A stretch of DNA of 42,877 nucleotides, from contig CAKZXA010000004.1 of assembly GCA_937922045.1 (NCBI GenBank), positions 1 through 42,877 on the forward strand. The letters run 5' to 3'. Both the position numbers and the translations under genes were made by a program. The notes under the pieces are model-generated. The model did not search any database, was not told where the DNA came from, and worked only from the letters and a program-made list of their open reading frames with translations. How positions within the stretch are numbered: position 1 is the first letter of the stretch; each line of letters begins with the position of its first letter. Of the stretch, positions 1 through 42,877 are shown piece after piece. The DNA is from an uncultured Acidimicrobiales bacterium (GTDB lineage Bacteria > Actinomycetota > Acidimicrobiia > Acidimicrobiales > SZUA-35).

Positions 1-291
1 GCAGGGATCTCGATCACGAAGGCATCGTCGTTCTTCCGATGGGGGGTGCGCAAGCCATCACGCGCTTCGCCCGCCAGCTCGGGCCGGCCGGAGAACGACT
101 AGCCCTCGCAGGCTTTTGTGACGCCGACGCTACGACCGCCTCAGTGGCGAGGGCGACCCGTCGCTAATCAACTGCGACGATTCTTCGGCAGCAAGGCCAA
201 ACGGCACCTTCGCTACGCCCGTCTCATGATCGAGGTCGTCGACCTCGATCGCGCCCCCAAACCTCTGGAGGCCACGCTTGCCCGCTTCTAG
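1..291 (+). pseudogene. Decayed 3' end of an OLD-family TOPRIM nuclease-like gene
   Basis: Two blocks in different frames resemble the C-terminal TOPRIM region of OLD-type ATP-dependent endonuclease-like proteins. The first, from base 3 to about 125, reads RDLDHEGIVVLPMGGAQAI and then LALAGFCDADA, the usual MGG...GLCDA pattern. The second, in another frame from about 127 to the TAG at 289-291, reads WRGRPVANQLRRFFGSKAK and ends PLEATLARF, like the normal C-terminus. From memory of the family, about 60-70 residues normally lie between these blocks, so an internal deletion has changed the frame. Without the shift, the first frame stops at 165-167. The 5' part lies outside the window. The family assignment rests on motif recognition only. 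Confidence 0.6.
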
Positions 292-296
292 AAGCT

Positions 297-641
297 TTAG
301 TCGTCGCTGAACAAGCCAGACAACACCCAGCTGATCACACTGATCAACAAGGCGCCGAGGAAGGCCGGGACCACACCGTCGATAGTTAGCGCATCGCTGA
401 GCCATGCGGTGAGGGCCAGCATGGCCGTGTTCACCACCAGTATGAACAGGCCGAGCGTGAGTACTACCGCTGGTAGTGAGAGCATCAGGACCAAGGGCCT
501 TAGAAAAGCATTGGCCAGACCAAAGATTACGGCCACCAAGAGGATCGAGGTGATCTCGTTGCTCAAGGTTATGCCATCGATCAAACGAGCCGCCGCCCAG
601 ATGCCAACCGCATTGACCCCCACCCGCAGAATCATGTTCAT
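297..641 (-). CDS. Phage holin 4 superfamily / YvlD-like small membrane protein
   Basis: The 114-residue product is almost entirely hydrophobic, with about four predicted membrane segments. It has the pattern of the YvlD / phage_holin_4_2 family, including the NAFLRPLVLMLSLPAVVLTLG stretch near residues 44-64. Members are inner-membrane proteins of unknown function that are common on actinobacterial chromosomes, so the family name does not imply a prophage, and no phage genes are nearby. The ATG at 639-641 is preceded by a GGGGGAAG-type ribosome site about five bases upstream. The gene stands alone: its stop faces the decayed TOPRIM gene and its start faces the pirin gene. The intervening 640-872 stretch shows no coding sequence and probably holds the two divergent promoters. 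Confidence 0.8.
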   Translation of the reverse strand: MNMILRVGVNAVGIWAAARLIDGITLSNEITSILLVAVIFGLANAFLRPLVLMLSLPAVVLTLGLFILVVNTAMLALTAWLSDALTIDGVVPAFLGALLISVISWVLSGLFSDD

Positions 642-872
642 AAGACTTCCCCCCGCCGCTCACATCTCACTCGACACGTCTCCTGGCGCCTACCAGTTCC
701 TTACTCAGGTTCCTCATCAACCAGTGTAAACGGCGGGTGGCGAGAGCTAGTACCCGGTACAAAGGCAAAAGCCATCAGCAATACGAACGTGTGGGAATGT
801 ACCCCTAGGTGTCGCGAGTTATCCCATGTGTCCAACACTTGCACCCGCAGTACCTGAAAGAGGCCAGCTTCC

Positions 873-1889
873 ATGCCCGATCAACAAAGCCCGGTTCTTG
901 AACGCTTTTCCCTCGGTTCCCAGTGGCCGATGTTTGATCCCTTCCTCTTCTGCGCTCACCACGTCGATGCCTACCCAGCCGGTGCCGAAGATCTCGGTCC
1001 CGTCGAATCGTTGGCGGGGCGATCCCTCGGCAGCGACTTCTCGGCCCTCAATGGTTGGAGCATGTATCACGGCAACCGGGTTCCGGGCTTCCCCCAGCAC
1101 CCACACCGCGGCTTTGAAACCATCTCCTACGTGCGAGACGGCCTCATGGACCACGCGGATTCCCTCGGCGCAACCGCCCGCTTTGGCCAAGGTGATGTGC
1201 AGTGGATGACGGCCGGGGCCGGTGTCCAGCACTCCGAGATGTTTCCCTTGATCAACACCGACGGATCGAACCCGTTGGAGATGTTCCAGATCTGGTTGAA
1301 CCTCCCGGCAGCCGACAAGATGGTCGACCCCTACTTCACTATGCTGTGGCGCCACACCATCCCAACCTTCGATGGAGAAGGGGTCGAGGTGGTTGTGCTC
1401 GCAGGCGAACTACAAAATCTCGTCGCACCGAAACCTCCAGCCAACTCGTGGGCCTCTCGCCACGAGAGCGATATCGCTATCTGGCATATCAAACTCAGCC
1501 CAGGAGCCCGCTGGACCGTGCCCCCGGCTCGCGACGCTGCTACCAACCGAGCGCTCTACCTCTTTGAAGGTCCTGGCCTGATGGTCGGCAGCGAGCCGCT
1601 CGATGCCAATCAGGGCGCCCGTGTGCTAGCGGATGTGTCCCTCGAGCTGGCCACCGGCGATGAGCGGGCCGAGCTGCTCCTCATTCAGGGTCGCCCGATC
1701 GGCGAACCCGTCGCCCAATACGGACCCTTCGTGATGAACACCGAAGACGAGATCCACCAAGCGTTCGCCGACTACCGAGCAACCCAGTTCGGGGGCTGGC
1801 CCTGGCCTGACCATGAGCCGAACCACGGCCGGGTCAAGACCCGATTCGCCGTGCATGCCGATGGTCGATCCGATGAACCGCCTGCATAG
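873..1889 (+). CDS. Pirin family protein
   Basis: The 338-residue product is a bicupin of the pirin family. The N-terminal cupin keeps the signature QHPHRGFETISYV and GAGVQHSEMF, placing the four metal ligands at about H76, H78, H120 and E122. Family members bind Fe(II) or a similar metal, and some act as quercetinase-like dioxygenases or redox-linked regulators; which role applies here cannot be told. The length is at the upper end for the family (usually about 240-320). The C-terminal cupin follows at about residues 180-300. The start is the ATG at 873, with an AGAGG-like site about nine bases upstream. The gene is monocistronic and converges with the PIG-L gene. Confidence 0.9.
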   Translation: MPDQQSPVLERFSLGSQWPMFDPFLFCAHHVDAYPAGAEDLGPVESLAGRSLGSDFSALNGWSMYHGNRVPGFPQHPHRGFETISYVRDGLMDHADSLGATARFGQGDVQWMTAGAGVQHSEMFPLINTDGSNPLEMFQIWLNLPAADKMVDPYFTMLWRHTIPTFDGEGVEVVVLAGELQNLVAPKPPANSWASRHESDIAIWHIKLSPGARWTVPPARDAATNRALYLFEGPGLMVGSEPLDANQGARVLADVSLELATGDERAELLLIQGRPIGEPVAQYGPFVMNTEDEIHQAFADYRATQFGGWPWPDHEPNHGRVKTRFAVHADGRSDEPPA

Positions 1890-1910
1890 GTTCGGCTAGC
1901 GCCAAGCGGC

Positions 1911-2621
1911 TCAGAGCTCGAAGAGTTCGAACGGCACGGCGTAGGTCGTGCCGAGGCGAGGGCCTGCAGCAGCTGCGGCCTCCCTCAGCATTGCGTCCGG
2001 ATCGGGCGCATCGGCGCCAAGATTCTCGAGATACAGCTCATGGCATCGCAACGAGGCGATGCCAGCCTCCAGGTTGTCGCCGATATCAACCGCATGCGTC
2101 GATTGTGGTGAGCTGCAAAACGCGGCATAGCGGACACCGCCCCACGGCTCTCCCTCATCGGGGTAGAGCCACGGATTCCCTGCGTCGCGAGCGGCGTCCA
2201 ACAGGGCCGGACCGAGGGCGCGATGATCCGCATGGTTCCACGACCGGCCGCCCCAGGATTCACGAAAGTTGGTTGCGATCAACATCTCGGGACGATGGTG
2301 GCGAATCGCCACCGCTAGATCCCGACGCAACACCAGATCGTTGACGACGAGGCCATCGCGGTGGTCCAGGAACACAAGATCGGTGACGCCGACCGCAGCG
2401 CATGAGGCCTGTTGCTCGGCAGCTCGAATCGGACCCGTCTCGTCGGGCGGGATCGAGGCCATACCAGCTTCGCCACGGGTGACGAGTAGGTAGGAGATCC
2501 TCTTGCCTTGATTCACCCAGCGATGAACCGCCGACGCCGCCCCGTACTCCATGTCGTCGGGATGGGCCACCACGGCCATCGCCGTGAGCCAATCCTCGGG
2601 AAGCGGTGCAAGTTCGCTCAC
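1911..2621 (-). CDS. PIG-L family N-acetylglucosaminide deacetylase-like protein
   Basis: The 236-residue product has the PIG-L/LmbE zinc-hydrolase signature AHPDD at residues 19-23 and a downstream NHADHRALG motif that supplies the third zinc ligand. Known family members remove acetyl groups from N-acetylglucosaminyl compounds, including the MshB and Mca enzymes of mycothiol metabolism. The specific substrate cannot be assigned from sequence alone. The gene starts four bases after the stop of the upstream selenoprotein-like thioredoxin, so the two are almost certainly cotranscribed. The pairing hints at thiol or redox chemistry (for example mycothiol), but that is inference. Confidence 0.87.
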   Translation of the reverse strand: MSELAPLPEDWLTAMAVVAHPDDMEYGAASAVHRWVNQGKRISYLLVTRGEAGMASIPPDETGPIRAAEQQASCAAVGVTDLVFLDHRDGLVVNDLVLRRDLAVAIRHHRPEMLIATNFRESWGGRSWNHADHRALGPALLDAARDAGNPWLYPDEGEPWGGVRYAAFCSSPQSTHAVDIGDNLEAGIASLRCHELYLENLGADAPDPDAMLREAAAAAGPRLGTTYAVPFELFEL

Positions 2622-2625
2622 CGCG

Positions 2626-3147
2626 CTAGTTGGCGATCAGTTCTTCAATCCTGCTGGTTAGACCATCGACGCCCATAACGCCGACTCTGACATCGACCTC
2701 GCCACCATCACCATCGATGAAGGCGAAGGCAGGCTGCGAGACAACGCCGTAGCGTTCCCAGACGATGCCATCGATATCCAGGGCGTGCTCGAACCCGCCG
2801 ACGTTGTAGGTGTCGACGAATTGACTGATCGCGGCTTCCTCATCTCGAGAGGCCACGCCAACAAAGGTGACATCGTCACCGAATTCCTTCTGCACCGACG
2901 CGACCGCGTCGGCTTCACGTTGACAAGAAGGTCACCACGGCGCCCAGAAACAGAGCACGGTGTCCTGGCCTTCGAGGCTGTTGATGTCGATCTGGCCACC
3001 GGAGACCGAGGCGAGAATCGCGGTAGCGGTCTCTGCGGTGTCATCTGAGGAAGCTGCCACCGCCTCGGATTCGGCCGTATCGGAGCCGCAGGCGGCCAAC
3101 AAGGCGGCCGCAGCAGCGAAGAGAGCGAGTAGGCGCACACGAGTCAC
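2626..3147 (-). CDS. Putative selenocysteine-containing MPT53/TlpA-like thioredoxin lipoprotein
   Basis: Read through one in-frame TGA (2932-2934), this is a 173-residue protein. A signal peptide ends in the lipobox LAAC (Cys20), so the protein should be lipid-anchored outside the membrane. A thioredoxin domain follows with CFWAPW-[TGA]-PSCQREA, the motif WAPWCPSC with TGA (residue 72) exactly at the first catalytic Cys. The rest of the fold is intact: FVGVASRDEEAA, DIDGIVWERYGV and the cis-Pro loop SQPAF. The frame is open on both sides, and no other defect is visible. A SECIS-like hairpin starts directly after the TGA. The protein resembles mycobacterial MPT53/DsbE-like oxidoreductases. The start is taken as the GTG at 3145-3147; a second GTG nine bases later is possible. 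The alternative is a nonsense mutation in an ordinary Cys gene. Confidence 0.8.
2886..2934 (-). promoter_or_regulatory. Bacterial SECIS-like element following in-frame UGA
   Basis: On the minus-strand mRNA the UGA is followed by an outer stem CCUUCU / AGAAGG (2926-2931 with 2886-2891) and an inner 7-bp stem CCGACGC / GCGUCGG (2906-2912 with 2895-2901), extended by one G-U pair. The apical loop is GGUC (2902-2905). The loop begins 27 bases after the UGA and has G at its first two positions. From established knowledge, bacterial SECIS elements sit inside the coding region with the apical loop about 16-37 bases after UGA and at least one G in its first two bases, so the fit is very good. Pairing was done by eye; no folding energy was computed. 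Confidence 0.75.
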
Positions 3148-3218
3148 ATGGGAAAGGCTATCAGGCCAACGCCCCTTGGGCGGCCCCATGGCTAGCAAAG
3201 TCGGATAGAACTGAGGCC

Positions 3219-4520
3219 TTGCATCCGCATCGGCCCTTCGACCCCAGGCGCTTTCGCCTCTACTACGGCTGGGCGATCGTTGTGGTGGGAGCGATCGGCA
3301 CGCTGGCCTCGATTCCTGGTCAGACGGCGGGCGTCAGCGTCTTCACCGACCACCTGAGCGATGCCACCGGCCTCTCCCGCCTCCAGCTGAGCTTTGCCTA
3401 CCTCATGGGCACTGGTGCTAGCGGCCTCATCCTGCCTCGGGGCGGGCGCTGGATCGATCGGCTCGGCCCACGGGTTGTATCGTTCGCTGCCGTTATGGGC
3501 CTGGCGGCGACAATAACGGCGCTCAGTTTCGTTGGGCCCATGTCAACCGCTGTCGGCATGGCGGTGATGACGCTGGGCTTCGGCAGCGTGCGCTTCACCG
3601 GACAGGGTCTCCTCACCCTCTCGTCCCGCACCATGGTGTCGCAATGGTTTGAGCGGCGAAGGGGCCTGGTGTCGTCGGTTTCCAACGCCGTGATGAGCTT
3701 CTTCTTCTCCCTGACGCCCGCTCTGCTGTTCTTGCTGATCGAAATGTCAGACTTCCGTTGGGCGTGGCGCCAACTGGCCTTGTTCCTGATCTTCGTCGTC
3801 GGCGCGATCGTTTTGGTCTTCTACCGAGACACCCCGGAGTCATGTGGACTGGCTATCGATGGTGGCCTACTGGACACGGCCGAAACCAGGGGCACCGAGC
3901 CTCAAGACCCGCTCATCAACGATCCGGCAGTAACTCGGGACGAGGCGGTGCGCGATGTTCGATTCTGGGCCCTCACAATCCCCGTGGCCGCAATGGCTGT
4001 CGTCAGCACTGCGATGACATTCCATATCGTCGATTTTGGCCGCGAAGTTGGCATTGGCGAGGCCGAGATCTTGCGAATCTTCGTGCCGATCGCCATGGTC
4101 TCGATCCCGGTCACCGTCACCGGTGGTTGGCTGGTCGATTCCATCCCGCCCGTGGTGGTTGGTGCCACCATGTCTGCCTTGCAGCTGGTGATGTACCTGA
4201 CCGTTCCGTTCCTGGATGATCCCACCTTGCGGATCGTGGCCATCGCGGCCTGGGGAGCTTCGACCGGCTGCTACGCCCCGCTCACCTCGGCCGCCCTCCC
4301 CCGCATCTTCGGGCGCACCCATCTAGGCGCTATTGGTGGCGCCCAGATGAGCGCCATGGTGATCGGCTCAGCCCTCGGTCCTGCCATGTTTTCGTTCATC
4401 GAGTCGACCACCGGGCTTTACCGGAACGCCTTGTTCGTGTCCACCATCTTCCCGGCGATCGGGCTTGTTCTGGCCGTCGTTTCCGCTCGGCGCCACGGAT
4501 TCATCCGTGACAGGGTTTGA
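3219..4520 (+). CDS. MFS transporter
   Basis: The 433-residue product is a twelve-helix major facilitator superfamily permease. It opens with RLYYGWAIVVVGAIGTLAS, typical of the oxalate/formate-antiporter-like or monocarboxylate-type MFS group. A loop-2 signature GASGLILPRGGRWIDRLGPR is present, and a hydrophilic central loop lies near residues 195-240. The substrate is unknown, perhaps an organic anion. The start is a TTG at 3219 with a weak GAGG upstream; no better in-frame start was seen before the conserved first helix. It is divergent from the thioredoxin/PIG-L operon and lies just upstream of a class II aldolase gene, so it may carry that enzyme's substrate. Confidence 0.85.
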   Translation: MHPHRPFDPRRFRLYYGWAIVVVGAIGTLASIPGQTAGVSVFTDHLSDATGLSRLQLSFAYLMGTGASGLILPRGGRWIDRLGPRVVSFAAVMGLAATITALSFVGPMSTAVGMAVMTLGFGSVRFTGQGLLTLSSRTMVSQWFERRRGLVSSVSNAVMSFFFSLTPALLFLLIEMSDFRWAWRQLALFLIFVVGAIVLVFYRDTPESCGLAIDGGLLDTAETRGTEPQDPLINDPAVTRDEAVRDVRFWALTIPVAAMAVVSTAMTFHIVDFGREVGIGEAEILRIFVPIAMVSIPVTVTGGWLVDSIPPVVVGATMSALQLVMYLTVPFLDDPTLRIVAIAAWGASTGCYAPLTSAALPRIFGRTHLGAIGGAQMSAMVIGSALGPAMFSFIESTTGLYRNALFVSTIFPAIGLVLAVVSARRHGFIRDRV

Positions 4521-4552
4521 CCGGAAGCGGCCGCGGCACCGACCATAGAGAG

Positions 4553-5341
4553 GTGACCGATACAGCCTCCCGTCCAGCATCTGCATTACCTCTCCCAAAG
4601 CCGCCGACCTTCACGTCCGTCGACGATGAGCGTCAACACCGCAAGCAACGTTTGGCTGCTGGCCTTCGGCTCATGGGCCGCCTACGCCTGGCCGAAGGTG
4701 TAGCCGGACATGTCACCGTTCGAGATCCCGAGCACACCGACCATTTCTGGGTCAACCCGTTCGGCCTCAATTTCAAGCTGATGACCGTGTCTGACCTCAT
4801 TCTTGTCAACCACGAGGGTCAGGTTGTTGAGGGCGATCGGCCGGTAAATGCTGCGGCCTTTGCCATCCATTCCCAGCTCCACGCGGCCCGCCCCGACGTG
4901 ATGGCGGCCGCCCACAGCCATTCGATGTACGGCCGCACCTTCTCAACCTTGGGCAAACCGCTCAAGATGATCAGTCAGGACGCCACAGCGTTCTACAACG
5001 ACATCGCCCTGTGCAACGCAGGAAGTGGTGCCGTCGTGCTCGATCTTGAGACGGGGCGTCAGATGGCTGAGGCGCTGGGTGACCGCAAGGCCCTCATCCA
5101 TCAGAATCACGGCATCATCACCTGTGGTGGCAGTGTGGATGCCGCCGTCTGGTGGTTTGTTGCCTTGGAGCGCTCCTGCCAAACCCAACTCCTGGCCGAC
5201 GCCGCAGGCGAGCCCATCGAGATTCCTGACGAACTCTGCCAGGCCGGTTACGACGCCCAAGGCTCCGAAGCTGCCGGTTGGTTTCAGTTCCAACCCTGGT
5301 GGGACGAGCTTCTGCGCGACGATCCCGACTTCCTGAACTAG
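4553..5341 (+). CDS. Class II aldolase/adducin family protein
   Basis: The 262-residue product has the class II aldolase/adducin fold. Zinc ligands are visible as HSHSMYG in the middle and as QNHGIITCGG near residues 180-190. Family enzymes cleave or epimerise sugar phosphates (fuculose-phosphate aldolase, ribulose-phosphate epimerase) or decarboxylate keto acids. The sequence resembles the broad 'class II aldolase/adducin' group whose substrates are mostly unknown. The GTG at 4553 is preferred because it follows an AGAGAG ribosome site; an earlier in-frame TTG at 4517 would overlap the transporter's end. It begins 32 bases after the MFS gene and is probably cotranscribed with it. Confidence 0.87.
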   Translation: MTDTASRPASALPLPKPPTFTSVDDERQHRKQRLAAGLRLMGRLRLAEGVAGHVTVRDPEHTDHFWVNPFGLNFKLMTVSDLILVNHEGQVVEGDRPVNAAAFAIHSQLHAARPDVMAAAHSHSMYGRTFSTLGKPLKMISQDATAFYNDIALCNAGSGAVVLDLETGRQMAEALGDRKALIHQNHGIITCGGSVDAAVWWFVALERSCQTQLLADAAGEPIEIPDELCQAGYDAQGSEAAGWFQFQPWWDELLRDDPDFLN

Positions 5342-5401
5342 GAAGCCGGGATGTCAAACATCGTCGAGACCCTCTAACCGGGGCCCTCTATGAGTGAGGC
5401 C

Positions 5402-6241
5402 TTAGCCGATGAGGCGGGCGTTCTCCGTGAGCGCGGCCAGCACCTCGTCGGCCGAGCCCTGGGGCAGCTCGAACAAGGCTCGGCTTACACCCTGATCGGC
5501 TAGCTCTTTGAGCTTGTCGGCGTCGGCTGGGGCTCGGAACACGCCAAGCTCCAAGGACTCGGGGTTGCGGCCGATGGCTTCACACGCCTCGTGAACGACG
5601 TTGAGGCCGCCGAGGCCGCTTGGCCCGATCGGCATCCAGCCATCGCAGAACTCGGCGATGTGGGCTGCCGTTTTCGGCCCGGCTGCTCCACCCATGATGA
5701 TGGGAGGATGCGGCTGCTGGGTCGGCTTCGGCCATGACCACGACGGCGACAGGCTGACCTGATCTCCGTCGTAGCTGGCTTCGTCCTTGGTCCACAGTTC
5801 CTTCATAAGCAGGATGCATTCCCGCAGACGATCGCGGCGGGTCTTGAATTCGAGCCCATGATCGGCGTATTCCTCCACGTTCCAGCCGTACCCGACACCG
5901 AAGAGGAATCGTCCGCCGGAGATGGCATCGAGAGAGGCGACCTCTTTAGCCGTCCAGATCGGGTCTCGTTGGGCGACGAGGCAAATGCCGGTGCCAAGCT
6001 TGATCCGCTCGGTCACCGCTGCCGCCGCGGCCAAGGCTACGAACTGGTCGTGGGTGCGCCAGTAGAAATCGGGTAGATCGGGAGCGCCTTCGCGGCCACC
6101 CCATGGCGTTGTGCGATCGGACGGTATGTGTGAATGCTCAGGAAACCACAGAGATTCGTATCCCAGGTCTTCGACCGCCTTGGCCAGTTCGATCGGCTGG
6201 ATGGTTTGGTCGGTTGGGAAGATGTAAACGCCTAGTTCCAT
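5402..6241 (-). CDS. LLM class F420-dependent oxidoreductase
   Basis: The 279-residue product is a luciferase-like monooxygenase fold (TIM barrel) of the F420-dependent type. It starts MELGVYIFPTDQTIQPIELA, has ESLWFPEHSHIP at about residues 29-40, KLGTGICLVAQRDPIWTAKEVASLD with ISGGRFLFGVGYGWN, and a C-terminal GCxxWMPIGP-like block. This is close to the group often labelled 'TIGR03619 family F420-dependent LLM'. The enzyme reaction is unknown; family members reduce or oxidise small carbonyl or enoyl compounds with F420. It is one of two such genes in the window (the other is at 38927-39769), consistent with an F420-making actinobacterium. Confidence 0.88.
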   Translation of the reverse strand: MELGVYIFPTDQTIQPIELAKAVEDLGYESLWFPEHSHIPSDRTTPWGGREGAPDLPDFYWRTHDQFVALAAAAAVTERIKLGTGICLVAQRDPIWTAKEVASLDAISGGRFLFGVGYGWNVEEYADHGLEFKTRRDRLRECILLMKELWTKDEASYDGDQVSLSPSWSWPKPTQQPHPPIIMGGAAGPKTAAHIAEFCDGWMPIGPSGLGGLNVVHEACEAIGRNPESLELGVFRAPADADKLKELADQGVSRALFELPQGSADEVLAALTENARLIG

Positions 6242-6302
6242 CCACGTAGGCTTCCAAAGATCATCGGCCGAGGCAAACCGGGCGGCTAGATGAGCGGAAC
6301 CA

Positions 6303-6779
6303 CTACCGCCGCTCGGCGAAGAAGGTGGTCAACAAAGCCGAACAGCTTTCGGCCTCGATGCCAACGGTGAGATCGACGGCATGGTTCAGGCGAGGATCGT
6401 CGAAGGTGTTGTACAAGCTGAGCGCAGCCCCTGCGGCCAGGTCGGCGGCACCGTAGACAACACGGTCGACTCGGGCATTGAGCACGGCTCCTGCACACAT
6501 GAGGCACGGTTCGAGCGTCACGTAGAGGGTGGTGTCGGTCAGATGCCATGAGCCGGTGGCTGCAGCTGCGTCTCGAAGCGCCAGGACCTCGGCATGAGCG
6601 GTTGGATCGCCGGTGAGCTCGCGTTCGTTGTGGCGCCGACCGATGACCTCACCGTTTCGAACAACCACGGCGCCTACCGGCACGTCGCTATGATTCAGCG
6701 CTTCACGAGCCTCGACCAGAGCGAGCTGCATGAATTTGAGATCGTTATCGGTCGATGTGAATATCTGCGCCCCGCTCAT
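6303..6779 (-). CDS. tadA: tRNA adenosine(34) deaminase TadA
   Basis: The 158-residue product is a zinc-dependent cytidine/deoxycytidylate deaminase fold. The motif HAEVLAL (H62, E64) and PCLMCAGAVL (C92, C95) supply the zinc ligands and proton shuttle. GVEPVGAVVV-like sequence near residues 33-40 and ARVDRVVYGAAD after the second motif match TadA, which converts A34 to inosine in tRNA-Arg. The annotated ATG (6779) overlaps the end of the upstream citrate synthase gene by 35 bases. An internal ATG at 6731 (MQLALVEAREAL) would avoid the overlap and fits the E. coli length, so the start is uncertain. The assignment itself is strong. Confidence 0.9.
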   Translation of the reverse strand: MSGAQIFTSTDNDLKFMQLALVEAREALNHSDVPVGAVVVRNGEVIGRRHNERELTGDPTAHAEVLALRDAAAATGSWHLTDTTLYVTLEPCLMCAGAVLNARVDRVVYGAADLAAGAALSLYNTFDDPRLNHAVDLTVGIEAESCSALLTTFFAERR

Positions 6780-7593
6780 GGCCCGAGCCTAACGGGTCGG
6801 GTCCGACGTAGCGAGCGCTCGGTCGGATGATGCGGTTGTCCGCGATCTGTTCAAGGAGATGAGCACCCCATCCGACGATCCGTGACACCGTGAACGAGGG
6901 TGTGAACATCTCGTCCGGAAGACCAGCCAGATGCAGCACGACACCTGCGTAGTATTCGACGTTGGTCTGGATCACGGTGTCCGGCCGGTGTCGTCGAAGC
7001 TCGGCCAGAATTGCGGCTTCGATGGCGATAGACGCCGAGACGAGTTCGCCACCGTGCTCCTCGGCCACCGATCGTAAGAGTTCTGAGCGTGGGTCGGTGC
7101 CCTTGTACACCGCATGCCCAAAGCCCATGATCTTGTGGCCGGCTTCGAGCCTTCGTCGAACCCAGGCCGACGCTCCCTCTGGATCACCGATCTCGCGGAT
7201 CATCAACAAGGCCAGTGCGGGGGCGCCTCCGTGCAGCGGCCCAGCCAGGGAGCCGACACCAGCGACCAGGCCGTTAGCGACGTCGATCCCGCTACTCACC
7301 ACCGCTCTCGCCGCAAAAGTTGAGGCGTTGAACCCGTGGTCGACGGTGGCGGCCAGGTAGGTGTTCATGGCCCGCTCCTGCCAGGCCGTTGGCCGCCGAC
7401 CCGCCGCCAGGCGATACCAGTCGCCAGCATGTGACAGGGACGGGTCGCCGTTGCTCGGTGCCGGTTCGGAGCGCAATCGCTTGGCGGCATAGACCCCAAG
7501 CACGGTCGGCGCCGCGGCACCGAGGGCAACGACGGCGTGGCAGAGTTCTTCGGGTGTGGCATCGAGCGATGCCGGTGCCGGTCGATGCATCAT
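6745..7593 (-). CDS. Citrate synthase family protein, probably N-terminally truncated
   Basis: The 282-residue product covers the catalytic two thirds of a citrate/2-methylcitrate synthase. It has DHGFNASTFAARAV (first catalytic His), GPLHGGAPALAL, MGFGHAVYKGTDPR (second His) and NVEYYAGVVL. Full-length homologues have about 370-400 residues. Recognisable homology (EHPYQLLQLALPMMHRP) runs upstream of the ATG to about 7629, and an in-frame TGA lies at 7639-7641, so roughly the first 80-100 residues are missing. It is divergent from a second, heavily damaged citrate-synthase-like gene. Actinobacteria often carry such divergent pairs (for example SCO5831/SCO5832), which suggests that an event in the shared start region hit both. 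Activity is doubtful. Confidence 0.75.
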   Translation of the reverse strand: MMHRPAPASLDATPEELCHAVVALGAAAPTVLGVYAAKRLRSEPAPSNGDPSLSHAGDWYRLAAGRRPTAWQERAMNTYLAATVDHGFNASTFAARAVVSSGIDVANGLVAGVGSLAGPLHGGAPALALLMIREIGDPEGASAWVRRRLEAGHKIMGFGHAVYKGTDPRSELLRSVAEEHGGELVSASIAIEAAILAELRRHRPDTVIQTNVEYYAGVVLHLAGLPDEMFTPSFTVSRIVGWGAHLLEQIADNRIIRPSARYVGPDPLGSGHERGADIHIDR

Positions 7594-7670
7594 TGGCAGG
7601 GCCAGCTGGAGAAGCTGATAGGGGTGTTCAACCCGCGATCAGCAATCGGCTTCGTCGATGACGACACCCC

Positions 7671-8550
7671 TTCGAGCAGGTCGCCGAGTGGCTCTGGCAA
7701 GACACGTCAAACGCAGCCTAGGCCATCGACCCAGATCTGGCGACTCTATGTGCCCGGATGAGTGCAGCGCTCCCCAGCACAGCGGTCATGCTGCACCGCT
7801 TCGGCCTGGGCGTACAGGTGGCGGCGGCTTCGGATGGGTTGCGATCCAACCTTTCGGCTGCGCGCATTGCTCGCTGTGGACGCATCATGATCGGTGCGAT
7901 GGCAGCGTCGCTCCCGAGCCGTTCGCCCGCTAACGACGAAACTTGGCAGCTCGACCCGGAGCAGGCGTTTCCTTTGGCCGCGGCGCTGTGGCCCCGTCTG
8001 AGCCGTGGGTCTGTGACCCTCAAACAGATCGTTGCCGTAAACGCAGCCCTCGTTCTACTCGCCGATCATGGTCTGGCCGCTTCGACCTTTGCCGGTGTTC
8101 CGACTCTTCCAGCGAGCTGACCAGGCCAGCCCGGCCGAAGCCATCGCCGAGCTGATCGAGGCTGGTCAACGAATACCTGGCGTCGGCCATACGATCTACC
8201 GCTCTATCGATCCTCGGTATCCGGTCTTGATGAAGCGCGTGGCAAGTGCCTTCGCGACGACACCAGGGCTCGACACCGTTCGAGAGGTCGAAAACCTGAT
8301 CACCGATGAGCTGCCACAACCAATCAACGTCGACTTCGCCCTCGGCGCCCTGATCTGGCTCGGCGACTGTAAGGCCGACGCCGGACAACTCTTCGCCCTA
8401 GCCCGAACGGTCGGATGGCTAGCCCACGCCACCGAAGAGCTGGGTGAACGCCCCGTACGATTTCGGCCGAAAGGAAGTTACATCGCTCCTCGCCAGCCGC
8501 TGCCCGAAGACGACGACTTTGGCGACACCATGACCGGGCCGAGCAGCTAG
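7671..8550 (+). pseudogene. Degenerate citrate synthase-like gene
   Basis: Pieces of a citrate-synthase-family protein occur in order but broken. FEQVAEWLWQDTSNAA (from 7671) is stopped by TAG at 7719-7721. The same frame continues to IVAVNAALVLLADHGLAASTFAGV, ending near 8095. Homology then resumes in another frame at about 8104 with LFQRADQASPAEAIAEL and RIPGVGHTIYRSIDPRYPVL, and ends with AHATEELGERPVRFRPKGSY before TAG 8548-8550. The segment with the GPLHGG catalytic His, about 35 codons, is missing at the frame change. Upstream of 7671, GFVDDDTP fits only in a third frame. At least one stop, a deletion and probable frameshifts therefore make this a pseudogene. Confidence 0.7.
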
Positions 8551-8595
8551 GATCCCGAAATCGGCCCATCGCAATCATCATCGACACCGCCATCT

Positions 8596-9978
8596 ATTCC
8601 GTCGTCGCTTCCCGGTCTCGTCTGGTTTCGGCGTGACCTACGGCTCGATGACAATCCCGCCTGGGCACGCGCCACATCGAAACACACAGACGTAGTCGCC
8701 GTCTTCGTTCTCGATCAGCGCCTCCTGAACTCGGCTTCGCCCGCCCGCCGTTCGATGCTCATCGCCAGTGTTCACGCTCTCGACGACGAGCTTGGCCGCC
8801 ACGGGGGGCGTCTCGTCATCCGTTCCGGCGATCCAGCCGATGCCCTGAGAGCGCTCGTCACCGAGACCGGCGCAACCGATCTCTACTTCAACGCCGACGT
8901 TTCTCCCTACGCCGATCGTCGTGATAGCCACGTCAGGGCCCGACTCAACAATCAGCTCGAGATACACACCAGCTATGGCAATCTCATCCAAGAGCCCGGC
9001 GCAGTCCTCACCAAGAAGGGCGGGCTTTCCCAGGTCTTCAGCGCCTTTCATCGAACGTGGGTCAACACACCGCTGCCGATGTTGCCGGAGCCGGGCAAGG
9101 GCCGGCCGGTGGCGTCGGTTGGCTCCGAAGCGCTTCCGGCAGCTGAACCGTCCCGGCTTGTGGCTGGCACCGACGCCGCCTATGAACGTCTACAGATCTG
9201 GAACGAGCAGGTCGACGACTACGAGACCAGCCGAAACCTGATCGGCGACACGACCACATCGCGTCTGTCGGTCGATCTGAAGTTCGGAACACTCGGGCCA
9301 CGCACGATCCTCGCCCAGATCGGTACCCATACCCCAGGTCGGGCCGCCTTTATTCGGCAGGTCGCCTGGCGTGACTGGTGGGCCCATCTCATGGTCTACC
9401 ACCCCGACATCTCCCGATCCGCCATCAGGCCCGCCTACGATCGGATCGCTTGGGAGCAAGACGACGACGGCTTCGAGCGCTGGGCTACAGGCACCACCGG
9501 TTTTCCCCTGGTCGATGCCGGGATGCGTCAGCTCGTGGCCACCGGCTGGATGCACGGCCGGTTGCGTATGATCTGCGCCAGTTTCCTGGTGAAGGACCTC
9601 CTTATCGATTGGCGCCGAGGCGAGCGCTTCTTTCGTCACCATCTGCTCGATGCCGACCCGCCCCAGAATGCGGGCAACTGGCAGTGGGTAGCTGGCACCG
9701 GGCCCGACGCTGCACCCTATTTTCGGATCTTCAACCCGGTAACGCAGTCGAAGAAATTCGACAAGGACGGCGACTTCATTCGAGCATGGGTGCCCGAGCT
9801 GGCGAAGCTTCCGTCGCCCGCCATCCACGAACCGGCGACCCTTGCACCGCTCGACCTCGTCGCACTCGACGTGGTTCTTGGCCGTGACTATCCGGCGCCG
9901 ATCGTCGATCACGCCAACGCTCGCCAGCGAACGTTGATCGCCTACCGAGCTGCGCTCGATGATGGCGAACTGGCATGA
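8596..9978 (+). CDS. phr: Deoxyribodipyrimidine photolyase, start codon missing or non-canonical
   Basis: The product is a CPD photolyase/cryptochrome family flavoprotein that repairs UV dimers. The N-terminal antenna domain starts LVWFRRDLRLDDNPAWA (from 8617). The FAD domain has TGFPLVDAGMRQL, GWMHGRLRMICASFLVKDLL, NAGNWQWVAGTG and FNPVTQSKKFD. All expected motifs are intact, so the body of the gene looks functional. Between the preceding in-frame stop (8548-8550) and 8617, however, there is no ATG, GTG or TTG in frame. An ATT at 8596 is the best rare-start guess and gives 460 residues. The first ATG (8755) would cut about 46 residues of the conserved antenna domain. The upstream neighbour is a pseudogene, so the original start may have been lost with it. 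Confidence 0.8.
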   Translation: MPSSLPGLVWFRRDLRLDDNPAWARATSKHTDVVAVFVLDQRLLNSASPARRSMLIASVHALDDELGRHGGRLVIRSGDPADALRALVTETGATDLYFNADVSPYADRRDSHVRARLNNQLEIHTSYGNLIQEPGAVLTKKGGLSQVFSAFHRTWVNTPLPMLPEPGKGRPVASVGSEALPAAEPSRLVAGTDAAYERLQIWNEQVDDYETSRNLIGDTTTSRLSVDLKFGTLGPRTILAQIGTHTPGRAAFIRQVAWRDWWAHLMVYHPDISRSAIRPAYDRIAWEQDDDGFERWATGTTGFPLVDAGMRQLVATGWMHGRLRMICASFLVKDLLIDWRRGERFFRHHLLDADPPQNAGNWQWVAGTGPDAAPYFRIFNPVTQSKKFDKDGDFIRAWVPELAKLPSPAIHEPATLAPLDLVALDVVLGRDYPAPIVDHANARQRTLIAYRAALDDGELA

Positions 9979-9985
9979 TGGATCG

Positions 9986-10690
9986 ATGAACGCCCCCCAA
10001 AACGTTTTCATCACCGGGATTGGTAGAGGCCTGGGACGAGAACTCGCCACCCAACTCATCGACGACGGTGCTCATGTTTGGGGCTCAACCCGGACGGGCG
10101 AGGTCGATCTGCCCGTGGCCGGATGCGTACCGATAGAACTCTCCGACGAGGATGCGATTCGGGGCGGCATGGCCAGGCTGGCCGAGGGTGTCGAGCGGCT
10201 CGATCTTCTCATCAACTGCGCTGGCCTTGACGGCCGAAACGTTGGGGTCGATCCGCGTCACCGAGGGCCGTTCGACTACGAACCCTCATCGTTCAACGCT
10301 GTTCTCCAGATCAACGCTACCGCTCCCCTGTTCATCACTCGGCTCGCCCTACCACTGCTCCGGGCGGCGGCTCCCGGTTCGATGGTGGTGAACATCTCGT
10401 CCCAACTCGGCTCGATGGAAGTCGCAGCCAACATGGGTGACGACACTGCGTACTGTGTCTCGAAGGCGGCTCTCAACATGGTCACGGTCAAGGGCGCCAG
10501 CGCTCTGCGCACCGACGGCATCGGCGTTGTGGCTCTTCATCCAGGTTGGGTACAAACCGATATGGGTGGCTCCGCTGCCGCCCTCACCGTGCCCGAATCT
10601 GCAGCAGCTATCCGAAAGACCGTCGCCGAGCTCACCCCCGCCGACTCAGGACGCTTCCTCCGCTGGGACGGAACCGACCACCCCTGGTAG
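9986..10690 (+). CDS. SDR family oxidoreductase
   Basis: The 234-residue product is a classical short-chain dehydrogenase/reductase. Its nucleotide site is TGIGRGLGREL near the N-terminus. Its active site shows VNISSQLGSM (catalytic Ser) and AYCVSKAALNM (Tyr-x3-Lys). The end, ELTPADSGRFLRWDGTDHPW, resembles SDRs of the C-factor/carbonyl-reductase group that lack a known substrate. The ATG at 9986 is preferred over an in-frame earlier one (9959) because the earlier one would overlap the photolyase's end. The gene lies eight bases after the photolyase stop and is probably in the same transcript. Confidence 0.88.
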   Translation: MNAPQNVFITGIGRGLGRELATQLIDDGAHVWGSTRTGEVDLPVAGCVPIELSDEDAIRGGMARLAEGVERLDLLINCAGLDGRNVGVDPRHRGPFDYEPSSFNAVLQINATAPLFITRLALPLLRAAAPGSMVVNISSQLGSMEVAANMGDDTAYCVSKAALNMVTVKGASALRTDGIGVVALHPGWVQTDMGGSAAALTVPESAAAIRKTVAELTPADSGRFLRWDGTDHPW

Positions 10691-10767
10691 TGATTGACAG
10701 GCCCATCGAAGAGGTCGTCGAAGAGGTAGAGGTGGAATAGGGCGCCGTCGGCTAGGGTTCGAGAGCC

Positions 10768-12231
10768 ATGAGCCTTCGACGAGCCTTGCCGCTGAGTCTG
10801 GTGGTCTTCGGCCTGTTGTTGGCCTGGCTGCTGGTGCGATCGCTCAATGCCGATGACGGCGCTTCGGCTGAGGAGATCCAGCTCGCAGCCGAACGGTTCG
10901 CCACCACTCCAAGCGTTGCCGGCGGCGTCGACATGGCAACATCGATGGAGGCGTCCGGCGATGTGCGGTGGGTGTCGTGGCTCCTCGACCTCCATCGGTT
11001 CAACTACTCAACGTCGACCGACGCAGCAGCCTTCAGTGCGCTGAGTGAACTTACCGGCGTCGAGCAGGTCGGTCAGCGACAGGCTGATTTCGCCGCTTTC
11101 GGAACATGGAATCGGTCATCGGCCGAGGCAGAAGCGCCCGGGGCTGGCTACCGGCAGTGGAAGCAGGCGATCTACGACCGTATAGACGCGGGCTACGCCG
11201 AGTTTCTGGCCGATATCGATGACGAGCTGCTCCCCCATGTGCACTGGGGTGGAGCCAGGCGCGGCGATATCCCCGAGCTCAACGAACCGATCCGAGTTGG
11301 GTCACTGGAAGCACCATGGCTTAAGGACGACGACATCGTGATGGGCGTGGAGATCGACGGTGTGGCCGTGGCCTATCCCGTCCGGATACTGGGCCGCCAT
11401 GAGCTAGCAAACGACACGATCGCCGATGTTCCCGTCTCGCTCGTGTACTGCACCCTGTGCCGCTCCGGCCTGCTTTTCGATCGTCGCATAGTAGGAGACA
11501 GCACGGCAGGAGACAGTACGGCAGGAGACGGAACGGCGGGAGACAGTACGGCCCTCTTGACGTTTCAGACCTCAGGGCTCCTGCTCGACTCAAACAAGGT
11601 CATGATCGACAACGAAACCGAGAGCTTGTGGAGCCACTTTGCCGGTATGGCCATCGCTGGTCCGCTCAAAGGCACGGAGCTCGCTCAGTTTCCCGTGACC
11701 ACGACGACATGGTCGGATTGGTTGAACGATCATCCAGACACAGCCACAATCGAACCGCCCGGGCCCACCTTTTTCGACGACCCCGAGCGCCCGGCCTTGG
11801 CTTACGACTACAGCTCGGAGGCCTACGCCAACTACTACGCCTCTGATGATGTCTGGTTCCCCATCGCTCAACCGGGCAGCGTGCTCGACGACAAGATCGA
11901 GGTCATCGGCCTCCGCCACGAGGGTGACGCGCTGGCCCTTCCCGTCGCCACTCTCGACGGTCAGGACCCGATGGTCTTCAACGTCGGCGGCCGCGCCTTT
12001 CTTGTCGTCCCGACGCCAGGAGGTGCCCGCGTCTATTCCGGGTCTGGGCTCGATGGAGACGAGAGCGATGGGCCACAACCGATCGGGGTAGAACAGGCCA
12101 ACGAGCAGGAAGCTGTGCTGGCGGATGGATCGACGGTGCAGCGAGTGCCGGTACCTCAAGTTTTCTGGTTCGCGTGGCACGCCTCGAACCCAGCGACAGA
12201 GGTCTGGAGCATCGACGAGGGCACTGGCTAG
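10768..12231 (+). CDS. DUF3179 domain-containing protein
   Basis: The 487-residue product has an N-terminal signal/anchor helix (residues about 10-26) and a DUF3179 domain in the middle and C-terminal half. Its hallmark is VSLVYCTLCRSGLLFDRR, with a C-x2-C motif, followed by GLLLDSNKVMIDNETESLW. The function of DUF3179 is unknown; the protein should sit outside the membrane. A four-fold GDSTA repeat (11494-11553) interrupts the domain directly after the C-x2-C motif, where homologues usually run straight on, so it looks like a recent slippage expansion. The gene begins 77 bases after the SDR gene; the intergenic stretch shows no other gene. Confidence 0.82.
   Translation: MSLRRALPLSLVVFGLLLAWLLVRSLNADDGASAEEIQLAAERFATTPSVAGGVDMATSMEASGDVRWVSWLLDLHRFNYSTSTDAAAFSALSELTGVEQVGQRQADFAAFGTWNRSSAEAEAPGAGYRQWKQAIYDRIDAGYAEFLADIDDELLPHVHWGGARRGDIPELNEPIRVGSLEAPWLKDDDIVMGVEIDGVAVAYPVRILGRHELANDTIADVPVSLVYCTLCRSGLLFDRRIVGDSTAGDSTAGDGTAGDSTALLTFQTSGLLLDSNKVMIDNETESLWSHFAGMAIAGPLKGTELAQFPVTTTTWSDWLNDHPDTATIEPPGPTFFDDPERPALAYDYSSEAYANYYASDDVWFPIAQPGSVLDDKIEVIGLRHEGDALALPVATLDGQDPMVFNVGGRAFLVVPTPGGARVYSGSGLDGDESDGPQPIGVEQANEQEAVLADGSTVQRVPVPQVFWFAWHASNPATEVWSIDEGTG
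11494..11553 (+). repeat. Four in-frame 15-bp repeats encoding GDSTA
   Basis: Four consecutive 15-base units of the form GGAGACAGTACGGCA (with a few substitutions) encode GDSTA-GDSTA-GDGTA-GDSTA inside the DUF3179 gene. The length is a multiple of three, so the frame is kept. The third unit differs most. The pattern is typical of replication slippage. Confidence 0.9.
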
Positions 12232-12254
12232 CGAGAACACGGTAGCGAGAACAC
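12229..12254 (+). repeat. Short tandem duplication between DUF3179 and amidase genes
   Basis: TAGCGAGAACAC occurs at 12229-12240 and again at 12243-12254, and CACTGGCT flanks the pair on both sides. The first copy contains the DUF3179 stop codon. It looks like a small local duplication. No function is assigned. Confidence 0.7.
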
Positions 12255-12302
12255 TGGCTCGCTCGTCTTGTCCGTCCCAAGCGGCCTCGGTACTGTCGAG
12301 GC

Positions 12303-13736
12303 GTGGACCCTTTGGCAGAACAGACGAGGTGGCTTGATGCCACCGCCCAAGCCGAACTTGTCGCTGACGGCGACGTGAGTGCGAGCGAACTGGTCGAGGC
12401 GGCTATCCATCGCATCGAGGAACTCGACGGGGAGCTGAATGCTGTCGTGATCCGCTGGTTCGATCACGCCCGCTCCTGTGCAGCAGATCAGACCGCTACC
12501 GGGCCCTTCGCAGGTGTGCCCTTTCTTCTGAAGGACCTTTGGGGCGCCTACGCGGGTCAGAGCGAAACCGGTGGAAATCAGGCCTTGGCCAAACTTCTCC
12601 CGAAAGCGGCTGCCGACAGCACGTTTGTGGCCAGGACTCGCCAGGCCGGTCTGGTTGCGCTCGGCCGTTCCAACAGCCCCGAGCTCGGCAGCCTGCCGGT
12701 GACCGAACCCCTAGCCCATGGCCCCACCCGGAACCCGTGGAACACGGGGCATACCCCGGGAGGTTCGAGCGGCGGAAGCTCGGCCGCCGTTGCCGCCGGC
12801 ATGGTGCCGATCGCCCACGCGTCCGACGGTGGCGGCTCGATCCGGATCCCGGCGGCTTGTACCGGCCTGGTCGGTTTGAAGCCGTCGCAGGGGCGGATCT
12901 CCGCCGGTCCGAGCGGGACTGAGGCAGGCCTGGCCGTCCAGCTGTGCGTGAGCCGCTCGGTGCGAGATGTAGCTCGATTCCTCGATGCGGTAGCCGGGCC
13001 AGGGATCGGCGACACCATGATCGCCCCAGCCCCAGCTCGTCCCTACGCCGATGAACTCGGCGTCGACCCTGGAAAGCTGCGTATTGGGTTCCTTGATCAC
13101 CATCCCGTGCAGGGCCGTCGAATCCATGACGAAGCGACAGCCGCGGCTCGGGCCGCCGCCGGGCTTCTCGAAGGACTCGGCCATCATGTTGAAGCCGCCT
13201 TCCCCGACCCACTCTCGGATCCGAACAATGCTCAGCGCTTCATGGCTATCTGGAGCACGCAGATGGCCATGGGCATCAAGCGCCTCGGGCAGATGGCGGG
13301 CAGGGAGCTTACCGAGGACGACGTTGAACCCGTCAACTGGGCGCTCGCTCGCTTCGCTGAGAAGACGACGGCTGTAGACCTGGCCCAGGCCCAAACGGCC
13401 TTGGTCGACTTCAGACGCGCGACACAACAGTGGTGGGCTGATGGCTGGGATCTCCTGGTGACACCAACCTTAGGGGAGCCCCCGCTGGCCATCGGCAGCC
13501 TCGACCCGACGCCGACGGATCCGATGGCTGGCATGCGACGCTCTGGCGATTTTGCCCCCTTCACTCCGGCCTACAACATGAGCGGCCAGCCTGCTATCAG
13601 CCTGCCGTTGCACTGGACCGCCGACGGGCTCCCCCTCGGCGTGCAACTGGTGGCCGCCTATGGACGCGAAGACGTGCTGATCCAGGTGGCCAGCCAGCTC
13701 GAGGCCGCCCACCCCTGGGCCGGCCAGCACCCCTAA
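12303..13736 (+). CDS. Amidase (amidase signature family)
   Basis: The 477-residue product is an amidase-signature hydrolase. The Ser-cisSer-Lys triad is visible: Lys77 in PFLLKDLWGA, the cis-Ser in the GGSSGGSS loop (153-160) and the nucleophile Ser179 in DGGGSIRIPA. The signature continues as CTGLVGLKPSQGRIS. Family members hydrolyse amides such as nylon oligomers, aryl amides or, as GatA, glutamine on Glu-tRNA. No GatB/GatC genes are nearby, so a catabolic or general amidase is more likely. The GTG at 12303 is chosen as start; the sequence MDPLAEQTRWLDATAQAELV is a normal N-terminus for this group. Confidence 0.9.
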   Translation: MDPLAEQTRWLDATAQAELVADGDVSASELVEAAIHRIEELDGELNAVVIRWFDHARSCAADQTATGPFAGVPFLLKDLWGAYAGQSETGGNQALAKLLPKAAADSTFVARTRQAGLVALGRSNSPELGSLPVTEPLAHGPTRNPWNTGHTPGGSSGGSSAAVAAGMVPIAHASDGGGSIRIPAACTGLVGLKPSQGRISAGPSGTEAGLAVQLCVSRSVRDVARFLDAVAGPGIGDTMIAPAPARPYADELGVDPGKLRIGFLDHHPVQGRRIHDEATAAARAAAGLLEGLGHHVEAAFPDPLSDPNNAQRFMAIWSTQMAMGIKRLGQMAGRELTEDDVEPVNWALARFAEKTTAVDLAQAQTALVDFRRATQQWWADGWDLLVTPTLGEPPLAIGSLDPTPTDPMAGMRRSGDFAPFTPAYNMSGQPAISLPLHWTADGLPLGVQLVAAYGREDVLIQVASQLEAAHPWAGQHP

Positions 13737-13741
13737 CGCCG

Positions 13742-14458
13742 ATGAGTGACAGCCCGCGCAGCAAACCCAGAGTCAGTCCGCGTGTCATGGTGTTCATCGA
13801 TGGGCAGAACCTGTTCAAGGGTCTCCAGAAGCGGTTCCGCGCACGCGTTCATCCCGCCCTGCTGGCCAAAGAACTCACCGGTGCCGATCGGGAGCTGGTC
13901 GGCACGTTCTACTATTCCGGAATCCACGACGCCGATGTAGATCAGCGAATGTACAACCTGGTTCGACGTCGCCATGATCTGATCCATCGCACCGGTGTCA
14001 CGGTGACCGAGCGCACCCTGCGCTACCACTGGGAGTGGAGGGTCGACCGGGGCGACGTCCCGCCGCCCTGGCACGACGATGCGCCACCCAAAACCAAGGC
14101 CACGGTAACGAAGCATCGCGCCTCCCGAGAAAAGGGAATCGACGTTGCCCTCGCACTGGACGCCGTCAGCAGCATTCTGACCGACGCCTGTGAGATAGCC
14201 ATCATCGTTTCACGAGACCGTGACCTGATGGAGATTGCCGACGAGGTCAAGCAGCGCTGCGAGGGCCGACCCGTCGGTGTCGAGGTGGCCTATGTTTCTG
14301 AGCACCGCGGCGATGAACAACCCTTGACCGGTTATGACGCCTTCTGGGAGATTGACGAGAAAATGGTTGAGGCCGCCCGAGATCACTTCGACTATGGGCA
14401 AAAACTCAAGCGCAACGAAGTCGACGATTTCCTCAACGACAACGGCTTCGCCGGCTAG
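13742..14458 (+). CDS. NYN domain-containing protein (putative PIN-like ribonuclease)
   Basis: The 238-residue product has the NYN/PIN-like nuclease fold. VMVFIDGQNLFKGL near the start carries the first acidic residue, ALDAVSSILTDACEIAIIVSRDRDLMEIADEVK carries the later acidic cluster and SDRDL-type motif, and VGVEVAYVSE follows. Such proteins are metal-dependent RNases or toxins, as in the LabA/DUF88 group. No antitoxin or partner is evident. It begins five bases after the amidase stop and is likely cotranscribed. Its C-terminus (KRNEVDDFLNDNGFAG) shows no extra domain. Confidence 0.82.
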   Translation: MSDSPRSKPRVSPRVMVFIDGQNLFKGLQKRFRARVHPALLAKELTGADRELVGTFYYSGIHDADVDQRMYNLVRRRHDLIHRTGVTVTERTLRYHWEWRVDRGDVPPPWHDDAPPKTKATVTKHRASREKGIDVALALDAVSSILTDACEIAIIVSRDRDLMEIADEVKQRCEGRPVGVEVAYVSEHRGDEQPLTGYDAFWEIDEKMVEAARDHFDYGQKLKRNEVDDFLNDNGFAG

Positions 14459-14478
14459 CCACCAACAGCTCGTGCCGT

Positions 14479-15462
14479 TTACACGTGATGTGACGAGAAA
14501 CGAGCTCTGGCCGTCCAGTCGAACATGGCCGACAGGCTCTCGCCTTCAACCACACGCCGGATGGCCTCGCTCAGCAAGCCATCCACCGAGACGATCTCGA
14601 TCTTGGAGGAGAGCACAGCTGGCTGTGTTTCGATGGTGTCGGTGACAAACATCTTGGTGATCTTGCTCTCTTCGAGCAGATCCATGGCGGCCTGGGTAAA
14701 CACACCATGGGTGATAGCGGCATAGACAGCCGTCGCCCCCATGTCGAGCAGTTCTTGGGCCGAGCCGCAGAGGGTTCGGCAGGAAATGGCAAAGTCGTCA
14801 ACGATTACGGCCACCATCCCCTCGACCGAGCCGAGCACGCCCAGGACCTCGGCCGAATCGTCGTGATTGACCCGCATCTTGTTTGCGATCGCTACCGGAG
14901 CCTGCAGATAGGAAGCGTATTCGCGGGCTTCCTTGGCGAATCCAGCATCGGCGGAAACGACGACAAATTCGTCGAACCCTTCCTCCATGATGCGGTCGGC
15001 CAGGATTGGCAAGGCCATCAGGTTGTCGACCGGCACAGAAAAGAAGCCTTGAATCTGCGGAGCATGAAGGTCGAGGGTGACGACACGATCGACACCGGCC
15101 GCTTCGAGAGCATCGGCGCAAACCCTTGCTCGAATCGAAACTCGCGGCTCGTCCTTCTTGTCGCCTTTGGCATAGCTGAAGTACGGGATTACGGCCGTAA
15201 CGGACTTTGCACTAGCCCGCTTCAACGCATCGACGTAGAACAGGAGCTCCATGAAGTTGTCGTTGCTGGGGAAGACCGTGGTTTGGACGATGAACGTGTC
15301 GCGACCGCGCACGTTCTCCAGGATCCGCACAAAGGTGTTGCCCTCACTGAAGGTGATGGTCTCGTTCTTGCCGACGGGGACACCAAGATTGGCGCAGATC
15401 CGCTCGGTGAGCTGTTTACTACCCTGTCCGGCAAAGACCGCGGTATTTTCCATCAAGATCAT
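14479..15462 (-). CDS. Ribose-phosphate pyrophosphokinase (PRPP synthetase) family, altered PRPP loop
   Basis: The 327-residue product is clearly related to PRPP synthetase (Prs), which makes PRPP from ribose 5-phosphate and ATP. It has FSEGNTFVRILENVRGRD, VTAVIPYFSYAKGDKKDEPR and the signature DLHAPQIQGFF (131-141). The PRPP-binding loop, usually DDxxxTGGT or DDFTISGGT-like, reads DDFAISCRT at 222-230, so the two glycines are replaced by Cys and Arg. Other conserved points also differ, such as SADAGFAKEAR for the usual SPDAGG. It could therefore be a divergent paralogue with changed activity; the main Prs may be elsewhere. The RBS AGGAG lies three bases before the first ATG and twelve before a second (MENTAVF), so the start is ambiguous. 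A TATAGT sequence at 15484-15489 is a possible -10. Confidence 0.82.
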   Translation of the reverse strand: MILMENTAVFAGQGSKQLTERICANLGVPVGKNETITFSEGNTFVRILENVRGRDTFIVQTTVFPSNDNFMELLFYVDALKRASAKSVTAVIPYFSYAKGDKKDEPRVSIRARVCADALEAAGVDRVVTLDLHAPQIQGFFSVPVDNLMALPILADRIMEEGFDEFVVVSADAGFAKEAREYASYLQAPVAIANKMRVNHDDSAEVLGVLGSVEGMVAVIVDDFAISCRTLCGSAQELLDMGATAVYAAITHGVFTQAAMDLLEESKITKMFVTDTIETQPAVLSSKIEIVSVDGLLSEAIRRVVEGESLSAMFDWTARARFSSHHV

Positions 15463-15577
15463 CGTCTCCTAGCCCCGGCACACTATAGACCCGGGGTTTG
15501 GCACAACGGTAAGCGGAACCAGTGACAGCAATGCTGTCCGAGCGCGATGTGGCACCATACGGTGGCAAAATGCGAAG

Positions 15578-16066
15578 GTGAACGTTCGCAGAATCGCACT
15601 GCTCTGGGTGGCCGCCGGCCTTTTCATCGCTGGCCTCAGCGGCTGCTCCTCAAACCCTGAATCCGCTGAGCTCGACACTGGCCCCGTTGGCAGTGAGGCG
15701 ACAGGCGCCGAATCGGCTCAAGACGCAACAGACGATAACGGTGCCGCGGTCGCAGGAGCCTTGTACCCCGATGTGGTTGGCGTTGAGGCCGAGCGTGACG
15801 ACGACGGCACCTGGACATTTAGCGTCACCCTTAGCTCGCCCTATGACAGTCCTGCCCGATACGCCGATGGATGGCGGGTCATCGGACCCGACGGGGCTGT
15901 CTACGGTGAACGCGTCCTCGGCCACGATCATGCTGACGAACAGCCCTTTACCCGTAGCCAGTCCGGCATCTCGATTCCCGATGGCATCGAGACCGTGGTC
16001 GTCGAAGGCCGAGACCAGGTGAGCGGTTGGGGTGGGCATACCATGACCCATCAGCTCGTACCCTGA
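15578..16066 (+). CDS. Hypothetical lipoprotein
   Basis: The 162-residue product has a signal peptide ending in a lipobox IAGLSGC with the lipidated Cys23. An acidic, Ser/Ala-rich linker (about 24-58) leads to a beta-rich domain (about 62-162) without a family I recognise. That domain contains TFSVTLSSPYDSPARYADGWRVIG and ends GWGGHTMTHQLVP. It starts with GTG at 15578 and is divergent from the PRPP-synthetase gene. The two share a 115-base promoter region, and the lipoprotein converges with the giant gene. A short CGTCGT / ACGACG inverted repeat just after its stop (around 16085-16105) may weakly terminate transcription. Confidence 0.7.
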   Translation: MNVRRIALLWVAAGLFIAGLSGCSSNPESAELDTGPVGSEATGAESAQDATDDNGAAVAGALYPDVVGVEAERDDDGTWTFSVTLSSPYDSPARYADGWRVIGPDGAVYGERVLGHDHADEQPFTRSQSGISIPDGIETVVVEGRDQVSGWGGHTMTHQLVP

Positions 16067-16126
16067 GCCAGTCGCGTCGTCACGACACGACGAGCACTCC
16101 TGGTTGATCCACCCCGGCTACGTCGA

Positions 16127-19100
16127 CTATTGGTTGAGGCGACCCTGGGAGCTGACTCGAGGTTGGGGCGCGATTGCCACCGTGTCGGTGTCGAGGGTTG
16201 GCGTTGCGCCCACACAGCCGTCGGCCGCGGCGTCGCCAGAGCCGGTGAGCTCCCAACACCTTGGATCAACCACGTTGCCAGGCCCGGCACGAGAAATCGA
16301 GCGGCCGTCGCCTGCGCTGGCGAGCCGGCTCTCGACCGTGACATCCCAGATCCCAAGCTCAACCGGCGGACGAGACGCTATGTGGTCTCCACCGCTCCCG
16401 TCATCCCAGGCCACAAAGTCGACGAGCAGCCCATTCGGATCCCAGAGCCAGATGTCATCACCTTCGTTGTTGAAGGCCTCCCAGTTCGAGTTCGGGCCCG
16501 CCGGGAATCCGTAGTCGACACCGACCCAGTAGGCGGAGTACGACGTCGATGGCCGTAGCGAGCCATCCTGCAGCTGATAGCTCGTCCAATCCGGTCGGCG
16601 GATCGGCGCTGAGATCAAACTTCCCGGGGCAACCGGCGTTGGCTGAGCGACCGCCTGGTTGACGCGGCCTGTGTGCTGCGGCAGGTAAGGAGGCACCCCG
16701 CTGTGGAAGCCTAGATCGTCGCCAGAGCCAGGGTCGGCCGTGTCGCTCACGCTGAAGTTCTCGAGGTCGATGGTGGTAGCACTGGTATTTCGAATCTCCA
16801 TGTATTCGTCCATGAGGTAGGCATCGAACGGCCGCGCCAGGTCGAAGGGTTCCGACTCGGCGTAGAGCACCTCGTCGATCACGACGAGACCTGCATAAGG
16901 CGACAACCCGACCGGCCCAATCACGATGGCGTAGTTCGTGACATCGGTTGCCGCGTCGTCGTCGACCACCTCGACCGAGATGGGGAACGTGGTATCGAGG
17001 GTTGCGGCGGTCGGTGTTCCCGCGATGTTGATCGCGTTGGCTCCGAGGTTCCACGTTAGGCCTGCCGGCAATCCGGTGACGCTAGCGCTCACCACCGTGC
17101 CATCGGGATCGGCATGGGTGATCGCTTGGGTGTAGGCCACGTTGACGAAAGCACTCTGGTTTGTGGTCGGGGCGATCACCGGTGGGTCGTTGATGTCGGC
17201 AACCGTGATGGTGCCACTGGCAGTCGATGCTCCGCCAGCGCCATCCGACACGGTGTAGACGAACGAGTCGGTCCCGTTGGTGTCCGGATCAGGGGTATAG
17301 GTAATCGTGTTGTCACCGTTCACCGTGGCTGAACCAGAGGTGGGAGCTGTCGTAACAGCCACCGTCAACGGGTCACCGTCGACATCGTCGTCATTCGCTA
17401 GCACGTCCAGCACCACCGCGATGTCTTCGTCGGTGGTCGCCGCATCGTCGGCCGCAACCGGCGCATCGTTGACAGCAGCAACGTTGACGGTCACGGTTGC
17501 TGTAGCCACGTTCCCGGCCGGGTCGCTCATCGAATAGCTGAAGGAGTCAGAACCATTCGTGTCGAGATGAGGCGTGTAGGTAGCAGACTTCCCATCGGCC
17601 GCAATCACGACCGAACCGTTCGCACCCTGCCCGACGGTGTCGACGGTAAGAGCCAAAGCCTCGGGATCATCGTCGTTGTCGAGGACCAGGACGACAACCG
17701 CAACGTCCTCATCGGTCGAGGCGGTGTCATCCGTCGCAACCGGCGGATCATCCACCGGTCCAACAACCACGGTGACCGTGGCCGACGCCGCTCCACCTGC
17801 ACCATCCGACACGGTGTAGACGAACGAGTCGGTCCCGTTGGTGTCCGGATTGGGGGTGTAGGTGATCGTCTGGTCCGGATTGACGACGGTGGCGCCAGAC
17901 GAAGCCGGACCCACGGTCACCGACAGGGCATCCCCGTCCACGTCGGAGTCGTTCACAAGCACCGCCACATCCACGGCGTTGTCTTCGGGCGTTGAGGCCG
18001 AATCGGGCAAGGCGATGGGAGCGTCGTTTCGAGCAGCGATCGATACCGCCACGGTGGCTGAAGCCGCGCCGCCATTTCCGTCTGACACCGTGTAGCTAAA
18101 CGTGTCGTTGCCATTGGCGTTCAGGTTCGGTGTATAGGTAATCGTGCCATCACCGTTGGGAACGGCCGAGCCAAGACTCGGCCCCGATTCGATCGACACG
18201 TTCAGTTGATCGCCATCCGGGTCGGTGTCGTTCTCGGTGACTGCGATCACGATGGCCACATCTTCGTCGGTGACAACCGTGTCCGGCGCGGCGAGCGGCG
18301 GATCGTTGACGGGATGAACAACCACGGTCGCCGTGGCCGAGGCGAAGCCGCCGTCACCGTCGGCGATCGTGTAGGTAAAGGAGTCGGTTCCGTTCACATC
18401 GGGGTTTGGGGTGTAGGTGATGGTGTCGGCCGCGGTGATGGCCACCACACCGCCCGAACCTTGCACCACCGATGTCACCGTGAGAATCGAACCCTCTGGG
18501 TCTGAATCGTTTGCAACAACAAGAACGTCTACGGCCGAATCTTCGTCGGTTCCAGCCGTATCGGCCACCGCCACCGGCGCATCATTTACCGCTACCACCG
18601 ACACGGTTATGGTCCCGGTAACCGAGTTACCAGCCGGGTCGGTGGCCACATACGGGATGCTGTCGGTGCCCGACACATTCGGCAGGGGCGCGTAGTTTAC
18701 GGTGCCATCGGCCATCGTCGTGACGGCGCCGAGAAGGCCAGGGCCTGCTGACACCAGCGAGAGCGCCTGCCCTTCGGGGTCGGAATCGTTGGCCAGTGGC
18801 GACACGACGACCGGCGTGTCTTCATCGGTCGTCGCCGTATCCGGTACCGCCGTTGGCGTCTCGTCGAGGTCGTTCACGTTCACGACCAACACGCCGAGAG
18901 ATGATGCCATCCCATCGGTCACCCGCACGGTCAAGAGGTAGCTACGAACCGACTCAAAGTCGAGAGGCTGGACCGTTGAAACCACCCCCGTGGCAGGGTC
19001 GACAACAAACGGGGCGCTCAGGGCTAGCGGTGACCGTGATCGAACGAAGGCCCCTCCAGGAGCTATGAGCAGGGCAGTTGGACGCTGATCGACCAGAACG

Positions 19101-21355
19101 AAGCGCATTTCATCACCGTCTACGTCAGCGCCGATCATGGTGGCTATCTCGGTGCTGGCGACGCGGTTTTCGTCGACCTCAACCAGCAGGTCGGCAAGGA
19201 CTGGGGCATCGTTGACCGGCGTGATCGTCACCTCGATCATCGCCGACGTACGCTGACCAACCGAGTCCTCGACGACGTAGGTGAGCTGATCGACACCGAC
19301 CTGATTGGCCATCGGCGTATAGATCACCGTTCCGTCCGCACCGATCGAAGCAACACCACGTGTGCCACCCTCGACCGAGATCAGTGTGAGGCCTTGAGCT
19401 TCCGGATCGCGATCGTTGCTGAGGGCAGCGATCGTGATCGGCGTATCTTCGGGTGTCGTCACCACATCATCGGCGGCAACGGGTGGAAGGTTTTGAGGGA
19501 CCGTTGTCGTCGTTGTGGCCGGACCGCTCGTTGTGGTCGGAGCGCTGGTCGTGGTCGTCGATTGGCTTGTGGTCGTCGATGAAACCGTCGTTGTGGGCCC
19601 CGTCGTCGATGAAACCGTCGTCGATGAAACCGGCGTTGATAACGCCGTCGTTTGGCTGGCCACAAGGGTGCTGGTTGTCGTTTGTCCGCTCGTTGGTGTC
19701 GTCGATGCCGACGAAACGTCAACCGTGACCGAAGCAACATCGGTTCGTCCTGAACCGTCGTCGATTTCATAGGAGGCAACGTAACGTCCAGCCGCTGGCG
19801 GGGCCACGAACTGGATCTCCCCGTCGACGAGACTGAATGCTGTGCTCACGCCACCGGTCAGGTTGACGATGGTCAGAATGTCTCCGTCGACGTCGCGATC
19901 ATTTTTGAGTACATCGAGGACTAGCGTTTGGCCTGCGGTCGTCGTGTAGTAGTCGTCTGATGCGAGCGGGGCGTCGGGAGTCGGTTGAACGGTCACGGGA
20001 ACGGTGCTCAAAATGCATTGACCGGTGGCATCGCAAGTGCGGACCACCATCTCGTCGGTGCCGTTGAAGTCTGGTTCGGGCCAGTAGTCAATCCGCCACC
20101 CCTCTTCGGTGAGGCGAAGATCCCACGTTCCATGTTCCGGTCCGTCAACGACGGACACTTCCAGGGTGTCAGCCGCCCCAACGGCTACGTCGACACCACC
20201 TTCGGCATCCTCGGCCACCACGACGGCCCCATCCTCGACGACAAGTTCTGTCGCAGTGAAGGCAAGCTGTTTGGGTTCGGGAACCTGATTGAGCCCGAGC
20301 ACAGCGGCGATGGCAACGGCAGCGGCCGCCGAGGCTGCGCCGACGACGGGTGCAGCGATCGGCGCTGGGGACGCTGCGAGTGTTCCGGTAAACGAAGAGA
20401 TCGGGCCGGCGACGAGTCTCAGCTGACCGAGGCTGATACGAAGAAAGGCCCGCACCACGGCGGGATCGAACTGGGTTCCGGCGCAATCGGCTACTTCCTG
20501 GCGGGCGGCTTGCGCCGACATTGCCTTCTTGTAGCTACGCACGCTTGTCATCACGTCGTAGGCATCGGCCACCGCAGCGATGCGGCCAGCGAGGGTTATA
20601 TCCTCGCCAGCCAGATTGCTGGGGTATCCAGTGCCATCCCACCGGCAGTGATGTTCGTCGACGGCGCCAAGCCAGTCCCCGAGCCATGGGCGCAAGGAGT
20701 CAACGTAGCCTCGGCCTTGGGCCGGGTGGGTTTGGAGGATCTTCCATTCTTGCTCGTCGGGCCGACCCGCCTTGTTGAGAATCTCGGCCGGAACATCGAG
20801 CTTGCCCATGTCGTGGAGGAGCGTTCCCCATCGCAGCATCGCTCGGTCGGTAGTGGAAAGATTCAGTTCTTCAGCGATCAGGTCGGCGTAGGCCTGGACC
20901 CGTTCGGCGTGGCCCCTGGTTAGTCGATCATGGTCACCAAGAGCGGCGAGAAGGTCGACGAGGGTCGAACTATTCTGCACAGCGTCGGTCTCAATACCCA
21001 TTTGATCGGCCTGGCGAAGTCGCGACAGTGCCCGCTTGCTGCTCGTGGCCCGCAGTGCCGACTTGAACCGGCTGGGCGCCTCGTCGGGAAAGATCATCGA
21101 CAGGCGAAACAGGGCGGCGACCGGCAGCAGCTTTGCCGAAAGACGACTAGCAACCTGGATAAAGAGCGTGCAGAGGGAGAAGACCCCGACCCACCACACG
21201 ATCGGGTGGAGACCTACCTTCGACGGCGGGAGCAGCCGGCCGATAGCGAAGGCCAAAGCAAAGGCGCTGACGATCGGCACGAGGAGGATGACGAATCGCA
21301 AGAGACCAGCCACGATCGGCCGCTCGGTCCACGATTGTGTCGTCGCCTCTTGCAC
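16127..21355 (-). CDS. HD-GYP / cadherin-like repeat / lamin-tail giant membrane protein
   Basis: The 1742-residue product fuses a cytoplasmic HD-GYP domain to a long outside region. Two membrane helices (about 17-40 and 50-70) precede the HD-GYP domain (about 131-310), which keeps HDMGK (181-185), THPAQG, HHCRWDGTGYP (235-245) and AGRIAAVADAYDVM; this family hydrolyses c-di-GMP. A third helix (about 335-356) puts the rest outside. About eight Big_9/cadherin-like repeats follow (each NDAPVAxxDxxxTDEDxA...NDxDxDGDxL), one further cadherin-like unit, and a Ser/Thr-rich linker after the first repeat. A putative-Ig unit (NDPPVIAPTTNQSAF) is next, and the C-terminal region (GLVVIDEVLY...EYMEIRNTSATTIDLENF) is lamin-tail-like. 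No sortase motif is seen. The start is GTG 21353-21355. The fusion is unusual; a c-di-GMP-linked adhesion role is inference. Confidence 0.85.
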   Translation of the reverse strand: MQEATTQSWTERPIVAGLLRFVILLVPIVSAFALAFAIGRLLPPSKVGLHPIVWWVGVFSLCTLFIQVASRLSAKLLPVAALFRLSMIFPDEAPSRFKSALRATSSKRALSRLRQADQMGIETDAVQNSSTLVDLLAALGDHDRLTRGHAERVQAYADLIAEELNLSTTDRAMLRWGTLLHDMGKLDVPAEILNKAGRPDEQEWKILQTHPAQGRGYVDSLRPWLGDWLGAVDEHHCRWDGTGYPSNLAGEDITLAGRIAAVADAYDVMTSVRSYKKAMSAQAARQEVADCAGTQFDPAVVRAFLRISLGQLRLVAGPISSFTGTLAASPAPIAAPVVGAASAAAAVAIAAVLGLNQVPEPKQLAFTATELVVEDGAVVVAEDAEGGVDVAVGAADTLEVSVVDGPEHGTWDLRLTEEGWRIDYWPEPDFNGTDEMVVRTCDATGQCILSTVPVTVQPTPDAPLASDDYYTTTAGQTLVLDVLKNDRDVDGDILTIVNLTGGVSTAFSLVDGEIQFVAPPAAGRYVASYEIDDGSGRTDVASVTVDVSSASTTPTSGQTTTSTLVASQTTALSTPVSSTTVSSTTGPTTTVSSTTTSQSTTTTSAPTTTSGPATTTTTVPQNLPPVAADDVVTTPEDTPITIAALSNDRDPEAQGLTLISVEGGTRGVASIGADGTVIYTPMANQVGVDQLTYVVEDSVGQRTSAMIEVTITPVNDAPVLADLLVEVDENRVASTEIATMIGADVDGDEMRFVLVDQRPTALLIAPGGAFVRSRSPLALSAPFVVDPATGVVSTVQPLDFESVRSYLLTVRVTDGMASSLGVLVVNVNDLDETPTAVPDTATTDEDTPVVVSPLANDSDPEGQALSLVSAGPGLLGAVTTMADGTVNYAPLPNVSGTDSIPYVATDPAGNSVTGTITVSVVAVNDAPVAVADTAGTDEDSAVDVLVVANDSDPEGSILTVTSVVQGSGGVVAITAADTITYTPNPDVNGTDSFTYTIADGDGGFASATATVVVHPVNDPPLAAPDTVVTDEDVAIVIAVTENDTDPDGDQLNVSIESGPSLGSAVPNGDGTITYTPNLNANGNDTFSYTVSDGNGGAASATVAVSIAARNDAPIALPDSASTPEDNAVDVAVLVNDSDVDGDALSVTVGPASSGATVVNPDQTITYTPNPDTNGTDSFVYTVSDGAGGAASATVTVVVGPVDDPPVATDDTASTDEDVAVVVLVLDNDDDPEALALTVDTVGQGANGSVVIAADGKSATYTPHLDTNGSDSFSYSMSDPAGNVATATVTVNVAAVNDAPVAADDAATTDEDIAVVLDVLANDDDVDGDPLTVAVTTAPTSGSATVNGDNTITYTPDPDTNGTDSFVYTVSDGAGGASTASGTITVADINDPPVIAPTTNQSAFVNVAYTQAITHADPDGTVVSASVTGLPAGLTWNLGANAINIAGTPTAATLDTTFPISVEVVDDDAATDVTNYAIVIGPVGLSPYAGLVVIDEVLYAESEPFDLARPFDAYLMDEYMEIRNTSATTIDLENFSVSDTADPGSGDDLGFHSGVPPYLPQHTGRVNQAVAQPTPVAPGSLISAPIRRPDWTSYQLQDGSLRPSTSYSAYWVGVDYGFPAGPNSNWEAFNNEGDDIWLWDPNGLLVDFVAWDDGSGGDHIASRPPVELGIWDVTVESRLASAGDGRSISRAGPGNVVDPRCWELTGSGDAAADGCVGATPTLDTDTVAIAPQPRVSSQGRLNQ
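17241..17849 (-). repeat. Near-identical DNA in two cadherin-like repeats
   Basis: A 48-base block (17241-17288) is repeated identically at 17802-17849, two protein repeats apart (561 bases). It encodes the TDSFVYTVSDG part of the repeats. Identity at the DNA level, not only the protein level, points to recent duplication or gene conversion. Other units share the protein pattern but differ more in DNA. Confidence 0.85.
19493..19730 (-). repeat. Thr/Ser-rich linker coding region with short DNA repeats
   Basis: This part of the giant gene encodes a chain of Thr, Ser and Pro (such as SSTTVSSTTGPTTTVSSTTT). On the plus strand the 16-base unit GTCGTCGATGAAACCG recurs three times between about 19573 and 19635. 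A low-complexity linker such as this could act as a flexible, possibly glycosylated spacer. Confidence 0.8.
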
Positions 21356-21501
21356 ACGTAGTCATTCGGAGCAAAGCAGGCCCATATTTAGCGTGGATCA
21401 GGGCGAGCGCCGGCTCACCGATGGCGAGATGGAGTCCCGACCGCCACCAGCAATGCTCCGATTGAGGCCTCGATTCGACGACGAACTCGAGCTGTGGTCG
21501 T

Positions 21502-22140
21502 TCAGATGGCGAGGGCAGCGATCAGATGGACTCTCGGGTCATCGCCGCCGTTGAGTGCTGTGTGATAGCCGCGCGTGTCGGTGAAATACACCGAGCCGTC
21601 GGCCGGGAGATGGGTGCAGTGATGATTGACGACGAACAGGGCGCCGGGATTGGTAATGATCGGTATGTGTAGCCGAGGTTCGGGGTCTCGATGCCATGAA
21701 TTGCAGTTGAAGACCGACTTCGTATTGACCCTGACCCGACCAATCGGAGCAATCTCGCGTAGCTCGGCAACGATCTGCTCGAAATAGGTACCTTCGAATT
21801 CGGGGAGCATTTCGGTGTAACCAGCTTCGTCGACGATGTCGTCACGAGCGATCTCGGTGTAGCTGGCGTCGGGTCGGATCCAGAATCGGCCAGAAAGATC
21901 GACGGGGTCCCGCCCGTCGGTTCCAGGCCTCCGGGTGACGGGCAAGGTGCCGAATCCCCACTCGCCGTAACTCTGGTCGTAGTCGACCGCATCGAGCACT
22001 CGGCCGAGTTCTTCGGTCAGCCGATCAACATCGAAGCGAGGTGTAGAAAGGCGGCGGATTCCTGGACCTTCTACGAACTCAGCAACCCGCGTCGCGTCGG
22101 GCACCGTTTCAAGCCAATGGTCCAGCTCCAAATGAGACAT
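21502..22140 (-). CDS. Aspartyl/asparaginyl beta-hydroxylase-like protein
   Basis: The 212-residue product resembles the aspartyl/asparaginyl beta-hydroxylase fold of 2-oxoglutarate/Fe(II) dioxygenases. The iron-binding region is SWHRDPEPRLHIPIITNPG, with the distal His in RGYHTALNGGDDPRVH. The arginine before HIPI (in PRLHIPI) fits 2-oxoglutarate binding. The substrate is unknown. The ATG at 22138-22140 (MSHLELDHWL) is used; a longer in-frame extension to 22305 overlaps the divergent GyrI-like gene and reads as non-coding shadow. The 21356-21501 stretch between this gene and the giant gene has no visible gene. Confidence 0.78.
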   Translation of the reverse strand: MSHLELDHWLETVPDATRVAEFVEGPGIRRLSTPRFDVDRLTEELGRVLDAVDYDQSYGEWGFGTLPVTRRPGTDGRDPVDLSGRFWIRPDASYTEIARDDIVDEAGYTEMLPEFEGTYFEQIVAELREIAPIGRVRVNTKSVFNCNSWHRDPEPRLHIPIITNPGALFVVNHHCTHLPADGSVYFTDTRGYHTALNGGDDPRVHLIAALAI

Positions 22141-22213
22141 CAAAAGATCGTACCGGGCGACGCCCGGAGGCCTACGCAAGAGACCGACGATCACCGAAGG
22201 CGGCGACATCGCC

Positions 22214-22489
22214 ATGGCAGTACCGATCGCATCGACCTTCGATCCATCGCCCGAATCGGACGTGCAGGTACTCAAGATTCCTGCGGGACCCACCGCATCG
22301 GTCATTCACAAAGGTTCATACGAGAACATGGGCGAGTCGTATGCAACCGTCGTTGCCTGGATCAACGAACGCGGCCACGACATCGTGGGCCCCTCCCGCG
22401 AAGTCTACTTCAACAGTCCAGCTGAAGTACCTGAAGCCGAACTCATAACCGAGATACTGTTTCCTATCAACACCGACGTGGAGGCCTAG
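22214..22489 (+). CDS. GyrI-like small-molecule-binding domain protein, probably 5' truncated
   Basis: The 91-residue product matches the second half of a GyrI-like (AraC effector-binding) domain: KIPAGPTASVIHKGSYENM, VAWINERGHDIVGPSREVY and VPEAELITEILFPI. A whole domain has about 150 residues, and upstream in-frame sequence to 22136 (PTITEGGDIAMAVPI) also looks domain-like, so the gene is probably a 5'-truncated remnant of a MerR- or AraC-type regulator or a stand-alone GyrI protein. It is immediately followed by the MGMT-like gene: the stop at 22487-22489 precedes the next GTG by one base. The start at 22214 is uncertain. Confidence 0.6.
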   Translation: MAVPIASTFDPSPESDVQVLKIPAGPTASVIHKGSYENMGESYATVVAWINERGHDIVGPSREVYFNSPAEVPEAELITEILFPINTDVEA

Positions 22490-22490
22490 T

Positions 22491-22893
22491 GTGACGGCAA
22501 CGTGGCAAGAGAAGTACGACACCGCCAGGCCTTCGCACACAAGAGTGAATGACAAGAAGTTCGCCGACCTTGAGGCTGGTACTTCGATTCTGATTCCTAG
22601 TCCGATCGACATCCAGGCTGAAATTGCAGCTCTCGAACCAGACGAAACGATTGTGCTTGGCGAGCTTCGCCGCCGTCTCGCAAAACGCCATGGGGCTGAC
22701 GGCACCTGTCCAGTGATGTGCGGGGATGAACTTACGCATCGTTGCTGAAGTGGCTTTCGAAGCCCTTGACGCTGGAATACCTCCAGATCAACTCACACCG
22801 GTGTGGCGCGCCATTGATCCTAAAAGCAATCTGGCAAAGAAGTTACCTGGTGGACCAGCGCGGGTTGCCGAGCTTCGCGACGCAAACGACTAG
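22491..22893 (+). pseudogene. Frameshifted MGMT (alkyltransferase-like) family gene
   Basis: The first frame (GTG 22491) reads LRRRLAKRHGADGTCPVMCG, the typical segment before the TCP box of the small O6-methylguanine-DNA methyltransferase-like family. It then stops at 22746-22748 after a few non-matching residues. The correct continuation, MNLRIVAEVAFEAL...DQLTPVWRAIDPKSNLAKKLPGG, lies in the next frame up to the TAG at 22891-22893. One extra G in the GGGG run at about 22724-22727 explains the break: removing it restores the family spacing CPVxxGxxLRIVAE. This may be a real mutation or a homopolymer error in the assembly. Such proteins belong to the MGMT/ATL superfamily of DNA-repair factors. 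Confidence 0.65.
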
Positions 22894-22933
22894 CCGCTAC
22901 GACAACCCATACCGAGGTGCGCATCGATTTTCC

Positions 22934-23980
22934 TCACCGGTTGCGGACAGAGGCCAGTTGACGCATTCGAGCAAGAACGTCGACACCGAGCTGCTGCCAA
23001 ACATCGAGCAAATCGACAAGCACCCAGTTCTCTCGGATCGACAAGACACCGTCTGACGCGTTGCGCTCGACCCGCCAAAAGTCGAGGCTTCGCATCGTGA
23101 TGGCCTTGCCCATTGGCGGAATCCCTAACCAGCCATCACCGCTGACCGTCATCGACATCCCCGGCCAGGCGGTGACACCGACAAAGTCGCCATCGCCGAA
23201 GAAGTGAGCATCGCCCTTGTAGCCACCACGGCGATCCGGCATAGCGGCCAGAAACGGGATCTGGTGCCAACGCCTGAACCCGTCGACCCCTCGCCCGGTC
23301 CCAATGCCCGCTGGGCCGTACCAGGAGAAGCGTGGATGCCACCAGTGATCGAGGCGCATCGCCTCCTCGGGTTCGTCTGGATGCTTGCCCATATCGACCA
23401 ACATGCCGATCACATGATCGGCGCTGGCCTGCGATCGCTCCTGGTTCCATGCTCCTTCCAGCAGCCCATCGCAACGAGCGGGGCCCGGCACCAACCACTC
23501 ACGGCCGAGACTCGGACCCATCGGCCACACCCCAGCCTGCATCATGAGTTCGGGGATGTCCCAGAGGGCCTGCATCTCGACAATCTTGGCCGACGGACCT
23601 TCGCCCTCGATGCGGTAGAACTCATGGAACCGCATCGACGCCTGATGTCCGCTGGGCGGAATCCCAAGAAAGGGCTCGACAAAGGTTCCGGTGTAGTAGC
23701 CCCCGCATCCAACCCAGCGGTGCCCGTAGGGGTCGGGGCCAGCCATCACAATGAAATCTCGACGTTCAAGGTCGGGCATGGCCCGACACAGGGGTTCAAA
23801 CGCCTCGCCGTAAAGCCCGTCAGCCCCCGCCAAGTCCTCGAAGGGGTAGGCCAGGTGGACCTCAGCGTTCGGAATAAACACATCGGCCAGGGCAGATCGA
23901 ACGCTGTCGGGCTCAAAATCGTAGAGTGCAGCGCGAAGAGGGTCGAGCAGCTGGCGGTCGGCGCGGTGAACAGTGTTCAT
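22934..23980 (-). CDS. SnoaL-like (two-domain) polyketide-cyclase family protein
   Basis: The 348-residue product appears to hold two SnoaL/NTF2-like halves. It ends SIRENWVLVDLLDVWQQLGVDVLARM, matching the ends of the 25177 and 25749 neighbours, so the genes are paralogues. SnoaL-like proteins are small alpha+beta barrels with a cone-shaped pocket, acting as cyclases, isomerases or hydrolases. Which step is involved here is unknown. The ATG at 23978-23980 is used; a TTG at 24013 is upstream in frame. It is the last gene of the catabolic locus, 39 bases after the MetE-like gene. A short duplication TTCATGGGCAG (23976-23986 and 23989-23999) lies at its start. Confidence 0.7.
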   Translation of the reverse strand: MNTVHRADRQLLDPLRAALYDFEPDSVRSALADVFIPNAEVHLAYPFEDLAGADGLYGEAFEPLCRAMPDLERRDFIVMAGPDPYGHRWVGCGGYYTGTFVEPFLGIPPSGHQASMRFHEFYRIEGEGPSAKIVEMQALWDIPELMMQAGVWPMGPSLGREWLVPGPARCDGLLEGAWNQERSQASADHVIGMLVDMGKHPDEPEEAMRLDHWWHPRFSWYGPAGIGTGRGVDGFRRWHQIPFLAAMPDRRGGYKGDAHFFGDGDFVGVTAWPGMSMTVSGDGWLGIPPMGKAITMRSLDFWRVERNASDGVLSIRENWVLVDLLDVWQQLGVDVLARMRQLASVRNR

Positions 23981-24019
23981 GGGCAGCTGTTCATGGGCAG
24001 GTGCTCGTCTCAACCGTGC

Positions 24020-25177
24020 TCATGCCCACAGCCGGGCGGATGCGAGCTGAGCGCCCTCGGCCATCGCTGCCATCTTCTCGTAGGCGATCTTGGTGTCGAG
24101 CCCGGCGTAGCCGGCGAAGGTCGAGAAGCCGCAGTCGGTACCCGCCATCACCCGTTCCTTGCCAACGATGCCAGCGAACCGCTCGATGCGCTGGGCGATC
24201 AGCTCAGGATGTTCAACGAAGTGCGTCGTCGTGTCCAGCACCCCAGGAATCAGCACCTTGTCGTCGGGCATCACGCCTGATTCAGCCGCATCGGCAAACG
24301 CCGTCCACTCATGAGCATGGCGAGGATTCGACGCCTCGAACAAGAGGGCCTGCGGCTTGGCCTTCAGCGCGATTGGCAAAACCTGGCTCATCGGCGCATC
24401 GTGGGTATGCGGCCCCTCGTAGTTTCCCCAGCATATGTGCAGGCGCAAACGATCAGCTGGGATGTTGCGCACCGCCTCGTTGAGCGCTTCCACATGAATG
24501 GAGGCCAGACGCTCATACTCAGCGTCGGGTTCGCCCTTGAACATCATGTGACGACCGAGACCAAGATCGGGTGAGTCGAGCTGAAGCACAAACCCGGCAT
24601 CGGTGATCGCCTCGTACTCGTGGCGCATGGCCTCGGCCAAGGCGTGCAGATAACTCTCGTGATCGGGGTAGTGGTTGTTGGGCTGGAACAGTGCGATCAC
24701 GCCTGGCGAAGCTGCATTCATGAAGGCATCGTGGGGCTGGTGCTTGCCCACCGCCGCGCTCAGATTTTCTAGGTCCTTGCGACAGGGTTCGGCATCCTTC
24801 AGCTCGATCGGGCCGATGCATTGAGGACGCTTGTAGGTCGGCGTGCCCCCCAGTTTGGCCTGACGTTCAAGAAAGCTTGGATGTTCCTCCAAGTCGGCGG
24901 GAGCCCGGCGCGGGCTGTCGCCGTCGAAACCGGTGATGCGGTCTTTGATGTAGGTCGCGTAGCTGAGTTTGCTCATTTCACCGTCGCTCACCACGTCGAT
25001 GCCAACCGAGACCTGGCGGGCCACCACCTCATCAACCGCAGCCGTCACATTGAGCTCGTGCTCGGCTACATCTAACGCCTCGCCGTTCTCCAAGGCAAAG
25101 ATGCCATGGGTTACCGCCTCATTGCGGGGCAAGCTACCAACGTGGGTGGTAAGGATGCGATCGGTGCTGGTTTTCAT
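24020..25177 (-). CDS. Cobalamin-independent methionine synthase (MetE C-terminal-like) family protein
   Basis: The 385-residue product matches the catalytic C-terminal domain of MetE-type zinc methyltransferases, without the N-terminal MetE half. The zinc site is visible as LHICWGNYEGPH, ALLFEASNPRH and AGTDCGFSTF. It begins MKTSTDRILTTHVGSLPRNEAV, typical of the 'MetE-like II' group that includes methyl-transfer and epoxyalkane:CoM-transferase-like proteins. The methyl donor is unknown. Within a catabolic locus with no other methionine genes it is more likely to move a methyl group from a substrate than to make methionine, but this is inference. The AGGAGAA ribosome site lies ahead of the ATG 25175-25177. 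Its ATG overlaps the stop of the preceding SnoaL gene (TGATG), so the two are translationally coupled. Confidence 0.85.
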   Translation of the reverse strand: MKTSTDRILTTHVGSLPRNEAVTHGIFALENGEALDVAEHELNVTAAVDEVVARQVSVGIDVVSDGEMSKLSYATYIKDRITGFDGDSPRRAPADLEEHPSFLERQAKLGGTPTYKRPQCIGPIELKDAEPCRKDLENLSAAVGKHQPHDAFMNAASPGVIALFQPNNHYPDHESYLHALAEAMRHEYEAITDAGFVLQLDSPDLGLGRHMMFKGEPDAEYERLASIHVEALNEAVRNIPADRLRLHICWGNYEGPHTHDAPMSQVLPIALKAKPQALLFEASNPRHAHEWTAFADAAESGVMPDDKVLIPGVLDTTTHFVEHPELIAQRIERFAGIVGKERVMAGTDCGFSTFAGYAGLDTKIAYEKMAAMAEGAQLASARLWA

Positions 25178-25731
25178 CAGCGTTCTCCTGGTTGAGATTG
25201 GTCGGTAGGTGGGGCGGGGGCAGGGCGTTCGCCGCGGTCGTAGGCTTCCCATCCTTGACCGTCAAAAACATCAACGCCGAGTTGGGAAAGGACGCCAGGG
25301 AAGTCGACCATGACCCAGTTATCGACGATCTTGCCATCGACGACGTGCCAGAAGTCCATATAGCGGATCTCGACCCGCTTGCCGGTCGCTTCCACACCCA
25401 TGAATTCTCCGGCGTGGGTGGCTTCTTGACGGCCGAAGGCGGCCGCCCACTCCCCCATGTAGAGCCGGGCCTCATCGATACAAACCTTGTCGCTGAAGGC
25501 AGCCTGAAAGGGTCGCTGCCAGTTGTCCTGAAACTCCGATAAGCCCTGCTTCGAGCCACACCCCTGGTTGCCCATCCAGCGAAAGCCCTCGCTGAAGAAT
25601 TGGCCGATGTCGTCGATCCGATGATCGTTGAGGCCATCGACCATGCCCTCGATCACCGTTCGGGTTTCCTCGGTCTTGCTCATGTCGGTGTCGGCCGTCA
25701 GCGCAGCCTGCCGTGGGCGTGAACCCTCCAT
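25177..25731 (-). CDS. SnoaL-like single-domain protein
   Basis: The 184-residue product is one NTF2/SnoaL-like domain. VIEGMVDGLNDHRIDDIGQFF opens the fold, and EIRYMDFWHVVDGKIVDNWVM is the characteristic strand. Its end resembles the ends of the two neighbouring paralogues. A good AAAGGA site sits before the ATG at 25729-25731, which makes that start better than the internal ATG at 25683. Its stop overlaps the MetE-like start. Function unknown; a binding or isomerase role in the pathway is inferred. Confidence 0.72.
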   Translation of the reverse strand: MEGSRPRQAALTADTDMSKTEETRTVIEGMVDGLNDHRIDDIGQFFSEGFRWMGNQGCGSKQGLSEFQDNWQRPFQAAFSDKVCIDEARLYMGEWAAAFGRQEATHAGEFMGVEATGKRVEIRYMDFWHVVDGKIVDNWVMVDFPGVLSQLGVDVFDGQGWEAYDRGERPAPAPPTDQSQPGER

Positions 25732-25748
25732 CTGATTCCTTTCAAGGC

Positions 25749-26801
25749 TCAAAATTCTTCAAGCCCTAGCTGTTGACGCATACGTTGCAACACGTCGAGA
25801 CCTTGCATCGATAGCCAGTGAAGGAGATCGATGAACACCCAGTTCTCGGCCAGCTTGTCGCCGTCGCGCCGGTACACGTCGACAACCCGCATGTCGGCCG
25901 GCGTGCCACTGCCCGGTAGGCCAAGAAATCCGCCCGAAGCCACATTGGTCAGGTTGGCCCAGCCGAAGAAACATGCGTAGTTTCCTTCGGCGAATCGGGC
26001 GATGTGACCGTTGAAGGTCTTGCCTTCAAGGCCGAAGCGAAAGGGGTACTGATGCTGATGCTGGTAACGCTCGATGGTGTAGGTTGCGCCGATCCCTTCC
26101 GGCCCGGACCAGATCATGTCCTCGTGCCACGAGCGTCGGAGCACATCGGCCGGTACTCGGTTGTCGCCGGTTTCAGCGGCAACCCGGTTGGTCTCGCTGA
26201 GATCATCGACCATGCGGTTGACGAGATCGAGGGTGGCGACTCCTTCGGCCGGGTCGGTCTCGCCGGTCATGATCCCATCGTGCGTGGCAGGACCAGGATA
26301 GATGTGTGAAGATCCGGTTTGGGGGGCCAGGGGGTAGACCCCAGCCTGCCGCATCACGCTGATCACGTCGATGAAGAGGGCGGACTCATCGATCAACCCG
26401 CTGTTCACCCGGTGAAACTCGGCGTAACGGATGAACACCATCTTGCCGGTGGCCGGGATGTCGAGCCATGGGTGATCGAAAAGGCCGACGAGGTGGCCCA
26501 TCTGGCAGACCCATGTAGACGAGCTCGACGTAGCGTCAGTCTCGGCATCGTTGGGGCCAGACAGGAAGACATCGGGCCGCCGTTGCAGGGGCGAAAAGGC
26601 GGACGCGAGAGGCTGGTAGAAGATGTCGGCTACCGCCGCCGCGCCGCTCTGCTCACCGAATGGATGCAACCCGCGCCACCGATAGTCGTCGGTGGTGAAG
26701 CGTTGGAGGACATCGCGCCACGAGCCTGTGCGGAGACCCTCGTCGAGCTGGGCGTAATAGTCGAGTACAACCCGTTTTGCCTCGGTCGAGGAGGTGGTCA
26801 T
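25749..26801 (-). CDS. SnoaL-like two-domain protein
   Basis: The 350-residue product has two SnoaL/NTF2-like halves. The first half has MVFIRYAEFHRVNSGLIDES, the second MRVVDVYRRDGDKLAENWVF; the end AENWVFIDLLHWLSMQGLDV parallels the 22934 and 25177 genes. The family's catalytic chemistry varies, so the step is unknown. It lies ten bases after the ABC permease gene and 17 bases before the next SnoaL gene, in the same orientation, so it is part of the operon. No signal peptide is seen; the protein should be cytoplasmic. Confidence 0.72.
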   Translation of the reverse strand: MTTSSTEAKRVVLDYYAQLDEGLRTGSWRDVLQRFTTDDYRWRGLHPFGEQSGAAAVADIFYQPLASAFSPLQRRPDVFLSGPNDAETDATSSSSTWVCQMGHLVGLFDHPWLDIPATGKMVFIRYAEFHRVNSGLIDESALFIDVISVMRQAGVYPLAPQTGSSHIYPGPATHDGIMTGETDPAEGVATLDLVNRMVDDLSETNRVAAETGDNRVPADVLRRSWHEDMIWSGPEGIGATYTIERYQHQHQYPFRFGLEGKTFNGHIARFAEGNYACFFGWANLTNVASGGFLGLPGSGTPADMRVVDVYRRDGDKLAENWVFIDLLHWLSMQGLDVLQRMRQQLGLEEF

Positions 26802-26811
26802 CTCCGGCCCC

Positions 26812-27903
26812 CTAGCCCTTCACCGCACCGGCCGAAAGTCCTTTGACCAGATGCTTTTGGAACAGGATGATGACGACGACGATGGGGAGCGTAATCGAGA
26901 CCGATGCCGCAGCGGCTTCGGTGATCGTACGAGAACTCTCGCCCCCGGTCAGTGAGACGATAGCGACCGGCAGCGTCCAATTGGTCGGGGCCAGAACGCG
27001 TACAAAGAGGTACTCGTTGTAGGCCAGAAGCAGGGTGAACAGGCCGGTGGCGATAATGGCAGGCCACATGATCGGCACGATCACCCGGAAGAAGGCGGAC
27101 AGCCTGGAGGCACCATCGATCATGGCGGCTTCTTCCAGCTCCTTGGGTACCTCTATAAAGAAGGTGCGGAACATCCAGATCGTGAACGGCTGGTTCACCG
27201 CCACCAGCGCCATCACCAGCACGAGGCGAGTATCCAGCAGGGTGAGCTGATCGATGAAGGGGAAATCAATGAGGGGAAAATCCCAGGTGCCGACGCCGGA
27301 GGAAACCAGCCAGTCGTCGACCTCCTTGGCACCAAAGAAATAGGGCAGTACGAAGGCGGTGCGGGGCAGCGCTCGAAATCCCAAGGCAACGATGAGGATC
27401 ACGACGCCCGATATACCCGTGTACCGGGCCAAGCCATAGCCGGCAAGCATGCCGATGGTGAGCGAGATGATCATGGTCAACACGGTGACAACGATCGAGT
27501 TGACCAGGAACTCGTATTCCGTCTCGGTTTCCCATAGCCGCGGGAAGAGCCATACAGCGAGCCCGAGCACGGCAATGACTGCAGCGAACCAGAGCCAGCT
27601 TCGACCACCACGTTTGGAGACCCGACGGCCAGCGATGCCCAACAACGAGGCAACCGCACCGACACCGACGATGAAGGCCAAAACCGCCCACATGTTGATC
27701 TCGTCGTCATCGAGCCAGAACGAGTTGTAGGCGTTGGCCGTGGTCTCGTAGCCCCACAAGACCGGGATCTTGGCCGCCACATCGCGCGTGAACTTGATCG
27801 AGGTCTGGAACGTCCACAGGAAAGGCAGCACGCTCCAGGCCACGAGAACAAGCATGGTGGCATGTATCCCAGCCATGGTTAGCGGGTGTCGTTTGTTCAG
27901 CAT
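26812..27903 (-). CDS. Carbohydrate ABC transporter permease (MalG-like) with extra membrane insertion
   Basis: The 363-residue product has the MalG-type fold, including the EAA loop EAAMIDGASRLSAFFRVIVPI that contacts the ATPase. Typical MalG proteins have about 270-300 residues. Here an insertion at about residues 70-125, after the first helix, carries two further hydrophobic helices (about 72-90 and 102-120), before the usual NSIVVTVLTMIISLTIG block. The partners are the 27917 permease and the 28908 binding protein. No ATPase gene is in the window, so a shared MsmK/UgpC-like ATPase elsewhere is expected. It starts with ATG 27903, 13 bases after the upstream permease ends. Confidence 0.88.
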   Translation of the reverse strand: MLNKRHPLTMAGIHATMLVLVAWSVLPFLWTFQTSIKFTRDVAAKIPVLWGYETTANAYNSFWLDDDEINMWAVLAFIVGVGAVASLLGIAGRRVSKRGGRSWLWFAAVIAVLGLAVWLFPRLWETETEYEFLVNSIVVTVLTMIISLTIGMLAGYGLARYTGISGVVILIVALGFRALPRTAFVLPYFFGAKEVDDWLVSSGVGTWDFPLIDFPFIDQLTLLDTRLVLVMALVAVNQPFTIWMFRTFFIEVPKELEEAAMIDGASRLSAFFRVIVPIMWPAIIATGLFTLLLAYNEYLFVRVLAPTNWTLPVAIVSLTGGESSRTITEAAAASVSITLPIVVVIILFQKHLVKGLSAGAVKG

Positions 27904-27916
27904 GAAGCGCGTACCC

Positions 27917-28783
27917 CTACAACCGTTCCGAGACTTGTTCTTTGTAGCTGCGCCACAAGAACGGGATGAGCACCACGAAGATGCCGAGAACTGTGATCAC
28001 CGCAATGGCGTTGCCCTTGCCCAACCGCCCGATGTCGAAGGCGGTGGCAACCCTCACGTTGTACACCTGCAATGTGTGAGCTTCGGTAAACCGACTTCCG
28101 GTCCACACGAAGACACTGTCGTAGACCCGATAGGCGTCCATCACCGAGATCATGCCGACAAAGGTGATCAGGCTGCGCAGGTGGGGGATCTTGACATGCC
28201 ACAGATTCCGCCAAAACCCGGCGCCATCGATGGCCGAGGCTTCCATCCGCTCTTCTGGCAGTGATTGAAGGCCAGCAAAGAACGTGATCATCGCAAAGGG
28301 CATGACATGCCAGATCGACTGAATCAGGATGAGCCACTTGACGTTGGAGGCTTCAACGGCAAAGGGGTTGTCGGTAACAACCTCGATGAGCCAGGACAGC
28401 AAACCGCCGCGTTCGAAGAGGTCTTTGAAGACAAGGCTGCCGACTACCGGTGTCACGATGAACGGCAACAAGAGGGCGGCCATGTAGATGGAGCGACCAC
28501 GCCCGACAGCATCGAGCACGAGGGCAACGCCGAGACCGAAGATCATCTGGATCGGCACGGTCACGACGACAAAGAGCATCGTGAACCGGAAGGCCGACCA
28601 GAACTCCGGATCGGTGAGCACGTCTTGATAGTTGGCAAAGCCAATCCAGCTGGGGTTGTTCAGATCGCGAATGAGCAGGCGATGGAATCCCAGCCAGATG
28701 GTGGTGATGAGGGGAAACACCATGAGCACCAGCATGATCACCACGCTCGGCAGGGTGAATCCCCAGAATGTTCTGCGATTCAT
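27917..28783 (-). CDS. Carbohydrate ABC transporter permease (MalF-like)
   Basis: The 288-residue product is a six-helix sugar-type permease. The EAA loop reads EASAIDGAGFWRNLWHVKIPHL, and the N-terminal part (FWGFTLPSVVIMLVLMVFPLITT) is typical of UgpA/MalF-type proteins in Gram-positive-like organisms. It forms the channel with the downstream MalG-like protein. The start is the ATG at 28783 (MNRRTFWGF). It is separated from the binding-protein gene by 124 bases holding a strong hairpin that probably lowers permease expression relative to the binding protein. Confidence 0.88.
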   Translation of the reverse strand: MNRRTFWGFTLPSVVIMLVLMVFPLITTIWLGFHRLLIRDLNNPSWIGFANYQDVLTDPEFWSAFRFTMLFVVVTVPIQMIFGLGVALVLDAVGRGRSIYMAALLLPFIVTPVVGSLVFKDLFERGGLLSWLIEVVTDNPFAVEASNVKWLILIQSIWHVMPFAMITFFAGLQSLPEERMEASAIDGAGFWRNLWHVKIPHLRSLITFVGMISVMDAYRVYDSVFVWTGSRFTEAHTLQVYNVRVATAFDIGRLGKGNAIAVITVLGIFVVLIPFLWRSYKEQVSERL

Positions 28784-28864
28784 GACTTCTCCATGGTCGC
28801 TTGTTCAACTCCCTCGTCGAGGATCTGCATTGCCGCCGTCATCGACTTCCCGTAGACCCCAAAT

Positions 28865-28898
28865 CAAGGGTTGGGGGCCCGAAGACCCCCAACCCTTG
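28865..28898 (-). terminator. Strong intergenic hairpin between ABC binding protein and permease
   Basis: Perfect 13-bp arms CAAGGGTTGGGGG (28865-28877) and CCCCCAACCCTTG (28886-28898) enclose an eight-base loop, ten bases after the stop of the binding-protein gene. There is no long U run, so it may be an attenuator or a mRNA-stabilising 3' hairpin like that of malE-malF. It would let the binding protein be made in excess of the permeases. Confidence 0.8.
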
Positions 28899-28907
28899 AG
28901 CGGAGAG

Positions 28908-30350
28908 TTAGCCGAGCAAATCCTGCTCGCCGGCTTCGGCCAGGTAGGCCTCTTCTGCTGTGGCCAGGGCGTCCTCGACCGACGTGCCGTCAAGGATGGT
29001 CACCAGTGCTTCGCCCAACTTGGCGCGAGCGATGCCAGCGGCCGGGTGGGTGAGGTCGGCGCCACGCCCATCGATCAAGCTGGCAGCTGCGGCGTCGCCA
29101 TCGCGTGGCCCGTTGGCATTGGTTACGCCGGCGCGGGTCACGAGCCCGAACTCGGCCGCAGCCTCCTGCGACTCGAGGTCGGTTGCCGCCATCATGGCCA
29201 GGAAGATCGCTTCGACCTTGTCCTCGGCGGTGCCGACCGGGATGCCCCAACCATCGATGTAGGCTGGTGCAGCTACGACTGCGCCACCGGTGCTAAGCGC
29301 CGGTGCGAACATGACGTTGCCCACCTCGGTCGAAGCCTCGGGGTCGTCCATTGCTGCAGCGCGGGAGGCCCAGGTGTGGCCGAGGATGGCTTCCCCGGTC
29401 TGGAACGCGGCCTGGATGTCATCGGTGCTGTAGGTGCCTGAAGCGCTGCCGCCACACTTTTCGTGCATATCTTTCAGCAGGTTGGCGGCTTCAATACCCT
29501 TTTCGGTGTTGAAGTTCGGGGCACCTGTTACCGGATCGACGGGCAATTCGCCCAGCGCTCCGAGAACAGAATCAAACTCGATCTGCCAAGACCAGCCGGC
29601 CGACAGCATGTAGAGGAAACCAATATCGTTTCCGCCAGCCCGGATGGCCTCGCAGGCAGCGAAGGCTTCCTCAAAGGTGGTGGGTACGTCCACGCCGAGT
29701 TCGGCCAGAGCTGGTTCGTTGTAGAAAAGGTGCATGGTGTTGGACACCATCGGCACGGCATAGATATCACCGCCGAGCGATGCCATATCCCAGTAAGCCT
29801 GGTCGATGGAATCGAGGTCATAGTCGGCGCTGTACTTATCGACGAGGTCGTTGAGCGGAAGCAGGAATCCCTGGTTCGCCAACTCGCTGATGAAGGCGTT
29901 CGAGCCCTGGTACAGCTCGAAGGTGGGTGAACCCGTTGCTGCGTCCTGGGTCATGGCGGTGCGGGCCTCGGTCGAGTCGAGGAACTGCAGGTTGAACTGG
30001 TAGTTCCCTTCCTCACAATCCTCAAGCTCTTCGGCGTACTGGGTCACGATGGGAAACTCCCAGCCCATGGCATCGATCTCAACAACCTCGGCTGGGTTCG
30101 GAATCGGACACTCTTCCGAGATCATCTCGGCCATGGCATCGCCTTCGGCGTCTTCGTCGCTGGCACCGTCGTCATCGCTCATCGCATCATCAGCAGCGTC
30201 TTCAACCGCGTCTGCGGCATCATCTGCAACCTCGTCGACGGCTTCGACAGCATCTTCGACAGCATCATCAGCGCCGCAGGCAGCGGCAAACATCGAAGCT
30301 GCGATGGCCACGGCTAGGAGCCGCCACCACCTGTTCTTGTTCGTATTCAT
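28908..30350 (-). CDS. ABC transporter extracellular solute-binding protein (lipoprotein)
   Basis: The 480-residue product has a signal peptide ending in FAAAC (Cys25), so it is a lipoprotein on the outer face of the membrane. An acidic low-complexity linker (about 27-80, repeating DAVEDA/DDAADA) precedes the binding domain. The domain has FELYQGSNAFISELANQGFL, DIYAVPMVSNTMHLFYN and GEAILGHTWASRAAAM, typical of family 1 (sugar-type) binding proteins. The ligand cannot be read from sequence. The start is the ATG at 30348-30350 after a GGGGAGAA ribosome site; longer upstream reading frames are not real. It is followed by two permeases in the same orientation. Confidence 0.87.
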   Translation of the reverse strand: MNTNKNRWWRLLAVAIAASMFAAACGADDAVEDAVEAVDEVADDAADAVEDAADDAMSDDDGASDEDAEGDAMAEMISEECPIPNPAEVVEIDAMGWEFPIVTQYAEELEDCEEGNYQFNLQFLDSTEARTAMTQDAATGSPTFELYQGSNAFISELANQGFLLPLNDLVDKYSADYDLDSIDQAYWDMASLGGDIYAVPMVSNTMHLFYNEPALAELGVDVPTTFEEAFAACEAIRAGGNDIGFLYMLSAGWSWQIEFDSVLGALGELPVDPVTGAPNFNTEKGIEAANLLKDMHEKCGGSASGTYSTDDIQAAFQTGEAILGHTWASRAAAMDDPEASTEVGNVMFAPALSTGGAVVAAPAYIDGWGIPVGTAEDKVEAIFLAMMAATDLESQEAAAEFGLVTRAGVTNANGPRDGDAAAASLIDGRGADLTHPAAGIARAKLGEALVTILDGTSVEDALATAEEAYLAEAGEQDLLG

Positions 30351-30444
30351 TGGGTTCTCCCCTGTGTTTGGTGTGTTGTGATTGGTGTGTTTAGGAATCT
30401 GGTGCCACGTGGGCCGCATGGAGTCTGATGGTCTGATGGCCTCC

Positions 30445-31599
30445 TCATGGCTCAAACCTGTTGAGCAAGGCCCGTGGTGCAACCGAGCCGTTGGCGTCGA
30501 TGGCCCAGCCGGCATCGGCGGCCGCTTTCACGATTTCGTCGTCCCATTCGATGGCGTTGTAACCATCGAGACCGTTCACGACCATGGCGCGAGCACTGCC
30601 AGCACCGATGTTGTGCAGGTTGCGCCACGCTCCGGGCGGCACCGAAAAAAGCGAGCCATGAGCCGGATCGGCCGAAACAACATCTGAGCCTCGGTTCAGC
30701 TCGATCCGCCAGTCGCCTTCCACCAGCAAGAGCACCTGCGTCTCGGCGATGCGATGTGTGCCGGTCGACGAGCCTGCGCCGATTTCGAGCCATTCCATCG
30801 AGAAACCGTGGCGGTTGCCGATCGGCGGGCGATGCTGTCGATCTTGGCTCATGCCAAACCCGAGCACCGGAGCGACACGACTTTGATGGTCGCTGAGCTT
30901 TGCCGAAAGCAGGGCATCGCTCGACCAGGCCAGATCAGCCGTTGCCACGCGACGAGATGCCAGCTCATCGTCGCTGTAGTGGTCGAGGTTGGTGAGGTCG
31001 TCGGTGGTCATCGGCGCGAGAAAGTTCTCCGCTGACGTTCCTGCTGCTGGCTCAGCCGCGTCTTGAGCGGTCGTGTCGACAACGGCGTCGTTGGCGTCGA
31101 GATGAAGACCTGTCTTGGCTGCTTCGTTCAAGACCCAGGGAGCCCAGAGGATCCCTCCAGGCTCATCACCACCGAGCACAACGAACAGAAACCCCTCCTC
31201 GTCGCCAACGTTTTCGAAGCCTCGGAAGACCCAGGGAGGGGCCGAGAAGACATCATGTTTTCCTACCGAAAAACTCTGCTCACCTTCGGCACCGACCGTG
31301 AACCGCCAGCTTCCACCAATACAGAGGAACACCTCGGCGGTGAAGTGAAGATGTGGGTTGTTTACCGTGTCGGGCGCAAGGGCGGCAGCCCCGACGTTGT
31401 AACCATGACGTTCCACCAGGTTGATGACCTGATCTGGGTTCTGGGAAACACCGGGACCAATGAATGAGTAACTTGCCTTTCCTTGGGACCGAGGAAGGCG
31501 AACATCGATAAACGCCGCCGTGTCTGCGACAAAATCCGACGGTTCGATGAGACGACGCCTCAACTCTTCCGCCTCGACGGTGACCCCGCTATCGCTCAT
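30445..31599 (-). CDS. Bicupin domain protein
   Basis: The 384-residue product has two cupin domains, at about residues 45-160 and 255-350. The first shows [21 protein letters not shown] and the second [23 protein letters not shown]. Metal ligands are present in the first (HLHFTAE) and partly changed in the second (THRIAETQ). Such proteins can be isomerases, dioxygenases or sugar-binding proteins. The role here is unknown. Its ATG at 31597-31599 overlaps the stop of the upstream histidinol-dehydrogenase homologue as ATGA, so translation is coupled. The 30351-30444 gap before the binding protein holds a GT-rich direct repeat (TTGGTGTGTT) but no gene. Confidence 0.83.
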
Positions 31600-32879
31600 G
31601 ATGTCCCCGAGTAACGCCGAACCCGAATGTCGGCTTGGGCCTGGTGACCAGCAAAGTTTTCGATGGCGCAAAGCCGTGAGCAGTACTCGCCAATGGTGGT
31701 GCTGGAAGTCGGGTTCGTCACCTTTTGATAGGTGCAGGTTTTGAGAAACTTGCCGACCCAGAGGCCTCCCGTATAGCGCGCTGCACCCTGCGTCGGCAGT
31801 GTGTGATTGGTGCCGATGACCTTGTCCCCGTAGGAAACGTTTGTCATCGGCCCTAGAAACAGTGCGCCATAGTTGACCATGTTGGCGAAGAAGTAGTCGT
31901 CGTCATCGGTCATGACCTGAACGTGTTCGAAGGCCAGATCGTTGGCCATCTGCAACATCTCCGCGTTGTCGTCGCAGACGATGACTCGTCCGTAGTCAGC
32001 CCATGCCTGGCCCGCAACGTCGGCGGTGGCGAGGGTTTCGAGTTGGTGCTGCACCTCGGCAATCGTGTCCAGACCGAGCTGGCGTGAGGTCGTGAGCAGA
32101 ACGGCCGGCGAGGTCGGCCCATGTTCAGCCTGGCCGAGCAGATCGGTGGCACACAGCTCAGCGTCCGCCCCGACGTCATCGGCGAGAAGTAGCGTCTCGG
32201 TCGGCCCGGCGAGAAGGTCGATGCCGACCCGCCCGTAGAGTAGGCGTTTGGCTTCGGCCACAAAGGCATTGCCGGGCCCGACGAGCATGTCGACCGAATC
32301 GACGAACTCGGTCCCCACCGCCAGGGCGGCCACGGCTTGAATACCACCGACAAGATAGATTTCGTCTGCTCCCGCCAGATGCATGGCGGCCACGGTTTCG
32401 GCCGGAACGTTGCCCCCGATCGGCGGTGTACAAGCCGCGACGCGCGGAACCCCAGCAACCTTGGCCGTTAGCACGCTCATGTGGGCCGACGCCACCATGG
32501 GATAGCGTCCGCCTGGCACATAGGCACCGACGGCCTGCACCGGGATGTTGGTGTGTCCGAGGACGACGCCGGGCAAGGTTTCGATCTCGACGTCGAGCAT
32601 CGAAGCCAATTGGGCTTCGGCGAACGTTCGGATCTGGGTCTGGGCGAACGTGATGTCGTCGATCGTGCGAGGATCGACGCTGGCTACGATCTGGGCGATC
32701 TCATCATCGCTCAGGCGAAAAGACTCGGGTGCCCAGTTGTCGAACTCCGCCGAATACTCGCGGACCGCCGACTCGCCCCGCCGTTCGACCTCAGCGATGA
32801 TCTCGCCCACTCGACGGGTCAGCTCGGGGTCGCCGCCGTGGGCGGCTTTGGCGGTTGCGTCCTTGAGGAGTTCTGCCAT
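31596..32879 (-). CDS. Histidinol dehydrogenase homologue, sulfopropanediol-dehydrogenase (HpsN)-like
   Basis: The 427-residue product is a zinc-dependent, NAD-linked histidinol-dehydrogenase-fold enzyme. Key parts are [49 protein letters not shown] (zinc Gln/His), [25 protein letters not shown] and the C-terminal FAGHQAQAD (zinc His). No other his genes are near. The pattern matches, from memory, the HpsN-like branch (2,3-dihydroxypropane-1-sulfonate oxidation) and related catabolic dehydrogenases rather than true HisD, so a polyol or hydroxy compound oxidised to an acid is likely. The true substrate is unknown. The ATG at 32877-32879 is used, because the longer frame to 33149 runs into the LacI gene. 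An AGAAAGG site lies about eleven bases upstream. Confidence 0.83.
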
Positions 32880-32899
32880 GAAAGTTTGTACCTTTCTTA

Positions 32900-32924
32900 C
32901 GTTCGAATGTCTTGCGTTCGAATG
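32900..32924. promoter_or_regulatory. Tandem CGTTCGAATG sites upstream of histidinol dehydrogenase homologue
   Basis: CGTTCGAATG occurs at 32900-32909 and again at 32915-32924, 15 bases apart. Each is centred on the palindrome TTCGAA. They lie 21-45 bases upstream of the HisD-like ATG, where a regulator would bind. They differ from the sites at the head of the locus. Confidence 0.45.
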
Positions 32925-32946
32925 GGCTCGTAGATCCAGCGTTCGG

Positions 32947-33972
32947 CTAGGCCGAAGGCATGAACGGGTGATCATCGGTTCGGGTTGTCGTGAGCCCTTG
33001 GCGGATCGATCCTTCGACGACGAGCTCGGCCGGCTTGCCGCCGGTCGGCGGATCGAGCAAGAGGTCGATCGCCCGCTCGACGAGGACTTCGGTCGGTTGA
33101 ACGAGTGTGGTGAGGTCATAGCCAGCCCAGCTGGATTGAGGCAGTCCATCGAAACCGGTCACAAGCACCTCGCCTGGCACCGAGACACCCGCCTTCTTGA
33201 GCCCGTCGAGCAAGCCGAGTGCTACTTCGTCGGACGCGACCATGATCGCATCGGGAAGGACATCGCTTTCCACCACCGAACCCGCGATCTTGTAGCCACC
33301 GTCATAGCTGAACGAGCCGGCCTCGAGATAGGGGCAGGCAATTCCTCGCTGCCCCAGAGCGCGAGCCGCCCCCTGGTAGCGGAGCTGGTCGGTGGATGTG
33401 GTAGCGATCCCACCGATGTAAAGAATCGAGGCGCAACCAAGGTTGGCTAGATGCACGGCGATGTCGGTCATGCCAGCTTCATTGTTGACCGACACCGAGT
33501 TGATCAGACCGGAAGCCGCAGGCTGATTGAAGGCTACGAGCGGACGGTCTGACCTTGCCATCTGCGCCAAAAGTGGTTGGCCGATCGTGGCTGAGGCCAG
33601 CACGAGGCCGTCCAAGCGATACTGCTGAACGGAAGTAAGGACTGATTCAACCTGCTCAGGCTCGGTAAAGCTGAAAAGAAGCAACTGCCGATCGCGCTCG
33701 GCAAGCTGGCGAGAGAAGGCGGTGAGAACACTCTGCCAATACTCCCCATAGGCGGGAACGACGGCGCCGACGATGTTGGTCCTCTGCGATTTGAGGCTGC
33801 GGGCGATGGCGTTGGGCACATAGCCGATGCGTTCGGCTGCGGCCTCGACCTTCTGACGCGTCGACGAGGAGACCAGATGGGGGGATGAGAAGGTTCGGGC
33901 CACCGTTGCCTGCGATACGCCAACCTCAGCGGCGACATCAACGGAGGTAACTCGGCGCGACCTCTCTGCCAT
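32947..33972 (-). CDS. LacI family transcriptional regulator
   Basis: The 341-residue product has the LacI N-terminal helix-turn-helix, [21 protein letters not shown], and hinge helix [23 protein letters not shown], followed by a periplasmic-binding-protein-like sensor domain (about 60-330). The sensor domain would bind the locus's small-molecule inducer. The ATG at 33970-33972 has a strong GGGAGGGGGAG ribosome site; an ATG at 33996 is upstream but lacks one. It stands between the head SnoaL gene and the histidinol-dehydrogenase homologue, all on the same strand, and probably controls the whole locus. Confidence 0.9.
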
Positions 33973-34077
33973 GGCTCCCCCTCCCGTCATCTTCACACCG
34001 TGTGCTTGCGGCCTGGGATTTCAGGCGATCTTCGCCCCTTCCGCCCCACGCTTGTTGATTAGTCTATGTGGTTGCGT

Positions 34078-34107
34078 AGTCTATGTATACGTAGTCATTT
34101 CAGTCAA
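34078..34107 (-). promoter_or_regulatory. Candidate promoter with operator in front of the LacI gene
   Basis: On the minus strand, -35 TTGACT (34102-34107) and -10 TAGACT (34078-34083) are 18 bases apart. The spacer and -10 contain the dyad CTACGTATACATAG (34081-34094), nearly palindromic with one mismatched pair. The same dyad with a changed centre lies in the 35161-35189 promoter. A second TAGTCTATGT (34060-34069) repeats part of it 17 bases away. Binding by the LacI protein is inferred. Confidence 0.5.
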
Positions 34108-34183
34108 GAACATTGCGATCAGAGCTCCAGAGCATGACGAAGCCTTGACATTAATGGCCTACCGACACCTTGCCGAACCGGCT

Positions 34184-35152
34184 TCAGCCCCGATGGAGCA
34201 AGATCTGTTTCCAGACCGCCGTCTCATCGAACAGAACCCATTCACGACGCAGGCCGCGAGGCCCGAACTCGGCGTGGCTGATTCCCATCACGTGAATCTG
34301 AGCGCCCGACGGGGAGCCAAACATCCCCCACCCACTGTGGGTACCGGTGAGCGACCACCGAAGGGCGGCGCGAGGCGCAAGGTCGTCGTCGTGTCGCCCA
34401 ATCCGATGGTGAACCTGCCACTCGGCGTCGGGAAACGCCGAACGCAGACCCATCCAAAAGCTGTCGACCTCGTCCCGTCCGTTGGCCATCACACCGCCGG
34501 GAAGCGCCGCTTCGATCGCCCGGTCGTAGCCGGAAGCAACCACCCGAAAATCGGCACCCATCAAGGCCTCCAGCATTGCCTCGTAGCGCAGGCCAGGCTC
34601 AGCATCGTTTCCTCGACCGCCGTACACGGGGCCCTTGTCCTCAGCGGGTGAAAAGGGGCGAGAGGCGGCTTCGAAGCCGCCCTCAGCCTCGATCTGGTCG
34701 GCCGCATAACGACGAGCGTCCAGACCGAGCTGACGCACGACCGCTCCCTGATCTCGAATCAGCCACTCGTCATAGATCTGATTTTTGCGGGCGGCGCAGT
34801 CGGCGATAATTCGAAAGCGGAGTTTCTTGCCGGTTGGAGCCCCGTACACACCGTGGCCGTGATGAGTGGCTGTCGACAGAATCCGATGGGACGAGAGAAA
34901 CCCACCTGCGCCGTCGTCAGACCAGATGACATCCTCGCCCAGCAGGGTTCGATCGGGAAATTCGGCCAACGTTGCCATCGTCGCCGAGATCACACCTTGA
35001 TTACCAACGACGACACCCGACGGCGAACGAACGATGATGTCTTTGGCGTAGTAGCGGTGGAGGGTGGCGATACCACGGTCCTCCCAGATCTCCTTCGTGA
35101 TCCCGAGAATGTAGTCGGTGGGTGTTCGGAAGTTCTCGTCAAAGCCCAACAT
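34184..35152 (-). CDS. SnoaL-like two-domain protein at the head of the locus
   Basis: The 322-residue product has two SnoaL/NTF2-like halves: the first around TLHRYYAKDIIVRSPSGVVVG and LSTATHHGHGVYGAPTGKK, the second around GLRSAFPDAEWQVHHRIG and THSGWGMFGSPSGAQIHV. It is more distant from the other SnoaL genes of the locus, but the fold pattern is the same. The ATG at 35150-35152 lacks a ribosome site and lies about 10 bases after a candidate -10, so the transcript may be leaderless. Function is unknown; the locus context suggests a step in the same pathway. Confidence 0.73.
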   Translation of the reverse strand: MLGFDENFRTPTDYILGITKEIWEDRGIATLHRYYAKDIIVRSPSGVVVGNQGVISATMATLAEFPDRTLLGEDVIWSDDGAGGFLSSHRILSTATHHGHGVYGAPTGKKLRFRIIADCAARKNQIYDEWLIRDQGAVVRQLGLDARRYAADQIEAEGGFEAASRPFSPAEDKGPVYGGRGNDAEPGLRYEAMLEALMGADFRVVASGYDRAIEAALPGGVMANGRDEVDSFWMGLRSAFPDAEWQVHHRIGRHDDDLAPRAALRWSLTGTHSGWGMFGSPSGAQIHVMGISHAEFGPRGLRREWVLFDETAVWKQILLHRG

Positions 35153-35160
35153 GGTTGACG

Positions 35161-35189
35161 ACTCTATGCGTACGTAGTCATCCCGTCAA
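35161..35189 (-). promoter_or_regulatory. Candidate promoter with operator in front of the SnoaL gene
   Basis: On the minus strand, -35 TTGACG (35184-35189) and -10 TAGAGT (35161-35166) are 17 bases apart. The spacer with -10 holds CTACGTACGCATAG (35164-35177). Compared with the LacI-gene site, 12 of 14 bases agree, and the surrounding ATGACTACGT...CATAGA frame is the same. This placement lets a bound regulator block RNA polymerase. Confidence 0.52.
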
Positions 35190-35207
35190 TCCGCTTGTCC
35201 AACCATC

Positions 35208-36461
35208 TCAGCGGTCCTCGGAAGGCACCAACAACAGCCCGCCCTCTCCAGATTGCACCAACTCGTCGAGCACGAGCAACACATCACCGGTGGCGGTGTC
35301 GAGCACCTCGACGGTGCCGTCAGACAACAACCGCGCAGCCAACGAGCCATCAGGAGAGACCGTAAGCGCGGCCAGCGAAGACGCTTCGGCGATCACCGCC
35401 CCCGTCTCAAGCGAAATGAGGCTGGCGGCCAAGCCCGACCATGCCTTGAGCCACCTGCCGTCGCCGACCACGTGCCCGTGCGCGATCGGACCATCGGGGA
35501 TGGCGAATGGGACTGGCCTCCAACCATCATCGATCGCGTGCCAGGCCATCGTGCAATCGGTGAGGGTGGAACCGCAGCGTTCGACGAGGGCCAGATCCGC
35601 ACCGGCGGCAACCAGGCGGCCAGCGACCGCCCGACGATACGTCCCCGACTCATAGTGGAAGATCCCGTCGGTAGTCGACAACACGTCAGGCGACGAGCCC
35701 AATCTCGGCGTCGCCCCGTCGCGACCGTAGCTACTCGGCGCGGCCTGCACCGGGAGTTCGCGTTGCTCCAAGGTGTGGTTGTTGGTCAGGTCGCTCAACT
35801 GCCAGAGTGCGGGCGTCGTAACCCGGCGCACCCACATGGTCTCAAGATCGGCGCCGAGAGCGACCTCGCCATTGACCCATCCGTCCGCTTCCTCAGCCGG
35901 ATTGTCCAGGCCAACCCAGGCCGTCCTGCCGGAATCCCAGCCCTGAATAATCAGCTCGCCGCCCGTCGACGCCAACGGCGTGGCTCGGATCCCGAACAGG
36001 CTGAACTCTCCCGTTTGGAGGTTGAATCGTTGAAGCGGACCGTCGCCACCGACGAAGAGCCAAAGGTCGGCTCGACGTCCAAGCGGCTCGAATCCGAGCG
36101 ACCGGTCGATGTCGGCAATCATGCCTGGTGACGGTCGTTGAGTCTCTGCCAACGAGGCGGGCGGGAACGTGATCGTGGTCCGTGCTGGGATTGAAGCGAG
36201 CACGCTGGTCGACGTTTGCGGCGATACGGCAAGCTCGCTGAGAGTCTCGGCCAGCGGATCACTTTCAACGGCGGCGAGCTCATCGTCGGATCCAGCCGTC
36301 ATGGCCCAGAAGACCAGAACGACTCCAGCCGCCAACAGAAGGAGGAGACGCCGACTCCACGGCTCCGGGAGGCCAGCATGCACAACCTGTTCAGCGCCGG
36401 ATAGCCGCGTCGGAAGGAACTCGACCTGCTCTCGCCCAGGATTGGCCTGTTCGACGACCAT
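35208..36461 (-). CDS. Hypothetical membrane-anchored protein, paralogue of the upstream gene
   Basis: The 417-residue product has one membrane helix near residues 37-55 (RLLLLLAAGVVLVFWAM) and a large outside domain of beta-rich, propeller-like sequence such as ADLWLFVGGDGPLQRFNLQTG. The end, AARLLSDGTVEVLDTATGDVLLV, looks like a WD/propeller blade. It resembles the following gene's product (36475-37944) along the outside domain but lacks the zinc ribbon. No family is recognised. The start is taken as ATG 36459-36461; it lies 13 bases after the upstream gene's stop, so the pair is likely cotranscribed. Confidence 0.68.
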   Translation of the reverse strand: MVVEQANPGREQVEFLPTRLSGAEQVVHAGLPEPWSRRLLLLLAAGVVLVFWAMTAGSDDELAAVESDPLAETLSELAVSPQTSTSVLASIPARTTITFPPASLAETQRPSPGMIADIDRSLGFEPLGRRADLWLFVGGDGPLQRFNLQTGEFSLFGIRATPLASTGGELIIQGWDSGRTAWVGLDNPAEEADGWVNGEVALGADLETMWVRRVTTPALWQLSDLTNNHTLEQRELPVQAAPSSYGRDGATPRLGSSPDVLSTTDGIFHYESGTYRRAVAGRLVAAGADLALVERCGSTLTDCTMAWHAIDDGWRPVPFAIPDGPIAHGHVVGDGRWLKAWSGLAASLISLETGAVIAEASSLAALTVSPDGSLAARLLSDGTVEVLDTATGDVLLVLDELVQSGEGGLLLVPSEDR

Positions 36462-36474
36462 ACCCGATGCTAGT

Positions 36475-37944
36475 TCACCCGATCGGTTCACGACCGTTCG
36501 ACACGAAGAGGAGCCGGCTGTCGAGCAGGTTTTGTCGCAAATTCATGCGGTACTGGACGTCGCTCGTCACGTCGTAGAGCAGCAGCCCATAGCCGGTCGG
36601 CACCGCAAACCAACGCCCATCGCGAGAGAGGGCTTCGGCCGTACCGCCCAACGCCGCCAGCTCGGGATGGACCGACAACGCTGGCATAGCCGACAACCAG
36701 CGATCACCTTCCACATCAAAGTAACTCGTCTCGCTCTCACCATCAGCGTCCAACCCATCGACGCGCAGAAGGCGGGCCATCTCATCAACCTCGGACAGCC
36801 GATCAATCCTCTGCCTCTGGGGCAGAGGCCGAACTACCCGTTGGCCTGTGGCACGATCGATCCAGAACTCTGAACACTCACCGGGCTGAACACAATCTTG
36901 GACGATGGCGTAATTGATCCCCAAGAGCAGCGGCCGACCATCGGACAGCTTGCGATAACTATTACCGCTCGCTTCGAAAAGGCCTCCGCCTGGCACCGAA
37001 GCCAATCCGTGATGCGTCGCTCCGAACCGGCTCAGGCCGCCTACCCCCTCGATCGCCGATGCCCTGAAGCGACCCGAGCCAATCTCGACCTCGAAGAGCT
37101 GAACCCCGTCGCCCATGCCCTCGACCCCGGCGTCATTTCCGGTTCCCCGGTCGAACTCGATCAGCAGCGTGTCGGGGCTACGCACCGATGCTGAGCGGAG
37201 GCTCGCAGCCGAGACCGGAGTTGTTCCTGCAATGGTTTCGGGAACCGAGAACAGCTCACGACGATCGGCGTCGAGGTCGGCGATGGGAAGGGCGGCAAAC
37301 CCTTGGGTCGCGTCGTAGATAATCAGCTCGGTGCCCGAGACACCAACGAGGTCTACCTCACCGTTGCGCCTGACGACGGCCCCGTTGTCGAGGTCGATAT
37401 CGATGAGACCTTCACCGTCGACCAGGATGCGATAGCCGACAGGTGGGGCCGAAACCGGGTCGCCAGCGTCATCACCGGGTACGGTGTTTTTCGCCTCGCC
37501 GGCGGTGGAGGCCGACTCTTCCGCGGGTGCATCGGCCCCCAGATCGAGACGCGAATCGATGGCGGGCGCAAGACCCTCCTCGTCAAGCCGTTCCTTGACG
37601 ACCGGGTCGAGGGCGACCGACCCCTCATCGAACGCTTCATCCTCGAGAGCGGCAACCTCATCGTTGAGCGCCTCATCAACAGCTGGCGCCTGCATCATCG
37701 CCCACATCAGGGCCCCTACCGTCACCGCCGCGATACCAGCCCAGAACAGTTTCGGTGTGTCAGTGGTTAGCGCACCTTGTTCACCGACGGAATCATCGCC
37801 GCCCTGGAGCAGTATCCCCTGGGGCGACATCGAGGTATCACCGCCCTCACCGTCGCCGCTCCCGGCAGATCGTGCTGGCATGCCACATCGACCGCAAAAA
37901 TTCGCACCCGACATCTCAGACCCACACCCAAGGCAGTTCGCCAT
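36475..37944 (-). CDS. Hypothetical zinc-ribbon, single-helix membrane protein
   Basis: The 489-residue product starts with a zinc ribbon (NCLGCGSEMSGANFCGRCG: two CxxC pairs in residues 3-21), then a single membrane helix near 67-85 (FWAGIAAVTVGALMWAMM). An acidic linker (about 90-165) leads to a large outside domain (about 170-489), probably a beta-propeller-like fold (GYRILVDGEGLIDIDLDNGAVV at its start). With the zinc ribbon inside and the domain outside, it may sense or hold an extracellular partner. Function is unknown. The paralogue downstream differs mainly at the N-terminus. Confidence 0.7.
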   Translation of the reverse strand: MANCLGCGSEMSGANFCGRCGMPARSAGSGDGEGGDTSMSPQGILLQGGDDSVGEQGALTTDTPKLFWAGIAAVTVGALMWAMMQAPAVDEALNDEVAALEDEAFDEGSVALDPVVKERLDEEGLAPAIDSRLDLGADAPAEESASTAGEAKNTVPGDDAGDPVSAPPVGYRILVDGEGLIDIDLDNGAVVRRNGEVDLVGVSGTELIIYDATQGFAALPIADLDADRRELFSVPETIAGTTPVSAASLRSASVRSPDTLLIEFDRGTGNDAGVEGMGDGVQLFEVEIGSGRFRASAIEGVGGLSRFGATHHGLASVPGGGLFEASGNSYRKLSDGRPLLLGINYAIVQDCVQPGECSEFWIDRATGQRVVRPLPQRQRIDRLSEVDEMARLLRVDGLDADGESETSYFDVEGDRWLSAMPALSVHPELAALGGTAEALSRDGRWFAVPTGYGLLLYDVTSDVQYRMNLRQNLLDSRLLFVSNGREPIG

Positions 37945-38041
37945 CCACCAACCCTACTCGGGCTCGAAGGGACCGGTCAGATGACCGGATCAGCCTGGCC
38001 GCCGATGGGCGCCACCATCGACAACTCTCTACACTCTGGCC

Positions 38042-38908
38042 ATGACAGAGCCGACCAGCCCCGACCCGACTCCCCCGGCCCACACCTGGACCCGGGTCCG
38101 CTACGACGTGCCGGTAGATCGGGTAGGTCGGATCACGCTGACACGATCCGAAGCGGCCAACGCCCAGGACTACCAAATGTTGAGTGAGCTCAACGAGGCC
38201 TTCGACGTAGCCGCCAGGGACGAGACGGTGAGAGTGATCGTACTGGCCGCCGAGGGCAAGCACTTTTCATCGGGCCATGATCTGCGTGATCAGTCTGATA
38301 TCGACGAGCTGCCAACCATCGGCACCCAGTGCCACTTCGGTGCTGATGGAGCTGAGGGCTATATGGCCCGAGAGGCCGAGATGTATGTGGGCCTTTGCTG
38401 GCGGTGGCGAAACATCGCCAAGCCGACAATCGCCTCGGTACAGGGAAAGGTGATAGCGGGCGGACTGATGCTGGTTTGGCCTATGGACCTCATCGTCTGC
38501 TCCGAGGATGCCACCTTCTCCGACCCGGTCGTCGCCTTCGGCGTGAACGGTCACGAGTACTTCGTGCACCCCTACGAGGCTGGCGCCAGGCTAGCCAAAG
38601 ACATGCTCTTCACCGGGCGGGCCATCGGCGCGGCCGAAGCCCTTCAACACGGCATGGTCAACCGCGTCGTGCCTCGCGACGACCTCGAAACCGAGACCCT
38701 TGCGCTGGCCTCTCATATCGCCAAACGGCCACTGTTCGGGCTGACATTAGCCAAGCAATCGGTCAACAACTCGACCGAGGCCATGGGGCTCTACACCGCC
38801 ATTCAGTCAGCTTTTGGACTCCACCATGTAGCTCACAGTCACAACCGGCTGAAGTTCGACATGCTCGTCGACCCCGAAGGCATCGACGTCATTCGCAACG
38901 AGGCGTGA
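38042..38908 (+). CDS. Enoyl-CoA hydratase/isomerase family protein
   Basis: The 288-residue product is a crotonase-fold protein. The oxyanion-hole motifs are HFSSGHDLRDQSD (near residue 78) and SVQGKVIAGGLMLV (near 131). The segment AFGVNGHEYFVHPYEAGARLAKDMLFTGRAIGAAEAL is typical of crotonases. Whether it hydrates, isomerises or hydrolyses acyl-CoA cannot be said; the catalytic Glu positions of classical hydratases are not evident. It starts with ATG at 38042 and is alone on the plus strand in this part. A strong hairpin at its 3' side stops transcription in both directions. Confidence 0.85.
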   Translation: MTEPTSPDPTPPAHTWTRVRYDVPVDRVGRITLTRSEAANAQDYQMLSELNEAFDVAARDETVRVIVLAAEGKHFSSGHDLRDQSDIDELPTIGTQCHFGADGAEGYMAREAEMYVGLCWRWRNIAKPTIASVQGKVIAGGLMLVWPMDLIVCSEDATFSDPVVAFGVNGHEYFVHPYEAGARLAKDMLFTGRAIGAAEALQHGMVNRVVPRDDLETETLALASHIAKRPLFGLTLAKQSVNNSTEAMGLYTAIQSAFGLHHVAHSHNRLKFDMLVDPEGIDVIRNEA

Positions 38909-38911
38909 TCG

Positions 38912-38938
38912 CCAGGCGCCCTGCTGTTAGGCGCCTGG
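38912..38938. terminator. Bidirectional hairpin between convergent genes
   Basis: CCAGGCGCC (38912-38920) and GGCGCCTGG (38930-38938) form a perfect nine-base-pair stem with a nine-base loop. It lies just after the enoyl-CoA hydratase stop and overlaps the last codons of the convergent LLM gene. Confidence 0.75.
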
Positions 38939-39769
38939 GGCGTAGCGCTCGACATAGGCCATAACCTCATCGAAGCTTCGGTGCGAGCCAGGTTGGAGTA
39001 TTAGCCGGTCGACGCCCGCTTCGGCATAAGCCGCCAGATCGGCTGGTCCTAGGCTCCGTTTTGGGGTGATGCTGATCTCCAGCCGTCCGAGCGATGCCGG
39101 GCGGTCGAAGCTGTCTTCAGCCTGTCGGATGCGGGCGAGATCGGCCACCGCATCGGCTGGATCGCGCATGAAGCCGTACCAGCCATGGGCCAGCTCAACC
39201 GCTCGCCGAGCCGCACGGTCGCTATGACCACCGACCACGGTGTGAAGATCGGGTTGGACCGGCTTCGGGTTGGCGCTGACAGAGTTGAACGACACAAAGT
39301 CGCCGTCGAATGAGGCGACCTCCTCGGTCCAGAGAGCTCGCATGGCCAGGAGGTACTCATCGGCTCGTTGACCCCGCCGGGCCATCGGTGTTGAACATGC
39401 GGTCATCTCGGGTTCCAGGTAGCCAACGCCGAGACCGAAGAGGAGGCGGCCGTTGGAAACTCGGTCGAGAGAAGCCAATCCTTTGGCCAGGACCGCAGGC
39501 TGGCGTTGGGGCAGAATGATGATGCCAGTACCGAGCTTGATCGTGCTGGTAACCGCAGCCAGATAGCTCAGCGCAACCTCTGTGTCTATCACGGTGGCGT
39601 CGGGCGCCAGAGGCGAGGGGGCTTCTTGCGGATTCGGCAGGACGATGTGTTCGCCGGTCCACACCGATTCATAGCCAGCTTCCTCGGCGGCCTGGGCGAT
39701 GGTCGCCATGGCTTCGGGCCCGTGCGGCATCATGTTGATACCGAACAGTCCGATCATTGGGTCTGTCAT
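38927..39769 (-). CDS. LLM class F420-dependent oxidoreductase
   Basis: The 280-residue product is another luciferase-like TIM-barrel enzyme. Features are GYESVWTGEHIVLPNPQEAP near residues 33-52, KLGTGIIILPQRQPAVLAKGLASLD, SNGRLLFGLGVGYLEPEM and a C-terminal VDRLILQPG. It differs clearly from the 5402 enzyme. It is probably F420-dependent; the substrate is unknown. It follows the adenosine deaminase gene by 27 bases on the same strand and may be cotranscribed with it. Confidence 0.88.
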   Translation of the reverse strand: MTDPMIGLFGINMMPHGPEAMATIAQAAEEAGYESVWTGEHIVLPNPQEAPSPLAPDATVIDTEVALSYLAAVTSTIKLGTGIIILPQRQPAVLAKGLASLDRVSNGRLLFGLGVGYLEPEMTACSTPMARRGQRADEYLLAMRALWTEEVASFDGDFVSFNSVSANPKPVQPDLHTVVGGHSDRAARRAVELAHGWYGFMRDPADAVADLARIRQAEDSFDRPASLGRLEISITPKRSLGPADLAAYAEAGVDRLILQPGSHRSFDEVMAYVERYAPGA

Positions 39770-39796
39770 GATCTGGGCTCCCCTGTGTGGATAGGT

Positions 39797-40888
39797 CTAG
39801 GCGGCTATGAGGCGACGGTAGACAGGCTTGATCTGGGTGTTGATGATCTCCAACCGTTCGTCGAACGGGATGAAAGCGCTCTTCATGGCATTGATGGTGA
39901 GCCACTGCAGCACGGCCCAGTCCCAGCCGAATACCTCGGCGCACAAGGTCATTTCCTTGGTCATCGAGGTGTTGCTCATCAGACGGTTGTCGGTATTGAT
40001 AGTGACCCGATACTTCATTGCGGCCAGTAGCCCGATGGGGTGGTCCTCCAACGATTTCGCGGCCCCGGTGTGAATGTTTGACTGAGGGCAAACCTCTAGG
40101 GGTATCCGTCGGTCGCGCACATAGGCGGCGAGCGGGCCCAGCACGGGATGCTCAGGGTCGGACAGATCCATGTCGTCGACGATGCGAACACCATGACCAA
40201 GCCGTTCGGCTCCGCAGTACTGGATGGCCTCCCAGATGGAGGGCGGGCCGTAGGCCTCACCGGCGTGGATCGTGAAGTGGAAGTTTTCCCGCTGAATGTA
40301 GTGGAAGGCGTCGAGGTGCCGGGTCGGAGGATTGCCTGCCTCGGCACCAGCGATATCGAAGCCGACCACGCCATTGTCGCGATGCCGCACAGCGAGCTCA
40401 GCGATCTCCCGCGAACGGGCGGCGTGGCGCATGGCGGTTACCAGAGTGCCGATGCGAAGGTCGGTGCCTCGCGTGCCCTCCTCGAATCCGGCGACCACAG
40501 CCTCGACGATCTCGTCCAGGCTCAGACCCTGCTCGGTGTGCTGCTCAGGAGCGAAACGGACCTCGGCGTACACCACGCCGTCGGCGGCGAGGTCCTCGGC
40601 GCATTCATAGGCCACGCGATGAAGCGCCTCACGTGTCTGCATGACGCCAACGGTGTGGGCAAATGTTTCGAGATAGAGGACGAGGTCGAGCCTGCTGGCC
40701 CCGCGCTGCATCCAAATGTCGAGGTCACCGGGGTCGGTGGTTGGCAGATCGGTGTAACCAGATTGGGCAGCCAGCTCAATGATCGTGGCCGACCGTAGAC
40801 CACCATCGAGGTGGTCGTGGAGGAGTACTTTGGGGGCAGCCTGGATCACGTCGGCAGACAGCGAAGAATCAGATGTGGTTCCTACCAT
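39797..40888 (-). CDS. add: Adenosine deaminase
   Basis: The 363-residue product matches adenosine deaminase, which makes inosine from adenosine. The zinc ligands are LHDHLDGG (H24, H26), the third His and catalytic Glu are in [18 protein letters not shown], the next His is in RLGHGVRIV, and the zinc Asp is in [27 protein letters not shown] and [12 protein letters not shown] also fit the actinobacterial branch. The gene sits in a minus-strand group with a nucleoside-type ABC permease upstream, which supports a role in salvaging imported purine nucleosides. Confidence 0.92.
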
Positions 40889-40968
40889 TGGCCAATGGTA
40901 ACTGCCTGTGCCCCACCGTCACCCACAAAGTGCCAACGACCGCATGGCGTGACCCCAAAGCAGCGACG

Positions 40969-41817
40969 TTAGAAGCCTCGGAGCGGCAGTTCAGGGCTTC
41001 GCTGAAGCCAGTTGTCCTCGGCATAGGAGGCCTTGCCATCGATCAGATGCAGGGTGTAAGCGTGGCGGCTCCGGTCCGATGTGTTCGGTGCCGACCAATG
41101 TGGAAGAAGCCCATCGAGCACCACCACTGTTCCGGCGGCTACTTCCAAAGCGACGCCTTCGTCGGTGGGGAACGGTGCCGTGTCGAGCACCTCCATGCGC
41201 GTGCCGATTTCGCCTGGCCGATGCTCAACCCGCCGCATGCGTTCCTTTGGCCCCCGTTTGTGGTGGCCTGGCAGAGCCCAGAGGCAGCCGTTCTCCAAGG
41301 TGGCGTCCTCCAAGGCGACCCAGAACCCAACCACCGAGGGCGGGTCGGTCCAGAGGAAGGGGTGGTCGGTATGCCACACCACTTCGCCACCGATCCGTGG
41401 CTGCTTGAAGATGTACATCGACTGAAGCAGAAGTGGCTCGACGAAGCCGATGTCGGCGGCTATCTCAGCAAAGAGAGGCTGACGCGAGAACCGATCGAAG
41501 GTCGGGTCTAGATCATGGATCGCGTGGCCCACCTTGTTGATGGCCTGGTCCATCGGGACCGTCAACGCTCCGTCATCGTCGACCGCATCTTCCTCGAAGA
41601 AGAAGCTGACCTTCTCCGACGACTCCAGGAACCGTTGATCTCGACGCTGGTCGCGATCGGTCGTGCTGAAGACGGTGCGGTGCTCATCGGGGTCGAAGGC
41701 GTCCACAATCTCGGCCATGCGTGAACGTAGCGAAACCATCTCGGCCAACGGGAGGACTTCGGGCAAAACGAGAAGACCGTCATCGACAAACTGTTGTCTC
41801 TGATCGCTCGTCAGCAT
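40969..41817 (-). CDS. Phytanoyl-CoA dioxygenase (PhyH) family protein
   Basis: The 282-residue product is an Fe(II)/2-oxoglutarate dioxygenase of the PhyH family. The metal motif His-x-Asp is seen in VVWHTDHPFLWTD, and the distal His with the 2-oxoglutarate-binding Arg is around LPHWSAPNTSDRSRHAYTL. The substrate is unknown; family members hydroxylate many small molecules, not only phytanoyl-CoA. It lies 12 bases after the ABC permease gene, so it is in that operon. Its ATG at 41815-41817 follows an AGAATGAGG-type site. The adenosine deaminase gene begins 80 bases downstream. Confidence 0.87.
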   Translation of the reverse strand: MLTSDQRQQFVDDGLLVLPEVLPLAEMVSLRSRMAEIVDAFDPDEHRTVFSTTDRDQRRDQRFLESSEKVSFFFEEDAVDDDGALTVPMDQAINKVGHAIHDLDPTFDRFSRQPLFAEIAADIGFVEPLLLQSMYIFKQPRIGGEVVWHTDHPFLWTDPPSVVGFWVALEDATLENGCLWALPGHHKRGPKERMRRVEHRPGEIGTRMEVLDTAPFPTDEGVALEVAAGTVVVLDGLLPHWSAPNTSDRSRHAYTLHLIDGKASYAEDNWLQRSPELPLRGF

Positions 41818-41829
41818 AGGAACCTCATT

Positions 41830-42877
41830 CTAGGTCGCTCCCCTGCGGTAGATCTGGCCGTCAAAGGCTGGTGCCCGCAGCCGTTGAGCCGCGAACACGA
41901 GCACGAGCAGCACGATCACATACGGCATCGCGTTCGGCAACCAGTCGGGAGCGACATCGGTTTGCACATACCAGGCAAACATGACTACGGCGAACACCAG
42001 CGCCATCACCGCGTCCACCAGGCGACGAGCGGTGGCGGCCCAGAGCGAAACGACAGCGAGACAGAACGACACCACCAAGAGCAATGCATGGGTCGATTGA
42101 CCATCCAGGTCTCGCAAGGACACGCCGAACGGGTAACCAAAGAGGAAAGCTGCCGCCAGGATGCCGAGCGGGCGCCAGTTGCCGAAGATCAGGGCGGCCA
42201 GACCAATGAAGCCCCGACCTCCTGTCTGCCCGTTCTGGTAGAAGCCGGTGAGCTCCATGGCGATAAAGGCGCCGCCCAACCCGGCAAGCGCACCCGAAAC
42301 GACCACACCGAGATACATCCGTCGAATCACGTTGACGCCAAGAGATTCACCGGCCAGGGGGTACTCGCCTGCGCTGCGCAGCTGAAGACCGGCCCTGGTC
42401 TTCCAGAGAAACCATCCCGACAGGGGTACGAGGGCAAGAGCGATCAAGCTGAAGATGGCGATCCCGCTCACAAGCCCACGGGCGAAACTAGCCAAATCCG
42501 ATACGAAGAATACGCCCTGGTCAGCGATCGACCCGAGAATATCCGGGGTCTCGGCACCGAAGAAGGTTCCACCCGCCAAGACAGGAACGTCTACTTCTCC
42601 CAACCCGGGGACATCGGGCGACTGGGTTCGATTTCCGAACACCTCGCTCGACAGGAACGTCGTGACCCCTGGAGCCATGATGTTTATGGCTACGCCGGAA
42701 ATCACATGGTCGACACCAAAGCTCACCGTCGCCACGGCATGGATCAGGCCGCCCAACGCGCCTCCAAGCACGCCGAAGACAAGGCCCATCCACGGGCTGA
42801 ACTCCAGCGCTGCCCACGCACCGAACCAGGTCCCGAGGATCATCATGCCCTCGAGGCCGATGTTGACGATGCTGGCC
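41830..42877 (-). CDS. ABC transporter permease of the nucleoside/BmpD-NupQ type, partial
   Basis: About 349 residues are present; the gene's 5' end is beyond the window, and the in-frame sequence ASIVNIGLEGMMILGTW runs to the edge. It has about nine hydrophobic helices and the family blocks NIGLEGMM, GVDHVISGVAINIMA, LRSAGEYPLAGESLGVNV and GRGFIGLAALIFGNW, typical of the second permease of nucleoside (BmpABCD-, NupPQ-like) importers. The C-terminus ends DGQIYRRGAT. It likely works with an upstream ATPase and permease not in the window. The neighbouring adenosine deaminase supports purine nucleosides as cargo. Confidence 0.85.
   Translation of the reverse strand, partial: ASIVNIGLEGMMILGTWFGAWAALEFSPWMGLVFGVLGGALGGLIHAVATVSFGVDHVISGVAINIMAPGVTTFLSSEVFGNRTQSPDVPGLGEVDVPVLAGGTFFGAETPDILGSIADQGVFFVSDLASFARGLVSGIAIFSLIALALVPLSGWFLWKTRAGLQLRSAGEYPLAGESLGVNVIRRMYLGVVVSGALAGLGGAFIAMELTGFYQNGQTGGRGFIGLAALIFGNWRPLGILAAAFLFGYPFGVSLRDLDGQSTHALLLVVSFCLAVVSLWAATARRLVDAVMALVFAVVMFAWYVQTDVAPDWLPNAMPYVIVLLVLVFAAQRLRAPAFDGQIYRRGAT

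Follow-up and report, generated by a model that had tools for sequence, protein, structure and literature searches.

The stretch of DNA analysed here (the window; 42,877 nucleotides from an uncultured Acidimicrobiales bacterium) contains a gene that appears to be broken by a stop codon. Judging from sequence comparisons, this gene is very probably intact, its in-frame TGA being read as selenocysteine (Sec) in the active site of a probably exported thioredoxin-like protein, a member of a large selenoprotein family of little-known actinobacteria. The features involved are the following:

2626..3147, minus strand: predicted selenoprotein coding sequence, 173 residues with one Sec (residue 72); Pfam and PDB matches span the TGA
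3088..3147, minus strand: signal sequence with a lipobox-like LAAC (Cys codon 3090..3088), recognised by eye in the translation
2932..2934, minus strand: UGA, predicted Sec at the first (attacking) position of the CxxC motif, from relatives and translation
2923..2925, minus strand: codon of the resolving Cys of U-P-S-C, from the translation; a second TGA stands at this codon in the UxxU subfamily
2894..2913, minus strand: SECIS-like hairpin, stem 2906-2913 with 2894-2901, loop GGUC at 2902-2905, 27-30 nt past the UGA

The first-pass annotation had placed a TGA exactly at the first Cys of a WAPWCPSC motif, and this was borne out at 2934..2932; the strand was corrected, the gene sitting on the minus strand (3147..2626). 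The frame reads VTRVRLLALFAAAAALLAACGSD...VLCFWAPW-TGA-PSCQRE...EELIAN, with a GTG start and a TAG stop, the start being a guess: GTG at 3147 was chosen, and TTG at 3198 is also open. Translation with table 11 breaks the frame into ORFs of 88 aa (3198..2932) and 89 aa (2895..2626), so that the gene would be split by a gene caller, just as had been anticipated. The read-through protein scores above the curated cut-offs of the Pfam models AhpC-TSA (55 bits, cut-off 26), Redoxin and Thioredoxin. These matches cross the TGA, and both halves are kept in TGA-bearing relatives, in agreement with the earlier remark that the frame is open and conserved on either side. Downstream of the TGA, dN/dS was below 1 in 11 of 11 chosen pairs of relatives (range 0.04-0.68), and it equalled 0.31 and 0.27 between the window gene and its two best matches in other genomes. 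The N terminus is predicted to be that of an exported lipoprotein; a crude lipobox pattern was found in 130 of the 172 Sec members of the family and in 6 of the 16 Cys members.

Homologues, which had been pointed to as a check, do carry TGA at the same codon. A search for relatives in 39 genomes of the same taxonomic family, including the window's own, gave a match at E 1e-6 in 38 of them; every in-frame stop within the matches listed was TGA, with one or two per match, and in the TGA-bearing loci that were fetched the TGA stood at the active site (WFWAPWU, WAPHU, WAPGU and similar). Scanning of named genomes for WFWAPW followed by TGA produced at least 117 stretches. Among the 117 listed, 113 are relatives of the read-through protein (blastp E ≤ 1.7e-15) and four (L133, L151, L154, L193) are chance occurrences (E ≥ 0.037). 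Ninety-seven of the 113 listed relatives are labelled Acidimicrobi- or Microthrix (Acidimicrobiia), and the other 16 include Egibacteraceae, Euzebyaceae, Nitriliruptorales, unplaced actinobacteria and one MAG labelled Acidobacteria. The member from that MAG (L136) groups with an Acidimicrobiales one (support 89), reflecting either transfer or a binning error. After removal of duplicates the family set comprised 188 members, namely 154 UxxC, 18 UxxU and 16 CxxC. Homologues with Cys at the Sec position exist (L228-L233, L074; also Mtb DsbF), and a search for related loci with Cys-based patterns found nothing.

A bacterial SECIS element is a hairpin located shortly past the UGA with a G in its apical loop. 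The window gene has such a hairpin soon after its UGA, with G in the apical loop; the 8-pair stem begins 19 nt after the UGA. Taken alone it is unremarkable (z -1.89, with 9 of 200 shuffles folding equally well), and Rfam returned only two weak, irrelevant matches for the region. Hairpin statistics were collected from 154 distinct sites (136 UxxC, 18 UxxU), with the window site (CFWAPWU) excluded, and the loop was GGTC in 133 of them. In 90% of sites the ninth codon past the UGA ends in G, compared with 27% expected by codon use (at most 37% in 500 draws); of the two loop positions that fall on third codon bases, position 1 has G in 90% of sites and position 4 has C in 93.5%, compared with 27% and 53%. 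Stem pairing reached 76.1% versus 71.0% when codons for the same amino acid were shuffled (maximum 72.3%, 500 draws), and changes on both sides of a pair numbered 119 versus 73.5 in the same kind of shuffle (maximum 87, 500 draws). When codons were drawn from a pool, the observed pairing of 76.1% beat all 500 draws (at most 65.6%); both-side changes reached 124 in such draws, so the observed 119 is not above this null.

In a gap-free alignment of 60 diverse sites, 75.6% of cells are paired, and covariation scored 0.306 versus 0.160 after shuffling, with 0 of 500 shuffles as high and slid partners giving 0.07-0.13. Two of the five measures in this 60-site test lay within the shuffles: six pairs had both-side changes, a number reached in 266 of 500 shuffles, and there were 18 further pair types, a number reached in 44 of 500. 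The fourth stem pair is mostly a mismatch, unpaired in 44 of the 60 sites. The UxxU group carries A at position 25 in 15 of 18 sites and T at position 32 in 15 of 18, while UxxC sites have mostly G and C there. Stem changes cut across amino acids, with T-V-V (UxxU) for A-V-A and S-V-E in other groups, all with the same loop, and in the class set 12 of 14 Sec forms had the GGTC loop, as did two of the six close Cys forms L228-L233. These comparisons argue that the putative SECIS hairpin is maintained by synonymous constraint together with covariation. A recent nonsense mutation or sequencing error in an ordinary Cys thioredoxin gene, although TGC or TGT becomes TGA by a single change and the window comes from a draft assembly of 128 contigs, was rejected as practically negligible: the same TGA codon is found in the relatives at 113 listed named loci and in many family genomes, purifying selection persists after the TGA in all 11 pairs of relatives, in line with the doubt already cast on this alternative by the first reading, and the hairpin is kept across relatives.

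The search for selA, selB, tRNA-Sec and selD proposed by the first-pass annotation recovered all four in the window's own genome (G000; a draft, 96.9% complete). The tRNA-Sec scores 67.1 bits, over the cut-off, with anticodon TCA (ARAGORN), at the extreme edge of contig C89; selB (253.5 bits) and selA (400.3 bits) are both over the cut-off and adjacent on C103; selD (359.9 bits; contig C14, L019) itself has one in-frame TGA (GAG-U-AAK). A hairpin tipped with GGUUC lies downstream of the TGA in selD.

Across the 39 family genomes selB was over the cut-off in 36, in three of these only with neighbouring pieces. The three genomes without selB belong to a single genus, g8 (G017-G019), and their matches have no TGA, so that the co-occurrence of selB and TGA within the family depends on this one genus. 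With 81 candidates scored per genome, tRNA-Sec was detected in 30 of the 39 and was absent from G024, G031, G001, G015, G016, G017, G018, G020 and G023. Several of the tRNA-Sec-negative genomes carry the Sec form, and most of them are fragmented MAGs; G016 has only 80 contigs and is 95% complete, yet tRNA-Sec was not found among its 81 candidates. In G019 tRNA-Sec was weakly found and selB is absent, and G023 has selB and no family match.

A class sample of 23 genomes was hand-picked from a search of the class. There selB was over the cut-off in 17 of 18 genomes with the TGA form versus 2 of 5 with Cys as the best form (Fisher p 0.02, uncorrected for kinship); for 15 of these 18 Sec-form genomes the TGA was read directly at the active site, the remaining three (G109, G129, G153) having a TGA somewhere inside the match. 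One of the 18, G081, has both Sec and Cys forms. The exceptions are G226, with a Sec form and no selB match (79% complete), and G121 and G223, with selB over the cut-off and Cys as the listed form. The locus L236, which reads WSWAPWU, lay outside the motif-pattern set and the covariance-model scoring. Genomes with a Sec form nearly always have selB.

The open frame past the UGA in 113 listed named relatives could also arise from read-through by a near-cognate tRNA or from reassignment of the codon to Trp, Cys or Gly, with no selenium involved. However, TGA terminates 13 of the 31 ORFs of at least 200 aa in the window (mechanical listing, overlaps <20%), so there is no general reassignment of TGA; in addition, the full Sec machinery is present in G000, the three selB-less family genomes are also without the TGA form, and a SECIS-like hairpin lies downstream of the UGA. 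On these grounds reassignment was rejected, and we consider it very improbable.

The reading of the TGA as Sec was also examined with a covariance model of 66 positions built from 60 sites, none of them from G000. Over that genome (4.9 Mb) the window site ranked first (72.2 bits, E 8.9e-22), and ranks 2-4 were read-through relatives on contigs C32 (53.7 bits, active site U-P-T-C), C12 (51.9 bits, U-P-T-C) and C50 (30.4 bits, U-G-I-C); at rank 5 (20.3 bits) no relative was seen. The model contains coding letters and is therefore a test of the site as a whole and not just of its hairpin; Cys forms score with it as well (32-59 bits). Since the top four matches are read-through members, G000 encodes four or more thioredoxin-like selenoproteins of this family, their N termini lipoprotein-like by eye, in addition to selD. 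The extra copies are L088 (C12), L248 (C32) and L252 (C50), all thioredoxin-like with lipoprotein-like N termini. In the copies on C12 and C32 the distance between the UGA and a likely SECIS hairpin, TTGAGC-AGTTT-GCTCAA, is about 8 nt longer than the corresponding distance in the window gene.

Sec and Cys forms were placed on a tree obtained by a quick search (84 of the 85 rows supplied were kept, over 129 columns), which is of low resolution, with 10 of 81 branches starred. On this 84-row tree Sec is the majority state of the ingroup and CxxC forms are scattered; the fewest changes at the first position number six, one of them being the split from the Cys outgroup, and the starred branches force just two changes of the CxxC label. 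The tree suggests that Sec was present early in the ingroup and that changes to Cys came later, and the scattering of CxxC among Sec forms suggests that the change from Sec to Cys occurred repeatedly. The close Cys forms number seven (L228-L233, L074): three are found in genomes without selB over the cut-off (G237, G148, G078), and the other four sit in the selB genomes G121, G223, G081 and G006. The UxxU forms make up one group (support 92). Their genes have two UGAs nine bases apart and a single GGUC hairpin, the loop of which starts 27 and 18 nt away, and therefore SelB would serve two distances. UxxU loci include L039, L042, L043, L044, L046, L047, L058-L060, L064, L066-L068 and others.

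The structure predicted for the read-through protein is confident from residue 51 (pLDDT block means 94-98), and U72 begins the helix 73-89. The likeness to MPT53 claimed at first sight held both by sequence and by fold, the best solved structures being those of Mtb DsbF and MPT53: Foldseek ranked DsbF first (rmsd 1.1 Å, 44% identity, TM 0.91 by target length) and MPT53/DsbE second (rmsd 2.3 Å, 37% identity), with ResA next, and phmmer gave E values of 2.4e-28 for DsbF and 1.9e-24 for MPT53.

From the machinery and the hairpin, a mechanism may be proposed in which SelB and Sec-tRNA(UCA) bind the GGUC-loop hairpin and insert Sec at the UGA. The attacking Cys of a DsbF/MPT53 (TlpA-like) oxidoreductase would thus be replaced by Sec in a protein that would be exported and probably lipid-anchored; outside the membrane the U72-C75 pair would take part in disulfide exchange, with either secreted proteins or small thiols, and Sec would make the oxidoreductase react and recycle faster. 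The sequence itself shows the conserved TGA, the hairpin, the machinery and the predicted fold; the insertion of Sec, the export and the direction of the reaction are inferred.

Concerning the direction, Mtb DsbE and DsbF are described in the available excerpts of PMC3853704 as oxidants: they fold hirudin but leave insulin unreduced, and DsbD or Rv2877c is proposed as their partner. By analogy with these two enzymes, we lean towards an oxidant role for the window protein. A role as an envelope reductant or peroxidase, and not a disulfide-forming oxidant, is possible and in our view rather less probable. The Pfam models matched best are AhpC-TSA and Redoxin; ResA follows DsbF and MPT53 in the fold search, with CcmG, called a reducing oxidoreductase, lower down. 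ResA is a reductant, and Sec enzymes are often reductive. Nevertheless, the closest structures are those of Mtb DsbF and DsbE, which are reported oxidants, and no electron supplier of the DsbD/CcdA type was found in G000. Searches of this genome for VKOR (PF07884; controls matched in 3 of 14) and DsbD_TM (PF02683; controls matched in 10 of 14) gave no match. G000 has several predicted exported thioredoxins, yet neither of these partner families is matched in it. It is conceivable, though we think it unlikely, that Acidimicrobiia and related actinobacteria possess an envelope disulfide system of several exported selenoproteins per genome, UxxU forms included, which would take the place of partners such as VKOR/DsbB or DsbD and would be recycled directly by small thiols or oxidants from outside.

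Other features of the window are:

1911..2621, minus strand: PIG-L deacetylase family gene (PF02585), by Pfam, 4 nt past the selenoprotein stop
16127..21355, minus strand: longest ORF of the window, 5229 bases
297..641, minus strand: small protein with a match to PF04020 (mycobacterial 4 TMS phage holin family)

The PIG-L deacetylase gene is possibly co-transcribed with the selenoprotein gene. Because no relative of it was found beside the 113 listed named sites (ORFs of at least 90 aa within 4 kb, E 1e-10), it was not counted in the system. Among the window neighbours only a luciferase-like gene (5402..6241) was matched at the 113 listed loci, at one locus (L221); the ORF overlapping the selenoprotein gene itself had a match in L117. 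The gene neighbourhood of the family is not conserved. Inspection by eye of the 25 largest clusters of neighbour ORFs at the 113 loci, in a crude clustering with many spurious antisense ORFs, showed no redox partner.

With the TGA read as Sec, two supposed hypothetical fragments become one whole redox enzyme, and a group of uncultured actinobacteria seemingly invests its selenium in exported thioredoxins that form a multi-copy family. With UxxC, UxxU and CxxC in one tree, the family offers a natural experiment on Sec versus Cys, and it also bears on how a single SECIS can act on a pair of UGAs separated by nine bases. Less expected were the four-copy expansion, the UxxU subfamily, the scattered Cys forms and, in G000, no detectable partner of the VKOR/DsbD type.

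The suggestion that the selenoprotein might be undescribed stands in part. Thioredoxin-like selenoproteins with UxxC, and UxxU in Prx-like families, are already listed in the excerpts available of PMC13188914, PMC2398784 and PMC1088965, and because UxxC selenoproteins of the Trx-like/TlpA-like kind are listed, the window protein is less new as a kind. The part that stood concerns the actinobacterial group, which was not found in the literature searched: among the matches listed from open-licence literature, none dealt by title with an Acidimicrobiia or actinobacterial family, and the expansion in Acidimicrobiia was not found described there. In the accessible portions of PMC5029168, Actinobacteria are mentioned only for orphan SelD and transfer events.

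Among the published groups, Trx-like 1 (COG0526, UxxC) from the Global Ocean Sampling has Sec at the first CxxC position of a thioredoxin fold, as here (PMC2398784, in excerpt). The same applies to the thiol-disulfide isomerase-like (cd02966, UxxC) and Prx-like thiol:disulfide oxidoreductase (PF00578, UxxC/UxxU) groups of a 2026 review (PMC13188914, likewise in excerpt). Compared by description only, none of the groups in these excerpts is named as actinobacterial or DsbF-type. As to annotation models, the window protein scores far from the NCBIfam cut-offs: 61.9 bits of 170 for ResA, 58.2 of 210 for StoA, 31.3 of 123.15 for DsbE and 34.9 of 300 for WAxxUGC_long. Since no NCBIfam model gives the window protein a score near the cut-off, annotation probably splits or truncates genes of the family. 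WAxxUGC_long (NF041054) is by name ResA-like with a WAxxU motif, and its UGC differs from the UxxC of the window protein. The hairpin resembles the SECIS of E. coli fdhF, which also has a GGUC loop on a short stem after the UGA, whereas the GGUC stands 19-22 nt past the UGA in fdhF and 27-30 nt in the window gene; a 39-base fdhF query had matches in 5368 of 5426 E. coli genomes, and all three of the rows listed were fdhF.

The closest known systems are Mtb DsbF (3IOS) and MPT53/DsbE (1LU4), which have the fold in common with the window protein and a near-identical active-site region (FWAPWCPTC in DsbF, FWTPWCPFC in MPT53). Unlike them, the window protein is encoded in a genome in which neither DsbD_TM nor VKOR was matched, is a predicted lipoprotein, has a SECIS-like hairpin within its gene and carries Sec for the first Cys. 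In place of the CxxC that marks the DsbF/MPT53 group it has UxxC, selenium being exchanged for sulfur with the position kept, and it is predicted to work like a member of this group rather than to be a standard member of it.
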